DNA of 63,470 nt from Myxococcales bacterium (lineage in GTDB: Bacteria > Myxococcota_A > Polyangia > GCA-2747355). Position numbers and translations under genes: made by a program. Position 1 is the stretch's first letter; every line of letters starts with the position of its first letter. The notes beneath the pieces are model-generated. The model had not been told where the DNA came from. It did not search any database and saw nothing but the letters and a program-made list of their open reading frames with translations. The stretch covers positions 1 to 63,470 of the forward strand of contig JAGQIK010000051.1 of the NCBI GenBank assembly GCA_020431405.1. The letters run 5' to 3'. Below, piece after piece: positions 1 to 63,470 of the stretch.

Positions 1-1284
<1,284 letters not shown>

Positions 1285-1288
<4 letters not shown>

Positions 1289-2004
1289 GCCGCGGCCTCG
1301 TCGTCTTTGGGGGCGCCGTCGGGCTCGCGCTCGTCGGCGATCACGCGCCCGTCCTCGAGCCGCACCACGCGGCGCGCGGCGCGCGAGACGCGCTCTTCGT
1401 GGGTCACGACGATCAACGTGATGCCGGACGCGTTGAGCTCGCCGAACATCTCGATGATCTGATGCCCGGTGTCGCTGTCGAGGTTGCCGGTGGGCTCGTC
1501 ACACAAGAGCAGCGGCGGCTCGCTCCACAGCGCGCGCGCGATGGCGACGCGCTGCTTCTGACCGCCGCTCAGGTTGGCGGCGAGATCGCCGGCACGATCG
1601 GCGAGGCCGACGCGCTCGAGCGCACGCAGCGCGCGCTGCTCCGCGTCCCGCTCGGCGCGCCGTGCGAAAGACGCGGGCAACGCGACGTTCTCGGCGAGGC
1701 TGAGGTGCTCGAGCAGATTGAACTGCTGGAAGATGAACCCGACCCGCTCGTTGCGAAACGCGCTCAGCGCGCGGTCGGAGAGCTTGCCCAGGTCCTCGCC
1801 GGCCACCACGGCGCGCCCTTCGAAGGCGCCGTCGAGCCCGCCGATGATGTTGAGCAGCGTCGACTTGCCGCTGCCGCTGGTGCCGACGATGGCGACGAGC
1901 TCGCCTTCGTCGATGGTCAGGTCGACCTCGTGCAGCACCTGCGTGCTGACGCGCCCCGAGCGGTAGTGCTTGCTGACCGCGCGGAGCTCGATGATCGGGC
2001 TCAT
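1285..2004 (-). CDS. ABC transporter ATP-binding protein, MacB/LolD family
   Basis: Cytoplasmic ATPase of 239 residues that powers the permease immediately downstream. Visible motifs are Walker A (GTSGSGKST), the Q-loop (FQQFNLL), the signature LSGGQKQRVAIARAL, Walker B (LLLCDEPTGNLDS) and the switch His (VVTHE). The LDS motif after Walker B and the short length are typical of LolD/MacB-type ATPases. The ATG start overlaps the stop of the upstream lipoprotein gene as ATGA, and its own stop overlaps the permease start as GTGA, so lipoprotein, ATPase and permease form one tightly coupled operon. Whether the permease carries the whole export path or needs an adaptor protein outside the window is unknown. 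Confidence 0.95.
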
Positions 2005-3662
2005 CGTGTCGAGTAGCGCAAGCCGGCGCGCAGCTCGCCGCGATCGGGGTCGACCTTGACGTCGATGTCGAGCTGCTTGTAGCTGCTCAGCAGGTGGCCG
2101 AGGGCGTCGAGCGGCGCATAGCGGCCATAGCGATAGTGGCGCCGATAGCGGCTGATGCGGCTGTAGCGCGAGATGCTGGGGCGCCGATTCTCGACGAGCT
2201 TGAGCGGCGCGCGCAGGTCGGCCACCCCGCTCGGCGTGGCGTGAAAGCTCAGCAGCGTGCGCGGGCCCTTGGACGCGCCTCCCAGCGGCGCGGCGAGCAG
2301 CGCCTGCATCAGGCCCTCGCCGGAGGTGAGCGCGATGCGCGTGGCGTCGGCGAAGACGCGCATGGTCTGGGCCACGTTGACGCTCGGGCTGAGCACCCTG
2401 ACCTGCTTGTTGGCGATGGTCTCCGGTTTTCCGGTGAGCGTCAGCGTGGCGGCGATTCGCTTGGAGTCGGCGTCGCTGGCGGGCGCGATCAGCGCCGCGC
2501 CCTCGATGTGCAGCGTACCCTGCCCGCGCTCGTCGGCTTTGAGCAGCGCCGCGGCGAGCCGGCCGGCCGAGTAGCGCAGCACCGGCATCGCGCTGAAGAG
2601 CGCCGGCAGGTAGCGCAGCTCGCGCGCGACCTCGAAGATCGGACCGCAGCGGCGGTTGCCGATGCGGCGCGAGAGCTGCGCGATGGCGTTGGCGTCGAAG
2701 GCGATCTGCAGCCGCAGCGGCGCCTTGTCGTGGATCGACGCGGGCAGCGCCGGCGCGCCGTCGGTCATCTTGACCAGCGCCGCGGCGGCCGACTTGCCCA
2801 GCTCTGCACGCAGCGCCACGTCGACGCGTGCCTTCTTGAACAGCGCGACCGCGCCGACGCGCGGCAGCTCGGAGAGCTCGGCGCGGTGCGCCTCGCAGCT
2901 CGAGGGCATGGCGCGGCCGAACGCCTTGGCCGCCTTCGAGAAGCGCGGCGGATCGAGATAGGCCGCCAGGTCGCGGCGCTTGCCGGCGCCTTCGAGCACC
3001 CAGGCCAGCGCGCGCGACCCGCTCAGCGAGCGCCCGCGCGGCAGCTTCGAGGCGATGGCGTCGAACCAGCTCGCCGTCGGCTTCCAGTCGCTCGACGACA
3101 CGCCGGCAGGACGCATCGAGATGTGCATCGCCAGGTAGCCGTCGAGCACGACCCACGAAAGACGCGCGCTGCTGTCGAGCGCTACCGAGGTGTGCGTGCG
3201 GCCTTTGACGCGGCGGATGAAGACCTTGAGCTTTGTGGTGCGCGCGGCGAGAAACTTCTCCAGCCGCTTCTTGCTTTTGATCGGCAGCAGCGCCGTCGGC
3301 TCGACGCCGACGGAGAAGAAGCCGACGCTCGCGTCGAGGTCGAAGCCGGCGTCGTCGAGCTCGCCGAGGTCGAGCGGGTTCCAGCCGAGCGAGCGCCTTA
3401 GCACGGCGTCGATGCGGTCGGGCGTGAGCGAGCGCTCGAGCACGCGCAGCGGACGCAGCGCGGCGCGCAGCCCGTCGACAAAGACGCTGAGGCTGCGCGC
3501 GAGGCCGGCATAGGTGACCTCGGCCGGCATGCGGTCGGCGACTCGGAAGGCCGAGATCACGCGCTCGGGCGGCGGCGGCGCGACGGTCGGCTTGTTGGGC
3601 TTGCTCGATGGACAGGCTGCAAGGACTGCGACCAGCGAGATCGGCAGCAGGCTTCTTCGCAT
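2001..3662 (-). CDS. Predicted lipoprotein encoded with an ABC exporter
   Basis: Protein of 553 residues of unknown function. It starts with a short signal sequence and a lipobox-like AVLAAC at about residue 16, followed by a Pro-rich linker (TVAPPPPERV), so it is probably an exported lipoprotein. The rest is a soluble alpha/beta region with many Lys/Arg-Ala segments and no motif I recognise. It is first in an operon with the MacB-like ATPase and permease (4-base overlaps), so a role as periplasmic or outer-membrane partner of that exporter is a reasonable inference. About 158 bases upstream, shared with the divergent gene at 3821, should hold the promoter. Confidence 0.8.
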   Translation of the reverse strand: MRRSLLPISLVAVLAACPSSKPNKPTVAPPPPERVISAFRVADRMPAEVTYAGLARSLSVFVDGLRAALRPLRVLERSLTPDRIDAVLRRSLGWNPLDLGELDDAGFDLDASVGFFSVGVEPTALLPIKSKKRLEKFLAARTTKLKVFIRRVKGRTHTSVALDSSARLSWVVLDGYLAMHISMRPAGVSSSDWKPTASWFDAIASKLPRGRSLSGSRALAWVLEGAGKRRDLAAYLDPPRFSKAAKAFGRAMPSSCEAHRAELSELPRVGAVALFKKARVDVALRAELGKSAAAALVKMTDGAPALPASIHDKAPLRLQIAFDANAIAQLSRRIGNRRCGPIFEVARELRYLPALFSAMPVLRYSAGRLAAALLKADERGQGTLHIEGAALIAPASDADSKRIAATLTLTGKPETIANKQVRVLSPSVNVAQTMRVFADATRIALTSGEGLMQALLAAPLGGASKGPRTLLSFHATPSGVADLRAPLKLVENRRPSISRYSRISRYRRHYRYGRYAPLDALGHLLSSYKQLDIDVKVDPDRGELRAGLRYSTR

Positions 3663-3820
3663 GGCTGCACGGTATCACCGAGGGCGCTCCATCGCCACGA
3701 CGGGCTCGTCCTGAAGCTCTGAAATGGCAAACCAATCCAGTCACTTGAGCCTTTTGCAGCAACCGCCGCGGGCGCGTCGCGATAAGGCGGGCGTCACGCA
3801 ACCAACTCAGGAGCCAAACC

Positions 3821-4249
3821 ATGAGCACGCCCCGCATCGGTCGCAGTCAGTCCCGCCTCACCATCGACACCACGCGCGTGCGCCAGACGCCGCGCATCCC
3901 CTCCACCTTCAAACAGGTGCTCGCCGGCGGCGCCCAGGTGCTCATCTCGGGTGCCGCGGCCGCGACGAAGGTCATCGGCCTGCCGAGCATGTCCGCCGCC
4001 ATCTCCAGCGCCCGACTGAGCCGCAACCTCGACCCCAGCGCGCCCGCACTCGGCGGCAGCGGCACCAGCGGCAGCACCAGCACCGACCCGATGAAGTCGC
4101 TGCTCGATCAGCACCAGAGCGACGAGCTCAAGCTGCTCAAGCTGCAGAGTGAAATCCAGGCGCACAACCGCCAGATCACGATGGTCTCCAACGTGATGAA
4201 GGCGCGCCACGACACGGCCAAGGCGGCCATCTCCAACATGCGCTCGTAG
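3821..4249 (+). CDS. Hypothetical small protein with helical C-terminus
   Basis: Protein of 142 residues preceded by a good ribosome binding site (CAGGAG, 9 bases before the ATG). The N-terminal half is basic and then Ala/Gly/Ser-rich, with a hydrophobic patch around residues 35-60. The C-terminal 50 residues form a predicted amphipathic helix ending SNVMKARHDTAKAAISNMR. That ending loosely resembles the C-terminal helix of type III secretion needle subunits of the PrgI type (SN..K...D...A.I.N.R), but no secretion apparatus gene is present in the window, so this is only a hint. It is followed 69 bases later by another small gene on the same strand. Confidence 0.65.
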   Translation: MSTPRIGRSQSRLTIDTTRVRQTPRIPSTFKQVLAGGAQVLISGAAAATKVIGLPSMSAAISSARLSRNLDPSAPALGGSGTSGSTSTDPMKSLLDQHQSDELKLLKLQSEIQAHNRQITMVSNVMKARHDTAKAAISNMRS

Positions 4250-4318
4250 CCCTGCATCTCGGCGAAAGCTCAGGCAGCGCGCCGAGATCAGTGGTACAAA
4301 AGCGAGGAGCGACTCGCG

Positions 4319-4696
4319 ATGACTATCGGCGGACCCAAAGGTCCAACTGGGCCCAAGCCTCCCCTCGCGCCGCCCGGCGCCGACAAGGCCGCGCGGCCAG
4401 ACAGCGCGCGAGGTAGCGACGCGCCGCGCTTCGCAGACGCGCTGCAAGGCGGCGCCCCGACAGCTCGCGCGGACCAGGCCAACGCCGGCGGCGCCGTCGA
4501 CGCGATCGCCGCCAAGCTCGACGCGGGCGAGCTGAACGCGCAGCAGGCCGCGCAGCTGCTCGTCGACGAGATCGTCGCCGCGCGCCCTGGCCTCGACGCC
4601 GCCGCTCAGAAGCGCCTGCGTGACGCGCTCGCCGCCCAGCTCGACGACGATCCGCAGCTCGCGGCGGCGCTGCGATCGCTCGGAGGTGGCGGTTGA
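4319..4696 (+). CDS. Hypothetical Ala/Pro-rich small protein
   Basis: Protein of 125 residues with no recognised family. Residues 1-50 are Pro/Gly/Ala-rich and probably disordered, and contain an RFADAL segment. Residues 55-120 are predicted helical and acidic (a LDAGELNAQQAAQLLVDEIV-type helix, then repeated LDAA/LRDALAAQL). A GAGGAG ribosome binding site precedes the ATG. Its stop overlaps the next start as TGATG, so it is translationally coupled to the PEGA-domain protein and likely belongs to one unit with the gene at 3821. No signal peptide or membrane segment is visible. Confidence 0.65.
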   Translation: MTIGGPKGPTGPKPPLAPPGADKAARPDSARGSDAPRFADALQGGAPTARADQANAGGAVDAIAAKLDAGELNAQQAAQLLVDEIVAARPGLDAAAQKRLRDALAAQLDDDPQLAAALRSLGGGG

Positions 4697-5991
4697 TGCG
4701 CGGCCGCTCGTCCTTGCCCGGCTGGCAGCGCGCGCTGGCGGCAGCGCTGGCGGCGCTGCTCGTGGCGCCGCTCTCGTCGACGGCCCGAGCGGCCGGCGGC
4801 GACGCGCCGACCCCCAAAACCACCGTGACGGCGTTCCTGCTGCCGGCGCGTGGCTTCTCGGCCAAGCTCGTCGCCAAGGTCACCACGCGCCTGCGCAAAG
4901 AGCTCAAAGGCAACAAGCGCCTCGAGGTCAAGGACTGGAACAAGCGCCTCGCCGAGTTCTCCGGCGAGGTGCCGAGCAACGCGCTCTCGGACGCGCGCAA
5001 GCTCTTTCGCGACGGGCTCAAAGCGCTCGGCGAGCAGAAGCCGCGCGACGCCATCGATCCGCTCAAGCGCTCCATCGAGCTGATGGAAAAACACGTCGCC
5101 TTCCTCAAGAAGCGCGAGCTCGCCGCGTCGCAGCTGGCGCTCGGCATCGCGCTCGGTCGCTCGCGCAAGCGACGCGCCGCGCGCGACATGTTCATCCGGC
5201 TGCTGACCTGGCGGCCACGCATGCGCTACAACACCAACCTCGGCGCCGACCTGCTGTCGCTGTTCGCCAAAGCCAAGCGTAGAGCGCGGCGCCTCAAGCG
5301 CGGCTCGATCGAGCTCAAGTCGGACCCGCCGGGCGCCAAGGCTTACGTCGACGGCCGCTTCATGGGCGTCACACCGACCGCCGCGTTCGGGCTCACCGAA
5401 GGCGACCACTACGCCACGTTCAAGAAGCCAGGCTACGTCAAGGCCGGCAAGATCATCACCGTCAGCGGCAGCCGCCAGCTCAGCACCGACATCGAGCTCA
5501 AGCGCAGCGAGAAGTTCCTGCTGCTCAAGCAGACGATGCTGCAGGTCAAAAAAGAGCTCGGCCGCGCCAAGGCCAGCGACGCGATGGTCGACCTCAAGAG
5601 CTTCCTCTTCGTCGACCAGGTGGTCTTCGCGGTGATGGGCTACGCCGGGCCCGGCAAGCTCAGCTTTCAGGCCTACCTCTACGACCTGCGCTCGCGGCTG
5701 CGGCTCAGCCAGACCTCGATCGTCATCGACGAAAACGACCTCGGCAAGCTCGGCGAGCTCTCGCGCATGCTGTATCTCAACGTGCGCTACGACGGCACCA
5801 TCGAGGCGCCGCCGCCGCCCCCGCCGCCGAAGGAAAAGAAGCGGCGCGCGTTCTACGCGACGTGGTGGTTCTGGACGGCTGTGGCAGCCGGCGCCGCAGC
5901 GATCACGCTCACCGCCGTGTTCTTCCCGCGCGACGAGAGCTGCCAGGGCAACACGGCGGCGAGCAACCGCTGCGTCGGCATCAGCAACTAG
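4696..5991 (+). CDS. PEGA-domain protein with signal peptide and C-terminal membrane helix
   Basis: Protein of 431 residues. The N-terminus has a signal sequence (ALAAALAALLVAPL, ending near ARA). Residues 35-200 are helical and TPR-like (LFRDGLKALGEQKPRDAIDPLKRSIEL). Residues 210-270 carry a PEGA domain (GSIELKSDPPGAKAYVDG, MGVTP, GDHYATFKKPGY), a fold common in surface and periplasmic proteins of myxobacteria. A Pro-rich stretch (about residues 375-382) leads to a membrane helix (WWFWTAVAAGAAAITLTAVFF). The ATG at 4696 is preferred over a TTG one codon earlier because it follows GGAGG at a normal distance and overlaps the previous stop. Its function in the envelope is unknown. Confidence 0.85.
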   Translation: MRGRSSLPGWQRALAAALAALLVAPLSSTARAAGGDAPTPKTTVTAFLLPARGFSAKLVAKVTTRLRKELKGNKRLEVKDWNKRLAEFSGEVPSNALSDARKLFRDGLKALGEQKPRDAIDPLKRSIELMEKHVAFLKKRELAASQLALGIALGRSRKRRAARDMFIRLLTWRPRMRYNTNLGADLLSLFAKAKRRARRLKRGSIELKSDPPGAKAYVDGRFMGVTPTAAFGLTEGDHYATFKKPGYVKAGKIITVSGSRQLSTDIELKRSEKFLLLKQTMLQVKKELGRAKASDAMVDLKSFLFVDQVVFAVMGYAGPGKLSFQAYLYDLRSRLRLSQTSIVIDENDLGKLGELSRMLYLNVRYDGTIEAPPPPPPPKEKKRRAFYATWWFWTAVAAGAAAITLTAVFFPRDESCQGNTAASNRCVGISN

Positions 5992-6017
5992 GCTAAGCGC
6001 CCACGAGCGGCCGCGAC

Positions 6018-6467
6018 CTAGAGGAAGCGGTAGACGATGACGCCCGTGTCGGGGCGGTTGCCGATGTCGACGTGGCCGTCGTGCATCATCTTGTCGAGGG
6101 CGGCCTCGACCTCGTCGAAGCTGCGCCCGGTGGCCAGGGCGCCCTCGGCGACCGTGACCTCGCCACCGCGCTGCGCGGCGATGCGCGCCAGCTGGACGTC
6201 GAGCGTCTCGGGTACGTAGGCCGGCAGGTAGCCCGCCGGGCCGCTGCCGGACTCGAGCGTCAGCTGCACGCGCGCGACCTTGACGGCGTCGACGATGGAG
6301 ATGATCCACGGGACGATCAGGAACGCGAAGATGTGAAAGGCGATCGCCTTGCCCCACTGGCGGTTGTAGGCCTGGCCGAGGCCGGGCACGAATGCGCTGA
6401 GCAGGCCAGCGATGAGGGGACTACGCTCGGTCGGGGTGGGAAGCGCGTAAGCGAGATCTCTCGACAT
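6018..6467 (-). CDS. Small membrane protein with TM2-like hairpin and C-terminal helical domain
   Basis: Protein of 149 residues. The ATG at 6467 is chosen because AAAGGA lies just upstream; a longer reading frame to 6545 has no such site. Residues 20-60 hold a membrane hairpin with the motif SAFVPGLGQAYNRQ, typical of TM2 and related small membrane domains. The C-terminal 60 residues look like a small winged-helix or SHOCT-like module (VAEGALATGRSFDEVEAALDKM). No enzymatic motif is present. It is convergent with the PEGA gene (26 bases between stops) and divergent from the gene at 6660. Confidence 0.75.
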   Translation of the reverse strand: MSRDLAYALPTPTERSPLIAGLLSAFVPGLGQAYNRQWGKAIAFHIFAFLIVPWIISIVDAVKVARVQLTLESGSGPAGYLPAYVPETLDVQLARIAAQRGGEVTVAEGALATGRSFDEVEAALDKMMHDGHVDIGNRPDTGVIVYRFL

Positions 6468-6563
6468 GTTGGATTCCTTTGTCTGGGCCGCGATCCCCCA
6501 TTGCAGCCCGCAGACCAAGATGACAGCGTCGGAATCACTCGACAAAACGGAGTCCGCTGGCCA

Positions 6564-6591
6564 AATTCGCCAACGCGCATGTGCGCGAATT
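6564..6591. promoter_or_regulatory. Nested inverted repeat in a divergent promoter region
   Basis: The 192 bases between the divergent starts at 6467 and 6660 contain AATTCGC (6564-6570) paired with GCGAATT (6585-6591), and inside it CGCGCA paired with TGCGCG around a TG centre (6574-6587). The position suits an operator for one or both genes. No T-run follows, so it does not look like a terminator. The rest of the gap shows two strong Shine-Dalgarno-like sites (AAGGAG and AGGAGG) just before the plus-strand gene. Confidence 0.35.
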
Positions 6592-6659
6592 CCCCGCGGC
6601 TCGCGTGGACACGGCCATATCCTTTGTTGTAAAGGAGTTACAGGAGGTCGCAGTCAACG

Positions 6660-6998
6660 ATGCAACCCGCTCTGGACGCTCGGGCCGCCCTCGGCGAGCT
6701 CGAGCAACTCGCCGAGAAGCTCGATGTCGAGCTGATGTATGACCACTTCACCGGTGATGGTGCGCGCACCGGTGGGCTGTGCAAGGTCAAGGGTCGTTGG
6801 CGCATCATCGTCGAGCGGCGGGCCTCGCCCAGCGAGCGCGTGTCCGTGCTGGCCCGCGGGCTGGCGCGCGTGGCGCCCGAAGAGATCGAGGTCTCGCAGG
6901 ACGTTCAGGTGCTGATCGACACGCACCGCCCCAAGAAGCCACAGAGCAAGGTCGCCGCCGCGGCGGCGCCGGCGGCCGGTCCGCAGGCTGGCTCCTAG
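6660..6998 (+). CDS. Conserved-looking hypothetical protein
   Basis: Protein of 112 residues with no signal peptide or membrane segment. The core (residues 5-85) alternates helices and strands (LGELEQLAEKLDVELMYDHF, GGLCKVKGRWRIIVERRASPSERVSVLARGL), followed by a Lys/Ala/Pro-rich tail. The phrase 'CKVKGRWRIIVERRA' followed by 'SERVSVLARGL' looks like a compact folded domain rather than random sequence, but I do not recognise the family. AGGAGG lies 12 bases upstream of the ATG. It is convergent with the sensor kinase gene at 7013, with only 14 bases between stops. Confidence 0.7.
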   Translation: MQPALDARAALGELEQLAEKLDVELMYDHFTGDGARTGGLCKVKGRWRIIVERRASPSERVSVLARGLARVAPEEIEVSQDVQVLIDTHRPKKPQSKVAAAAAPAAGPQAGS

Positions 6999-7012
6999 CC
7001 CATACGCCTGAG

Positions 7013-9028
7013 CTACTTCACAGGCGGGGTCTTGGCGCTGCTGGCTAGCTCCTGCTGTACGGCGTACTCGCCGGAGTCCTGGGTCGACTTGTCGAGGTCC
7101 AGGATCTGGGTTCCGCCGACATAGGTCTTGGTCTCGTAGCGCGTGATCTTGCCGATCTTGCGCACGATGTCGGCCATGCGCTGCGCCTCGCCCATGATCG
7201 TGTCGATGGCGCGCGCGTTGGCTTCGTCCTGGTCGAGACGCTTCTTGAGCAGCTCCGCGTAGCCCATCACCGACGTCAGCGGCTGGTTGAGCTCGTGGGC
7301 GGTGGTGCCCGCCAGCTCCGCGATGAGCGCCTGCTTCTCGGTCTCGATCAGCTTCTCCTGCGCCTGGGTCAGGCGTCGCTCCATACGCAGGCGCTCGCGC
7401 AGGTCGCTGATAATGCCGACGGTGCCCACCTCCACGCCGCCCTCGTAGATCACGCTCGCCGAGAGGCTGACCGGGATGTGCTCGCCGTCTTTGGCGAGGA
7501 TCTCTTTGCGGCTCATCTCGAGCCGCCCCACTCCGCCGTCGGAGCTGGCGTGCAGCTGCTCGATGATGCGGTCGGCTACGCCGGGCGGATAGAGCTGCTC
7601 GAGCGTCATGTGGCGCACGACCTCGTCCTCGCGCCAGCCCGTGATGCGCTCGGCGCCCTGGTTGAAGAGGATGATCGCGCCGTCCATGTCGGTGGCGATG
7701 ATGCCGTCGACGGTGCTGTCGATGAGGCGCTCGAGGAACTCCTTGGTGGCGCGCAGCTCGTCGGCAAGCGCGCGCGCTTCGGTGACGTCACGGAAGCTGA
7801 CGACCATCGCCTCCTGCTCGTCGAGCACGGCGCTCGGCGCGATGCTGACGAGGATCGGATCACCGCTGGTGGTGATCAGACCGACGTCGAAGTTCGGCGT
7901 GGCCGTGCCGGCGCGAACCTCGTCGAGAAAGTCGATCAGGCGCTTGCGGTCGCTGTCGACCACCAGCGCGCTGAGCGGCGTGCCCACCAGGCCGCTGCGT
8001 GAATAGCCCGTGATCTGCTCGCCCGACGGGTTGAGGTAGAGCACCTTGTCTTCTTCGTCGAGCACCACGATGCCGTCGAAGGCGCGCTGGAAGAAGTCCT
8101 CGTAGTGGCGCAGGACGTCCGGGCGCTCGACCTCGGCGAGCGCGACGCGGCGTGTGGTCTCCTTGAGCGAGGCGTAGAGCGCGGAGGCATAGAGGCGCGG
8201 CGCCAGCAGCGTGGCGAACTGGCGCGCGAAGTCGCGCGTGGGGCGGTCGACGCGCTGGCCGACCGCGAAGTGAAGCTCGACCACGCCGAACACGGCCCCA
8301 TCGGCGATCACCGGAAAGAGCATGATCTGCTTGCGCTCGGTGCCTTCTTGCGGCTCGTAGGGCGCCACGCGCGCGGCCACGCTCGTCTCGGCGACCACCA
8401 CCTCGCGCTCGCCGGCCTTGAGCTGGGCGATCTCGGGGTAGGCCGATGCAGGTGCCGGGATCTTGACCGCCGTGGGGTCGTCCGCGGTGCCGATGAAATA
8501 GAGAAGGTCGCGCGCCTGCGGCGGCCAGGCGAGCGTGAGCACGCGCTCGCAGTGGCAGCGCTCGCCGAGCTTGGTGAGCGCCTCGTGCAGCGCGTCCTCG
8601 AAATCGACGTTGCCGTCGAGACCGAGCGCCAGCTCGGTGAGGGTCTCGGCGCTGCTGCGGCGGATCAGCGCTTCGGCGCGTGCGACGGTGCGCCGAGCCA
8701 GCTCGTCGATGCGGTCGCACAGCTGCGGCGCGCCCTGCGGCCACGGCAGCGCGTCGTCGAAGCGCGCGCGCGACTCGAGCAGCGACTCCACCGAGCCGTC
8801 GCAGAGCGCGAGCGTGGCCGGCTTGCTGTCGGCGTCGCCGGTGGAGAGGTCGATCTTGGCCAGCACGTCTGGGCGCGCGATCAGCACCGAGCGCGACAGC
8901 GAGCGCGGGTCCGGCTGTGCGAGGCTCTCGATGCGCTGGAAGTTGCGGCCGGACTTGCGCAGCGCCTCGCACACGTCGGCCAGCTGCTCGTCTCGGTCGA
9001 GGACGAAGATGGCCGTTGTGTGTGGCAT
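7013..9028 (-). CDS. GAF/PAS/PAS sensor protein with HisKA domain but no HATPase domain
   Basis: Protein of 671 residues, cytoplasmic. Order of parts: an N-terminal receiver-like or unknown segment (about 1-125), a GAF domain (about 150-300, with GVVELHFAVGQ), a first PAS domain (about 330-440, FDGIVVLDEEDKVLYLNPSG), a second PAS domain (about 445-565, VDGIIATDMDGAIILFNQGAERITGW) and a HisKA dimerisation helix with the phospho-acceptor motif TTAHELNQPLTSVMGYAELL at about residue 590. The protein then ends about 80 residues later with no N, G1 or G2 box, so it cannot bind ATP by itself. The stop is clean, and the neighbouring gene follows in another orientation, so no missing half is nearby. 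It may need a partner kinase or act as a phosphotransfer or scaffold protein. Confidence 0.85.
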   Translation of the reverse strand: MPHTTAIFVLDRDEQLADVCEALRKSGRNFQRIESLAQPDPRSLSRSVLIARPDVLAKIDLSTGDADSKPATLALCDGSVESLLESRARFDDALPWPQGAPQLCDRIDELARRTVARAEALIRRSSAETLTELALGLDGNVDFEDALHEALTKLGERCHCERVLTLAWPPQARDLLYFIGTADDPTAVKIPAPASAYPEIAQLKAGEREVVVAETSVAARVAPYEPQEGTERKQIMLFPVIADGAVFGVVELHFAVGQRVDRPTRDFARQFATLLAPRLYASALYASLKETTRRVALAEVERPDVLRHYEDFFQRAFDGIVVLDEEDKVLYLNPSGEQITGYSRSGLVGTPLSALVVDSDRKRLIDFLDEVRAGTATPNFDVGLITTSGDPILVSIAPSAVLDEQEAMVVSFRDVTEARALADELRATKEFLERLIDSTVDGIIATDMDGAIILFNQGAERITGWREDEVVRHMTLEQLYPPGVADRIIEQLHASSDGGVGRLEMSRKEILAKDGEHIPVSLSASVIYEGGVEVGTVGIISDLRERLRMERRLTQAQEKLIETEKQALIAELAGTTAHELNQPLTSVMGYAELLKKRLDQDEANARAIDTIMGEAQRMADIVRKIGKITRYETKTYVGGTQILDLDKSTQDSGEYAVQQELASSAKTPPVK

Positions 9029-9069
9029 AGAAGGCGTGGGCTGGCACGCGGCGGACGCGCAGCCTCTGG

Positions 9070-10419
9070 TCAAGCTTCGCCTTCTAGCTGCTGTGATGCA
9101 AGCGTACCGTGCGCGCGCAGCGCTGCGGCGTAGACCACCTTGAGCGGCACGCCGGCCGCGCGCGCGGCGGCGGCGCAGCTGTCGTGCTCGGGCGCCACGT
9201 TGAGAAGCTCGTCGCCGCTGTAGGCCTCCTTGAGCACCAGCGCCCCGAATGGCGTTTCGACCTCGCACGTGCGCCGCTCGAGCACGCGGCGCTCGGCGCG
9301 CCGATAGCGCACGCCGATGGTGCTCGACTCGCGAAAGAGCAGCGAGACGAGCTCGTCGCGGCGCGAGGGCTCGACCATCACGCCGATGCTCAGCGCGGGG
9401 CGGCCTTTCTTCATCACGATCGGCGTGGCCCAGGCGTCGCGCGCACCCGACTCGAGCAGACGGGCGAGCACGTGGGCGACCAGCTCCGGCGTCATATCGT
9501 CGACGTTGGCTTCGACGATGTCGACCTGGTCGGCGCTGCCCAGCGCGCGCGCGGCTGCCTGCGTGTCGAGCACGATCAAGCGCAGGTGGTTGGGGCGGTC
9601 GGCGAGGCTGCGATCGCCGGCGCCGAAGCCGCTGGCCAGCACGCGGCCGCGCGGCAGCTCGCCGAAGGCCGGCGCGAGCTCGGCGACGATCGTGGCGCCG
9701 GTGGGCGTGGTCAGCTCCATCGCCACGCCGCCGTCCTCGACCTCGCAGCCCTCGAGGATCGCCAGAGACGCGGGAGCCGGCACCGGCATGCGCCCGTGGG
9801 CGCAGCGCGTGGTGCCGTGCCCTAGCGGTATGGTGCGCGAGCTGACCGAGCGCGGCGCGAGGTAGTCGATGCAGATCGCGGCGCCGACGATGTCGACGAT
9901 GGAGTCGATGGCGCCGACCTCGTGAAACGCCACACGCTCGACGTCCATGTCGTGCATGCGGGCCTCGGCGACGGCCACGCGGTGGAACATGGAGAGCGCG
10001 CGCTGCTTGACGGCGTCGGAGAGCGACGACGACGCGATCATCGCGCGGATGTCCGAGTAGTGGCGGTGGTCGTGGTCGTGGTGGTCGTGGTGGTCGTGGT
10101 GGTCGTGGTGGTCGTGGTGGTCGTGGTGGTCGTGGTGGTCGTGGTGGTCGTGGTGGTCGTGGTGGTCGTGGTGGTCGTGGTGATCGTGGTGGTCGTGGTG
10201 ATCGTGACCTTCGACGATGACCTTCACGTCGCAACCGGAGATGCTCATGTGGGACTTGCGGGCGACGGTGAGCTCGTAGCCGTCGAGGTCGAGCTGCGCG
10301 AGGCCGTCGCGCAGGCGCTGCTCTGGCACACCCAAGTCGAGCATGGCGCCGAGGAACATGTCGCCGGCGACGCCGGCGAAGCAGTCGAGGTGCAGGTGCT
10401 TGCCGCGGATCTCAGTCAT
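9070..10419 (-). CDS. larC: Nickel-pincer cofactor biosynthesis protein LarC
   Basis: LarC inserts nickel into the pincer cofactor of lactate racemase and related enzymes, using CTP as cosubstrate. The 449-residue protein has the LarC N-terminus ([21 protein letters not shown]), the central [17 protein letters not shown] motif and the C-terminal domain ([31 protein letters not shown]). Both halves are in one frame, unlike species in which LarC is made by frameshifting. Residues about 70-120 are an unusually long Asp/His tract encoded by 9-base repeats; His-rich insertions are known in nickel-handling proteins and probably bind metal. LarB, LarE and the racemase are not in the window. Confidence 0.93.
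10066..10206. repeat. 9-bp tandem repeat (GTGGTCGTG) coding the LarC His/Asp tract
   Basis: About fourteen near-perfect copies of the 9-mer GTGGTCGTG, reading as repeated HDH on the minus strand. Two copies near 10182 and 10200 carry a GTC to ATC change that is silent in the protein (Asp codon GAC to GAT). The repeat keeps frame, so copy-number change would lengthen or shorten the tract without breaking larC. Confidence 0.95.
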
Positions 10420-10473
10420 CGCCGCGAGACTAGCCTATTTCGGAGAGCGCGGAGCGACGGGAGCCCGAGCCGG

Positions 10474-11742
10474 TCAGAGCTCTAGGCTGGCGCGGCGCGT
10501 GCGCCGGCGTTCGATGCGCACCTCGTCCACGGAGCGCTCGGTGGCTTTGGTGACCGTCAGGCGCAGGCCGTCGAGCTCGAGCTTGGCGCCCTCGCTGGGG
10601 ATGCGCTTGAGCTGGTCGAGCACCAGGCCCGCCACCGACTCGTAGTCGTCGCTCTCTGGCAGCGCCAGGCGCGTGACCTCGTTTACGCGCTCGACCTCGG
10701 CGCGCCCCTGCACGCGCCACGCCCCGTCGGCCTCGCGCGTGATCAGCTGCTCGTCGTCGTCGTCGTCGAACTCGTCGCGGATCTCGCCGACGATCTCTTC
10801 CAGCAAGTCGTCGATGGTCGTCACGCCGACGGCGCCGCCGTACTCGTCGACGATCACGGCCATATGCTGCGCCTCGCGCTGCAGCAGCACCAGCGTATCG
10901 ATGGCGGGCTGGCTCTCGGGCACGAACACCGGCGGGCGCATCACGCTCGACAGCTCGGCGTCGCGCGGGGCGCGCAGCACGTCGAAGGCGTGCACGATGC
11001 CTTCGATCTGGTCGATGCGCTCGTTGTAGACCGGAAGCCGGGTGTGGCGCTTCTCGTCGATCTCGGCGGCCACGTCGGCCACGCTGGCCTGCAGCGGAAC
11101 CGCCGTGACCTCCGAGAGCGGCACCATCACGTCCTCGACGGCCATCTCTCGGAAGTCGAAGACGCGCGAGACCATCTTGCGCTCCTCCGCCGTGATGCCG
11201 TCGGCTCCCGGGCGGCTGGGCAGCTTGATCAGCAGCTTCAGCTCGTCGCGCGTCATCTCGGCGCGGCGCTCGAGCTTGAGCAGCTTGAGCAGCCCCGTGC
11301 TGAGCTTGCTGCCGATGAAGACGAACGGAAAGAACGCGATGCGAAAGGCCGAGAGGATGTAGATCAGCCGCGGCGCCACGCGGTCGGCGAAGTGCTGGAA
11401 GATGCTCTTGGGCACGATCTCGCCGAAGACGAGGACCAGCGGCGTCATCAGCGCCAGCGAGATCAGCTCCGCCTGGCGTGGAAAGCGCGGCAGCAGCGAC
11501 ATGGTCGCGGTGACCGTGCTGAGCACCACGCACAGATTGGTGCCAGCGAGCGCGGCCGAGATCAGCTCGCCGGGCTCGTCGAGGAAGCGCTCGATCATGC
11601 GGCGCCGGCGCGCCGGCACGGACTCGGCCAGCGTGCGCAGCCGCACCTTGTCGGCCGAGATCAGCGCCAGCTCGGCGCCGCTGAAGAACGCCTCGAACAA
11701 GAGGCACAGCGCCAGGATCAGGACCGTGATCTCGAGCGTCAC
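10474..11742 (-). CDS. CNNM/CorC-HlyC family membrane protein with CBS pair (second of two)
   Basis: Protein of 422 residues of the CNNM (DUF21)/CorC family, linked to magnesium or other divalent cation efflux. The DUF21 membrane domain occupies about residues 1-180 (FSGAELALISADKVRLR, GTNLCVV, FGEIVPKSIF). A CBS pair follows (VEDVMVPLSEV, TRLPVYNERIDQIEGIVHAFDVL, VIVDEYGGAVGVTTIDDLLEEIVGEI), then a C-terminal CorC_HlyC domain (DGAWRVQGRAEVERVNE to VDEVRIERRR). GTG is chosen as start since it overlaps the stop of the upstream paralogue as GTGA, which shows translational coupling of the two genes. Confidence 0.9.
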   Translation of the reverse strand: MTLEITVLILALCLLFEAFFSGAELALISADKVRLRTLAESVPARRRRMIERFLDEPGELISAALAGTNLCVVLSTVTATMSLLPRFPRQAELISLALMTPLVLVFGEIVPKSIFQHFADRVAPRLIYILSAFRIAFFPFVFIGSKLSTGLLKLLKLERRAEMTRDELKLLIKLPSRPGADGITAEERKMVSRVFDFREMAVEDVMVPLSEVTAVPLQASVADVAAEIDEKRHTRLPVYNERIDQIEGIVHAFDVLRAPRDAELSSVMRPPVFVPESQPAIDTLVLLQREAQHMAVIVDEYGGAVGVTTIDDLLEEIVGEIRDEFDDDDDEQLITREADGAWRVQGRAEVERVNEVTRLALPESDDYESVAGLVLDQLKRIPSEGAKLELDGLRLTVTKATERSVDEVRIERRRTRRASLEL

Positions 11743-12836
11743 GAGCTGACCTCGTCGCGCTCGGGCGGTCCCTCGAGCACGTCGGCGTCGCCGCGCTCGA
11801 CACCCTCCGGCGGCGGCTGCTCCTTCTCGTCGCTGATCTCGCCGAACATCTCCTCGAGCAGGTCCTCCATGGTGACGAGCCCGACGAAGCGGCCGTACTC
11901 GTCGACGACGAGCGCCAGGTGCGTCTGGCGGCGGCGAAACTCGCGGAACAGCTGCTCGCACATGGTCGTCTTGGGCACGAAGTAGGCTGGGTGCAGCATC
12001 TCGGAGAGCCCGCGCTTCTTGGCGGCCGGCACGTCGTGCACGTGCGCTACGAGGTCCTTGGCATGCAGCACGCCGACCACGCGGTCGCGTCGCTGCCCCT
12101 GATACACGGGGATGCGGCTGTACTGCTGCGAGCGCACGCACTCGACGATGCTGCTGCGCGTGAGGTTGGTGCTGAGCGAGAAGACGTCTTCGGCCTTGGT
12201 CATCACGTCGGTGACGCGACGATCGCCAAACTCGAAGATGCGGTGGATCAAGCGCTGCTCGCGGCCCTCGAGCTCGCCCTTCTTGCTGACGCGGTCGACC
12301 ATGGTGAGAAACTCTTCCTCACCAACGCGCGCCGCCTGCCCTGACTCCGACTCGCCGAACAGACGCACCACGATGTCGGCGATGCGCTCGATGGTCCAGC
12401 GCAGCGGCGTCATCACCAGCGCCAGCAGCCAGATCGGCCGCGCCGCGATCAGCGCCCAGCGCACCGGCAGCTTGGCGGCGAGGTTCTTCGGCGTCACCTC
12501 GCCGAGGATCAGGATCAGCAGCACGGAGCTGAGCGTCGAAACGAGCGTCACGATGGCGCGCCCGTGCTCCTGTAAGTAGTGATTGGTGACGGTCGCCATC
12601 AGCGCCGACGCGCCGATGTTGACGAACTCGTTGCCGATGAAGATCGTGGCGATGAGGCGCCGCGGCTGCGCCAGCAGCGAGGCCAAAAGCGGCGCGCGCG
12701 GGTGCCCGTCTTCGTCGAGCCGCATCAGATGCACCGGCCCGATGGAGAACATCGCCGTCTCCGAGCCGGAGAAGAACCCCGACATCAGGAGCAGCGCGAA
12801 GAAGAGCAGTAGGCGTAAGAGGACGTCCGCGTCCAT
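11739..12836 (-). CDS. CNNM/CorC-HlyC family membrane protein with CBS pair (first of two)
   Basis: Protein of 365 residues and a paralogue of the next gene. The DUF21 membrane domain (LLLMSGFFSGSETAMFSIG, IFIGNEFVNIGASAL, LGEVTPKNLAAKLP) is followed by a CBS pair (VTDVMTKAEDVF, SRIPVYQGQRRDRVVGVLHAKDL, LVVDEYGRFVGLVTMEDLLEEMFGEI). The C-terminal CorC_HlyC domain seen in the partner is missing; the protein ends soon after the CBS pair. Such paired CNNM genes may form a heteromeric transporter; that is inference. It lies 12 bases downstream of a histidine kinase gene on the same strand in the direction of reading. Confidence 0.9.
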   Translation of the reverse strand: MDADVLLRLLLFFALLLMSGFFSGSETAMFSIGPVHLMRLDEDGHPRAPLLASLLAQPRRLIATIFIGNEFVNIGASALMATVTNHYLQEHGRAIVTLVSTLSSVLLILILGEVTPKNLAAKLPVRWALIAARPIWLLALVMTPLRWTIERIADIVVRLFGESESGQAARVGEEEFLTMVDRVSKKGELEGREQRLIHRIFEFGDRRVTDVMTKAEDVFSLSTNLTRSSIVECVRSQQYSRIPVYQGQRRDRVVGVLHAKDLVAHVHDVPAAKKRGLSEMLHPAYFVPKTTMCEQLFREFRRRQTHLALVVDEYGRFVGLVTMEDLLEEMFGEISDEKEQPPPEGVERGDADVLEGPPERDEVSS

Positions 12837-12848
12837 CGCTGCGCGAAG

Positions 12849-14318
12849 CTACCCCACCATGTGACGTTGAACCACCCGGCCGGCGGGCGGACGCAACGGA
12901 AGGCGCACGACGAACGTCGAGCCTTCGTCGTCGGGGCCCGCCTCTACCCATACCTGCCCGCCGTGCGCCTCGACGAAGTGTTTGACGATCGACAAGCCGA
13001 GCCCCGTGCCGCCAAACAGCCGCGTCGAGGAGTTATCGACCTGGTAGAACGCCTCGAAGATGCGCTCGCGAACGGCCTCGGGCACACCGACGCCCGAGTC
13101 GATGACGCGCAGCTCGACGCCCGCCTGCGGGATCGCCGTGCCTTCGCTGAGCAGCTTCGTCGGCGCCGCGATGGCCTCGACGTGCCCGCCGTCGGGCGTG
13201 AACTTGATCGCGTTGGAGAGCAGGTTGAGCAGGATCTGGCGCGCCTTGGAGCGGTCGGCGACGATCGAGGGCACCCCGGGCTCGGCGCGGTGGGTCAGCG
13301 CGATCTTCTTGCGTCGCGCCTGCGGCATCATCGCGTCACTGACCTGCGTCAGAAGCTCGCCGACGTTGACCGGCTCGGTGAGCAGCTGCACCGCGCCGCT
13401 CTCGATCTTCGAGATGTCGAGGATCTCGCTGATGATGCCGAGCAGCTGGTCGCCTTTGTCCATGATCGTCTGGACGTAGTCGCGCTGCTCCTTGTTGAGC
13501 TTGCCGGCGAGGCCCTCGAGCAGCATCTCGCTGTAGCCGATGACCGACGTCAGCGGCGTGCGCAGCTCGTGGCTGACCGTGGCGAGGAAGTTGCTCTTGA
13601 GCTTGTCGAGCTCCTTGAGCTTGTCGAGCGAGTCGTTGAGGCGCCGGTTCTTCTCCTGTAGCTCGTTGTAGGCGTCTTGGATGGCGGCGATGTGGATCTG
13701 CGAGGTGAGGTGGCGCGCGTAGCCGGTCTGCACGATCACCGAGAGCACCTCGCCGATGGAGCGCACCGCGTGTGCTGCGTCCTCGGCGCTCTGCTCGGGC
13801 ATCTTGAGCAGCTCGGCCTCGGCGGCGGCGAGCCCTTCGGCCGCCGCCGCGCCGGTGCGCTCGGCGAGGCGCGCGTCGAGCGCGTCGGTGCCCGCGCGCC
13901 GGTACGGCCCGTAGACCAGCCGGCCCAGCACGACGCCCTGCTGCTCGATGGGCAGCACCTCGTAGCTGAGGCCGCAGATGCAGTGGTGCGAGGTCAGCAC
14001 GCTCTGCGGGTCGCCGCCCACCGGGTCGATGAAGGGGCTGCTGTTCTCCTCGAAGTCGCCGGTGTCCTCGATGCGCGTGAGCTCGGCCAGCTCGTCGGCG
14101 ACGGTCGAACAGATGTCGGCGCCCTGCGGCAGCGCGCGCACACGGCGGCACAGCGCGTGCTCGGCGGGGATGTCGACGAGCATGTGCCCGCGCGTGTCGA
14201 GAACGGACAAACCGGTGCGATACACGCGTGCGAACGTCATACACACGCGTTGCAGAGAGTCCTGGTCGAGGATCTCGGCTAGGGTGACCGGCTGGTCGAG
14301 GAGGGACGGAGCGTCCAT
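12849..14318 (-). CDS. Histidine kinase with N-terminal PocR-like sensory domain
   Basis: Soluble kinase of 489 residues. Residues about 10-180 resemble the PocR sensory domain (LDQDSLQRVCMTFARVYRTGLSV, several Cys, HHCICGLSYEVLPI, VLGRLVYGPYR), a cytoplasmic ligand or redox sensor. A coiled coil leads to HisKA (FLATVSHELRTPLTSVIGYSEML) and a complete HATPase (N box LLNLLSNAIKFTPDGG, G1 DSGVGVP, G2 GGTGLGLSIVKHFVEAHGG). No response regulator is adjacent. The kinase follows the site-2 protease gene after 71 bases, so it could be read from the chaperone operon, and is followed by the CNNM genes. Confidence 0.9.
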   Translation of the reverse strand: MDAPSLLDQPVTLAEILDQDSLQRVCMTFARVYRTGLSVLDTRGHMLVDIPAEHALCRRVRALPQGADICSTVADELAELTRIEDTGDFEENSSPFIDPVGGDPQSVLTSHHCICGLSYEVLPIEQQGVVLGRLVYGPYRRAGTDALDARLAERTGAAAAEGLAAAEAELLKMPEQSAEDAAHAVRSIGEVLSVIVQTGYARHLTSQIHIAAIQDAYNELQEKNRRLNDSLDKLKELDKLKSNFLATVSHELRTPLTSVIGYSEMLLEGLAGKLNKEQRDYVQTIMDKGDQLLGIISEILDISKIESGAVQLLTEPVNVGELLTQVSDAMMPQARRKKIALTHRAEPGVPSIVADRSKARQILLNLLSNAIKFTPDGGHVEAIAAPTKLLSEGTAIPQAGVELRVIDSGVGVPEAVRERIFEAFYQVDNSSTRLFGGTGLGLSIVKHFVEAHGGQVWVEAGPDDEGSTFVVRLPLRPPAGRVVQRHMVG

Positions 14319-14389
14319 GCTCCGCTCTATCGTGTCGGATCGGCTGCCGTTTCGCAAGGCCGCGCGTCGACCTGCGTCAGGCCCGGGTC

Positions 14390-15430
14390 TCAGAGCGTGG
14401 GCCGCAGCGGGATGGGGATGAACGTGGCGACGAAAACGATGCCCATCACGCGGCACAGCCACAGGCGCCCCGGCGAGAGCGGCTCGTCGTCGACGGGCGG
14501 GTGATAGCGCCCCGCAGTGGCGCGCCGCATCAGGAAGATCATGCCGAACCACACCAGCCAGGGCAGCCCGCTCATGCCGCCGAGCCGCACGGCCATGGCG
14601 AGCGTGACCTTCGGCGCGAGGCTGAGCTGCCAGACGGCGTAGCCGCTGGCGGCGACGGCGAGAAACGGCAGCGCGAAGTGCAGCCTGCGCGCCACGCGCT
14701 CGTGCCGGTTGCCGAAGTAGGCCACCGCGATGTGACCGCCGTCGAGCTGACCGATGGGCAGCAGGTTGATCATCGTGACCAGCAGGCCGACCCAACCGGC
14801 CCATGCCACCGGCGAGAGCTGCACGTCGACGCCGCCGCCGGGCAGCCACTGGCCTTTGACCAGCACCTTGATCGTGCCGTAGAGCAGCGAGTTGCCCTCG
14901 AGCATGCCGGCGCCGAGGGGCTTTATCGGCGAGAGCCAGATGCCGTAGGCGAGCACGGGGATGGCGACGACGAGGCCCGCGATGGGCCCCGAGGCGCCCA
15001 CGTCGACGAGCGTGTCGCGGCGCTTGATCGTGTCGCCCATGCGGATCACGGCGCCGAAGGTGCCGAGGCCGAGAAACGGGATCGGGATGAAGTACGGCAG
15101 GCTGGCGTCGACCTTGTGGATGCGCGCCAGCACGTAGTGGCCCATCTCGTGAAACACGAGGATGCCCATCAGGCTCAGCGAATAGGGGATGCCGTCGAGC
15201 AGGTGCTTGGTCAGCAAGTCGATGTTGGAGACCGCTGGGTGCAGATAGCGCGCGCCCGCCATGGTCGTGGTCAGGCAGGTGGCGGCGAACAGGATCCACG
15301 GCAGCGCGACAGAGCCGCCGCCCGCCTCGGCAGGCCCCGCGTCGGCGTCGGCGCTGTCGCTCGCGTGCTCGGCGTCCGACGCCTCGGCGGCGGCGGACTC
15401 GGCCTCGCTCGGCGGTCGCTCGTCGCTCAT
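14390..15430 (-). CDS. Site-2 protease family (M50) intramembrane metallopeptidase
   Basis: Protein of 346 residues. The first 45 residues are acidic and Ala/Ser-rich (cytoplasmic tail), followed by several membrane helices. The zinc site HEMGH sits in LVFHEMGHYVLARIH, and the second metal motif is in LLPIGQLDGGHIAVAYFG, as in the S2P/RseP-like class without a PDZ domain. Similar proteins cut membrane-anchored transcription factors or clear membrane peptides. The ATG overlaps the dnaJ stop as ATGA, placing this protease under co-translation with a heat-shock gene; a role in envelope protein quality control is inferred. Confidence 0.9.
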   Translation of the reverse strand: MSDERPPSEAESAAAEASDAEHASDSADADAGPAEAGGGSVALPWILFAATCLTTTMAGARYLHPAVSNIDLLTKHLLDGIPYSLSLMGILVFHEMGHYVLARIHKVDASLPYFIPIPFLGLGTFGAVIRMGDTIKRRDTLVDVGASGPIAGLVVAIPVLAYGIWLSPIKPLGAGMLEGNSLLYGTIKVLVKGQWLPGGGVDVQLSPVAWAGWVGLLVTMINLLPIGQLDGGHIAVAYFGNRHERVARRLHFALPFLAVAASGYAVWQLSLAPKVTLAMAVRLGGMSGLPWLVWFGMIFLMRRATAGRYHPPVDDEPLSPGRLWLCRVMGIVFVATFIPIPLRPTL

Positions 15431-16539
15431 CGCGCCTTGCCGCTGCCGTCGCGCCCGGTGGTGACCTCGCCTTCGGGCTCGTCGACGCGCGTCAGCGCCG
15501 GCTGCGGATTCATCGCCACGGCGAACGCCTCGCGGCGCGGGTGCATGGCGTCGGTGCACGACTGGCCGAAGGCGTGCAGCAGCGCGCGCTGCTCGGCGCC
15601 GAGGTCCACCGGCGTCTCGACCACCACGCGCACGATCTGATCGCCGCGGCGCCCGATGCCGGCGGGCAGCCCTTTGCCGCGCAGCCGGAACAGGCGCCCC
15701 GACTGCGTGCCAGGCGGCACTTTCATGCGCACGTCGCCATAGAGTGTGGGCACGTCGACGGTGGCGCCGAGAGCCGCCTGCGCGAAGCTGACCGGCACGT
15801 CGATGGTGACGTTTTCGCCCTCGACCTCGAGCATCGGGTGCGACTCGACGCGCACCTTGACCACCAGGTCGCCGGTGCGCCCGCCGTAGAGCCCGGGCTC
15901 GCCCTGCCCGCGCACCAGCCGCACGTCGCCGTCGTGCACACCCGGCGGCAGCGTCACCACGTAGGCGCGCGTGGCCTCGACGGTGCCGACGCCGCGGCAG
16001 CGCGAGCAGGCCTTGTGAATGCTGATGCCCGTGCCGCCGCAACGCGGACACGAGCGCGGCAGCGAGAGCAGCCCGGGGCCGCGCTGCTCGCCCTTGCCGT
16101 TGCAGCCGTCGCAGGGGCGCGTGCCGCCGGGCGCGGCGCCCTGCCCACCGCAGGTGACACACGGCTCGCTGACGGGAAACTCGATGCGTCGCCGAATGCC
16201 GCTCGCCGCGTCGAGCAGGCTGATGCGCATGACGTACTCGACGTCGCGACCGTCGACCTTGCGACGGCGGCGATCGCCGATCAGATCCTGGATCAGCTCG
16301 CCGACCAGCTGCGGCACGCTCGACTGCCCGAGGCGCAGCCGATCGTAGCTGGCGCGGCGGCTCTCGTCGGACAGCACGTTGTAGGCCTCGGTGCAGCGAC
16401 GGAAGCGCTCGGCGGCCTCGGGCGAGGGATTCTTGTCGGGGTGGTGACGCAGGGCCAGCCGCCGGTAGGCCGCCTTGATCTGCTCCTGCGTCGCCGTGGG
16501 CGGCACGCCGAGGATGTTGTAGTGGTCGGTGGCGCTCAT
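15427..16539 (-). CDS. dnaJ: Co-chaperone DnaJ (lacking a G/F-rich linker)
   Basis: Hsp40 co-chaperone of 370 residues that delivers clients to DnaK and stimulates its ATPase. The J domain is at 1-70 with the essential HPD (LRHHPDKNPSP). All four zinc-finger repeats are present (CVTCGGQG, CDGCNGKG, CPRCGGTG, CSRCRGVG at about 128-195), followed by the C-terminal substrate-binding domains (VTLPPGVHDGDVRLVRGQGEPG). The usual Gly/Phe-rich linker after the J domain is absent and replaced by a short charged segment (QLVGELIQDLIGDRRRRKVDG). A 40-residue C-terminal tail is extra. It follows dnaK by 29 bases and overlaps the protease gene by 4. Confidence 0.95.
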   Translation of the reverse strand: MSATDHYNILGVPPTATQEQIKAAYRRLALRHHPDKNPSPEAAERFRRCTEAYNVLSDESRRASYDRLRLGQSSVPQLVGELIQDLIGDRRRRKVDGRDVEYVMRISLLDAASGIRRRIEFPVSEPCVTCGGQGAAPGGTRPCDGCNGKGEQRGPGLLSLPRSCPRCGGTGISIHKACSRCRGVGTVEATRAYVVTLPPGVHDGDVRLVRGQGEPGLYGGRTGDLVVKVRVESHPMLEVEGENVTIDVPVSFAQAALGATVDVPTLYGDVRMKVPPGTQSGRLFRLRGKGLPAGIGRRGDQIVRVVVETPVDLGAEQRALLHAFGQSCTDAMHPRREAFAVAMNPQPALTRVDEPEGEVTTGRDGSGKAR

Positions 16540-16568
16540 GCGGCGCAGATCAATCGCGCGCCGCGGCG

Positions 16569-18400
<1,832 letters not shown>

Positions 18401-18404
<4 letters not shown>

Positions 18405-19414
18405 GAGTCAGCACCCCCCTTGTCCGCCGCAGGAGACTTGTCCGCGGCGGGCGAATCGTCTTCCTCAGGTGGGCTCGTGGTGGCTTTCGTGTTGCTCTCG
18501 TCCGCGGCGGCGACCTGCTCGGCGTTTGCCGTGGCCTTCGCCTCCTCGCTCGCTGCGTCCCTATCCTCCCCACTCGCGGGATCTGATGCTGCGGACTGGT
18601 CCGCGTCGCTCGACGGCACGTCGCTCGACGGCACGTCGCTCGACGACTGCTCCGCCTCGACCGGCGCGGGCGGTGCCGGCGGTCCTGCCGAGACGATCAC
18701 CATCGCCGCGCGCACGAGCTTGTCCTGGCGCTTGTAGCCGCGCTGCAGCTCGTGGATCACGGTGCCCTTGGGGTGCTCGGCAGACGGCGCCTGCTGCAGG
18801 GCTTCGTGCAGCTCGGGATCGAACGGCTCGCCGATGGACTGGATCAACGAGATGCCGAAGCGGCCGAGGGTGTCGAGGAACTGCTTGTGCACCATGCGCA
18901 CGCCGTCGATGAGGCCGCGCGCGGCCTTGGCCGCCTCGTCTTCGGCCTCGGCCGCGAGCGCGCTCGAGCGCTCGGCGTGCTCGAGGGCGCGCTCGAGGTT
19001 GTCGATCACCGGCAGGAAGCTGACGACGGTCTTGTCCTCGGCGCGCACGCGCGCGTCGGTGATGTCGCGCTTAGCGCGGCGCTTGAAGTTTTCGAAGTCT
19101 GCCGCCGTGCGCAGCAGCCGGTCGTAGTGCTGCTTCGACTCGGTGCCGAGGCGGTCGACGAGCGCAGCGATAGCGCCGCCGATGGTCGGCGTAGCCGGCA
19201 CCTCCGGGGCAGCGGCTGCCTGCGCGGTCTCGCCGTCGGTGGGCGGCGCGCTGGCTTCGCTCTCGTCAGACGCCCCGTTTCCCGCGCCGTCGGCGTCGGC
19301 GTGCGCGTCGGTCGCCGCGGTCTGCGCCTCGCCCTCGGCGGGCGCGTCGCTCGACGCCGCGGGCGTCGCTTCGGTATCGGCGGTTTGCTGGTTTCGGGTC
19401 TCTTCGCTGCTCAT
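18401..19414 (-). CDS. grpE: Nucleotide exchange factor GrpE with long disordered tails
   Basis: Exchange factor for DnaK, 337 residues, much longer than the usual 190-200. The GrpE core is at about residues 80-245 ([41 protein letters not shown]-type helix, [45 protein letters not shown]). It is flanked by an acidic Ala/Thr/Asp-rich N-terminal tail of about 75 residues and a Ser/Asp/Ala-rich C-terminal tail of about 90, partly made of 15-base repeats. The tails are probably disordered. It is the first gene of grpE-dnaK, 134 bases downstream of hrcA. I looked for a CIRCE inverted repeat in that gap and saw none. Confidence 0.95.
18605..18649. repeat. Three 15-bp tandem repeats in grpE
   Basis: Three copies of GTCGCTCGACGGCAC (the last one diverges in its final bases), coding repeated SSDVP on the minus strand in the C-terminal tail of GrpE. 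In-frame expansion of a disordered segment. Confidence 0.9.
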
Positions 19415-19548
19415 GCTCGTCGAGGTGATCGCCCGTGCGACGTGAGATCATCACATCGCATGGTGCGAGAGAGTTCGGTAGGCAACGCGGGACGCGGCCC
19501 GAGGTCCGACGATATCATACACCGACGCGTCGCTGAGAGGACTTTCCC

Positions 19549-20571
19549 TCACGATCCCCGGAGGATCTCCGTCAGCACAGAGGCGGTAAAATCAACCAAG
19601 GGCATCACGCGCGGGTAGTCCATGTTAGACGGGCCGATGACGCCGAGCGTGCCCAACGGGCGCGTGCCGCCGTAAGCGGCGGCGACGATGGAGAGCCCCT
19701 CGAGCTCGCGGTCGCGCGTCTCGGCGCCGATGAAGACCTTCACGCCCTCGGCGCCGATGGTCTCGTCGAGCAGCCGCACCATGGTCTTCTTCTCCTCCAC
19801 CGCGCGCAGGAGCGACTTCAAGCGCTCGGGATCAGAGACGTTTTCGCGCACCAGATTCGTTCGCCCAGCGATCACGACCTCGTCTTCGGCAGGCTCGGCG
19901 ACGACCTCCGAGCCGAGCAACAGCGCGCGCTGCTGCAGCTCGTCGGCGAGCACCTCCTCGCGCTCGAGCTCGTGCTTGACCAGCCGGCGCACCTCGTGGA
20001 GCTCGCGACCGGCGCAGAGGTCGTTGAGGTAGCGGTGGATCTGTTCCAGCTCCTCGCCGTCAGGCTCGATGGCGACATCGATGAGCCGGTTCTGCACCAT
20101 GCCCGACGACATCACCAGCACGGCGATCATCTTGCCCGGCCGCAGCGGGATGAACTCGATGCGCTTGAGCCGCGACGTCTCGCTGCGCGGCACGAGCACC
20201 AGGCCGCACTGCTGCGAGAGGTCGCTGAGCATGCGCGAAATCTCGCGCAGCAGCGAATCGAGCTGGTGATTGGTGAGCGAGAAGCGAGCGCGGATCTCGG
20301 CTTGCTGCTCGTCGCTCAGCTCGCGCGACTTCATCAGACGGTCGACGAAGAAGCGCAGCCCCTCGTCGGTGGGCACACGACCGGCCGAGGTGTGCGGCTT
20401 GACCAACAGCCCCTGCTCCTCGAGGTCGGACATCACGTTGCGCACGGTGGCGGGGCTCTGGCCGATGCCCGCTCGTTTGACGAGCGCGCGCGAGCCGACG
20501 GCATCGCCGCTGACGATGTACTCGCGACAAATCGCGCCGAGGATCTCGCGCTCGCGTGGGCCGAGCTGCAT
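19549..20571 (-). CDS. hrcA: Heat-inducible transcription repressor HrcA
   Basis: Repressor of 340 residues that controls chaperone operons in many bacteria by binding CIRCE elements. The N-terminal winged helix is clear (LGPREREILGAICREYIVSGDAVGSRALVKR, SPATVRNVMSDLEEQGLLVKPHTSAGRVPTDEGLRFFVD-type segment). The C-terminal HrcA domain ends with the family signature (LGTLGVIGPSNMDYPRVMPLVD). The ATG lies only 6 bases after a -10-like TATACT, so the transcript may be leaderless. A CIRCE consensus is not visible upstream of hrcA or grpE, so its target here is unclear. Confidence 0.95.
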   Translation of the reverse strand: MQLGPREREILGAICREYIVSGDAVGSRALVKRAGIGQSPATVRNVMSDLEEQGLLVKPHTSAGRVPTDEGLRFFVDRLMKSRELSDEQQAEIRARFSLTNHQLDSLLREISRMLSDLSQQCGLVLVPRSETSRLKRIEFIPLRPGKMIAVLVMSSGMVQNRLIDVAIEPDGEELEQIHRYLNDLCAGRELHEVRRLVKHELEREEVLADELQQRALLLGSEVVAEPAEDEVVIAGRTNLVRENVSDPERLKSLLRAVEEKKTMVRLLDETIGAEGVKVFIGAETRDRELEGLSIVAAAYGGTRPLGTLGVIGPSNMDYPRVMPLVDFTASVLTEILRGS

Positions 20572-20577
20572 GGCCGA

Positions 20578-20585
20578 AGTATAAC
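20578..20585. promoter_or_regulatory. Shared, near-symmetric -10 element between hrcA and hemW
   Basis: Only 21 bases separate the divergent starts of hrcA (20571) and hemW (20593). They contain AGTATAAC, which reads TATACT on the minus strand (20583-20578) and TATAAC on the plus strand (20580-20585). Each hexamer ends 6-7 bases before the start codon, so both mRNAs would begin at or next to the start codon. Neither side has a convincing -35 or Shine-Dalgarno site. Confidence 0.5.
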
Positions 20586-20592
20586 TCACACC

Positions 20593-21786
20593 GTGGCCCG
20601 AGGATTCGACGACGCCTTCGGCATCTATGTCCATTTTCCGCTCTGCCGCGCGCGCTGCGGCTACTGCGAGTTCTCCGTCGTGGTGCGCGAGCAATTCCCG
20701 CACGAGGCGTACGCTCGGCGGGTCGCCGACGAGATCGCCCATCGCGCCAAGGACTACGCCGGGCTGCGCCTCGACAGCCTCTATTTCGGTGGCGGCACGC
20801 CATCGCTGTGGCCGGCGCGCGAGGTGGCGCGGGTGGTCGACGCGGCGCGCCGGGCTGCGGCCGGCGGGGCCGAGGGCATGGAAGTCACGCTCGAGGCCAA
20901 CCCAGGCACGGTGGACCGCGCGCTGCTCGGCGATCTGCGCGCGGCCGGCGTCAACCGGCTCAGCATCGGTGTGCAGTCGCTCGACGACGGGACGCTGCGC
21001 GGGCTGACGCGCCGCCACGACGCGCGCACGGGGCGGGCGGCGCTCGAGCACGCGCGCGCGGCGGGCTTCGACAACGTCAGCTGCGATCTGATCTTCGGGC
21101 TCGGCGGCCAGAGCGTCGAAGCGCACCTGCGTGACGCGCGCGAGCTTTTGGCCCTCGGCCCCGAGCACATCTCGACCTACGCGCTGACGCTCTCGCGCGG
21201 CTCGGCGCTGCGGCAGGCCGGCGGCGAGACGGTCGACGACGACACGTCTGCGGAGATGATGCAGCGCGGGCGCGAGCTGCTCGAGCAGGCGGGCTACGAG
21301 CACTACGAGGTCTCCAACTTCGCGCGGCCAGGGCATCGCTCGCGCCACAACTCGCTGGTCTGGTCGGGGCGGCCCTACGCCGGCGTCGGCGCGGCGGCGC
21401 ATGGCATGGTGCTCGCCAGGCATGTGGACGGCGACGCCGGATGGTCGCAGACGCGCATCGCCAACGCGCCCTTCGATCGCTACATGGAGGGCGAGCTTCG
21501 CGACGGTCCGCCCGGGCACGTCAGCACGGCGCGCGTCTTCGCGGTCGACGAAGCGCAGGCCGAGCAGGAGTGGGTGATGCTCGGGCTGCGCCTGCGCGAG
21601 GGCGTCGTGCGCGAGCGCTTCGCCGCGCGCTTCGGGCGCGACGTGCTCGATGACGAGACGCGGCGCCGAGCTGCCGAGGACCTGCACGACGCGGGCATGC
21701 TCGTCATCGACGACGAGCGCGTCGCGCCCACGCCGCGCGGCATCTGGTTCGCCGACGAGATGGCGCTGCGGCTGGGTCACAGGTGA
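20593..21786 (+). CDS. hemW: Radical SAM protein HemW (HemN-like)
   Basis: Radical SAM protein of 397 residues; HemW is a heme chaperone related to oxygen-independent coproporphyrinogen oxidase. The cluster motif is PLCRARCGYCEF (CxxxCxxC), preceded by IYVHFP, as in HemW. Further family motifs are LYFGGGTPSLW, TLEANPGTV, LSIGVQSLDDGTLRGLTRRHD and SNFARPGHRSRHN, followed by a C-terminal winged-helix-like domain. GTG at 20593 is chosen because no ATG is available near the conserved N-terminus; the longer upstream frame is antisense to hrcA. It is followed after 16 bases by the cysteine desulfurase gene. Confidence 0.92.
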   Translation: MARGFDDAFGIYVHFPLCRARCGYCEFSVVVREQFPHEAYARRVADEIAHRAKDYAGLRLDSLYFGGGTPSLWPAREVARVVDAARRAAAGGAEGMEVTLEANPGTVDRALLGDLRAAGVNRLSIGVQSLDDGTLRGLTRRHDARTGRAALEHARAAGFDNVSCDLIFGLGGQSVEAHLRDARELLALGPEHISTYALTLSRGSALRQAGGETVDDDTSAEMMQRGRELLEQAGYEHYEVSNFARPGHRSRHNSLVWSGRPYAGVGAAAHGMVLARHVDGDAGWSQTRIANAPFDRYMEGELRDGPPGHVSTARVFAVDEAQAEQEWVMLGLRLREGVVRERFAARFGRDVLDDETRRRAAEDLHDAGMLVIDDERVAPTPRGIWFADEMALRLGHR

Positions 21787-21802
21787 TAGAGTCGGCGCAG
21801 CT

Positions 21803-22951
21803 ATGACGATCCGCGCCTATCTCGACAACGCGGCGACGACGGCGGTCGCGCCCGAGGTGCTCGTGGCGATGAACGACGTGCACCACAACGAGCTGGGCAA
21901 CCCGTCGTCACGCCACCCGCTCGGCCTCGCCGCCGACAAGCGGTTGCGCGCCGCGCGCGAGGTCGTGGCCGGCAAGCTCGAGGCGCGTCCCGAGGACGTG
22001 ACCTTCACCAGCGGCGGCACCGAAGCGCTGGCGCTCGCGCTGCTCGGCACGGTGGGCGGCGGCGGTGGGCGCGGCGGCGCGAAGAAGGGCCACGTGCTGG
22101 TCAGCGCCATCGAGCACAGCGCCGTGCGAAACAGCGCCAAGCTGCTCGGCGAGCGCGGCTTCGAGGTGCAGTCGATCCCTGTCGACCGGCGTGGCGGCTT
22201 CGTCGAGCCAGGTATGGTGGAGGAGCTCTTGCGGCCCGACACCGTGCTGGTCGCGGTGATGCACGTCAACAACGAGACGGGCGTCGAGCAGCCGGTGGCC
22301 GACATCGCCGACGTGGTGCGTGCCGAGGCGCCGGGCGCGCTGATGGTGGTCGACGCGGTGCAGTCATTCTGCAAGCTGCGCCTCAGCCTCCCGCGCAGCG
22401 GGGCCGACGCCATCGCGGTCTCGGCGCACAAGATCAACGGTCCCAAAGGCGTCGGCGCGCTGGTGACGCGCCCCGACCTGGCGCTGGCGCCGCTGTGGGG
22501 CGGCGGCGATCAGGAGCGCTCGCGGCGACCCGGCACCGAGAACGTCGCCGGTGTGGTGGGCTTCGCCGCGGCGGTGGAGCACTTCGCGCTCGACGAGATG
22601 CGCGTGCGCCGTCAGATGGCGACGCTCTGCGACGCCGTGTGGGACGCCTGCTCGCGCGCGCGACAGCTCGGCAGCGACAACCGGCGCGTGCAATGGATCA
22701 CGACCTACGAGATCCCCAAGGCGCGCTCGGAGGTGCTGGTCAACGCGCTCGGCGCCGAGGGTGTGTTTGTCTCCAGCGGCTCCGCTTGTCATGGACGCAA
22801 GAACCTCAAGAGCCCGCTTCACGACGCGATGGGCGTTCAAGGCTCGAGCGGGCTCTTGCGCCTGTCGCTCGGGCGGCTGACCAGCGACGAAGAAATCGAG
22901 GCGGGCGCCGAGACGCTGCGGCGCGTGCTCACCAACCTCGCAGGCTCATGA
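21803..22951 (+). CDS. Cysteine desulfurase (IscS/NifS family)
   Basis: PLP enzyme of 382 residues that takes sulfur from cysteine and passes it on as a persulfide. N-terminus AYLDNAATTAVAPEVL, PLP site with SAHKINGPKGVGAL (Lys in the HK pair), and the active-site Cys loop SSGSACHGRKNLKSPL are all present. Its stop overlaps the thiI start as ATGA. This pairing suggests its sulfur goes mainly to ThiI for 4-thiouridine in tRNA, rather than to a general Fe-S operon (no iscU, iscA or regulator is near). Confidence 0.94.
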   Translation: MTIRAYLDNAATTAVAPEVLVAMNDVHHNELGNPSSRHPLGLAADKRLRAAREVVAGKLEARPEDVTFTSGGTEALALALLGTVGGGGGRGGAKKGHVLVSAIEHSAVRNSAKLLGERGFEVQSIPVDRRGGFVEPGMVEELLRPDTVLVAVMHVNNETGVEQPVADIADVVRAEAPGALMVVDAVQSFCKLRLSLPRSGADAIAVSAHKINGPKGVGALVTRPDLALAPLWGGGDQERSRRPGTENVAGVVGFAAAVEHFALDEMRVRRQMATLCDAVWDACSRARQLGSDNRRVQWITTYEIPKARSEVLVNALGAEGVFVSSGSACHGRKNLKSPLHDAMGVQGSSGLLRLSLGRLTSDEEIEAGAETLRRVLTNLAGS

Positions 22952-24126
22952 CCAACGAACAGCGCGTGGTGATCGCGCGACTTGGTGAAGTGTTTCTCAA
23001 GGGCCGCAACCGCGGCGAGTTCGTGCGGCGGTTGCGCGAGAACATGCAGCGCGCGCTGCGCGACATCTCGCCGCTGCGCCTCGACCGCGCGCAGGGCCGC
23101 ATCTACGTGCACGTCGAGGCCGAGGACGCCGAGCGCGCCGCGCGCGCCGTGCGCGATACGTTCGGCGTGGGCACCATCAGCGTGGCGCGTCCCTGCGAGC
23201 GCTCGCTGGAGGCGATCTACGAGGCTGCTGCGCTGGCGGTCGCCGAGGCGACACGCGGGCGCACGCACGCGACCTTCAAGGTGCAGACCAAGCGCCCGGA
23301 CAAGACCTTCACGCCCGACTCGATGGAGGTCAGCCGCCTGGTGGGCGGCGCGCTGCTCGAGCGCTTCGACAACCTGCGCGTGGACGTCAAGACGCCGGAG
23401 CTCGTCGTCGGCGTCGAGATCGGAACCGAGCACGCGCTGGTCTTCTGCGGGCGCGAGCAAGCCGTCGGTGGCCTACCGGTTGGCTGCGAAGGTGACGTCC
23501 TGCTGCTGCTGTCGGGCGGCATCGACTCGCCGGTGGCCGGCCACCTGATGCAGCGGCGTGGCTGTCGGCTGGCTGCGGTGTACTTCCACTCGCCGCCCTA
23601 CGTCAGCGAGCACGCGCGCGACAAGGTGCTGCAGCTGGCGCGTCGGCTGGCGCGCGCGCAGGGGCCGCTCGAGGTCGACGTGGTGCGCTTCACCGACATT
23701 CAGACCGACATCCGCGACAACGCGCGCGGCGACATGGCCGTGGTGCTTTACCGTCGCGCGATGATGCGCATCGCGTCACGCCTCGGCATCTCGCGCGGCG
23801 CGCAGGCGCTCGCCACCGGCGAGAACCTCGGGCAGGTCGCCTCGCAGACGTTGACCAACCTGCGCTGCATCAACGAGGCGGCGACGCTGCCGGTGCTGCG
23901 CCCGCTGCTCGCCTACGACAAACACGAGACGATCGCGCTGGCTCGGCGCATCGAGACCTTCGAGACGTCGATCCTGCCGCACGAGGATTGCTGCTCGCTG
24001 TTCGTGCCCAAGCACCCCGCCACGCGCTTGCCCATCGAGCTCGCCGAGAAGGCCGAGCTGGGCCTCGACCCCTCGCTGCTCGACGCCGCGGTAGAGACCG
24101 TCGAGACCGAGCGCGTTGTCGCCTGA
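22948..24126 (+). CDS. thiI: tRNA 4-thiouridine synthase ThiI (without rhodanese domain)
   Basis: Enzyme of 392 residues that modifies U8 of tRNA to 4-thiouridine. It has a ferredoxin-like/THUMP N-terminal region (residues 1-165, LGEVFLKGRNRGEFVRRL) and a PP-loop ATPase domain (LLLLSGGIDSPVAGHLMQRRG), with ATGENLGQVASQTL and EDCCSLF further on. The C-terminal rhodanese domain of E. coli ThiI is absent, as in many bacteria where the desulfurase passes sulfur directly. The start overlaps the desulfurase stop, so the two products are made together. Confidence 0.95.
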   Translation: MTNEQRVVIARLGEVFLKGRNRGEFVRRLRENMQRALRDISPLRLDRAQGRIYVHVEAEDAERAARAVRDTFGVGTISVARPCERSLEAIYEAAALAVAEATRGRTHATFKVQTKRPDKTFTPDSMEVSRLVGGALLERFDNLRVDVKTPELVVGVEIGTEHALVFCGREQAVGGLPVGCEGDVLLLLSGGIDSPVAGHLMQRRGCRLAAVYFHSPPYVSEHARDKVLQLARRLARAQGPLEVDVVRFTDIQTDIRDNARGDMAVVLYRRAMMRIASRLGISRGAQALATGENLGQVASQTLTNLRCINEAATLPVLRPLLAYDKHETIALARRIETFETSILPHEDCCSLFVPKHPATRLPIELAEKAELGLDPSLLDAAVETVETERVVA

Positions 24127-25522
24127 AGAAAGCGCGCGCGGCGCCGCACATCGCTTCGTGCCGGCGGCGCTGCTGGTCGGTCTCGCGCTGCTCGCCACGC
24201 CGCTCGCCCTCAACGAGCCCGACACGCTCTCGCGCCTCGCCATCGGGCGCCAGATCGTGCAGCGGGGCCTCGGAGCACGCGTCGACGAGCGTGGATACGG
24301 CGCGGCGAGCGACGCGCGCTGGTCCAACCCAGAGTGGCTCGGCGACCTGTTGCTGTTCGGCGTCGAGCGGGCCGGCGGCGAGCGCGCGCTGGGGCTGTTC
24401 GCCATCGCCGTCGTCGCGCTGGGCCTGCTCTCGCTGTTGCGCGCCGCCACGCTGCGCGGCGCGGACCCGTGGATCCTCGTCGCGCTGCTCGCCGTGATGC
24501 TGCCCGCCATCGCCGGACGGCTGGCGCCGCGCAACGAGATGCACCTCTACTGGCTGGCGGGCGCGACGATGTGGCTGCTGGCGCGCGGCGGCCGCCGCTC
24601 GATCGTGGCGTGCGGCGCCCTGGCGGCCCTGTGGGCGAATCTTCACAGCTCGTTCGTGTTGGGGCTGCTGCTCGTCGTCGTCTTCGCGCTCGATCCGCGC
24701 GCGCCGCGCGAGGCTCGGCGCCGGCTGTGGCTGCTCGCCGTCGCGCATCCGCTGCTGTGGATGGTCTCGCCCTTCGGCGTCTACGTAACGCTGCAGCTGT
24801 GGCGACACGTCGCTGGCGCGTCGACGCTGCGCGCGGCGCTCGTCGAGTGGCAGCCGGCGTGGCGCACGCCGCTGACGCTGCCGGCGCTGGCGCTGCTGTC
24901 GGTGGCGGCGCTGCTGTGCTGGCTGCACGGTGAGCCGCGGCGACGACCCTGGGCCGCGGCGCTGCTCTCGCTGCTGCTGGTCGCCGCCGCCCTCGCCTCT
25001 CGCCGCCTGCTGGTGTTGACCACTATCGCCGCGGCGCTGCTCGCCGCCCCGCTCGGCGCGCTGCTCGCCGCGCGCGCGCGAACGCTGTGCGTCGTGGTCG
25101 CGTTGCTCGGCAGCGTGCCGCTGCTCGCGCTAGGGCGCGGCGCGATCCGCCCGCCGCTCGCGCGGCAGCAAGCAGCCCCACCGCCGCTGGTGCTCGAGGC
25201 CTTGCGCCCCAGCGAGGCCCACGTCTTCGCGCCCTACAACAGCGGGCCGTGGTTTCTGTGGTACTGCCCGCGCGTCAAGCTCTACGCCGATCCGCGCAAC
25301 GCGCGCGGTGTCGCGCCGCTTCGCGCATACCAGCGCCTGCTGCGCGAGCCGAAACGCATCGACGCGAGCAAGACCGAGGTCGTGGTGGTCGACACGGGAT
25401 TGCCGACGTGGGGCGCGCTGCAGCGGTATCTGCAGGCGTCCGCGCGCTGGAGACGTCGCATGGTCACCGGGCGCTGGACCGTCTTCGCAGCCGTCGGGGA
25501 GACTAGGTACCGCGGAAGATGA
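24116..25522 (+). CDS. Polytopic membrane protein, glycosyltransferase-like (GT-C type architecture)
   Basis: Protein of 468 residues with about nine to ten membrane helices and a soluble C-terminal domain of about 120 residues. The first loop contains an acidic pair and DERGYGAASDARWSNPEWLGDLLLFG, and the overall shape resembles GT-C glycosyltransferases or oligosaccharyl transferases, but no family motif is certain. The frame begins at a TTG that overlaps the end of thiI by 11 bases; no better start lies downstream before the first helix. Its 3' end overlaps the stop of the minus-strand gene by 20 bases. Confidence 0.7.
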   Translation: MSPEESARGAAHRFVPAALLVGLALLATPLALNEPDTLSRLAIGRQIVQRGLGARVDERGYGAASDARWSNPEWLGDLLLFGVERAGGERALGLFAIAVVALGLLSLLRAATLRGADPWILVALLAVMLPAIAGRLAPRNEMHLYWLAGATMWLLARGGRRSIVACGALAALWANLHSSFVLGLLLVVVFALDPRAPREARRRLWLLAVAHPLLWMVSPFGVYVTLQLWRHVAGASTLRAALVEWQPAWRTPLTLPALALLSVAALLCWLHGEPRRRPWAAALLSLLLVAAALASRRLLVLTTIAAALLAAPLGALLAARARTLCVVVALLGSVPLLALGRGAIRPPLARQQAAPPPLVLEALRPSEAHVFAPYNSGPWFLWYCPRVKLYADPRNARGVAPLRAYQRLLREPKRIDASKTEVVVVDTGLPTWGALQRYLQASARWRRRMVTGRWTVFAAVGETRYRGR

Positions 25523-27356
25523 GCGGGAAAGCGATGTTCTGCGCGCTGGCGCCGTGGAAGACCCAGCGGATGAGGTTGCGCTGGAGGCAGGCCTTGAGGT
25601 CGGGGCTCTTGCCGCCGCTGAAGGTCAGGCTCACGCGGCGCACCTTGCCGCTGCCCGCGATGGCGAGGGTGACGTCGACACGCACGTTCTTGAGCGTGTT
25701 GTCGCGCTTGGCGGCGCGCTCGTAGCAAACCTTGAGACCGCGCGCGTTGCGGCGGTGCACCGCCTGCACGTCGCTGGCCTTGAGCTTGCGACCGCTGGAG
25801 TGGCTGCGCCTCTTGACCAAGCCGCTGGGTAACGCAGCGCCGGAGCCCGTGTTGCCGTAGAGCGCGAGCAGCCGCTTCTCCTCGGCGCTGAGCTTCTTGC
25901 CCTTGCGCTTGGGGCGCGTGCGACGCACTCCGGTGCGGGTCGAGTGCACGCCACGCTCGGTGGTGCGGCCGACCTCCATCGGAGGGAACGCCGACGCCAC
26001 GGCCGCGGCGTCGGGCTTGGGCGCGATCTTGGCCTGCTTGGGCTGCTCGCCGACGGTCTTGGTGGCCACCTGCGACGACCCGGTCTTCGGCGTGTCGGGC
26101 TTGCCTTGCCGGTCGAAGGCGAGGAAGTAGATCAGGATCGCCAGCCCCGTGAGCGTGCTGACGATGCCGCCCACCGCCGCGATCTTGATGCTCAGCGGCG
26201 TCTTGCTCGAGGCGGGCGCCATCGGTTGCATGGCGACGGCGGCGGCCGGTCCCACCGGCGCCTCGCTGTAGGACTGCGGCAGCACGCGCAACCCCGACTC
26301 CATCGCGGCAGCGATCTCGGGCGCAGCGGTCGCCGCCGGTGCGGGCGCCGGCGGTGCGACGGCTGGGGCGAGCGGCGGTGGCGCCGCGGCCGACATCGGC
26401 GGCGGGACCGCGGGCGCGACGGCCGGGGACGGCGTGATCGGGGGCGCGCCGAAGCCGCCGCCCGTCGAGTCCAAACGCTGCCGCGGAGCCAGCCCGCTGT
26501 CGGGTCGGCGGCTGTCGAGCGGCCCCCCACCAGCGTGAGGACTGCCAGCGTGAGGACTACCCGGCCGGGCGCCAGGCGGCAGCGACGGCACGGCCGGCAT
26601 GGGCGGCAACATCGCCTGCTGCGAGGGCTCGTTGGACCCTGGAGGCGGCGGCAGGCCCGGCCCGCCCGGCCCCACCGGGAACAGACCCGAGCGCGAGCGT
26701 GCCGAAGGTGGCGGCGGCGGGGGCGCGTAGGGCCGCAGCTCGGGGACGCTGGTGACCTCGACCCAGTCGTCGAAGCCGTCGCGCCAGCAGTAGGCCTCCT
26801 CGCCCGACTCGCTGCGCGCCTCGCCACGTTTGACGCGCGAGCAGAGCTCGGCAAACGTCATCGGGCCGTACTGATTGCCGTCGACGGCGAGGAACCACTC
26901 GTCTTCCGGCTCGCTGTCGGGCTGCGGCGGCGGCGCTAGGCGCGTGGCCTCGGGCTCGAAGCTGGAGCCAGGAAAACCGAGATCCGGCGCGGCCGACAGG
27001 TGCGTGGAGTCGTCCTCGATCTCCGGGGGAGGCGGCGCCGGACTGAGGCGGCGCGACGCCTTGCGCTTGCGCGAGGCCGCCGGCGATGGCAGCGGCGCGG
27101 GCGCGGGCGCGGCGGAGAAGGCGCCATCGAAGGCGTCGTCGAGCGAGCTCTTGCGCATCGACGGCTTCGGGGCGCGAGCCACCACGCCGCCACCACCGCC
27201 ACCGGCGGCCGCCGCTTTGCGCGCGGCAGGCTGCGCCGCCTCTCGAACGACGATGATGTTCGCGCAGTTCTTACAGCGGATTTTGAGGACCTTTCCTCGC
27301 ACCTTCTCGTCGGCGATCGAGTACTTGGTCTTGCATTTCTCGCAAACGAACTTCAT
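25503..27356 (-). CDS. Zinc-ribbon / GYF / TonB-C protein, GltJ (AgmX)-like
   Basis: Protein of 617 residues built like GltJ/AgmX of the Myxococcus gliding machinery. Residues 1-40 form a zinc ribbon with Cys at 5, 8, 28 and 31. A GYF domain lies at about 152-210 (WFLAVDGNQYGPMTFAEL). A long Pro/Ala-rich linker leads to one membrane helix at about 390-415 (IAAVGGIVSTLTGLAILIYF). The periplasmic part ends with a TonB-like C-terminal domain (about 515-617, GLKVCYERAAKRDNTL). In Myxococcus this layout links the cytoplasmic MglA switch to envelope motors. Here no other glt or agl gene is present, and the gene is last in a five-gene run. The window alone cannot show that it serves motility. Confidence 0.88.
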   Translation of the reverse strand: MKFVCEKCKTKYSIADEKVRGKVLKIRCKNCANIIVVREAAQPAARKAAAAGGGGGGVVARAPKPSMRKSSLDDAFDGAFSAAPAPAPLPSPAASRKRKASRRLSPAPPPPEIEDDSTHLSAAPDLGFPGSSFEPEATRLAPPPQPDSEPEDEWFLAVDGNQYGPMTFAELCSRVKRGEARSESGEEAYCWRDGFDDWVEVTSVPELRPYAPPPPPPSARSRSGLFPVGPGGPGLPPPPGSNEPSQQAMLPPMPAVPSLPPGARPGSPHAGSPHAGGGPLDSRRPDSGLAPRQRLDSTGGGFGAPPITPSPAVAPAVPPPMSAAAPPPLAPAVAPPAPAPAATAAPEIAAAMESGLRVLPQSYSEAPVGPAAAVAMQPMAPASSKTPLSIKIAAVGGIVSTLTGLAILIYFLAFDRQGKPDTPKTGSSQVATKTVGEQPKQAKIAPKPDAAAVASAFPPMEVGRTTERGVHSTRTGVRRTRPKRKGKKLSAEEKRLLALYGNTGSGAALPSGLVKRRSHSSGRKLKASDVQAVHRRNARGLKVCYERAAKRDNTLKNVRVDVTLAIAGSGKVRRVSLTFSGGKSPDLKACLQRNLIRWVFHGASAQNIAFPLIFRGT

Positions 27357-27434
27357 GCGGTCCTGTCGCGGGGCTTGTGAGCGTGGAGACGCTTGATACC
27401 TATCTTACGTTCGGAAGCTCGCGGAAACCACCCG

Positions 27435-28466
27435 CTATCCGGTGATCAAACGAACCACGTGGTCCTCGATCTGCGCTCGGGTCTCCTCATCGGGGCTACA
27501 TTGCAGCGCACGCTCCCACATGTCGATCGCCTTGTTTCGGAATCCTTTGCGCTGGTAGAGGATCGCGAGGCTGCGCAGCGCCATGAAGTGCTCTGGCTCG
27601 AGGGCCACCGCCTCTTCGAAGGCCTGCATCGCCTGGTAAACCATCCCCTTCTTCTTGAGGTAAAGGACACCAAGCTGGAAATGCAGCTTGGCTGCATTTG
27701 GGTCGACGCGCAGACCCTCTTCGAAGCAGCCGATGGCGCCGTCGAGGTCACCTGACTGGAAGCGCTTCATGCCTTCGCGCGAGAGCTGCTCCGCCGAGCT
27801 GGAGAGGCTCGGCTTGTCGCGGCCTGGAGAGAACACCAGACGCTCCACGGTCGCCCATAGCTCGGTGATCTTGAACGGCTTCTCGAGGAACGCCTCGATA
27901 CCGTAGGACTCGCGCAGATCGCGCGCGATGCGCCAGCCGCGATACAGCGACGAGATCATCACGATCGGGATCGACGCGTATCGCTCGGAGCTCTTCAGCT
28001 TCTGCGCGATGTCGAAGCCGTGCACCTCGGGCAGCATCGCGTCGAGGATGATCAGATCGGGTGGCTCCGAGCGCACGATGTTGAGCGCCTCGAGGCCACG
28101 GCGCGCCTCGACCACCTCGATGCCCTTGCCGTTGAGCAAGCGCGCGATGAGGCGCCGCAGGTCGTCGTCGTCCTCCACCACGAGCACGCTGCGCAGCGGC
28201 TCGGCGGCGTCGAGCTCGACGATGTCCTCGACGATGTCGGACTCGTCGAGCACGTCGAGCCTTACCGCGGGGATGCTGTCGGTGCTGTCGACGGGGATGT
28301 CGGTGTCGCGGTCGTCGAGGTCGACGACGATGCCCTCGCCCGAGTCGCTCGTCTCGATGGCGATCTCGCTGGTGCGCACGATCTCGTCGTAGACCAGCTG
28401 GTCATCTTTGGAGCGGTCGCCTACCCCCGCGGGAACGACGTTCGACTTGTCGGTCTCGTCGGCCAT
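27435..28466 (-). CDS. Response regulator with C-terminal TPR repeats
   Basis: Protein of 343 residues. The first 90 residues are acidic (VVDLDDRDTDIPVD). The receiver domain follows at about 92-215: acidic pocket VVEDDDDLRR, phospho-acceptor Asp in LIILDAMLPEVHGFDI, switch Ser in IVMISSLY, and Lys in FLEKPFK. Residues 235-340 hold about three TPR repeats (GDLDGAIGCFEEGLRVDPNA, YQAMQAFEEAVALEPEH, NKAIDMWERALQCSPDE). No DNA-binding or enzymatic output is present, so it likely works through protein contact. It sits 78 bases before the GltJ-like gene and 43 after the Thg1-like gene. Confidence 0.9.
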   Translation of the reverse strand: MADETDKSNVVPAGVGDRSKDDQLVYDEIVRTSEIAIETSDSGEGIVVDLDDRDTDIPVDSTDSIPAVRLDVLDESDIVEDIVELDAAEPLRSVLVVEDDDDLRRLIARLLNGKGIEVVEARRGLEALNIVRSEPPDLIILDAMLPEVHGFDIAQKLKSSERYASIPIVMISSLYRGWRIARDLRESYGIEAFLEKPFKITELWATVERLVFSPGRDKPSLSSSAEQLSREGMKRFQSGDLDGAIGCFEEGLRVDPNAAKLHFQLGVLYLKKKGMVYQAMQAFEEAVALEPEHFMALRSLAILYQRKGFRNKAIDMWERALQCSPDEETRAQIEDHVVRLITG

Positions 28467-28509
28467 CTGCCCTCGACGTGACGATTCGCTGGCCGCGGCG
28501 CCGTCGGGA

Positions 28510-29211
28510 TCAGCCGAGGTAGCGCTGCAGGTAGGGTCCGTAGGCGTCGGCCGCGGGGAGGCTGGTGTCCACGACGATGCCGCTGTCCGAGAGGTGCACG
28601 CCCGCGCCGTCGCGCTGCCAGCTCGGCACCTCGGTGCGATAGTCGATGTCGTGCTGCCGCAGGATCTCTTCCTTCTCCAGCGGCCCCATGCCTTCGAGGA
28701 GCTTCGCCACCTGCTCGGGCGAGCTCTCGCGCGAGAGCACGAAGCTGCAGTAGCGGTCGAGCGCGCGCAGGTTGGCCTCTTGCCGGCGCCACATGAAGTA
28801 GCTGATCACCACCTCGGGCGCGTTGAAGGCGAAGAGGCTGCAGCCGAAGATCGCCTCGGCGCCGACGAGGCCCGAAAGCCGCGTCGAGGCGAGGCCGACC
28901 AGAAAGCACTGCAGCGCGTTGGCGTCGCTCCAGCGCCCCAGCACGCGGCGGTCGAGCAGCACCGAGAGCTCGAAGTGTTCGGCGAAAGCGAACTGCCCGC
29001 AGGCGTCGCCGCCGAGCAGGTAGGAGGCCGTTCGCACCATCATCTTGGCGAAGCGCGAATCGAAGGGCTGTGCGAAGCCGAGCTCGGGCGAGTTCAGCAC
29101 GCCGTCGAAGTCGATGCCCTCCAGACGCACCACCAACGTCCGCTCCTGTGGGATCGGCGTGGCCGGCGGTATCTGGAAGACGCGCAGGCGCTCCAGGAGG
29201 CTCTTGGTCAT
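28510..29211 (-). CDS. Thg1-like (tRNA-His guanylyltransferase family) protein with altered metal site
   Basis: Protein of 233 residues that I recognise as a divergent member of the Thg1/TLP family, enzymes that add nucleotides in the 3' to 5' direction to tRNA 5' ends. Matching landmarks run along the whole length: LVVRLEGIDF (family RIDGRxF), FAQPFDSRFAKMMVRTASYL, HFELSVLL (family SDExS), YFMWRRQEANLRAL and LEKEEILRQHDIDYRTEVPSW. The two Asp residues that bind the catalytic metals in the family are replaced: Glu31 in the first motif and Phe80 in the second, while Glu81 is kept. The SDE Ser is His79. It is therefore probably inactive as a classical polymerase, or uses an altered site. Confidence 0.75.
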   Translation of the reverse strand: MTKSLLERLRVFQIPPATPIPQERTLVVRLEGIDFDGVLNSPELGFAQPFDSRFAKMMVRTASYLLGGDACGQFAFAEHFELSVLLDRRVLGRWSDANALQCFLVGLASTRLSGLVGAEAIFGCSLFAFNAPEVVISYFMWRRQEANLRALDRYCSFVLSRESSPEQVAKLLEGMGPLEKEEILRQHDIDYRTEVPSWQRDGAGVHLSDSGIVVDTSLPAADAYGPYLQRYLG

Positions 29212-29247
29212 CGGCGCCCCAATGCTATCAGCCGCGTGCCGGATGGC

Positions 29248-31755
29248 TCAAGAATCCGCCTCGGCCCCGCCCGCGGGCGCGGGCAGCGGCGGCGGCGGCT
29301 GCACCGGCCGCATCGGGCCGGTGGGGTTGGCACGAGGCAGCCCTTGGGCCTCGATGTCGGTGTCCACGGCGGCGGCGAAGGGCTTGTCGTCCTCGTCGTC
29401 CTCTTCGAAGAGGTCGTCGGCGTCGAGCTCCTCGATCTCGTCGACGTCGAGCTCCTCGACATCGTCGTCGTCGGCTTCGGCTTCGCCCGCATCGACGGCA
29501 GCGACGGCGCCGTCAGCATCGATGGCTTCATCGGCCTCGACGGCGTCCTCGACCTCGACGGCGGCATCGTCGGTCTCGGCGGCATCGTCGGCCTCGACGG
29601 CCTCGACGGCCTCGACGGCCTCGACGGCCCCGCCGGCCTCGACGGCCTCGACGGCCCCGACGGCCCCGCCGGCGAGCGCGATCTGCGCCTCGTCGTGCTC
29701 TGCGCGCACCGAGCGCAGGTCCGCGAGGGCGCTAGCGAGCTCGGCGTGATCCTCGGATGGCGTCGGCAGCTCGGCAGGCACCGAGCGTTCTTCGGGCTCG
29801 TCGTCGGCGCGCTCGAGCTCGTCGCGCGCGCGCTCCTCGAAACCGTCTCCCTCCGCGGACGAGCCGCCGTCTTGCTCGCTCTCGAAGCCGTCGTCGCCGT
29901 CGTCGTCAGCGCTCGATGCCGCGGCCGCTGCCTCGGCTTCGTCCTCGGCCGCCTCGGTGGCGAACAGCGCCAGCGCCGCGCGAACGTCGCGCTTGGGCGC
30001 CGCGGCGGCCTTCGCTTCGTCGGCCGCCCGCACCTGCCGCGCTTCGCGCCGCGGCTCGGGCGTCACGTCGTCAGACGTCGCGGCCGCACCCTCGGCCTCG
30101 TCATCGGCCCCGGCGGCCGCCGCCAGCGGCGCTTCGCGCGGCTTGAGATCGAGGGCGGCCAACGTCGCGTCGAGGTAGCTGCGCTTGCGCTGGGGCGCTT
30201 CGCCTTCGGCCTCGGCTTCGACCTCGGTTTCGGCTTCGGCTTCGGCTTCGGCTTCGGCTTCGGCTTCGGCTTCGGCTTCGGCTTCGGCTTCGGTTTCGGC
30301 TTCGGCTTCGGCTTCGGCTTCGGCTTCGGCGTCGAGGTCCGAGGCGCCGCGGTCGAAGTCGAGATCCTCCGCCTCGTCCGAGGCCATGATCTCTTCTTCG
30401 ATGAGGTCAGCCGTGACGACCACGGTGCTGCCGGCGCCTTGGATCGGGGTCGCTATGCGCCCCGGCGCGCTGAGCGGCAGGATCGTGTGGTGTACGCCCA
30501 GCGCCTCGAGCGCTTGGCGCGTGGAGCGGCTCGGCTGCTCGATGGTTGGATCCGACAGCCCATCGTCGTCGAGCGGGCGCTCGACGCGTATGCCGTCTCG
30601 GGTGCTGACCACCTCGAGCACCTGCGCCGGATCCAGCATCTGCGTTCCGGCAGGATCCGCCTGCGGGGCGTCCTCGTCCGCTTCTGGCTGCGGCGGCGTG
30701 TACTCGCGCGGCGCGCCGGTGAGCTCGAGGTCGAGCGCCTCGTCGGCGTCCGCGCCGAACAGCGCGCCCTGGTCGAAGTCGAGCGCCTCGCTCTCGGGAC
30801 CGAGCACGGCCTCCTCTTCGAGCTCGTCGGGCTCGACCATGTCGAGCGGCGAGCTCGAGGTCACGCCGAGCAGCTTGGCCACCACGCTGCCCACGCGCAT
30901 GCGCGATCGCACCAGCGCGCGCTCGTGGCTGAAGCGCTCGAGCGCGGCGAGCATGGTGGCGGCGTTGCGGTAGCGGTCCTGCGGCGCCGCCTCGATGGCG
31001 CGCAGCACGATGTTCTCGAGGTCCGCTGGATAGCGATCGTCGAGAAACGTGGGCGGCTCGAGCTGGTCGCTGGGCCCAGGCGCGCGGCCGGTGGTCAGCG
31101 CGTAGAGCAGCGCGCCGGCGCTGTAGATGTCGGCGGCCGGATCGGGCGTGTCGGTGCGTGCGCACTCGGGCGCCAAGTACGGCGCGTGCGACGGCAAGAG
31201 CGGCTTCTCGGCGCGAACGCGGCGGCCCCCGTCGCGCAGCAAGCGCTCGGGCCAGGCGCAGCCGAAGTCGAGCACCGTCGCCATGCCTTCGAGCGAGATG
31301 AAGACGTTGCCCGGGCCGATGGCGCGATGCACGACCTTGAGCTGACGTCCGCTGTCGTCGCGATAGCTGTGCGCGTAGCGCAGCGCCTCGAGCACCTGCG
31401 CCACGATGTCGATGGCGACCTCGACGGGCAGCGGCTCGCCGCGCGTCAGCTCGAGCAACTGACGCGCCGTGCCGCCGCGAGCGCGCTCGCTGGCGACGAA
31501 CAGGCGCCCTTCGTCCTCGCCGATGTCGTAGACGTGCGCGATGTGCGGGTGCGCCAGGCTCGCGCCGACCATCGCCTCCTCGAGCAGCAGCGACGCGCGC
31601 GGGTGATCGGCGAGCTCCTGCGAGAAGCGCTTGATCACGACCTCGCGCGACATGCCGCCGCTGCCGCTCTGGCGCGCCAGCCACACCTCCGCGAGGTTGC
31701 TGCGGCCGAGGCGGCGCACGTCGCTATAGCGGCCGCGAAGGTGGCTCTTGCTCAT
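29248..31755 (-). CDS. Ser/Thr protein kinase-like protein lacking the catalytic Asp, with long acidic tail
   Basis: Protein of 835 residues. Residues 8-280 have the eukaryotic-type kinase fold: Lys42 in VVIKRF, HPHIAHVYDIGEDEGRLFVASE, Asp163 in VLDFGCA and LAPE ending at 197. The catalytic HRDxKxxN motif reads HRAIGPGN, so the base Asp is Ala145 and the Lys is Gly147. The glycine loop is also degraded (LGRSNLAEVWLA). Together these mark a likely pseudokinase. Residues 300-835 are strongly acidic and low-complexity, with dozens of Ala-Glu and Val-Glu-Ala repeats, and no membrane helix. Its ATG overlaps the deacetylase stop as ATGA. Confidence 0.85.
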   Translation of the reverse strand: MSKSHLRGRYSDVRRLGRSNLAEVWLARQSGSGGMSREVVIKRFSQELADHPRASLLLEEAMVGASLAHPHIAHVYDIGEDEGRLFVASERARGGTARQLLELTRGEPLPVEVAIDIVAQVLEALRYAHSYRDDSGRQLKVVHRAIGPGNVFISLEGMATVLDFGCAWPERLLRDGGRRVRAEKPLLPSHAPYLAPECARTDTPDPAADIYSAGALLYALTTGRAPGPSDQLEPPTFLDDRYPADLENIVLRAIEAAPQDRYRNAATMLAALERFSHERALVRSRMRVGSVVAKLLGVTSSSPLDMVEPDELEEEAVLGPESEALDFDQGALFGADADEALDLELTGAPREYTPPQPEADEDAPQADPAGTQMLDPAQVLEVVSTRDGIRVERPLDDDGLSDPTIEQPSRSTRQALEALGVHHTILPLSAPGRIATPIQGAGSTVVVTADLIEEEIMASDEAEDLDFDRGASDLDAEAEAEAEAEAETEAEAEAEAEAEAEAEAEAEAETEVEAEAEGEAPQRKRSYLDATLAALDLKPREAPLAAAAGADDEAEGAAATSDDVTPEPRREARQVRAADEAKAAAAPKRDVRAALALFATEAAEDEAEAAAAASSADDDGDDGFESEQDGGSSAEGDGFEERARDELERADDEPEERSVPAELPTPSEDHAELASALADLRSVRAEHDEAQIALAGGAVGAVEAVEAGGAVEAVEAVEAVEADDAAETDDAAVEVEDAVEADEAIDADGAVAAVDAGEAEADDDDVEELDVDEIEELDADDLFEEDDEDDKPFAAAVDTDIEAQGLPRANPTGPMRPVQPPPPLPAPAGGAEADS
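29570..29670. repeat. 9-bp tandem repeats in the kinase-like gene
   Basis: Repeated CTCGACGGC units, mixed with CCCGACGGC and CCCGCCGGC variants, coding Val-Glu-Ala and Gly-Ala-Val runs on the minus strand in the acidic tail. The copies are imperfect, so this is an older expansion than the hexamer tract at 30203-30330. Confidence 0.85.
30203..30330. repeat. Hexanucleotide repeat (GGCTTC) in the kinase-like gene
   Basis: About twenty copies of GGCTTC, interrupted by a few GGTTTC and GACCTC variants, coding an Ala-Glu dipeptide run on the minus strand. The unit is a multiple of three, so slippage changes tail length but not frame. Confidence 0.95.
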
Positions 31756-32690
31756 GCGGCCACCTCCATCAGCGCCCGGGTGGCCGAGACGACCCCGGCG
31801 CCGAGGGCCTGGAAGTCGTAGCCACCCTCGAGCACGAACAGCACGCGGCCGTCGCAGTGCTCGCTGCCGAGCTGCACCAACCGCTTCGCGATGGTAGCGA
31901 AGGCGGCGTCGTCGACGCGCAGCCCGCCGAGGGGATCGCGCTCGTGCGCGTCGTAGCCGGCCGAGACGACGAGCATGTCGGGCGCAAAGGCCGAGACCGC
32001 CGGCGCGATGGCGTCTTCGAAGCGGGCGAGGAACGTCGCGCCGTCGCAGCCCGCGGAAAGGGGCACGTTGAGCGTCTTGCCCTCGCCTTCGCCCACGCCG
32101 CGCTCCGAGGCGGCGCCGGTGCCCGGGTAGTAGCCGCCGTAGCGATGCATCGAGGCGAAGAACACGTCGCCGCGCCGGTAGAAGATGTCCTGCGTGCCGT
32201 TGCCGTGATGCACGTCGTAGTCGACGATGGCGACGCGCATGCCGCGCTGCGCGAAGGTCGCCGCCGCCAGCGCGGCGTTGCCGAAGTAGCAGAAGCCGCC
32301 CGACGCGGCGGGCTCGGCGTGGTGGCCAGGCGGACGCACGAGCGCGAAGCCGCGCGCCAGCGCGCCGTCGGCGATACGCTCGGCGAGCGCGATGCAGCCG
32401 CCGGCCGCGAGCAGGGCCGCCTCGACGCTGCCAGGGCTCATGAACGTGTCGTGGTCGAGCTGGCCGACGAGCCCCTCGGCGCCGAGCACGCGTCGGATGT
32501 AGGGCTCTTCATGGCACAGCCCGAGCTGCTCGGCGCTGGCTCGCCGCGCGTCGACGCGCTCGAAGCGCGACCACAGCTCGGCCTGCTCGAGCGCTTGCAC
32601 GCAGGCCTCGAGGCGCTGCTCGCACTCGGGGTGGCCCGCAGGAGCTCGATGCTCGAGGAAACGCTCGTCGTATAGCAGGCCTACGTTCAT
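31752..32690 (-). CDS. Histone deacetylase family protein (zinc deacetylase / polyamine amidohydrolase type)
   Basis: Zinc hydrolase of 312 residues of the HDAC/AcuC/acetylpolyamine amidohydrolase superfamily, which remove acetyl or acyl groups from lysines or polyamines. All catalytic motifs are intact: RPPGHHAE (tandem His), VDYDVHHGNGTQDIFY (Asp-His metal ligands), SAGYDAHERDPLGG (Asp ligand) and EGGYD. The ATG at 32690 (MNVGLLYDE) fits the family N-terminus better than the start 24 bases upstream. It is the first gene of the five-gene run ending with the GltJ-like gene, overlapping the kinase-like gene by 4 bases. Confidence 0.93.
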   Translation of the reverse strand: MNVGLLYDERFLEHRAPAGHPECEQRLEACVQALEQAELWSRFERVDARRASAEQLGLCHEEPYIRRVLGAEGLVGQLDHDTFMSPGSVEAALLAAGGCIALAERIADGALARGFALVRPPGHHAEPAASGGFCYFGNAALAAATFAQRGMRVAIVDYDVHHGNGTQDIFYRRGDVFFASMHRYGGYYPGTGAASERGVGEGEGKTLNVPLSAGCDGATFLARFEDAIAPAVSAFAPDMLVVSAGYDAHERDPLGGLRVDDAAFATIAKRLVQLGSEHCDGRVLFVLEGGYDFQALGAGVVSATRALMEVAA

Positions 32691-32774
32691 CACGGCGTCA
32701 CGCACGCGCGGCACCTGGGGCGCCGCACGGGACTCTGGCTGTCGTACATTGTCGGACGTGGTGCTTTACGACCA

Positions 32775-34337
32775 ATGAGCCGCCCTGACAAGACCCGATC
32801 CCTGATTCTTCAGCGGTTCGCGTGGGTGGGGCTGCTCTGCCTGCTGACGCTGCTGCTGGCACCGGGGCGCGTCGGCGGCGACGGCGTCGGCTACCTGACG
32901 CAGATCGACGGCCGCTCGCTGTCGCCGGGCCACATCGCGTACCTGCCGTTGGCGCGGCTAGTCGCTGCCGTGCTGCCACGCGGCAGCCTGCTCGAGCTGG
33001 TGCTGCCGCTTCGGCTGCTCTCGCTGCTGTGCGTCGCGGGCGCGCTGCTGTTGGTGGCGCGCTGCGTGGCGCGTGATCACGGGCCGCGCGCGGCCGCGCT
33101 GGCCGCCGGTGCGCTCGGCAGCTGCCACGCCGTGCTGCGCGCCGCCCACGAGGTGGAGGTCTATGGTGTCGCCCTGCTCGCCGCGACAGCGCTGCTGGTG
33201 AGCGTGGTCGGCTACCGCCGCCAGCCGACGCGCGCGCGCCTGGTGGCGGTGGCGCTGCTGGCCGGCGCCGCCCCGCTCTTTCACCTCACGCTGGCGCTGC
33301 TGTCCGCGTCGGCGGGCGTCGTGGTGGTGCTCGCCACGCCGGGCGGGCGTCGCGGGCGCGCCGCGCTGGCCTACGGCGCGCTCGCCGCGACCGTGCTGCT
33401 GCCGCTGCTGGCGCTGGCTTGCGCTGCTGCTGGTGCCCGCGACTTCGGCGCGGCCTGGGCGTGGCTGCGCTCGAGCGACCACGGGCTCGGCTACCCGCTG
33501 CGCCTGACGACCCCGCTGGTGGCCCTCTGGGGCCTCGCCAAGTCCATCGTCTACGCCCCCTACCCGTATCAGGCGCCGCTGTGGCGCGTGGTATTGGAGA
33601 GCGCGCCGGGCGCCGTGCTGCTGCTCGGCTGGATCGCGCTGGCGCTGCGCGCACGCCGCGAGCAGGCGGCAGCCGGGGGCCAACAGCACGACGACGGCAT
33701 GCATTCGCCGGCGCTGCGCGAGGCGACGCCGACTGCGAGCCCGCTGCTGCCGGCCAAGCTGCTGGCGCTGCTCGCGACGCCGCTGGCGCTCTTCGGCGTG
33801 CTGTTCTACCCGTCGGATACCGAGCGCTGGGTCTTCATCCTGCCCGCGGTGGCGCTGTCGCTCGCGCCTGCGCTGGGCCGCGGTCGCGGCGCGCCGTGGC
33901 TGGTGGTCGTCGCGCTCGCCTTCAACGCGATGTTCCTCTCCAGCAGCGCCCTCGACGACGCCGAGGTCGCGCGCGCGCGGCGCGTCGAGCAGCAGCTTCG
34001 CCCGCGAGACCTGCTGATCTCGCCGGGGCACGGCTACGCCGAGCTGGTCGGGCTCGGATGGCAGCGCGGCAAGCCGCGGCCGGCGGGCTTCGCGCTGACC
34101 TACTGGGCCGGCGCCAAGGGACGCGACGCGTCCATCGCCCTGCTGCACACGCGCGTCGCCCAGACGCTGGCGCGCGGTGGGCGCGTCTTCGTGGCGCGAC
34201 TCGATGACCGCCTCGACCGGCGCGGCTTCAAGGAGCTCGAGCAGCTCGGCATCGACCGCGCGCGCTGGCTCGACCTGTTTCGACGCTACCGTCTCGCGCG
34301 CCGCGGCGAGCTGGTGCAGCTGCTCGGGACGCGATGA
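32775..34337 (+). CDS. Polytopic membrane protein (GT-C / DUF2723-like)
   Basis: Protein of 520 residues with about ten membrane helices. The region from residue 30 (GGDGVGYLTQIDGRSLSPGHIAYLPLARL) and the helix-loop pattern resemble DUF2723-type and other GT-C membrane proteins that handle lipid-linked sugars, with a short soluble C-terminal domain (QQLRPRDLLISPGHGYAELVG). I cannot name a substrate. It is divergent from the deacetylase gene (84 bases between starts), in which no clear promoter is visible. Confidence 0.7.
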   Translation: MSRPDKTRSLILQRFAWVGLLCLLTLLLAPGRVGGDGVGYLTQIDGRSLSPGHIAYLPLARLVAAVLPRGSLLELVLPLRLLSLLCVAGALLLVARCVARDHGPRAAALAAGALGSCHAVLRAAHEVEVYGVALLAATALLVSVVGYRRQPTRARLVAVALLAGAAPLFHLTLALLSASAGVVVVLATPGGRRGRAALAYGALAATVLLPLLALACAAAGARDFGAAWAWLRSSDHGLGYPLRLTTPLVALWGLAKSIVYAPYPYQAPLWRVVLESAPGAVLLLGWIALALRARREQAAAGGQQHDDGMHSPALREATPTASPLLPAKLLALLATPLALFGVLFYPSDTERWVFILPAVALSLAPALGRGRGAPWLVVVALAFNAMFLSSSALDDAEVARARRVEQQLRPRDLLISPGHGYAELVGLGWQRGKPRPAGFALTYWAGAKGRDASIALLHTRVAQTLARGGRVFVARLDDRLDRRGFKELEQLGIDRARWLDLFRRYRLARRGELVQLLGTR

Positions 34338-34356
34338 GCCTTCTCGCCCGCAGCGC

Positions 34357-34385
34357 TTGACAAATGTAAGCACGTCAGTTACACA
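34357..34385 (+). promoter_or_regulatory. Sigma-70-type promoter of the Rrf2 gene, predicted leaderless
   Basis: TTGACA at 34357-34362, a 17-base spacer, and TACACA at 34380-34385. The expected start of transcription falls at or next to the ATG (34392), and there is no Shine-Dalgarno sequence, so the mRNA is predicted to be leaderless. Confidence 0.7.
34365..34383. promoter_or_regulatory. 19-bp inverted-repeat operator in the Rrf2 promoter
   Basis: TGTAAGCACGTCAGTTACA: TGTAA and TTACA arms with 9 bases between. It fills the spacer of the promoter and covers the -10, where a bound repressor would block transcription; autoregulation by Rrf2 is inferred. Confidence 0.55.
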
Positions 34386-34391
34386 CTGGTC

Positions 34392-34820
34392 ATGAAGAGC
34401 TCGCGGTTCGCGGTGGCAAGCCACGTGCTCGTCGTGCTCGCGGAGCACGACGAGACGCCGGTGCCGTCGGCGGACATCGCGCGCAGCGTCAACACCAACC
34501 CGGCCTTCGTGCGGCAGCTCTCGGTGCCGCTGCGCAAAGCCGGCTTGGTGCAGTCGGTGCTCGGGCCTGGTGGCGGCATGATGCTCGCTCGCCCGGCCAG
34601 CGAGATCACGCTCGCCGCGGTCTACGACGCGGTCGAGGAGGAGCCGTTGCTCGCGACGCATCACTGCGAGCCAGGACGGGCCTGCTTCGTGGGACGCAAC
34701 ATCCTCGAGGCGCTCGACCCGGTGCTCGAGGGCGTCGAGGGCGCGGTGAGAGCAGAGCTATCGAAGCACAGCGTCAGCTCGCTGCTGCGCGCCGTGCAAC
34801 GACTGGACAAGAAGCGCTGA
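34392..34820 (+). CDS. Rrf2 family transcriptional regulator
   Basis: Regulator of 142 residues. The winged helix is at 1-80 (RFAVASHVLVVLAEHDE, SADIARSVNTNPAFVRQLSVPLRKAGLVQSVLGPGGGMMLAR). The sensing segment contains two Cys (92 and 98, HHCEPGRAC) where Fe-S Rrf2 proteins have three, so it more likely senses thiol-reactive or oxidising compounds directly, as in YwnA/NsrR-like divergent members; this is inference. It controls itself and probably the SDR gene 81 bases downstream, since both have a similar 19-base inverted repeat upstream. Confidence 0.88.
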   Translation: MKSSRFAVASHVLVVLAEHDETPVPSADIARSVNTNPAFVRQLSVPLRKAGLVQSVLGPGGGMMLARPASEITLAAVYDAVEEEPLLATHHCEPGRACFVGRNILEALDPVLEGVEGAVRAELSKHSVSSLLRAVQRLDKKR

Positions 34821-34860
34821 ACAAGCGCGATCGTCGTGCGCGGATTTCTTTGGCCGAATG

Positions 34861-34879
34861 TGTAAGTAAGCAACTTGCA
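34861..34879. promoter_or_regulatory. 19-bp inverted-repeat operator upstream of the SDR gene
   Basis: TGTAAGTAAGCAACTTGCA: arms TGTAAGT and ACTTGCA (one mismatch) around 5 bases. Total length and outer bases match the site at 34365-34383. It lies 22 bases before the SDR start codon. Confidence 0.5.
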
Positions 34880-34901
34880 CGAACACAAAACGGAGATTCT
34901 C

Positions 34902-35663
34902 ATGTCGAACCAGTTTGATCAGTTCCAAGGCAAGGTCGTCCTCATCACCGGCGGCACCAGCGGCATCGGCCTCGCCACGGCGCGACACTTCGCCAAAAGC
35001 GGCGCCAAGCTGACCATCACCGGCGGCAGCGCCGGCAGCGTCTCGGCGGCGCGCGACGTGCTGCCCTCGAGCGTCACCGTGGTGCAGTCGGACGCAAGCG
35101 ACGCTGGCGCGATCAAGAAGCTCGTCGCCGACGTCTCCGCCAAGCACGGCAAGATCGACGTCGTCTTCATCAACGCTGGCATCGCGCAGTTCGCGCCGCT
35201 TCACGAGTCGAGCGACGCGCTGTTCGAGCAGACCTTCGACACCAACGTCAAAGGCCCCTTCCTGCTGCTGCGAGCGCTCGCCGGCGCGCTGGCCGACGGC
35301 GCGTCGGTGGTGCTCAACACCTCGGTGGTCGACGTAAAGGGCTTCCCCGGCACCAGCGTCTACTCGGCCTCCAAGGCGGCGCTGCGCTCGTTCGCGCGCA
35401 CCGCGTCGGCCGAGTGGGCGGCGCGCGGCATCCGCGTCAACGCCGTCAGCCCCGGGCCGATCGAGACGCCGATCTTCGACAAGATGGGGATGCCTGCCGA
35501 AGTGACGGAGAAGACCAAAGAGGGCTTCGCCTCCCAGGTGCCCGTCGGCCGGCTGGGACGACCCGAGGAGGTCGCCGCCGCCGTCGCGTTCCTCGCGTCG
35601 GACGCCGCGTCGTTCGTGATCGGCAGTGAGCTGGCGGTGGACGGCGGGCTGTCGCAGCTGTAG
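34902..35663 (+). CDS. SDR family oxidoreductase
   Basis: Short-chain dehydrogenase/reductase of 253 residues, NAD(P)-dependent. Cofactor motif LITGGTSGIGLATARHFAKSG, structural motif FINAGIAQF, catalytic YSASK (VYSASKAALRSFARTASAEWA) and the C-terminal FVIGSELAVDGG are all present, so the enzyme should be active. Substrate unknown. ATG at 34902 is chosen for the CGGAG site 8 bases before it. The gene follows the Rrf2 regulator and a matching operator, a common arrangement for SDR enzymes induced by electrophiles. Confidence 0.93.
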   Translation: MSNQFDQFQGKVVLITGGTSGIGLATARHFAKSGAKLTITGGSAGSVSAARDVLPSSVTVVQSDASDAGAIKKLVADVSAKHGKIDVVFINAGIAQFAPLHESSDALFEQTFDTNVKGPFLLLRALAGALADGASVVLNTSVVDVKGFPGTSVYSASKAALRSFARTASAEWAARGIRVNAVSPGPIETPIFDKMGMPAEVTEKTKEGFASQVPVGRLGRPEEVAAAVAFLASDAASFVIGSELAVDGGLSQL

Positions 35664-35693
35664 TTGCTAGCGAGTCGCCTCGTGGCCCGGCGA

Positions 35694-37403
35694 CTACCCC
35701 CAAGCCGAGCCCTCGAAGACGACCAACCCGTGCTCGTCGATGCGCACGGCCTCGACCGTCCTGATCTCTCGCTCCAAGTCGCTGCGACGGCGCGCGTCGA
35801 AGAAGGTCTCGAGCACGTGAGCTGCAAGCTGCAGCAGCAGATCCGAGCACAGCTGCGGATCGACCCGCACGAGCGCTGGTAGAGGCTGTCGGCCGACGTG
35901 GTCGAGGCGCGCCTGCAGCGACATCAGACGCGCTGTCGCCGGATCAGCTGCGGGGTCCTTTCCGGCGTGGTTGGCGAACCAGAGCGCATCCCCGACCAGC
36001 TGGTCGAGTCGTTCGCAGGCGTCCGAAAACAGCTCCGCTAGGCGATGCGGAGTGAACGACATCCGATAGGGCTGACTGACCGACGACTCGTCGACGATCA
36101 TCACATCGGTGTTCGCCAGGGGCACGGCGACGTCGTCGATCTCGAGGCCTTCGAGCACCAGCTGCGACACCTGAGACCCGAGCGGCGCGGCAGCCAGCAG
36201 CCGAGCCAAGTCAACGGGCCAGGTCGGCACGCGGAGGTCGAGGTGGCGCAGCGCCGGAAAGTGCGTGTCACTGCCGTGCGAGAGCGGAGCGAGCGCGGCC
36301 TTGATCTCCGCGGGCGACGGCGCGTCCGAGCGCTCGGTGCCGACAACGACGAGGCGCTGCAAGACGGGCCAGCCAAGCCTGCAGAGCGCCGACACCAGCG
36401 GCAAGGCCGTCGTCGTGGCACGCAGCTCGAGCGATTGTAAGCACTCCTGCAGCGCATGCTCGGCCACCGCGGCGATCAGCGCCTCGGCCTCTCGGGCTCC
36501 GCTCACCTCCGCCGTGAGCGCCGAGAGCCGGCACGCGATCGGTCGGCGCAGAAAGTCCGCGAGCGTGTCGATCGAAAGCTGCGTGGCGTCGAGGCGCTCG
36601 GCCAACCCGTCGACCAGCTCGAGCTCGTACAACCTGGGACGCTCGAACACCTCGAGCTGACCGAACAACAGGCGCTCGTGCTGCTCCCAGAGGTGGTACT
36701 GCGCCCGATCCAGATCCGTCCGCGCATCCGAGCCGCGGGCGAGGTCTGCTTGCTGCAGCTGAATCGCGATCATCGTGCCGAGCGGATGTCCCTGGCTCGT
36801 CAGCCAGTCCGCGTATACCGCCTCGGCGCCCGCCACCCCACGCCGGAGGTCCGCCTCGAGCGGCGCGTGGCGTAGAAAGCCTTGACCGGCTTGACCGCCT
36901 TGACCGCCTTGATGGGCTGCGGCAGCTAGCGGCGCGTGAGGGGGGGCCGGCGTGCCCTGCGGAGAGTCGATGCCGTCAGCTCGGCAATCGTCGGGCGGCC
37001 GGCGCGTCGCGGGATCGGTCGTCACGAAGGTGAACCACATGTTCGCGATGGTCACGATATCGCCGTCGGTCAGCTCTGGACGGAGCTCCGAAGTGCGGCA
37101 TTCGTTGAGGTAGAACCCGCAGTGCGAGCGAAGATCTTCGACGTAGACATGGGCGTCGTCGCTGGTGACGGCGACGTGGCGCCGGGCGAAGCGGCCGTCC
37201 GCGATGCAGATCGCGCAATCAGGGTGACGACCGATCTCGATGCGCGCCTGCCGACCGATCGCGACGATCTTGAGCACGTCGTCCGGCGAGTCTCTCGGCG
37301 TCGCGACGAGCCAGCCGAGTGGTGCGTTGGTGCTTGTCGTGTCGTCTTGCGCGATCATGTCGGCGTCCAGCGGGACGGTAGGCAAAGAAGCTCGCCTTGG
37401 CAA
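35694..37403 (-). CDS. FHA-domain protein with repeat-companion (TIGR02996-like) segment
   Basis: Protein of 569 residues. An FHA phosphothreonine-binding domain lies at about 30-125 (IEIGRHPDCAICIADGRFARRHVAVTS, DLRSHCGFYLNECRTSEL). A Gly/Gln-rich linker (HQGGQGGQAGQG) follows, then a segment like the repeat-companion domain (AVYADWLTSQGHPLGTMIAIQL) that in myxobacteria and planctomycetes precedes leucine-rich or similar repeats; the remaining 350 residues are Leu-rich with LRR-like spacing (FPALRHLDLRVPTW). ATG at 37358 is an alternative start. It probably reads out Ser/Thr kinase signalling; partner unknown. Confidence 0.8.
   Translation of the reverse strand: MPRRASLPTVPLDADMIAQDDTTSTNAPLGWLVATPRDSPDDVLKIVAIGRQARIEIGRHPDCAICIADGRFARRHVAVTSDDAHVYVEDLRSHCGFYLNECRTSELRPELTDGDIVTIANMWFTFVTTDPATRRPPDDCRADGIDSPQGTPAPPHAPLAAAAHQGGQGGQAGQGFLRHAPLEADLRRGVAGAEAVYADWLTSQGHPLGTMIAIQLQQADLARGSDARTDLDRAQYHLWEQHERLLFGQLEVFERPRLYELELVDGLAERLDATQLSIDTLADFLRRPIACRLSALTAEVSGAREAEALIAAVAEHALQECLQSLELRATTTALPLVSALCRLGWPVLQRLVVVGTERSDAPSPAEIKAALAPLSHGSDTHFPALRHLDLRVPTWPVDLARLLAAAPLGSQVSQLVLEGLEIDDVAVPLANTDVMIVDESSVSQPYRMSFTPHRLAELFSDACERLDQLVGDALWFANHAGKDPAADPATARLMSLQARLDHVGRQPLPALVRVDPQLCSDLLLQLAAHVLETFFDARRRSDLEREIRTVEAVRIDEHGLVVFEGSAWG
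36881..36916. repeat. 9-bp tandem repeat in the FHA gene linker
   Basis: Four copies of CTTGACCGC-like units (last one CTTGATGGG), coding the GGQ/AGQ repeat between the FHA domain and the Leu-rich part. Confidence 0.8.
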
Positions 37404-37493
37404 TGCGGAGGCCGCGGTGCTGCTCGCACGCCGCGCTCGGGCGCCTGATCGCTGTCATGTCGCCAGCCGCCCAGCGCCGCCTATGGTCAGCGC

Positions 37494-38225
37494 ATGCGCT
37501 CGCCCACAGCAGTGCTCGTGATGGCCACGGCGGCGGCGCTCGCGCCGGGGTGCGGGTACTCCTGGAAACAAGGCAAGCGCACCTTCCCGCCGACGGTGTG
37601 CGTGCGAGAAAAGTCGTGGACGACCACCGGCCTGGTTTACATCGGGACCTTGACGTTCCGCTCGGGCAACGTCGACGCCAACGCCTTCGGCCGGCGCCAC
37701 GGCGCCGACGTCGCGACCGTACGAAACCTCGGTGGCGGCGGCTCCTACACCAACACGCTGATCTTCAGCAACGGCGCGGCGATCACCCACCATGGCAGCG
37801 TGGCCGGCAAGGTCGCGGTGACCTTCTACCGCCAGACGCACTTTCGCTTTCACAAAGGCCACGAAAACGAACGGCCCCCCTGGTACAAGCGCCACTTTGC
37901 CTGCCCCGCGGGCACGCGCATGGTCTGCGGCCATCTCGAACAATACTGCGCGACGAAGAAGTTCGGCGTGCGCATGGGTCCGCGCATGCGCTGGCACGCC
38001 AACGGGCAGGTGAGCCTGGTCGAACGCTACCGCCTCGGGCCCGTCGACGAACACGTCGTCCCCAAGCTCGTCGGACCCGTGAGACTCTGGTACAGCAACG
38101 GGCAAAAGCAGATGGTCTACGTCGCGCGCGGCGACGAGCCCCCTTGCGGCGCCAAGTGCTGGATGCGCGACGGTAAGCTCGTACCCTGCGGCCACGCTCC
38201 GTATCTTGAAAAGCCGTGCCGCTAG
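37494..38225 (+). CDS. Predicted lipoprotein with MORN-like repeats
   Basis: Protein of 243 residues. The signal sequence ends in LAPGC (Cys at about 20), so a lipoprotein is likely. The middle is unassigned. Near the C-terminus are two MORN_2-like motifs (MRWHANGQVSLVERYRLG and VRLWYSNGQKQMVYVARG), as in YwqK-type proteins, with the pattern W/Y..NGQ. Several Cys pairs near the end (CGAKCW, PCGHAPYLEKPC) may form disulphides in the periplasm. It is convergent with sppA, 12 bases between stops. Confidence 0.75.
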   Translation: MRSPTAVLVMATAAALAPGCGYSWKQGKRTFPPTVCVREKSWTTTGLVYIGTLTFRSGNVDANAFGRRHGADVATVRNLGGGGSYTNTLIFSNGAAITHHGSVAGKVAVTFYRQTHFRFHKGHENERPPWYKRHFACPAGTRMVCGHLEQYCATKKFGVRMGPRMRWHANGQVSLVERYRLGPVDEHVVPKLVGPVRLWYSNGQKQMVYVARGDEPPCGAKCWMRDGKLVPCGHAPYLEKPCR

Positions 38226-38237
38226 GCGGCCCCGCAG

Positions 38238-39221
38238 CTACAAGCCTGGCGCCCGCGTCTCCACCCGCTTCCGCTCCCGCACCGCCTCGCGCAGCGCCCC
38301 CTTCATCTGCCCGAGGAACTGCTCCATCAGCTGCTCGACCATGCTGCGCTGGCGGCGGTGGTACACCACGCGCGCCTCGCCTTTGCCCTTGGCGAGCTTC
38401 ACCGCGAGGTCGAGCGCGTCGTGGTAGTTGCCGAGCTCGTCGACGAGGCCTTTGGCTTTGGCCTCGGCGCCGGTGAAGATGCGGCCGTCGGCGAGGGCGC
38501 GCACGGCGGCGACCTTCATCTTGCGGCCCTTGGCGATATCGTCGACGAACAGCACCAGCAGCTTGTCGACGAGCGCCTGCATGTAGCGCTTGTCGTCTTC
38601 GCTCGGCTCGCGCAGCGGCGAGCCGGTGTCTTTGAACTTGCCCGTCTTGAAGACGTAGAAGTGCACGCGCGCCAGGTCGAGCAGCTCCTTGACGCTGGTG
38701 GTGCTGCTGATGACGCCGATGCTGCCGGTGATGGTGCCCGAGTTGGCGACGATCTTGGTCGCGCCAGCGGCCATGTAGTAGCCGCCCGACGCTGCCACCG
38801 TGCCCATCGACGCGACCACCGGCTTCTTTTCGCGCAGCCGCATCAGCTCGCGGTAGACCTCTTGCGAGGGCCCGACCGAGCCGCCGGGGGAGTTGATGCG
38901 GATCACCACCGCCTTGACCGTCTTGTCGCGCCGGAATGCGCGCAGCGCGGCCATGGTCGCCTTGGACGAGACGATCGCGCCCGTGACCTCGACGACGCCC
39001 ACGCGCGGGCCGTCATCGTCACGCGCGCTGCGCCCGCGCTGGCGGCCGAGCAGCAGAAACGCGAAGCCGAAGCAGAGCAGGATCAGCCCGCCGAACAGCA
39101 GCGCGCCGTAGAGCGTGCGCCGGTCAGGTGGCGATGCGGGAGGTGTGGGAGAATGCGTCGGAGCGGGGGTCGGCTCGGACGCGGGCGGCGACGACTGCGG
39201 CGACGGTCCTTCGTTGGTCAC
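38238..39221 (-). CDS. sppA: Signal peptide peptidase SppA
   Basis: Membrane-anchored serine peptidase of 327 residues (short, single-domain form) that degrades leftover signal peptides. An N-terminal Pro-rich tail precedes one membrane helix (ALLFGGLILLCFGFAFLLL). The nucleophile Ser is in GTVAASGGYYMAAGATKI and the general base Lys in VFKTGKFKDTGSPLR; INSPGGSV is the family substrate-binding motif. It lies 27 bases after rpsA on the same strand, so it may be co-transcribed. Confidence 0.94.
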   Translation of the reverse strand: MTNEGPSPQSSPPASEPTPAPTHSPTPPASPPDRRTLYGALLFGGLILLCFGFAFLLLGRQRGRSARDDDGPRVGVVEVTGAIVSSKATMAALRAFRRDKTVKAVVIRINSPGGSVGPSQEVYRELMRLREKKPVVASMGTVAASGGYYMAAGATKIVANSGTITGSIGVISSTTSVKELLDLARVHFYVFKTGKFKDTGSPLREPSEDDKRYMQALVDKLLVLFVDDIAKGRKMKVAAVRALADGRIFTGAEAKAKGLVDELGNYHDALDLAVKLAKGKGEARVVYHRRQRSMVEQLMEQFLGQMKGALREAVRERKRVETRAPGL

Positions 39222-39248
39222 GATATTCCGCCGCCGCGCCCTACTCGC

Positions 39249-40991
<1,743 letters not shown>

Positions 40992-41115
40992 CAGCTCTTG
41001 CTCTACCTACGGCGCGAGACGCGCCACGCTAGGGTGAAAACTTCCACAGGCCGCGACCGGCAAGGCCTCGAAACACAAAGGCATTTGGTCACTTCCCGCT
41101 CGGAGACGCGGCAAT

Positions 41116-41781
41116 CTACGCCCCACGTTCCGCCTTGTCAAGGGCAGCGTGGTCCACTGCGCGGCGCCCTTCGTCGGCGATAAGTACGCGTCGCCCTTCG
41201 ACTCGCAGGCGGTCCTCGGCGAGCAGCTGCAGCGCCTCGGGAAGCAGCTGGTGCTCGAGCTCGAGGATGCGCGCGCGCAGCGTCTCGGCGGTGTCGTCGT
41301 CGCGCACCTGCAGGGCGCGCTGCGCGATGATCGGGCCGGTGTCGGTGCCGCGATCGACGAAGTGCACGGTGCAGCCGGCGATCTTGACGCCGTGCTCGAA
41401 GGCTTGCCGCTGCGCGTCGACGCCCGGAAAGGCGGGCAGCAGCGAGGGGTGGATGTTGATCACGCGACCGCTGAAGGCGTCGAGGAAGTAGCCGGTGAGC
41501 AGGCGCATGAAGCCGGCGAGCACCACGCAGCGCACGTCGTGATCGCGCAGCGCCTTGATCAGCGCCACCTCGAAGCGCTCGCGCGACTTGAACTCCTTGT
41601 GCGAGACGACAACCGACGGGATGTCGGCCTCGCGCGCGCGCTCGAGGGCGCGCACGCCGGCCTTGTTGCTGATCACGACCGCGATGTCGGCGTCGAGCCG
41701 GCCGCCGCGCGAAGCGTCGATCAGCGCCTGCAGGTTGCTTCCGGTGCCCGAGACGAGCACGCCGATGCGTAGCTTGGTCAT
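41116..41781 (-). CDS. purN: Phosphoribosylglycinamide formyltransferase PurN
   Basis: Third step of purine synthesis: formylates GAR with 10-formyl-tetrahydrofolate. Protein of 221 residues with LRIGVLVSGTGSNLQALIDA, the catalytic region INIHPSLLPAFPGVDAQRQAFEHGVK and GCTVHFVDRGTDTGPIIAQ. The ATG at 41781 is preferred over a GTG one codon upstream. The C-terminus (EGRRVLIADEGRRAVDHAAL) is slightly longer than average. purM is elsewhere in the window (46926-47999), so the two are not in one operon here. Confidence 0.95.
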   Translation of the reverse strand: MTKLRIGVLVSGTGSNLQALIDASRGGRLDADIAVVISNKAGVRALERAREADIPSVVVSHKEFKSRERFEVALIKALRDHDVRCVVLAGFMRLLTGYFLDAFSGRVINIHPSLLPAFPGVDAQRQAFEHGVKIAGCTVHFVDRGTDTGPIIAQRALQVRDDDTAETLRARILELEHQLLPEALQLLAEDRLRVEGRRVLIADEGRRAVDHAALDKAERGA

Positions 41782-41812
41782 CACGCACCTCTACAACAGG
41801 ATCGCGACGCCG

Positions 41813-43045
41813 TCACCTCTGACAGATCGGCACACGAGTGTTGTAAATGTCGACACTTGCCTCGATCAGCCGCGAGGTGCCGTCCTGTTGCACGACAAAG
41901 CGCGTGCGCAACACGGCGAGGGCGTCGCCGCGCGGCGAGGTGGCGACCTCGTCGAGGTGCTCGGCGGGGATCAGCGTGCGGCACCAGCGACCGCCGGCGA
42001 GCGGCCGCGCGTAGAGATGGCTCGCCTTGACCGGCCGCACGATCAGCTGGCCGTTGGCGATGGCGAGCACCTCCGCGCCGTACTGATCGCCGCCCGGCAG
42101 CGACGCGAAGCGTAGCGCGCTGCCGGTCGCCAGCGCGGCGAGCGGATAGACGTGGGCGCGGTGATAGACGATGCCCGTGTGCGGCGGCGAGTACGACGCC
42201 GAGACGAAGACGCGCTCGCCCGCGCCGTCGAGCGCGGCGCTGATCGGGCCGGGGTGCGCGAAGGTCGCCGCGGCGGTGCGCTGGCCGCGGGTCAGGTCAT
42301 AGAGGCGCAAAAGGCGCGCGTCGGCGATGGTCAGCGCGCGCGCTTGGCGCACGTCGAGCAGCAGCGCCGCGCCGCCGGACCACTTCGTCGAGGGCGGCTC
42401 GAGCGTGCGCCAGGCGCCGTCGCCGGCGCCGAGGCTGCGATCGACGAGGCGCCAGCGCTGCGTCTGCACGAGCAGGCGCCGCTTGGCGCGGGCGCCGACC
42501 AGGCGCGCGTTGATGATCGCTTCGGCGGGTTCGAGGCCGGCGAGCCCCGCGATGGAGACCTGCTGCGATGGCACGCCGCTGCGGGCGTCGAGCAGCGCCA
42601 CGCGCTGGCCGTACCACACGAGCAGCGTATCGCCGGCTGCGTCGAGCGCGAGGCCGCCGCGGCTAGCGGGGAAGCGGTAGTCGTGGCGATCACGCAGCGT
42701 GTGCAGGACCTGGTGGGCGCCGGCTCGGCGGCAGCGCACGGCGCGGCGCACGTGTATTGCCGACGGCTGCGCGCGCGGCGCCTCGAGCAGCAGCACATCG
42801 CCGTCGGAGGTGAGCTGCAGGTGGTGCAGCGCCTCGACGCCGTCGACCTGCAGCGCCAGCCGCCGCGCGCGGCGGGCCGCGATGCTGCCGACGCTGCCGA
42901 CGGCGGCGGCGGGCGCGCGACCGCTGCGATCGCGGCAGGCGACGCACGCGACCACGCACGCGACGAACGTGGTCAAGGCCAGCACGATGAAACGCGGCGA
43001 AGGCGGCGAGCGATGGCCGTTCGGACGGCGGCAGAGTCGCCTCAA
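41813..43045 (-). CDS. Predicted lipoprotein, beta-propeller-like
   Basis: Protein of 410 residues of unknown function. The start is a TTG that overlaps the upstream stop as TTGA. The hydrophobic signal region has several Cys (LALTTFVACVVACVAC), one of which likely serves as lipidation site. The mature part has repeated beta-strand blocks with D..GD/G..V patterns (GGLALDAAGDTLLVWYGQRVALLDARSG, AHPGPISAALDGAGERVFVSAS, SPRGDALAVLRTRFVVQQDGT), suggesting a WD40- or YVTN-like propeller. It is coupled to the upstream exported protein; purN follows after 31 bases. Confidence 0.7.
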   Translation of the reverse strand: MRRLCRRPNGHRSPPSPRFIVLALTTFVACVVACVACRDRSGRAPAAAVGSVGSIAARRARRLALQVDGVEALHHLQLTSDGDVLLLEAPRAQPSAIHVRRAVRCRRAGAHQVLHTLRDRHDYRFPASRGGLALDAAGDTLLVWYGQRVALLDARSGVPSQQVSIAGLAGLEPAEAIINARLVGARAKRRLLVQTQRWRLVDRSLGAGDGAWRTLEPPSTKWSGGAALLLDVRQARALTIADARLLRLYDLTRGQRTAAATFAHPGPISAALDGAGERVFVSASYSPPHTGIVYHRAHVYPLAALATGSALRFASLPGGDQYGAEVLAIANGQLIVRPVKASHLYARPLAGGRWCRTLIPAEHLDEVATSPRGDALAVLRTRFVVQQDGTSRLIEASVDIYNTRVPICQR

Positions 43046-43716
43046 CGGCGACGCCGCCGGATGTTGGCGCGACGGATCACGCGACGCGTGGGGCGCTTGC
43101 GCGGGTTCGAGCCTCTGCGCGCGCGCGAGCTGCTGCTGCTGCTCGATCCCACCGTGGCGTTGACCACGACGCGATAGCGCGAGCCCCACACCAGCCAGAA
43201 GCTCGGCGGCGGCGCGTCGTCGGCGCCGAGGTAACGCAGCGCGCCGCCGCGCTCGAGCAGCAGCCCGTGACGGAGCACGGCGAGCACCACCGATTGTCCG
43301 ATGCGATCGTCGATGGCGACGCGGTACGTGCCGGCGCGACAGGAGGCGCTGCGCGCGAGCTTCGACGAGACGACCGCGCTGGCGGCCTGCTCTTGCACGT
43401 CGAGCGACTCGAGCTTGAGGCCTCGGTAGTCGATGGCGCGCGGCTGGCGCCACGTGTTGCTGCCGTGCGCGATGACGAAGGCGTTGCGACGGCCCGAGAC
43501 GAAGTGCAGCAGCTGCTGTCGGCGCGCGCGGCGATTGCGTCGCCTGCGCTTGTGGCCGAACAGCGCCTGGCAGCTGCTCGCGTCGAGCGTGCTGGCGTCG
43601 TCGCCGCGATGCGGCTTGACGGGCGGCGCGGCCCACGACGTCGTCGTGACGAAGCACAACAGCGAGCACAGCGCAGCTATGGAACGCGCAGCAGACAAGA
43701 CGGCTATTATAGCCAT
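43042..43716 (-). CDS. Hypothetical exported protein with Arg-rich tail
   Basis: Protein of 224 residues with a clear signal peptide (IAALCSLLCFVTTTSWA, cut near AAPP). The mature part is basic and has two Cys (ASSCQALFG, RSASCRAG). The C-terminus is a Ser run followed by a very Arg-rich tail (RARRGSNPRKRPTRRVIRRA). I do not recognise it. The stop overlaps the TTG start of the lipoprotein gene. The start codon lies next to a 13-base palindrome (GGCTATTATAGCC, 43702-43714) inside its own coding sequence. Only 26 bases separate it from the divergent gene at 43743. Confidence 0.65.
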   Translation of the reverse strand: MAIIAVLSAARSIAALCSLLCFVTTTSWAAPPVKPHRGDDASTLDASSCQALFGHKRRRRNRRARRQQLLHFVSGRRNAFVIAHGSNTWRQPRAIDYRGLKLESLDVQEQAASAVVSSKLARSASCRAGTYRVAIDDRIGQSVVLAVLRHGLLLERGGALRYLGADDAPPPSFWLVWGSRYRVVVNATVGSSSSSSSRARRGSNPRKRPTRRVIRRANIRRRRR

Positions 43717-43742
43717 CCTCGCACCTGACGAAAGGCGCAGCG

Positions 43743-44918
43743 ATGGACAGCGGAGTCTCCGCGGAAGCGGTGGTGTGGATCGACGAGGCTGACAGTGATG
43801 CGACGCGCGTGGTGGGCGGTTGGTGGGAGCCGTCGAGACACGGCGACGACGACGAGGCGCTGACGCGCGAGGTGGCGCGCGCGGTGGCACGCCTCGGCGA
43901 TGGCTGGCAGCGCGGGCTCGAGCGAGCCGACGACGTCGGAAAGGCCGCCGCCGCGTTCGTCGGCACGCTCGACGATGGCGCCCTGCCCGCCGGCGCCACC
44001 CTCGAACAGGTCGCCGGCGCGGCATCGCTCATCGGCGCCTACGACGAGCACGGGCTGGCGGCGTTCGCCGAGCAGATCGTGCGCCAGCGCGGCGTGCGCT
44101 TCGCGCTCGAGGTGCTCGTCGAGGTCTGGGGCCAGGCGACCAACTATCACAACCCGAGCTGGCCCAAGAACGACGAGGGCCTGGCCGTGTGGATGCGCGC
44201 GATGGCGCCCGACGAGAGCAGCGCCTTCGACGCGTCGGTCTCCTACGGCAAGGGGCGGCTGGCCTTCGCGTTGCGCAAGCGTGCGCTGGCGCTGCCCGAG
44301 ACGCGCGACGAGATGCGCGGCGCAGTGGACGCGTTGTGGGAGCGCGCGTCGATGCCGGCGCGGGCGGCGCTGATGTTGGCCGCCAATGACGCCGAGCGCG
44401 CGAGCGAGATCGTCGAGCTGGTGATCGCCAAGGCGCGCCCCTACCCGCACTGGCCGCGGCGCGTGCTGCCGTTCGTGGTGCGCGACGTGGAGACGCTCGA
44501 GCGTCTGCGACAGGCGGGCGCGTGGGACACGCCAACGCTGGCGATGGTGCACAACGTTGGCCGCGAAGTGATCGTGCTTTGCGAGCGCGTGCTCGACTCG
44601 AAGATCCCCAACACCATCCGCGCCTACGTGCTGCGTACGATGCAGAACCTACGCGGCCCGCGCACGGCACGCGCCTTCGCGCGTTACGCCGAGAAGTCGT
44701 CGGTGGCGAGCGAGGTGCGCGCGTACTTCACGCGCTACCCCGAGCTGCTCGACGCGGTGAGCGCCGAGGATGAAGGCCACCAGAAGCGGCTCGACAAGCT
44801 GCGGCGCGCGCTGGACAAGGCCAAGCCGCAGGCGAAGAAGAGCAAGACCAAGACCAAAACCAAGGCCAAGACCAAGGCCAAGGCCAAGAAGCGCGTTCCG
44901 GGGAACCCTCGCGGCTGA
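43743..44918 (+). CDS. Hypothetical helical-repeat protein with Lys-rich tail
   Basis: Cytoplasmic protein of 391 residues without signal peptide. It is nearly all helical (for example ALTREVARAVARLGDGWQRG, AAFAEQIVRQRGVRFALEVL, RAYVLRTMQNLRGPRTARAF), with a HEAT-like rhythm in the second half, reminiscent of the N-terminal part of DUF4132 proteins; this is a weak resemblance. The last 45 residues are a Lys/Thr/Ala tail from hexamer repeats (AAGACC/AAGGCC, 44842-44889). AAAGG precedes the ATG by 9 bases. Confidence 0.7.
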   Translation: MDSGVSAEAVVWIDEADSDATRVVGGWWEPSRHGDDDEALTREVARAVARLGDGWQRGLERADDVGKAAAAFVGTLDDGALPAGATLEQVAGAASLIGAYDEHGLAAFAEQIVRQRGVRFALEVLVEVWGQATNYHNPSWPKNDEGLAVWMRAMAPDESSAFDASVSYGKGRLAFALRKRALALPETRDEMRGAVDALWERASMPARAALMLAANDAERASEIVELVIAKARPYPHWPRRVLPFVVRDVETLERLRQAGAWDTPTLAMVHNVGREVIVLCERVLDSKIPNTIRAYVLRTMQNLRGPRTARAFARYAEKSSVASEVRAYFTRYPELLDAVSAEDEGHQKRLDKLRRALDKAKPQAKKSKTKTKTKAKTKAKAKKRVPGNPRG

Positions 44919-45043
44919 GGCCTCGCGTGTGCGAGGCGGCGCACACATCGAGGAGAAAGCGCCCACCAGCGGTCGGGCCCGGCGTCCTCAGGATTCGGAT
45001 CACATCATCTAGTTGTCGCGCGGTTGTGCGCGCCGAGCGCAGC

Positions 45044-45059
45044 TGGCACCTCCGTTGCT
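45044..45059 (+). promoter_or_regulatory. Predicted sigma-54 (RpoN) promoter
   Basis: TGGCAC at 45044-45049 and TTGCT at 45055-45059, with the GG and GC pairs 12 bases apart as required for -24/-12 promoters. Predicted transcription start is near 45070, which leaves a leader of about 20 bases with an AGGAGG site before the ATG at 45091. Just upstream are two near-copies of GTTGTSGCGCG (about 45012-45033), possible enhancer-binding half sites, although they are close to the promoter for an activator site. Confidence 0.7.
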
Positions 45060-45090
45060 TCGTGCAGGAGCACTTAGCAGGAGGACTTGA

Positions 45091-45447
45091 ATGATGTATC
45101 GAAGCTTGATCGGACGCGCCGCGCTGGTGCTGATGTTGGCGTTCGTCGCCGCGGCGGCGGGCGGTGGCTGCGGCGTGGACGCCGACACCTGTCCCGAGGG
45201 CGGCTGCTATCAGAAGTGCGCTGGTGAGGTGTGCAGCTTCACCTGCTCGGGCGGCGGCTGCACGCAGGAGTGCGCGGCCGGCGCGCGCTGCAGCTTCACC
45301 TGCAGCGGGGTCGGCTGCCAGCAGAAATGCACACCCGGCGCGCTGAGCTGCTCGTTCACGTGCAGCGGTGGTGGCTGCGGACAGTTCTGCGCTGGTGTCG
45401 CCGCTTGCAGCACGACCTGCACGCGCGGTGGCTGCAGCGGCGACTAG
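45091..45447 (+). CDS. Cysteine-repeat exported lipoprotein
   Basis: Protein of 118 residues. A signal sequence (ALVLMLAFVAAAAGGGC) ends in a lipobox-like Cys at about 27. The mature part contains 18 further Cys in a repeat of about 20 residues: CSFTCSGGGCTQEC, CSFTCSGVGCQQKC, CSFTCSGGGCGQFC, then CSTTCTRGGC. This is a CxxxCxxxxCxxxC unit, suited to disulphides or to metal binding. I know no family for it. AGGAGG is 6 bases before the first ATG; a second ATG follows directly. Expression is predicted from the sigma-54 promoter. Confidence 0.8.
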   Translation: MMYRSLIGRAALVLMLAFVAAAAGGGCGVDADTCPEGGCYQKCAGEVCSFTCSGGGCTQECAAGARCSFTCSGVGCQQKCTPGALSCSFTCSGGGCGQFCAGVAACSTTCTRGGCSGD

Positions 45448-45461
45448 CCCTCGGCGACGCG

Positions 45462-45893
45462 CTACTGCGGCGGCGGCTCGAGCTGGCAGTGGAAGGCCCA
45501 GCTGATGCCGAAGCGGTCGACGAGCTTGGCGTAGCGCGCGCCCCAGAACATGTTCTCGGGCGGCATCTGCACCTCGCCGCCGTCGCCGAGCGCGTTGAAG
45601 ATCTTGTCGAGCTTGTCGGGCGTTTCGATGTGCAGGATGACCTGATGGTTGTTGCCGACGCCGACCTCGATGCCGGGCGGCACGTCGCTCAGCTCGATGG
45701 CGCCGTTGCCGATGGCGAGCTTGGCGTACATCACCTTGTCGGTCATGCCGGGCGGCACGTCGCCGCCGCCCATCATCTCGGCGGTCCACGGCATGATGGC
45801 CTCGACCTTGGCGCCGAGCGCCTTCTCGTAGAGCGCGATGGCGGCTTTGGCGTCGCCTGCGAAGTTGAGGAATGGATTGAGTGAAGCGATCAT
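45462..45893 (-). CDS. VOC family protein (PhnB / glyoxalase-like)
   Basis: Protein of 143 residues of the PhnB branch of the VOC superfamily (LNPFLNFAGDAKAAIALYEKALGAKVEAI at the start, MYAKLAIGNGAIELSDV in the middle, MPPENMFWGARYAKLVDRFGISWAF near the end). PhnB-like proteins often lack clear enzyme activity and are frequently encoded next to SigG-type ECF sigma factors, as here. AAGGAG lies 8 bases before the ATG. It follows the sigma gene by 15 bases and is probably in its operon. Confidence 0.9.
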   Translation of the reverse strand: MIASLNPFLNFAGDAKAAIALYEKALGAKVEAIMPWTAEMMGGGDVPPGMTDKVMYAKLAIGNGAIELSDVPPGIEVGVGNNHQVILHIETPDKLDKIFNALGDGGEVQMPPENMFWGARYAKLVDRFGISWAFHCQLEPPPQ

Positions 45894-45908
45894 GAGCTCT
45901 CCTTTCCC

Positions 45909-46913
45909 CTATCTAGACTGCGGGCGCGGCGAAAACTCATCGCTGCTTCGTCGCGACGAGACAGATAGCGGCAAGCCAAAGAGCGGAAAGAGCTCGCGCA
46001 CGCTGAGGAAGGTCGTGATTCCACACACCTCACCGCCGCGAAGCTCGAGCACGACCAGGCCCCATGGCGTCTTGCCAGCGTCGCGGTACTGCGCGAAGGC
46101 CGGAAGACCGCTGGCGCCGACGCGGCGCAACACCGAGCCCTCGCACTGAAAGCCCACCTCGCGCAGAAAGGTCGCCACCGCGGCGCGACCTTGGACCCAT
46201 AGCGAGATCGGCGGCATCGAAAACGCCACGTCGGCGCTGAGCAGCGAGACGAGCGCGTCGATGTCGAAGCGCTCGAAGGCCTCGACGTAGCGCTGCACGA
46301 CGTCCGCCTCGGCGTCGTCGAGCGATGGCGCGGCCTCGCTGCTCGGCGGCAGCGCGTCACCCAGCGCGGCGCGCGCGCGCTGCAGCGCGCTGTTGACGGC
46401 GGGTACCGACCACACCAGCGCGTCGGCGACCTCTGCGGCCGACCAGCCGATGACGTCGGCGAGCAGCAGCGCGGCGCGCTGCCTGGGCGGCAGCAGCTGC
46501 AGCGCGGCGACGAAGGCGAGCCGGATGCTCTGACGTGCGGCGAGCAGCTCGAAGGGCGTGCTCGCGCCGTCGCTTGAGACCACCCACGCGTCGGGCAGCG
46601 GCGCGATCCAGTGCGCCTCGGGGCGAAACACGATCTCGTCGTGCGGCGCGCCGGGCGGCTCTCCCGTGGGCCGCTCGCGGCGGCGCCCGCGGCGCTTGAG
46701 CTCGTCGAGGCAGACGTTGGTGGCGATGCGCAAAAGCCACGTGCGCACGCTCGAGCGCCCCTCGAACGAGCCGATGCCGCGCAGCGCGCGCACGAAGGTG
46801 TCTTGAACGGCGTCCGCCGCGTCCTGCGGATGGCCGAGCATGCGGTAGCAGTGGCCGAGCAGCGCCGGACGGTGAACGTCGAGCTCCGATGTGGTCGGCT
46901 GCGAGGTCGTCAT
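45909..46913 (-). CDS. ECF sigma factor, SigG/TIGR02960 type with SnoaL-like C-terminus
   Basis: Sigma factor of 334 residues. Sigma region 2 is at about 14-75 (LLGHCYRMLGHPQDAADAVQDTFVRAL, RTWLLRIATNVCLDELKRR). The PEAHWIAPLPDAWV motif is typical of the TIGR02960/SigG group. Region 4 is at about 130-190 (LQLLPPRQRAALLLADVIGWSAAEVADAL). The C-terminal 140 residues form a SnoaL_2/NTF2-like domain (VVQRYVEAFERFDIDALVSLLSADVAFSMPP), which takes the place of an anti-sigma factor in such proteins. It sits 12 bases after purM and 15 before the VOC gene. Confidence 0.92.
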   Translation of the reverse strand: MTTSQPTTSELDVHRPALLGHCYRMLGHPQDAADAVQDTFVRALRGIGSFEGRSSVRTWLLRIATNVCLDELKRRGRRRERPTGEPPGAPHDEIVFRPEAHWIAPLPDAWVVSSDGASTPFELLAARQSIRLAFVAALQLLPPRQRAALLLADVIGWSAAEVADALVWSVPAVNSALQRARAALGDALPPSSEAAPSLDDAEADVVQRYVEAFERFDIDALVSLLSADVAFSMPPISLWVQGRAAVATFLREVGFQCEGSVLRRVGASGLPAFAQYRDAGKTPWGLVVLELRGGEVCGITTFLSVRELFPLFGLPLSVSSRRSSDEFSPRPQSR

Positions 46914-46925
46914 CCTGCAGTGCTC

Positions 46926-47999
<1,074 letters not shown>

Positions 48000-48073
48000 G
48001 GTATCCCAGCACCCCGAGCCCCGTCAAGGCGCCGCGTATTGGCAAGGCCGTTTCACAGTGGTAAATCGCGCAC

Positions 48074-50188
48074 ATGGACAACGCGATCCCGACGCGACAG
48101 CTCTTTTCCGCCTTCCTGCTCCTCGGCGCCTTCGGTCTGTTCGGCTGGTCCTGCCAACGCTACGTCTCGGTGATGATGAAAGGCCGCCCCTTCCCGGGCC
48201 GCTTCCGCGACATCCCCAAGCGTATCGGCGACGTGATCCTCTTCTTCTTCATGCAGCGCACCGTCGCGCGCGAGTCGATGAGCTATCACCACCTGCCGAT
48301 CTTCTGGGGCTTTCTGATCATCACCCTCGGATCCATCGAGCTGTTCGCCACGGCGGTGCTCGGACCCGCGGTCTCGTTCCGCGCGCTGCTCGGGCCCACC
48401 TTCGACGGCATCTTCAAGGCCGCGCTCGACGTGACCAACGCGCTGGTGCTGCTGGTGATCATCTACGCCTACTTCCGGCGCATCGTGGTCAAGCCGCGGT
48501 TGATCCCGTTCAACGCCGACGCGGCGCTGATCCTCGGCTTCATCTTCATGCTCTGTCTGACGCACTTCATCGCGCACGGCTTCGCGCACGGCGCCAACGT
48601 CGGCGTCGACGCGCGCATCGCCTTCGCGCATCACGGGCCGCCCTCGCCCATCGCGTCGATGCCCGTGAGCAAAATCTTCGCCTCCATCGGCGCGGCGATG
48701 TCGCCCGCCAGCGCGCACTTCTGGTCGGAGGTCGGCTACTGGATGCACTTCGGCATCCTGCTCGTGTTCCTCAACGTGCTGCCCTACTCGAAGCACATCC
48801 ATCTGCTCGGCGCGATGCCCAACATCGCCCTGCGCGAGCGCGATCCCGCCGTCAAAGGCGTGATCCCCAAGATGAACCTCGAGGACGAAAACGACTGGGG
48901 CGTCGGGCGCTACGAGCAGTTTCACTGGAAGTCGCTGCTCGACACCTACGCCTGCACCGAGTGCGCGCGCTGCTCCAACAACTGCCCGGCCAACCTCACC
49001 GACAAGCCGCTCTCGCCGATGCAGCTGATCCACGACATCCGCTACGAGATGCTCGAGCGCGGCGGGCACCTGCTGCGGCTCAGCGAGCACGCCACGCCGG
49101 AGGCGCTCGCCGAAGGCTCGGACGCGCTGACGGGCACCGACCTCGAGACCAAGGTCGAGATCGACAAGATGGTGCCGATGGTCGGCGGCCGCATCCACGA
49201 CGAGACGCTGTGGGCCTGCACGACGTGCGGCGCATGCGAGGAGGCGTGTCCCGTCTTCATCGAGCACCCGCTCAAGATCATCCAGATGCGCGCGCACCTG
49301 GCGCTCACCGAAGGGCGCGTGCCGGCCGAGCTGTCGCGCATGTTCCGCGGCATGGAGAACAACCAGAACCCGTGGGGCATGGGCTCGGACAAGCGCGGCG
49401 AGTGGATGGCCGACCGCGAGGTGCCGCTGATCGGCGACAACAAGGACGCCGAGTATCTGGTGTGGGTCGGCTGCGCCGGCGCCTACGACGACCGCGCCAA
49501 GAAGATCACGCACAAGTGGCTCGACCTGCTCGAGCACGCCGGCGTCAAGTACGCCGTGCTCGGCGAGGAAGAGGCCTGCACCGGCGATCCGGCGCGCCGC
49601 GCGGGCAACGAGTTCGTCTTTCAGATGCTCGCCGAGACCAACGTCGAAACGCTCAACGGCTACGGCGTCAAGAAGATCGTCACCAGCTGCCCGCACTGCT
49701 TCCACAGCCTGAGCAAGGAATACCCGCAGATGGGCGGCGACTACGAGGTGCTGCACCACAGCCAGCTGCTGCAGCAGCTGATCGACAAGGGCAAGCTCAA
49801 GCCCGACAAGCGCACCAGCAAGGTGATGACGATCCACGACCCGTGCTATCTCGGTCGCTGGAACGGCGAGTACGACGCGCCGCGCGCCACGCTGGCGGCC
49901 GCCGGCGGCACGCAGAACGAGATGCCGCGCCATCGCGACAAGAGCTTCTGCTGCGGCGCGGGCGGCGCGCACATGTGGATGGAAGAGGAAGGCCCGCGCG
50001 TCAACGTCAACCGCACGGAGGAGGCGGTGGCGACGGGCGCCAAGACCATCGCTACGGCGTGCCCGTTCTGCAACGTGATGCTCACCGACGGCCTCAAGCA
50101 GCTCAACAAGGAAGAGCAGATCGAGGTGCTCGACATCGCCGAGGTGCTGGCGAATTCGATCTCGGCGACCGCCAACAAGAGCGCGTAG
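48074..50188 (+). CDS. Membrane FeS oxidoreductase of the ETF:menaquinone oxidoreductase type
   Basis: Protein of 704 residues. The N-terminal 250 residues have five to six membrane helices with several His, a NarI-like cytochrome b arrangement. Two 4Fe-4S motifs follow (CTECARCSNNCP at about 295-310 and CTTCGACEEACPVF at about 383-397), then two CCG domains of heterodisulphide-reductase type (CPHCFHSLSKEYP with HDPCYLGRWNGEYDAPR, and FCCGAGGAHMWMEEE with CPFCNVML). This layout matches the membrane ETF:menaquinone oxidoreductase family linked to fatty-acid beta-oxidation. The etf genes are not in the window. No Shine-Dalgarno site precedes the ATG; TTGGCA at 48039-48044 may be its -35. Confidence 0.9.
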   Translation: MDNAIPTRQLFSAFLLLGAFGLFGWSCQRYVSVMMKGRPFPGRFRDIPKRIGDVILFFFMQRTVARESMSYHHLPIFWGFLIITLGSIELFATAVLGPAVSFRALLGPTFDGIFKAALDVTNALVLLVIIYAYFRRIVVKPRLIPFNADAALILGFIFMLCLTHFIAHGFAHGANVGVDARIAFAHHGPPSPIASMPVSKIFASIGAAMSPASAHFWSEVGYWMHFGILLVFLNVLPYSKHIHLLGAMPNIALRERDPAVKGVIPKMNLEDENDWGVGRYEQFHWKSLLDTYACTECARCSNNCPANLTDKPLSPMQLIHDIRYEMLERGGHLLRLSEHATPEALAEGSDALTGTDLETKVEIDKMVPMVGGRIHDETLWACTTCGACEEACPVFIEHPLKIIQMRAHLALTEGRVPAELSRMFRGMENNQNPWGMGSDKRGEWMADREVPLIGDNKDAEYLVWVGCAGAYDDRAKKITHKWLDLLEHAGVKYAVLGEEEACTGDPARRAGNEFVFQMLAETNVETLNGYGVKKIVTSCPHCFHSLSKEYPQMGGDYEVLHHSQLLQQLIDKGKLKPDKRTSKVMTIHDPCYLGRWNGEYDAPRATLAAAGGTQNEMPRHRDKSFCCGAGGAHMWMEEEGPRVNVNRTEEAVATGAKTIATACPFCNVMLTDGLKQLNKEEQIEVLDIAEVLANSISATANKSA

Positions 50189-50218
50189 TTCTCCGCGTAG
50201 TCCTTCGCGTAGTCCTTC
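50183..50218. repeat. Three 12-bp repeats carrying three in-frame stop codons
   Basis: GCGTAGTTCTCC, GCGTAGTCCTTC, GCGTAGTCCTTC. The first copy holds the stop of the FeS oxidoreductase gene; the next two put further TAG codons in the same frame at 50198 and 50210. The rest of the gap to 50290 shows nothing further. Confidence 0.85.
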
Positions 50219-50290
50219 GCTGGGCGCGACGTCGCGCTTGGCACGACGCTCGCAAATTCCGACCAGTGTTCCCCTCGCGTGGAGCTGGTC

Positions 50291-52333
50291 ATGGCACAAA
50301 AACATCGACTTCGAGCGCAGCGTTTCGGATCGGGCGGGCTGATTCGACCCGCTCTTGGCGCGGCGCGCTGCATCATCGTGGCGCTCGCGTTGCTCTTCGG
50401 CGGCTGCAGCGGTGACGACGGCGGCGAATCGCAGACGGCTGGGCCCGAGTACGAGCGCACCCAGGCGGCCATCGAAAGCGGCGTCCGCGCGTTTCGCGCG
50501 CAGGCGAGCAGCGGCTCGTTAGCCGGCGCCTTCGAAGCAGCGGCGGCCGCCATGCGCGCGGCCGACGGCGTGGTCGGCGTCAGCTACAGCCAGGATGACG
50601 ACGGCGCCCATCACTTCGTCGCCGAGCTCGAAGGCGGCATCCTGTTCACCATGCCGGTGCGGCAAGTCGCCGAGCGCCCCGACCTGAGCGCCGCCGCGTC
50701 GCCGATTGGCGCGCGCGCGTTCGCCTCGCTGGGCAAGTCGGCGCTGCCCGCCGGCAAGAAGGCGCTCTTCATCGACCTGCACGGCTTCAAGACCAACTGC
50801 GCACAGCTAAGAACGCTCTCCGAAAAGGTCGGCTACAGCGCTCAGCACATCAAGACGGCCGGCGTCGATCAGTTCAAGAACCTCGACGCCTACTCGCTGC
50901 TCTACATCAGCTCCCACGGCGACTACATCACGCACAAAGGTGTCGACTACACCGCCGTGCTGACGTCGGACATGCGCAACCCCAAAGACGACGTCAAGTA
51001 CATCAAGAGCGGCGAGTTCGCCGACATCCAGATCATCCTCTCGCGCGGCGTCTACGACGTAGTCCACGAAAACCCGTTCGTGCCCGACAACAGCGCCTAC
51101 GCGGTGACGGACAAGTTCTTCGAGAAGAACAGCAACGCCTTTGCCGCGGACAGCCTCGTCTACGTCGACACCTGTCACTCGACGCACGCGGCGAGCATGT
51201 TCATGCCGCCGCCGCTGTTTCGCGCGCTCTACGGCAAAGGCGTCAAGACCTACCTCGGATGGCACACGTCGGTGCACAACGACGCGGCCACCAACGCCGC
51301 CAACTACATCTTCACCCACCTGCTGGGCGAGATTCCGTCCGGCATGATCGGCGTGGCGGCGAAGAAGCCGCCCATTCGTCCCTATGGGCTCACCGCCGTG
51401 CTGACCGCGCTCGAGCAGGTCAAGGGTTGGAACGTCGACAAGATCGGCTGCTGCAAGGCGGAGCTGCGCATCATGGACATGAACCTCGGCACGCTCGACA
51501 CGCTGCTGGTGCCCAACGTCGACTCGCTCTACGTGCTGGTCGATCCCACCGACAAGACGCAGCTGATGGACGTGCACGGCGACTTCGGCCACAAGCCGGG
51601 CGAGCTGCTGCTGTGCGAGTCGTTCGCCGACCGCAAGCCGACGCGTTGCAGCACGCTGAACGTCACGGAGTGGTCCGACGAGAAGGTCACCGCCAACCTC
51701 GGCAGCGACTGCTCCAAGTGCAGCGGCTACGTCGTCGCTCGCGTCGACGGACGCGTGAGCAACGGCTATCCGCTCACCGAGTGGGCCATCGACTTCGTGC
51801 TCAGCAGCGCGGCGCCCGCCACCGACGTCGGCCCCGACGTCAAGCTCGAGCCGACGGTCAAGTTCCGCGGCGACATCGTCGACGAGCGATCGACCCCCGA
51901 GATCAAGCCGCAGAAGGAGCTCGGCGAGATGCGCGTCGGCATCGGCCTCGACTCGAGCGCCAAATACACCTTCTCGGGCACCTTCGTCGGCAGCGACGGC
52001 TGCACCTACACCTACGAGAAGGACAAGAACACGGGCACGGTCAAGGTCTCGGCGGGCGGGACAGACAACTTCTCCGGCACCGTCGAGATCCTGCCGCGCG
52101 ATCAGCTGGCTCACTTCAAGATCGCGTTCGGCAAGAAGGCCGTCGCCACCGTCAGCGGCCCGCAGGGCTGTCCGCCCGTCAAGGAGGTGCAGGTCAGCGT
52201 CAGCGTGTTGTTCGACGCCAGCGTCAGCCAGTACGGCAGCTTCGGCCCCATCGACACGACGGCGCCCGGCTTCACGATCAAGGGCACGCCCAAGGCGCCG
52301 ACGTGCCCGCCGGACGCCAACACGCCGCGCTAG
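50291..52333 (+). CDS. Lipoprotein with caspase-like (clan CD) peptidase motifs
   Basis: Protein of 680 residues. The signal peptide ends in the lipobox LFGGC (Cys39), so it is exported and lipid-anchored. Residues 150-370 show the two signatures of clan CD cysteine peptidases (caspases, gingipains, CHAT): a hydrophobic strand ending in His-Gly (LLYISSHGDYI, His209) and a second ending in Asp-Thr-Cys (LVYVDTCHSTHA, Cys295), followed by GVKTYLGWHTSVHNDAA. The C-terminal 300 residues look like two or three beta-sandwich domains with paired Cys. ATG 50291 is preferred for the GGAG just upstream. Peptidase activity is inferred from motifs only; the target is unknown. Confidence 0.8.
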   Translation: MAQKHRLRAQRFGSGGLIRPALGAARCIIVALALLFGGCSGDDGGESQTAGPEYERTQAAIESGVRAFRAQASSGSLAGAFEAAAAAMRAADGVVGVSYSQDDDGAHHFVAELEGGILFTMPVRQVAERPDLSAAASPIGARAFASLGKSALPAGKKALFIDLHGFKTNCAQLRTLSEKVGYSAQHIKTAGVDQFKNLDAYSLLYISSHGDYITHKGVDYTAVLTSDMRNPKDDVKYIKSGEFADIQIILSRGVYDVVHENPFVPDNSAYAVTDKFFEKNSNAFAADSLVYVDTCHSTHAASMFMPPPLFRALYGKGVKTYLGWHTSVHNDAATNAANYIFTHLLGEIPSGMIGVAAKKPPIRPYGLTAVLTALEQVKGWNVDKIGCCKAELRIMDMNLGTLDTLLVPNVDSLYVLVDPTDKTQLMDVHGDFGHKPGELLLCESFADRKPTRCSTLNVTEWSDEKVTANLGSDCSKCSGYVVARVDGRVSNGYPLTEWAIDFVLSSAAPATDVGPDVKLEPTVKFRGDIVDERSTPEIKPQKELGEMRVGIGLDSSAKYTFSGTFVGSDGCTYTYEKDKNTGTVKVSAGGTDNFSGTVEILPRDQLAHFKIAFGKKAVATVSGPQGCPPVKEVQVSVSVLFDASVSQYGSFGPIDTTAPGFTIKGTPKAPTCPPDANTPR

Positions 52334-52385
52334 CGCTGCAGGCAACTGATGGACTGCCCACTCGCAGCGCGCTACAACGCAGCGC

Positions 52386-53201
52386 ATGCTACGCACCGCT
52401 TCCATCATTCGACGGGCGCCAACCCTCCTCGCGCTCGCAGCGCTGCTGCTGGCTGGCGCTCTCTTTCTTCTTGGCTGTCGCGGCAAGAACAAGTCCAAGC
52501 GCTCGCGCGACGCGCGCGTGCGCCAGACCACGTGCAAGATCACGATCAAGAGCGTGCCTAGCGGTGCCGCCGTGCTGTTCGAAGGTCGCAAGCGCCTCGG
52601 CCACACGCCGCTGACCCTCGAGCGCGACATCGGCCACAGCTACTCGCTGCACCTCGTCAAGGACGGCTACTCGCGCACGCAGCGCGTGGTGCACTTCGAG
52701 GGCGGACCGCCGCGCACGGTGACGATCCAGCTGGCGCCGGCGCGCGCCGAGATCGTGATCGACACCGGCCTTTTGCGCGGCGTGCAGGTGGTGGTCGACG
52801 GCAAGGAGCTCGGCCGCACGCCCAAGCGCGTGCACCTCACCGCCGGCAAGCACGTGCTGACGCTCAACAAGTCGGGGCATCACGGCTACCGCGAAGAGAT
52901 CGTCGTCGCCGAGGGTGACAACAAGAAGCGATTGATCCGCGTCTCGCTGCCGCCGCTGGCGATCATGAAGAAGCCCGCCGGGTGGCTCACCATCCGCAGC
53001 GATGCGCCGGCGCTGCTCTATCGCGGCAAGAAGATGTACGGCTCGGTGCCGCTGGTGAGGCGGCCGCTGCCGGTGGGCACCTACCGCTTCACGGTCAAGA
53101 GCAGCGCGCTCGGCGTGAAGAAGACGATCAAGGTCAAGCTGGTGGCGGGTGAGCTGGTGAAGGTGATGGTCAAGCTGCAGCCGGCTGACGCGGGACCTTA
53201 A
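52386..53201 (+). CDS. PEGA-domain lipoprotein
   Basis: Protein of 271 residues with a signal peptide ending in LFLLGC (Cys31), a basic linker (RGKNKSKRSRDARVRQ) and three PEGA-like domains: residues 48-115 (CKITIKSVPSGAAVLFEGRK, LGHTPLTL), 117-190 (AEIVIDTGLLRGVQVVVDGK, LGRTPKRVHL) and 195-265 (GWLTIRSDAPALLYRGKK, YGSVPLVRRPL). PEGA domains are found in surface and S-layer-linked proteins. It is 52 bases downstream of the caspase-like lipoprotein gene and likely co-transcribed. Confidence 0.87.
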   Translation: MLRTASIIRRAPTLLALAALLLAGALFLLGCRGKNKSKRSRDARVRQTTCKITIKSVPSGAAVLFEGRKRLGHTPLTLERDIGHSYSLHLVKDGYSRTQRVVHFEGGPPRTVTIQLAPARAEIVIDTGLLRGVQVVVDGKELGRTPKRVHLTAGKHVLTLNKSGHHGYREEIVVAEGDNKKRLIRVSLPPLAIMKKPAGWLTIRSDAPALLYRGKKMYGSVPLVRRPLPVGTYRFTVKSSALGVKKTIKVKLVAGELVKVMVKLQPADAGP

Positions 53202-53258
53202 GGCTCGGGCGACGGGCGCAGGCTCTGGGCCACGGGCCACAGGTCGGCGCACGGGCGT

Positions 53259-53271
53259 GGGGCGTGGCCCC
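53259..53271. repeat. GC-rich hairpin after the PEGA gene
   Basis: GGGGC-GTG-GCCCC, a perfect 5-base stem in the 165-base gap between the PEGA lipoprotein and the M28 gene. It could act as a weak terminator or RNA-stability element; no T-run follows. Confidence 0.35.
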
Positions 53272-53319
53272 CTGGCGTGAGCGCCAACTCGTCGTAATCC
53301 GGCTGCGCGCAGTTGGGCA

Positions 53320-53348
53320 CGGGCGTTGCTCAGTCGGAACAACGCCCG
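53320..53348. promoter_or_regulatory. Stem-loop just upstream of the M28 peptidase gene
   Basis: CGGGCGTTG (53320-53328) pairs perfectly with CAACGCCCG (53340-53348) around an 11-base loop. It ends 18 bases before the ATG, directly next to the ribosome binding region, so it could terminate read-through from the PEGA gene or influence translation. Confidence 0.45.
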
Positions 53349-53366
53349 CCGGGGAGCGCGAGGCCG

Positions 53367-54611
53367 ATGCTGCGCCCCACTCTGCTGATCGCCGCCGTCG
53401 CTGTGCTGAGCGGCGCCTGCTCCGAATCACCATCCGACGAACGCGCCATGCGGCTAGTCGACGCGATGGCCAGCGACACGCACATCGGGCTGGTGCCCGG
53501 TGGCAGCAGCGACCTCGGCGACAGCGCTGGCGTGCCCTCCGTGGACGGCGCGCTGCCCGACGCCGCCGCGCCGCCAGCGCCGCCGCCGCCGCCCACGTTG
53601 CAGCAGGCCATCGCGACGATCACGCAGAAGCAGCTCGAAGCTGACCTCGGCACCATCGCGTCGGACGCCTACGGCGGGCGCAATCCGGGCACGCCCGGCG
53701 GCGAGAAGATCCTCGACTACGTCGAGAACATCTTCAAAACGGCGGGGCTCGCGCCGCCCACCGGCCAGAGCAGCATGCGCCAGAAGTTCACCGTCGGCGG
53801 CACGCCCACGGCCAACATCATCGGCGTGATGCCGGGGACCGACCCGCTGCTCAAAGACGAGGTCGTGATCGTCGGCGGCCACCACGACCACGTCGGCACG
53901 TCGAGCGACTCGGGCTGCGGCGCGAGCGCGAGCGGCAACAACATCTGCAACGGCGCCGACGACAACGGCAGCGGCTGCACCACGATCATCAACGTCGCGC
54001 GCGCGCTGGCGCTGCTCAAAGGCCAGAACCGCCGCACGCTGGTGTTCATGACGTTCGGCGCCGAAGAGAAGGGGCTCGTCGGCTCGCGCTACTACGTCGA
54101 GCAGGCGCCGCTCTATCCGCTCTCCAAGACGGTCTACATGATCAACGTCGACATGGTCGGCTACTCGCAGGGCGGCAGCGTGCAGGCGCTCGGCGGCGGT
54201 CGCTCGCAGGCCACGTCGAGCATCATCAACCAGGCCGCCGCGACCTACGGCGTCACGCCGCAGATCACCGAAAAGGCCGGCGGCGGCAGCGACCACTACC
54301 ACTTCGCGCTCGCCAAGGTGCCTTACGTCTTCTTCTTCACCGGCTTTCACCCCTGCTACCACAAGACCTGCGACACGGTGGACCGCATCAACTTCGTCGA
54401 CTACACGAAGATCGTAAAGACCGTGGCGCACCTCGCCTGGGAGGTCACCCAGCGCGATCAGAGCCCGCGCGAAGACTTCGCCAGCGACTACGTGATGCCC
54501 GCGCCGAGCTTCAAGGCCGACGCCCACGCGCACGTGCACGATGGCATCGAGTGGATCGACCGGAGCACGCAGCAGTGGATCCGCGGCCCGGGGTCACTCT
54601 ATGCGCCGTAA
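53367..54611 (+). CDS. Exported M28 family zinc peptidase (lipoprotein)
   Basis: Zinc aminopeptidase-type enzyme of 414 residues. The signal sequence ends at AVLSGAC (Cys at about 17), then a Pro/Ala-rich linker. The M28 domain covers about 100-375, with metal and catalytic motifs VGGHHDHVG, ADDNGSGCTTII, TFGAEEKGLVGSRYY, INVDMVGYS and a final His in TGFHPCYHKTCDTVDRI. Two short inserts with paired Cys (SGCGASASGNNIC) flank the site. ATG at 53367 is chosen over an upstream frame that runs through a stem-loop. The last 20 coding bases lie inside a large palindrome. Confidence 0.9.
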   Translation: MLRPTLLIAAVAVLSGACSESPSDERAMRLVDAMASDTHIGLVPGGSSDLGDSAGVPSVDGALPDAAAPPAPPPPPTLQQAIATITQKQLEADLGTIASDAYGGRNPGTPGGEKILDYVENIFKTAGLAPPTGQSSMRQKFTVGGTPTANIIGVMPGTDPLLKDEVVIVGGHHDHVGTSSDSGCGASASGNNICNGADDNGSGCTTIINVARALALLKGQNRRTLVFMTFGAEEKGLVGSRYYVEQAPLYPLSKTVYMINVDMVGYSQGGSVQALGGGRSQATSSIINQAAATYGVTPQITEKAGGGSDHYHFALAKVPYVFFFTGFHPCYHKTCDTVDRINFVDYTKIVKTVAHLAWEVTQRDQSPREDFASDYVMPAPSFKADAHAHVHDGIEWIDRSTQQWIRGPGSLYAP

Positions 54612-54739
54612 GCACCGGAAATCAAAGGGCGCGCAGCCAACAATGACAAAACCGATCGTGCGATATCCGCACGATCGGTTTTGTCATTGTGTGCTCTGGG
54701 CCCTTTGATTTCGGCGAGTTGCGGAGCATAGAGTGACCC
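54591..54739. repeat. 149-bp composite palindrome between convergent genes
   Basis: Two 72-base arms (54591-54662 and 54668-54739) around a 5-base loop. Within the arms three blocks pair exactly, at identical spacing: 14 bases at the outer ends (GGGTCACTCTATGC), 12 bases in the middle (AAATCAAAGGGC) and 23 bases next to the loop (54640-54662 with 54668-54690). The intervening 14- and 9-base segments differ but keep their length. It starts inside the end of the M28 gene and stops 2 bases before the gpsA stop codon. The inner hairpin could end transcription from both sides; the whole looks like a mobile or structured element. Confidence 0.9.
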
Positions 54740-54741
54740 CG

Positions 54742-55737
54742 CTATTCGAGCTCGTGTTTGAGCTGGCGCTTCATCAGCGCGGCGGTGGCTTCGCGCGCGT
54801 CGAGCCCTTCGTAAAGGATGCCGTGTACCGTGGCGGTGATCGGCATCTCGACGCCGAGGCGGCGGCCTAGCGCGAGACACGACTTGGCGCTGCGCACGCC
54901 CTCGGCGACGGCTTTCATCGAGGCCTGGATCGCCTCGAGCGACTCGCCTTGGCCGAGGCGCAGGCCTACCGAGCGGTTGCGCGACGGGCCGCCCGTGCAG
55001 GTCAGCACCAGGTCACCCATGCCGGCGAGCCCGGCGAGCGTCATCGGGTTGCCCGCCTTGGCCACCGCGAGGCGCGTTATCTCGGCGAGGCCGCGCGTGA
55101 TCAGCGCCGCGCGCGTGTTGTGGCCGAAGCGCAAGCCTTCGGCGACGCCGGCGGCGATGGCGATGACGTTCTTCGCCGCGCCGCCGACCTCGACGCCGAC
55201 CACGTCGTCGGAGGTGTAGATGCGGAAGCGGTCAGTAGAGAGCGCCTTCTGCACCGTGCGCGCCGTGTCGGCGCTCGGCGACGCGACGACGACGGCGGTG
55301 GGCAGGCGGTTGCCGACCTCGACAGCGAAGCTCGGTCCCGAAAGCGCCGCGAGGCGATCGTGCAGACGCACCGGCAGCGACTCGCGCAGCACCTCGACCA
55401 TCGTCGCCAGCGTGACGTTTTCGATGCCCTTGGTGGCGCTGACGACGATCGGATCTCCGAGGTCGGCATCGCGCACGCCCGACCACACCTCGCGCACCAC
55501 GTGTGACGGCATGACCGAGATCAGAAGCTCGCGCCCGCTGACCACCTCGGCGAGGTTGTTCGACGCGTCGAGCGGCGGCAGCTCGACGCCGGGCAGATAC
55601 GTCTCGTTGCAGCCGGCGCGGATCTGCTCGGCGACTTCCTTTTCGTAGGCCCACAGCGAGACGGCGTGTCCTGCGTCGGCGCAGAGCTTGGACAGCGCGG
55701 TCCCCCAGCTGCCGGCTCCGATGACTCCAACTTTCAC
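54742..55737 (-). CDS. gpsA: Glycerol-3-phosphate dehydrogenase [NAD(P)+]
   Basis: Makes sn-glycerol 3-phosphate for phospholipid synthesis; 331 residues. Cofactor motif VGVIGAGSWGTALSKLCADAGH, central VVSATKGIENVTLATMVEVL, GPSFAVEVGNRLPTAVVVAS, and the catalytic region VEVGGAAKNVIAIAAGVAEGL with AALITRGLAEITRLAVAKAG and LAGMGDLVLTCTGGPSRNRSVGLRLGQG. GTG is the start that fits the family N-terminus; no Shine-Dalgarno site is present. The gene is flanked by two different inverted-repeat elements (54591-54739 downstream, about 55769-55961 upstream). Confidence 0.96.
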   Translation of the reverse strand: MKVGVIGAGSWGTALSKLCADAGHAVSLWAYEKEVAEQIRAGCNETYLPGVELPPLDASNNLAEVVSGRELLISVMPSHVVREVWSGVRDADLGDPIVVSATKGIENVTLATMVEVLRESLPVRLHDRLAALSGPSFAVEVGNRLPTAVVVASPSADTARTVQKALSTDRFRIYTSDDVVGVEVGGAAKNVIAIAAGVAEGLRFGHNTRAALITRGLAEITRLAVAKAGNPMTLAGLAGMGDLVLTCTGGPSRNRSVGLRLGQGESLEAIQASMKAVAEGVRSAKSCLALGRRLGVEMPITATVHGILYEGLDAREATAALMKRQLKHELE

Positions 55738-55768
55738 GATTGAATCGCCAATTCAGGAGAGCGGAACA

Positions 55769-55961
55769 ATGAACTCGAATACATGAACGACGGGACAAAG
55801 AACGCGACCTTCGAATGGTCGCCAAAGCGAAGCGCCACCGCTCGGCGCGCGCGCGAAGCTGCGTGCGGCGCCACACTGATTTCGTTCCCGCGCCGCGCAG
55901 CACAGCGAGCTCGCAATTCGCGTTCTTCTATTCCGTCGTTCATGTATTCAAGCTCGTCACT
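55769..55961. repeat. Inverted-repeat element upstream of gpsA
   Basis: The 248-base gap between gpsA and the GGDEF gene holds inverted arms of about 40 bases: GAATACATGAACGACGG (55777-55793) pairs exactly with 55933-55949, and AAGAACGCGA (55798-55807) with 55918-55927, with weaker pairing outward. The 110 bases inside contain a short perfect hairpin (GCGACC/GGTCGC around TTCGAAT). Small open frames on both strands across it begin or end in the arms and are not convincing genes. It may be a MITE-like remnant; it has no similarity to the palindrome at 54591-54739. Confidence 0.7.
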
Positions 55962-55985
55962 GACGATTCCAGCATTCAAGTGTTC

Positions 55986-57185
55986 CTAGGCTTTGGCGCT
56001 CTCTTGCGATGGCGTGCGCCTCGCGCGTCGCTCGCGCATCGCGGCGGCGTCGGCCAGCTCGACGCGGTTGCGGCCGGCGCGCTTGGCCTTGTAGAGCGCG
56101 CTGTCGGCGGCGAGCAGCAGGTCGTTGGGGTCGGTGGCGTCGTCGGGGCACGCGGCGACGCCGATGCTGATCGCGACGTGGTGGCTGCCGTCGTCGTCAG
56201 CCGCGTCGGCTGGCGGCGCGGCGCTGTCGTCATGCGGCTCGGCACCGGGGAAGATGTGATTGGCGATGCGCTCGCGGATCTGCTCGGCGAGCGTCGCCGC
56301 CGACGCGCGCGGCGTGTCGGGCAGCAGCACGGCGAACTCCTCGCCGCCGTAGCGCGCCACGATATCGTTGGCGCGCCGCCCCTCGGACAGAAGCTCGGCC
56401 ACGCGCGCGAGCACGCGGTCACCGGCGGGATGACCGTAGGTGTCGTTGTAGCGCTTGAAGTGGTCGACGTCGGCCATCAGCAGCGACAGCGGCAACCGCG
56501 TACGGCCGCTGCGCTCGACCTCCAGCGCCAGCCGCTCGTGAAAGAAGCGGTGGTTGTACATGCCGGTGAGGCCGTCGGTGATCGCCAGCTGCGACAGACG
56601 CCTGTTGACCGCCGCCAGCTCCGACGTGCGCGCGCGCACGCGGTTTTCCAGCGAGCGATTGAGCCGCCGCAGCTCCTGGTTCTTCGACTTGAGGTCGTCG
56701 ATGAGGCGATGGTTTTCGAGCGCGAGTCGATACTTGGTCAGCAGGCTCTCGACCGTCAGCCGCAGGTCGGGCTCGTCCCACGGCTTGGGGATGTAGCGCG
56801 AGAGACCGGCGTGGTTGATCGCGTAGACCACCGCGTCGAGGCCCGCCTCGCCGGTGAGCAGGATCTTGATCGTCTGCGGATAGCGCTCGTGGACCCGCTC
56901 GAGCAGCTCGACGCCCTTGACGCCGGGCATGATCTGGTCGGCGATGACCATCGCCACGCGCTCGCCGTCGGCGTCGAGCTCGTCCATCAGCTCGAGCGCT
57001 TGTTGCGCGCTCTGCGCGAGGTCGATATCGCAGCTGTCTTGAAACGGCGTGAGCTGCTGGCGCAGCGCGTTGAGGATGCCCACCTCGTCGTCGACACAGA
57101 TGATGTGCTCGCGCGCACCGTCGGGCTCGCGCACATCATCGTGCTCTCGGGAGGCGTCTTTTTCCTCGGCCAACATTTCACCCAT
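55986..57185 (-). CDS. Response regulator with GGDEF (diguanylate cyclase) output
   Basis: Protein of 399 residues that should make cyclic di-GMP under control of phosphorylation. The receiver domain is at about 25-150 (IICVDDEVGILNALRQQL, acceptor Asp in VIADQIMPGVKG, LLTGEAG, Lys in YIPKPWDEPDL). A coiled coil leads to the GGDEF domain (about 205-375: ITDGLTGMYNHRFF, ADVDHFKRYNDTYGHPAGD, active site RYGGEEFAVLLPD). The inhibitory I-site RxxD is present (RAND, five residues before GGEEF), so product inhibition is expected. It is 33 bases downstream of the histidine kinase gene, its likely partner. Confidence 0.93.
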   Translation of the reverse strand: MGEMLAEEKDASREHDDVREPDGAREHIICVDDEVGILNALRQQLTPFQDSCDIDLAQSAQQALELMDELDADGERVAMVIADQIMPGVKGVELLERVHERYPQTIKILLTGEAGLDAVVYAINHAGLSRYIPKPWDEPDLRLTVESLLTKYRLALENHRLIDDLKSKNQELRRLNRSLENRVRARTSELAAVNRRLSQLAITDGLTGMYNHRFFHERLALEVERSGRTRLPLSLLMADVDHFKRYNDTYGHPAGDRVLARVAELLSEGRRANDIVARYGGEEFAVLLPDTPRASAATLAEQIRERIANHIFPGAEPHDDSAAPPADAADDDGSHHVAISIGVAACPDDATDPNDLLLAADSALYKAKRAGRNRVELADAAAMRERRARRTPSQESAKA

Positions 57186-57218
57186 AGCATAGCGCTTTTC
57201 GCGCGCGTTCCCCGCCTG

Positions 57219-60098
57219 CTAGCTCGCTTGCTGCTGCTCCGCCTCGGCGTCGGTGTCAGGCACGATCATGCTACGGCGCGGCGGCCCGGAAAGCGGCAGC
57301 AGCACCGTGAACGCCGTGCGCCCGGGCTTGGACTCGACCGCGATCTGCCCGCCGTGCTTCTCGACGATCTTGCGCGCGATGCCGAGGCCCAGCCCGGTGC
57401 CTTCACCACGCTCTTTGGTCGAAAAGAACGGCTCGAAGATGCGCGGCAGCACGTCGGGCGGGATGCCAGGTCCGCTGTCGGTGATGCGCACGCCAACCTC
57501 GTCGCCGTCGCGGAAGGTCTCGATCTCGATCACGCCCTGCCCCTGCATCGCCTGCGCCGCGTTGTGAATCAGGTTGGTCCAGACCTGGTTGAGCTCGTCG
57601 ACGTAGACTGCGACAAACGGCAGGTCCGCGTACTTGCGCTCGACCTTGATGCCGTAGCGCAGGTGGTTGTGCAGGATCGTCAGCGTCGTCTCGAGCCCCT
57701 CGGTGAGATCGACCTCGACGACGGCCTGCTGATCGGTGTGCGCGTAGCTGCGCAGCGCGCGCACGATGCGCACCACCGAGGCGATGGCAGTCTGGATCGA
57801 GCCGGCGCTGCGGCGCAGGTAGCTGATGTCCTCGAGCAGGCCGACGACCAGCTCGACGTCGAGATCCTTCTGCTCGCGCTGCGGATCGGCGGCGACGCTG
57901 TCCTGCAGCGCCACCAGCCGCACAGCGAGCGGCTCGGCCTCCGCTTCCACCAGCCGCCGCGCCAGCTTGCGCGCGTCGTGCACGCCGGCGCGCTCCAGCT
58001 CGCGGCACAGCTCGCGCGTCAGCCGGCGGATCTCGCCCGGCGGACGCAGCCCCGCGCTCTTGTCGATGCGCTCGGCGTGCTCGAGGATCATCTGCGAGAC
58101 GCTGCCGCGCGGCAGGTCGCTTGCGACCAGGCGCGTGCTGCGGCGGATGGCGCGATCGAGGGTCAACCCGAGGATCTGCGCCGCGCCCTGGATCGCGCCC
58201 GCGGGCGTGTTGATCTCGTGCGCGACGCCGGCGACGAGACTGCCTAGGCCGGCCATGCGCTCGGAGTGCACCAGCTGCGCCTGGGTGTCCTTCAGCTCGG
58301 CGATCGTATGGGCCAGCTCCTCGTTGGCCTGCGACAGCTCGCGCGTGCGCAGCTCGACCTGCCGCTCGAGCGACTCGGAGAACGCCGTCACCTCGGCGTA
58401 GAGGCGCGCGTTTTCGATCGCGCTCGCCGCTTGGCTGGCGAAGGTCACGAGCAGGCGCACGTCGCTCTCGGTGAACGCTGGATCCTGCTCGGCGCGCGCG
58501 ATGATCAGCGACCCGATGACGCCCTCGCGCCCCTTGAGCGGCACGCCGAGGCGGCGCTCGCCCACCGACGGGCTCTGGCGGCGCACCACCTCGACGGCGA
58601 TCTCGTGCCAGCCCACCGGCAGTCGCCAGCTGCTGTCGCTCGGCTCGCCGTCGCGCCACACCGGAAGCGAGGGCCCGGTCTCGTTGGCCTCGAAGCCGCC
58701 GGTGATGTCCTCTTCGTCGTCGTCTTCTTCGTCGCGGCCGCCGAACGTCGGCAGCTCGCCCTGCGAGAGGCCGACCTCGGCGCGCAAGAGCAGCTCGGTG
58801 GCGATCTCGGCGGTGGGGCTGCGCTCGCCGTCGCGCTCCTCGTCGAGGTCATCGTCGACCGCGCGCAGCAGCAGCGCGCTGCGCTGGCCGCGCAGCACCT
58901 GCGTGGCCTCGTTGACGACGATGTCGAGCACCTGGTCGAGGCTCAGCACCGATGTCACGGCGCGGCTGATCTCGTGCAGCGTCGACAGCTCGCGGATGCG
59001 CGCGTCGAGGCGCGCGTGCGACATACGCAGCGACTCGGTCATGGTCTGAAAAGAGCGCGCCAGCGTGCCGATCTCGTCCTCGGTCTCTGCAGCCAGCTCG
59101 CGGTTGAGGTCGCCCGAGGCGATGGCGCGCGCCTTTCGCTCGAGGCGCTCGATGGGCGTGGTGATGCGGCGCCCGAGCACGATGCCGATGATCAGCGCCA
59201 GCACCAGCGCGCCGGCGGCGCCGAAGCCGACGTTGGCGATGGCGTCACGCTGTGCCGTGGACAGCGCGCTGCGGTCGAGGCCCACCACCAGCGAGCCCAC
59301 CGCGCGCCCTTCGGTGGTCTGCAGCGGGATCAGCGCGATGGTGAACTCGGCGTCGGCGATGTCGAGCACCGCGGTGCGCTGGCGATCACGTGCCGCTTCG
59401 TCGAAGACGCGGCGCAGGTCGTTCGGCTCGACGCGCCGGCCGAAGGCGTCACGATAGGTGCTGGCGATCACGCGACCACCGGTGGCGAAGGCGATCTCGG
59501 CGCGCACGACGCCCTTGATAAAATCGGCGAGACGCGCGTCGAGCCAGACGGTGACGAGCACCGCGCCGCGCAGCACGAACTGGCGGTCTACCGCCGGTGC
59601 CGCCGCCTCGATGACGAGCGACGGCCCGCGCCGGTGGATCGTCAGCACGCGCTCGAAGCTCAGCGCGCGACCGAGCAGCTTCTGATCGACAGGGGGCGTG
59701 GTCTTGCCCCGCGCGGCGGTGTCGGTGCTGTCCTCGGAGCGCGACAGCGCCACGCGCTTGCCCTTGCTGTCGAAGATCTCGATGCGCGCGCCGCGCGCGT
59801 TGACCGCTTCGTGCTCGAGATGGCGCGGCACCAGCGCCGGCTGCAGCGTGAGCAGCTCGTGAAGCTCGGTGGAGTCTGCCAGGCGGCGCGCCGTGGCGCC
59901 GGCCACCTGCGCTCGGCGCAGCAGTAGGTTGATCGCGATGCTCGCCGTCTGGCGCGCGCGCAGCGAGAGGCCCTTGTCGAGGCGCCCCAGCGCGCCGCCG
60001 ATGGCCAGCGCGCTGACGACCACCAGCGGCAGCACCGTGACGAGCACCACCACGAGCGCCAGCTTGGCCTTGAGCGAGCTGCGTACCTTGATAGCCAC
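57219..60098 (-). CDS. Membrane sensor histidine kinase (HAMP, GAF)
   Basis: Kinase of 959 residues. A first membrane helix (about 12-35, LALVVVLVTVLPLVVVSALAI) and a second (about 275-300, GFGAAGALVLALIIGIVLG) enclose a periplasmic sensory domain of about 240 residues. A HAMP (RRITTPIERLERKARAIASGDLNREL), a GAF domain (about 395-580, with an acidic insert), a coiled coil and the catalytic core follow: H box LVAGVAHEINTPAGAIQGAAQIL, N box LNQVWTNLIHNAAQAMQG, G1 DSGPGIP, G2 GTGLGLGIARKIVEKHGG. About 130 residues separate H box and the rest of the core, longer than usual. GTG start overlaps the binding-protein stop by one base (TAGTG). Confidence 0.92.
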   Translation of the reverse strand: MAIKVRSSLKAKLALVVVLVTVLPLVVVSALAIGGALGRLDKGLSLRARQTASIAINLLLRRAQVAGATARRLADSTELHELLTLQPALVPRHLEHEAVNARGARIEIFDSKGKRVALSRSEDSTDTAARGKTTPPVDQKLLGRALSFERVLTIHRRGPSLVIEAAAPAVDRQFVLRGAVLVTVWLDARLADFIKGVVRAEIAFATGGRVIASTYRDAFGRRVEPNDLRRVFDEAARDRQRTAVLDIADAEFTIALIPLQTTEGRAVGSLVVGLDRSALSTAQRDAIANVGFGAAGALVLALIIGIVLGRRITTPIERLERKARAIASGDLNRELAAETEDEIGTLARSFQTMTESLRMSHARLDARIRELSTLHEISRAVTSVLSLDQVLDIVVNEATQVLRGQRSALLLRAVDDDLDEERDGERSPTAEIATELLLRAEVGLSQGELPTFGGRDEEDDDEEDITGGFEANETGPSLPVWRDGEPSDSSWRLPVGWHEIAVEVVRRQSPSVGERRLGVPLKGREGVIGSLIIARAEQDPAFTESDVRLLVTFASQAASAIENARLYAEVTAFSESLERQVELRTRELSQANEELAHTIAELKDTQAQLVHSERMAGLGSLVAGVAHEINTPAGAIQGAAQILGLTLDRAIRRSTRLVASDLPRGSVSQMILEHAERIDKSAGLRPPGEIRRLTRELCRELERAGVHDARKLARRLVEAEAEPLAVRLVALQDSVAADPQREQKDLDVELVVGLLEDISYLRRSAGSIQTAIASVVRIVRALRSYAHTDQQAVVEVDLTEGLETTLTILHNHLRYGIKVERKYADLPFVAVYVDELNQVWTNLIHNAAQAMQGQGVIEIETFRDGDEVGVRITDSGPGIPPDVLPRIFEPFFSTKERGEGTGLGLGIARKIVEKHGGQIAVESKPGRTAFTVLLPLSGPPRRSMIVPDTDAEAEQQQAS

Positions 60099-61690
60099 TA
60101 GAACGTGACGTTGCGAAAGAGGATCGCGTTGCCGAGCTCGACGCGCAGCCCGCGCACGCGGCGTCGATGCGCGACGATCACCTGCGAGTGCGCCAGCGGC
60201 ACCCACGGCGCTTCGTCAGCGATGGTGTGTTGCGCTGCGAGATAGAGGCGCCCGCGTTCTTTGCGGTCACGCGTGCGGCGCGCGCGCACGAGCAGCTGGT
60301 GAACGCCCTCGTTGCGGAAGAACGAGACGTTCTGTGCGGCGCCGATGCGCGCGCTGGTCTTGTCGAAGAGCACGAACAAGAAGTTGTCGGGGTCGCCGTT
60401 GTCTCCGACCCAGCCCATCAGACAGATGTCGTGCTCGCCGCGGCGCACGGCGGCAAGGTGCTGTCCGTGGGGGCGCACGATCAGCTCCACGCGCACGCCG
60501 ACGTCGGCGAGGTAGCGCGCGATCATCCGCCCGGCGAGCACCGGCGACGGCAGATACGGCCGCGGCGTGCTCATCACCAGCAGCTTGAGCGGGCGCGTGG
60601 TGTCGAACTGCGCCTCGGCGAGCAGCGCGCGGGCGCGCTTGGGATCATAGTCGTAGGTGCGGGGCGCGGTGCTGTAGCTCCACAGCCCGGGCGGGATCGG
60701 GCCGCGCGCGCGCACGCCGAGCCCCTGATAGACGAGCTTGACCAGCGCCTCGGTGTTGATCGCGTGGTTGATGGCGCGCCGCACGCGCACGTCGGAAAAA
60801 CGCGCGCGGCCGGTGTGCATCGCCAGGTAGGCGACGTTGTTGCCAGCGACCTTGCGCAGCACCAGCTCGGGGTGAAGGGCCACGATGGGGCGATCCTCGG
60901 GTGCCAGGTCGGCGACGACGTCGACGGTGCCGCTCTGCAGCGCGACGAGCCGCTGGTGCGCGTCCGGCATCACGCGGTAGACCAGCCGCTCGATGCTGGC
61001 CGGCTTGCCCCAGTAGCGACCGAAGCGCCGCAGCACGATGCGCTGGCCGCGGTCCCAGCGCTCGAAGCGGTAGGCGCCGGTGCCTACCGGGTGGCTGGCG
61101 AGGCCCTTGCCGTGCTTGGCGAGCGCGCGCGGGCTGACGATGGCCACCGGGAACATCGCCAGCGCGGCGAGAAACGGCGCGTAGGGTTGGTCGATGCGGA
61201 TGCGCACGGTTTGCTGGTCGACCTTCTCGACGCGCGTGATGTTGCTGAAGGTGTTCTCCCAGTAGGGATAGCGCCGGAAGTGGAAGCGGTGGGCGTGGTC
61301 GCGCTGACGCTCGAACGACGTCACGACAGCGTCAGCGTCGAAGCTCGTGCCGTCGTGAAAGTAGACGCCGCGACGCAGGTGGAACGTCCAGACGCGCCCG
61401 TCGTCGCTGACCGTCCAGCGCGTGGCGAGCGCCGGCTCGACGACGGTGCTGCCGCCGCGATAGCGCACCAGCGTCTCGTAGATCTGGATGGCGACCTGCA
61501 TCGACTCGGCGTCGGTGATCGCCGCCGGATCGAGGCTCAGCGCGTCTCCGGGGCGTGCGATGAAGAGCGCCCGGCGGCGCGAGGCGAGGTCGGTCTTGGC
61601 GCTGCAGCCGAGCAGCGACAGCGCCAGCGCCACGACGGCGGCGGTGACGGTGACCGCGCCACGGGCGCGCGCGGCGCGCGCGGCGCGCAT
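60098..61690 (-). CDS. ABC-type peptide/solute-binding lipoprotein (family 5) without permease
   Basis: Binding protein of 530 residues of the SBP_bac_5 family (oligopeptides, nickel, others). Signal peptide with lipobox LSLLGC (Cys at about 29). Family features: SLDPAAITDAESMQVAIQIYETLVRY, ALATRWTVSDDGRVWTFHLRRGVYFHDGTSFDADAVV, PVGTGAYRFERWDRGQRIVL, VAYLAMHTGRARFSDVRVRRAINHAI. It lies between an antiporter gene (1-base overlap, TGATG) and a sensor kinase gene (TAGTG), with no ABC permease or ATPase near. It may present ligand to the kinase rather than to a transporter. Confidence 0.92.
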   Translation of the reverse strand: MRAARAARARGAVTVTAAVVALALSLLGCSAKTDLASRRRALFIARPGDALSLDPAAITDAESMQVAIQIYETLVRYRGGSTVVEPALATRWTVSDDGRVWTFHLRRGVYFHDGTSFDADAVVTSFERQRDHAHRFHFRRYPYWENTFSNITRVEKVDQQTVRIRIDQPYAPFLAALAMFPVAIVSPRALAKHGKGLASHPVGTGAYRFERWDRGQRIVLRRFGRYWGKPASIERLVYRVMPDAHQRLVALQSGTVDVVADLAPEDRPIVALHPELVLRKVAGNNVAYLAMHTGRARFSDVRVRRAINHAINTEALVKLVYQGLGVRARGPIPPGLWSYSTAPRTYDYDPKRARALLAEAQFDTTRPLKLLVMSTPRPYLPSPVLAGRMIARYLADVGVRVELIVRPHGQHLAAVRRGEHDICLMGWVGDNGDPDNFLFVLFDKTSARIGAAQNVSFFRNEGVHQLLVRARRTRDRKERGRLYLAAQHTIADEAPWVPLAHSQVIVAHRRRVRGLRVELGNAILFRNVTF

Positions 61691-63470
61691 CAGGCCTTGG
61701 CCTCGCCGCTCACCGCGAGCGGTTTTTCGGGGTCGCGCCCGACGAGCAGCAGCAGCGCGATGATGACACCGGCGCCGAGGGCGAGCGAGAGCCCGTTGCT
61801 CATGCCGAGCGAGACGGCGAGGTAGCCGCAGGTGGCCGCGACGCTCATGGTGGCGAGCGCGTAGGGTGCCTGCGTGCGCACGTGGTCGATGTGATCGCAC
61901 TGCGAGCTGAGCGACGACATGATCGTGGTGTCCGAGATCGGCGAGCAGTGGTCGCCGAAGATCGCGCCGTCGAGCACCGAGGCGAGCACCATCACCATCA
62001 GCGTCGAGCCGCCGAGGTGGTAGGCCAGCGGACCGACGGCGGGGATCAGGATCCCCATCGTGCCCCACGAGGTGCCGGTGGCGAAGGCGACGCCGGCGGC
62101 GATGAGAAACACGCCGAGCGGCAGCAGCCACGCCGGCGCGTCGCGGCCGACGACGGCGACGAGATAGGCCGACGTCGACAGGTCCTCGCAGGTGCCTTGC
62201 AGCGCCTTGGCCGTGATCAGGATCGCCAGCGCCGGCACCGAAGCCCAGCCGCCGGCAAAGAACGCGCGGCCCACGTCGGGGACCTCGAGCACCGGGCCTT
62301 TGCCCTCCTTGGCACGTGAAAAGCGCGCCAGCAGCGCGGCGAGCAGGGTGCCGATGACGCCTGCGTAGAGCAGCACCGGGCCGTTGTCTCCGTGGGAGAA
62401 GGCGTCGCGCATGTACTGCCAGCTCCACTCGAAGGGCACGTCGGCCATGCCGTGGTGCCGCCCCCCGTCGACGACCATGCCGATGATCACGGCGCTGAGC
62501 AGCACGATGATGGGCAGGCCCGTCAGCCACCAGCGCGGCACGGCGCTCGGCGCCGGATCGAGGCGGTCGTCGGCGCCGCTGGCCAGCGGCTTGGCGCCGG
62601 GGCGCGAGAGCAGGCCTTCGTGAAAGGCGCGCCGTTCGGCGGTGAGCATCGGGCCGAAGTCGCGCCGCATCAGCGTGCTGCCGAACACGAAGACCAGCGT
62701 CAGAAGGCAGTAGAAGCGCATCGGCAGCGCCGTGAGGAAGATCTGGTAGCCGCGCTGCACGAGGCCGAGCTCGTCGGCGACGCCTTGAAAGAGGCCGACC
62801 TCCCAGCCGATCCAGGTCGAGACAAGCGCGAGGCCGGCCACCGGCGCGGCGGTGGAGTCGACCAGGTAGGCGAGCTTTTCGCGCGAGATGTTCTTGGCGT
62901 CGGTGAGCGGGCGCGCCGTCTGACCGACGACGATGGCGTTGGCGTAGTCCTCGAAGAAGATCACCATGCCCATCAGGCAGGTGGCCAGCCGCGTGCGGCG
63001 CGCGTTGGTGGCGACGCCGGCGATGGCGTTGACGAGCCCCTGGTTGCCGCCGGCGCGGCCGGCGATGCCGACCATGCCGCATAGAAAGAAGGTGAAGCTC
63101 AGCACGTAGAGCGTGAAGGTGCTGCTGGTGGCGGCCCACAGATAGCCAGCGATGCCTTCCCAGGGCGACTTGAAGATCGCCCACAGCCAACCGGCGAAGC
63201 CCGGATCGGCCTGCGCCGTGCCGACGGTCAGCGCGGCGCCGACGATGGTGCCGAGGAGGATCGACGTGATCACGCGGCGCGTGGAGAGAGCCAGCGCGAT
63301 GGCGACCAGCGGGGGCAGCGGCGAGAGCGGTGTCGGCAGCCGGCGGCTGCCCTTGTAGGGTTTGATCTTGCCGCGCGCGTCGCGGTAGGTGGCGTGCGCG
63401 GTGACGCGGTGGGGCTCGGCACCGAGGTGGATCACCAGTCGCCGCGGCGTGCCGCCGTCGACCACCTGAA
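61690..63470 (-). CDS. NhaC-family Na+/H+ antiporter-like protein (5' end beyond window)
   Basis: Polytopic membrane protein, at least 592 residues in the window; the frame is open at base 63470, so the N-terminus is missing. The visible first 40 residues are soluble and beta-rich, possibly the end of an extracytoplasmic domain, an unusual addition for this family. About eleven to twelve membrane helices follow, with NhaC motifs FFEDYANAIVVGQTARPLTDAKNISREKLAYLVDSTAAPVA in part and the conserved ATGTSWGTMGILIP and DGAIFGDHCSPISDTTI. NhaC-type proteins exchange Na+ for H+ or, in related clades, carry amino or organic acids. It heads the four-gene signalling operon. Confidence 0.9.
   Translation of the reverse strand, partial: QVVDGGTPRRLVIHLGAEPHRVTAHATYRDARGKIKPYKGSRRLPTPLSPLPPLVAIALALSTRRVITSILLGTIVGAALTVGTAQADPGFAGWLWAIFKSPWEGIAGYLWAATSSTFTLYVLSFTFFLCGMVGIAGRAGGNQGLVNAIAGVATNARRTRLATCLMGMVIFFEDYANAIVVGQTARPLTDAKNISREKLAYLVDSTAAPVAGLALVSTWIGWEVGLFQGVADELGLVQRGYQIFLTALPMRFYCLLTLVFVFGSTLMRRDFGPMLTAERRAFHEGLLSRPGAKPLASGADDRLDPAPSAVPRWWLTGLPIIVLLSAVIIGMVVDGGRHHGMADVPFEWSWQYMRDAFSHGDNGPVLLYAGVIGTLLAALLARFSRAKEGKGPVLEVPDVGRAFFAGGWASVPALAILITAKALQGTCEDLSTSAYLVAVVGRDAPAWLLPLGVFLIAAGVAFATGTSWGTMGILIPAVGPLAYHLGGSTLMVMVLASVLDGAIFGDHCSPISDTTIMSSLSSQCDHIDHVRTQAPYALATMSVAATCGYLAVSLGMSNGLSLALGAGVIIALLLLVGRDPEKPLAVSGEAKA

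Follow-up and report, generated by a model that had tools for sequence, protein, structure and literature searches.

Gene neighbourhood of the locus

The stretch of DNA analysed here (the window) comprises 63,470 nucleotides of a contig from a Myxococcales bacterium. Within it, five tightly spaced genes on the minus strand encode a histone-deacetylase-family protein, a Ser/Thr protein kinase, a Thg1-like protein (TLP), a response regulator with TPR repeats and a protein combining a zinc ribbon, a GYF domain and an AgmX-type tail. The features referred to below are as follows.

19972..21786, plus strand: HemW homologue (TIGR00539 HemW)
25503..27356, minus strand: GltJ-like protein, 617 aa, with MJ0042 zinc ribbon, GYF domain and AgmX/PglI C-terminal domain
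27435..28466, minus strand: response-regulator receiver and TPR protein, 343 aa (Response_reg, E = 2e-21; TPR), directly downstream of the TLP gene after a 43-nt gap
28510..29211, minus strand: degenerate Thg1-like protein, 233 aa, palm/Thg1 fold, with E31/H79/F80 replacing Asp/Ser/Asp
29248..31755, minus strand: Ser/Thr protein kinase, 835 aa (Pkinase, E = 5.7e-23), directly upstream of the TLP gene with a 36-nt gap
31752..32714, minus strand: histone-deacetylase-family gene (Hist_deacetyl, E = 3.1e-90), overlapping the kinase start by 4 nt

The GltJ-like gene follows the response regulator/TPR gene after 78 nt and is the last of the apparent operon. Its product scored 69.7 bits against an NCBIfam GltJ equivalog cut-off of 450, and the genome contains about 20 partial matches to the GltJ model. 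The tail of the kinase (about 29500-30400) contains extended repeats of Glu/Ala (AEAEAE...) and Glu/Ala/Val (VEAVEA...), which leave a shadow ORF of 1137 aa open on the plus strand (28408-31821). The window further encodes ThiI, involved in tRNA thiolation (22495-24126, plus strand). A tRNA-repair operon was considered and rejected, since neither a polynucleotide kinase nor a ligase occurs among the window genes scanned.

A Thg1 fold with a degenerate active site

Pfam, structure prediction and phylogeny confirmed that the window protein is a member of the Thg1/TLP superfamily by fold and descent. It matched Pfam PF04446 (Thg1) just above the cut-off (E = 5.9e-7, 29.9 bits, cut-off 29.2) and Thg1C below it (E = 0.12, 13.1 bits, cut-off 26.3), the latter region being structurally present in the AlphaFold2 (AF2) model; a scan of NCBIfam gave no match. 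In a phmmer search of the PDB the protein recovered the archaeal MaTLP (5axk, 6.4e-8) and BtTLP from Bacillus (4kgk, 7.5e-6). The AF2 model, a monomer like the other AF2 models used here and built from 48 family sequences, had a pLDDT of 95.2 and a pTM of 0.91, and all 32 of its Foldseek matches in the PDB at E <= 1e-3 were Thg1/TLP structures (best E 5.4e-15, best TM 0.76-0.85), with the first match outside the superfamily at E = 0.025. Thus, both the HMM search and the structure prediction proposed in a preliminary description of this DNA placed the protein where that description had put it, inside the Thg1 fold, and a misassigned fold was rejected from the AF2 structure and its matches.

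Mapping onto BtTLP, for which the active-site residues and the guanine contacts A42 and D46 have been described (PMC3701042), located the lost residues exactly where the preliminary description had read them, with the metal aspartates D30 and D75 replaced by E31 and F80 and the activation-site serine S74 by H79. Two triphosphate-binding residues were also lost (K99 to A99 and R131 to S125), while R28 (R29), the third carboxylate E76 (E81), R147 (R142) and the guanine-contacting loop (A42 as A47, D46 as D51) were retained, as was the PxWQ motif common to TLPs. The protein therefore has neither the metal Asp pair, nor the activation Ser, nor the full R28/K99/R131/R147 set of a functional TLP.

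One ancient clade under purifying selection

When 318 genomes of the same class were searched with a profile, 99 yielded a TLP-like match, and scores together with inspected residues indicated that about 50 of these, distributed over nine family-level groups, carry the form without a metal site. Using the single protein to search genome contigs found no relative; an alignment restricted to Nannocystaceae did, and named carriers include Nannocystis exedens DSM 71, N. pusilla, Enhygromyxa salina, Plesiocystis pacifica SIR-1 and Paraliomyxa miuraensis. What had been described as a single odd copy is thus a class-wide family, although the lost polymerase site itself stands. Orthologues from the window's own family and order were 51-63% identical to the window protein, with open frames throughout.

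Motif loss was all-or-none. R28, D29, G30, S75, D76, E77, K96, R131 and R147 are present in all 23 intact TLPs, whereas the RxDG plus SDE pair is absent from every degenerate sequence; Asp letters in the D29 column of some rows of the Nannocystaceae group, f9 (e.g. L079 and L095), were discounted as alignment effects because two residues are inserted in that region and the DGR motif is missing. Outside the class, the catalytic motifs were retained in eight of eight inspected matches. In a tree of 71 sequences, a single branch with support of 100/99 separated 49 degenerate from 22 intact sequences, a split present in 100% of bootstrap trees, and addition of a MaTLP/BtTLP outgroup showed the degenerate group to be a single derived clade (SH-aLRT 100). 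This one split led us to reject separate losses in the individual lineages. Group f9 forms the most divergent branch and has no Pfam match; the AF2 model of its P. pacifica member (pLDDT 88.9) matched Thg1/TLP structures only.

The dN/dS ratio was 0.023-0.062 for close degenerate pairs and 0.13-0.42 for more distant pairs, the latter values being rough because of synonymous saturation. Ratios so far below 1 indicate that the degenerate TLP is under purifying selection. Although the weak Pfam score of the window protein and the many shadow ORFs of this high-GC genome might be expected of a decaying pseudogene or a chance ORF, such an origin is contradicted by the dN/dS values and by the conserved open frames of the orthologues, as well as by the confident full-length AF2 fold; we consider its probability negligible and rejected it. 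The pseudoenzyme status of the window protein and of its clade is well supported.

The possibility that the protein is still an enzyme, with a metal site rearranged around E31, E78 and E81 or with another chemistry, draws on the conservative D-to-E change at residue 31, found in three of four own-order copies, and on the recurrence of E or D at residues 78 and 81 in several degenerate subgroups. However, the nearest groups outside the order carry V, L, I, Q, T or S at residue 31, the D76 position is occupied by F, S, T, A, G or R in all degenerate groups except f9 and f13, and E76 of BtTLP makes no metal contact (PMC3701042). The sites drift, and the clade shows no new invariant catalytic set, making residual catalysis improbable. 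The different chemistry that the preliminary description had offered as one option accordingly found no support.

A further possibility, that the degenerate protein is the regulatory subunit of an active TLP, as a dead partner within a Thg1 heterotetramer, fits the tetrameric state of Thg1/TLP enzymes and the presence of both forms in nine genomes. It does not fit the window's own genome (95.7% complete), in which the second, intact TLP that the preliminary description suggested looking for was not found, nor most other carriers, for which our searches revealed no intact TLP, and the intact genes are located in other neighbourhoods. We regard such a subunit as very improbable. The presence of both forms in nine genomes also led us to reject the idea that the degenerate form replaced the active TLP.

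Conserved residues and a possible ligand

Binding without catalysis, which the preliminary description had suggested for tRNA or nucleotides, is the main rival to the kinase-partner reading developed below. Without Mg2+, the dead site might still accommodate a purine nucleotide, an alarmone or a 5'-phosphorylated RNA end, and this binding would switch the kinase or another partner. Consistent with such a sensor, the guanine loop (A47/D51) is retained, D51 being almost invariant across the clade, and the window protein keeps the equivalents of R28, E76 and R147. Groups f7, f66 and f67 mostly retain R131 and R147, carry Arg in place of K96 and have a new invariant Arg at the activation-Ser position that could replace the charge of the metal. 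On the other hand, R131 and K99 are lost in the window protein, D51 may be retained for reasons of fold, the Nannocystaceae lack R147 and K96 and have variable R28 and R131, and f13 lacks most of the phosphate-binding residues. Losses in these two groups imply that ligand binding is not clade-wide, and we consider a sensor possible but on balance doubtful.

A kinase gene adjoins most degenerate copies

Of the roughly 33 degenerate copies with enough flanking sequence, 21 have a Ser/Thr kinase gene immediately upstream, compared with none of the 22 intact copies. The pair occurs in five family-level groups (f1, f57, f66, f67 and f9). The window's genome, 11.2 Mb in size, encodes at least 154 kinases, a density of roughly one per 73 kb, so chance adjacency would be expected at approximately 1-2% per locus, with the reservation that related loci are not independent. 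The GltJ-like zinc-ribbon/GYF gene lies immediately or a little way downstream of the degenerate TLP in f1, f57, f66, f67 and f13, and a histone-deacetylase-family gene upstream also in f57 and f66/f67. Relatives of the response regulator/TPR gene follow the TLP in L062, L063 and L064, and a TPR-bearing gene was observed at this position only within the window's own family and order.

Gene order also bears on orthology. In the Nannocystaceae a HemW orthologue directly follows the degenerate TLP and serves as a synteny anchor: f9 loci are arranged GpsA-kinase-TLP-HemW, and the f1 locus L064 is arranged GpsA..kinase-TLP-RR/TPR-ZnGYF..HemW. This common order supports orthology across the deepest divergence of the clade.

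Several groups depart from the pattern. No kinase adjoins the degenerate TLP in f7, f13, f59 or f61, so the kinase cannot be needed everywhere, and f7, f59 and f61 have neither the kinase nor the GltJ-like gene next door. The f13 loci (L082, L083, L100 and L101) encode extremely divergent TLPs directly before the GltJ-like gene; a large protein precedes three of them, the one in L083 having carboxypeptidase-regulatory-like repeats. A TtcA-like gene lies between the TLP and the GltJ-like gene in f66/f67, and TtcA or ThiI genes lie in the vicinity of some loci (L065, L066, L089, L091, L092 and the window) without being constant across the clade.

The kinases themselves differ in catalytic potential. 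In a motif alignment covering three genomes of the window's order, the catalytic loop reads HRA in the window, HRA with DFT in L064 and HGG in L062, and these own-order kinases are predicted to be pseudokinases. The catalytic Asp is retained by the kinases of f66/f67 (HCD) and f9 (HRD); from these motifs the kinase partner should be active in most relatives, and the death of the TLP appears to be older than that of the kinase.

A proposed non-catalytic partner of a kinase module

We propose, with a probability of about one half, that the TLP was recruited as a non-enzymatic protein and serves the kinase encoded next to it, and the module of that kinase, as a partner or effector. On this reading, an ancestor deep in this myxobacterial class lost 3'-5' polymerase/adenylylation chemistry once, and the protein has since been maintained by selection for a non-catalytic job. 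It is presumably co-expressed with the kinase and may act by protein-protein contact, as the kinase's substrate, scaffold or allosteric partner, and its state could be relayed further downstream, for example to the GltJ-like protein. Since the own-order kinase also lacks its catalytic Asp, the pair there would consist of two pseudoenzymes, possibly forming a binding or scaffold module. That these genes usually adjoin a protein-kinase gene suggests that an enzyme of RNA repair was converted into a component of signalling, and the association of a class-wide family with a kinase gene points towards protein signalling; the role as kinase partner is inferred from gene order.

Several observations weigh against this partner role. 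Gene adjacency does not equal interaction; the four groups f7, f13, f59 and f61 retain the protein with no neighbouring kinase; the residues conserved in the clade are mostly core or fold residues, among which no partner-binding patch was identified; and a pure adaptor would not need the phosphate-binding Arg residues kept in some subgroups. More tentatively still than the sensor considered above, the two ideas might be combined. The clade would then be the first in the Thg1 superfamily to be recognised as one of pseudoenzymes, descended from a reverse polymerase that changed a single time, among the ancestors of part of one myxobacterial class, into a non-catalytic component of a kinase signalling module. 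In f7/f66/f67, the Arg that occupies the former activation-Ser site, beside the metal-site Asp position, might enable a purine nucleotide to bind without metal and thereby control the kinase. With regard to the preliminary description, its more general proposal of a lost polymerase site and a new role is strongly supported by the single clade, the all-or-none loss, purifying selection and the distinct gene context.

Comparison with known systems

The GltJ-like neighbour has the same zinc ribbon, GYF and AgmX/PglI arrangement as GltJ (AgmX) of the Myxococcus xanthus gliding machinery. Because it falls so far below the equivalog cut-off (69.7 versus 450 bits), it is GltJ-like and not GltJ, and a link to gliding is only a lead. 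Degenerate GGDEF and other inactive palm proteins, such as those of the LapD type, provide a precedent for a palm-type nucleotidyl-transfer domain that has no metal site and serves in signalling. The likeness is one of analogy only, as the families differ; the LapD GGDEF-EAL entry matched the window model at E = 0.06 and a TM of only 0.26.

With bacterial and archaeal TLPs (BtTLP, 4kgk/4kgm; MaTLP, 5axk-5axn; M. xanthus TLP) the window protein shares the full-length fold, the Thg1 N-terminal domain, the guanine-loop Asp (D46, here D51), PxWQ and, in part, R28/E76/R147. Unlike them, the degenerate clade lacks both metal aspartates and the activation Ser, and the window protein also lacks K99 and R131. 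The gene partners differ as well, a Ser/Thr kinase here as against the polynucleotide kinase, MACRO protein and RNA ligase to which a 2010 survey links other bacterial Thg1 genes (PMC2904730); the passages of it consulted make no mention of an inactive clade. Among open-access papers we found nothing relevant on catalytically inactive or pseudoenzyme Thg1 proteins, and a 2019 review describes 3'-5' nucleotide addition as shared by members of the superfamily (PMC6471195). A large clade, old and under selection, that lacks the catalytic metals breaks this rule, shows that the Thg1 fold has been reused and warns against annotating such genes as tRNA-His guanylyltransferase. The existence of cultured carriers (Nannocystis exedens, Enhygromyxa salina and Plesiocystis pacifica) makes the role of the kinase/dead-TLP pair directly testable. 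In sum, we rate the fold and descent of this protein as known, and its catalytic state and gene context as new.
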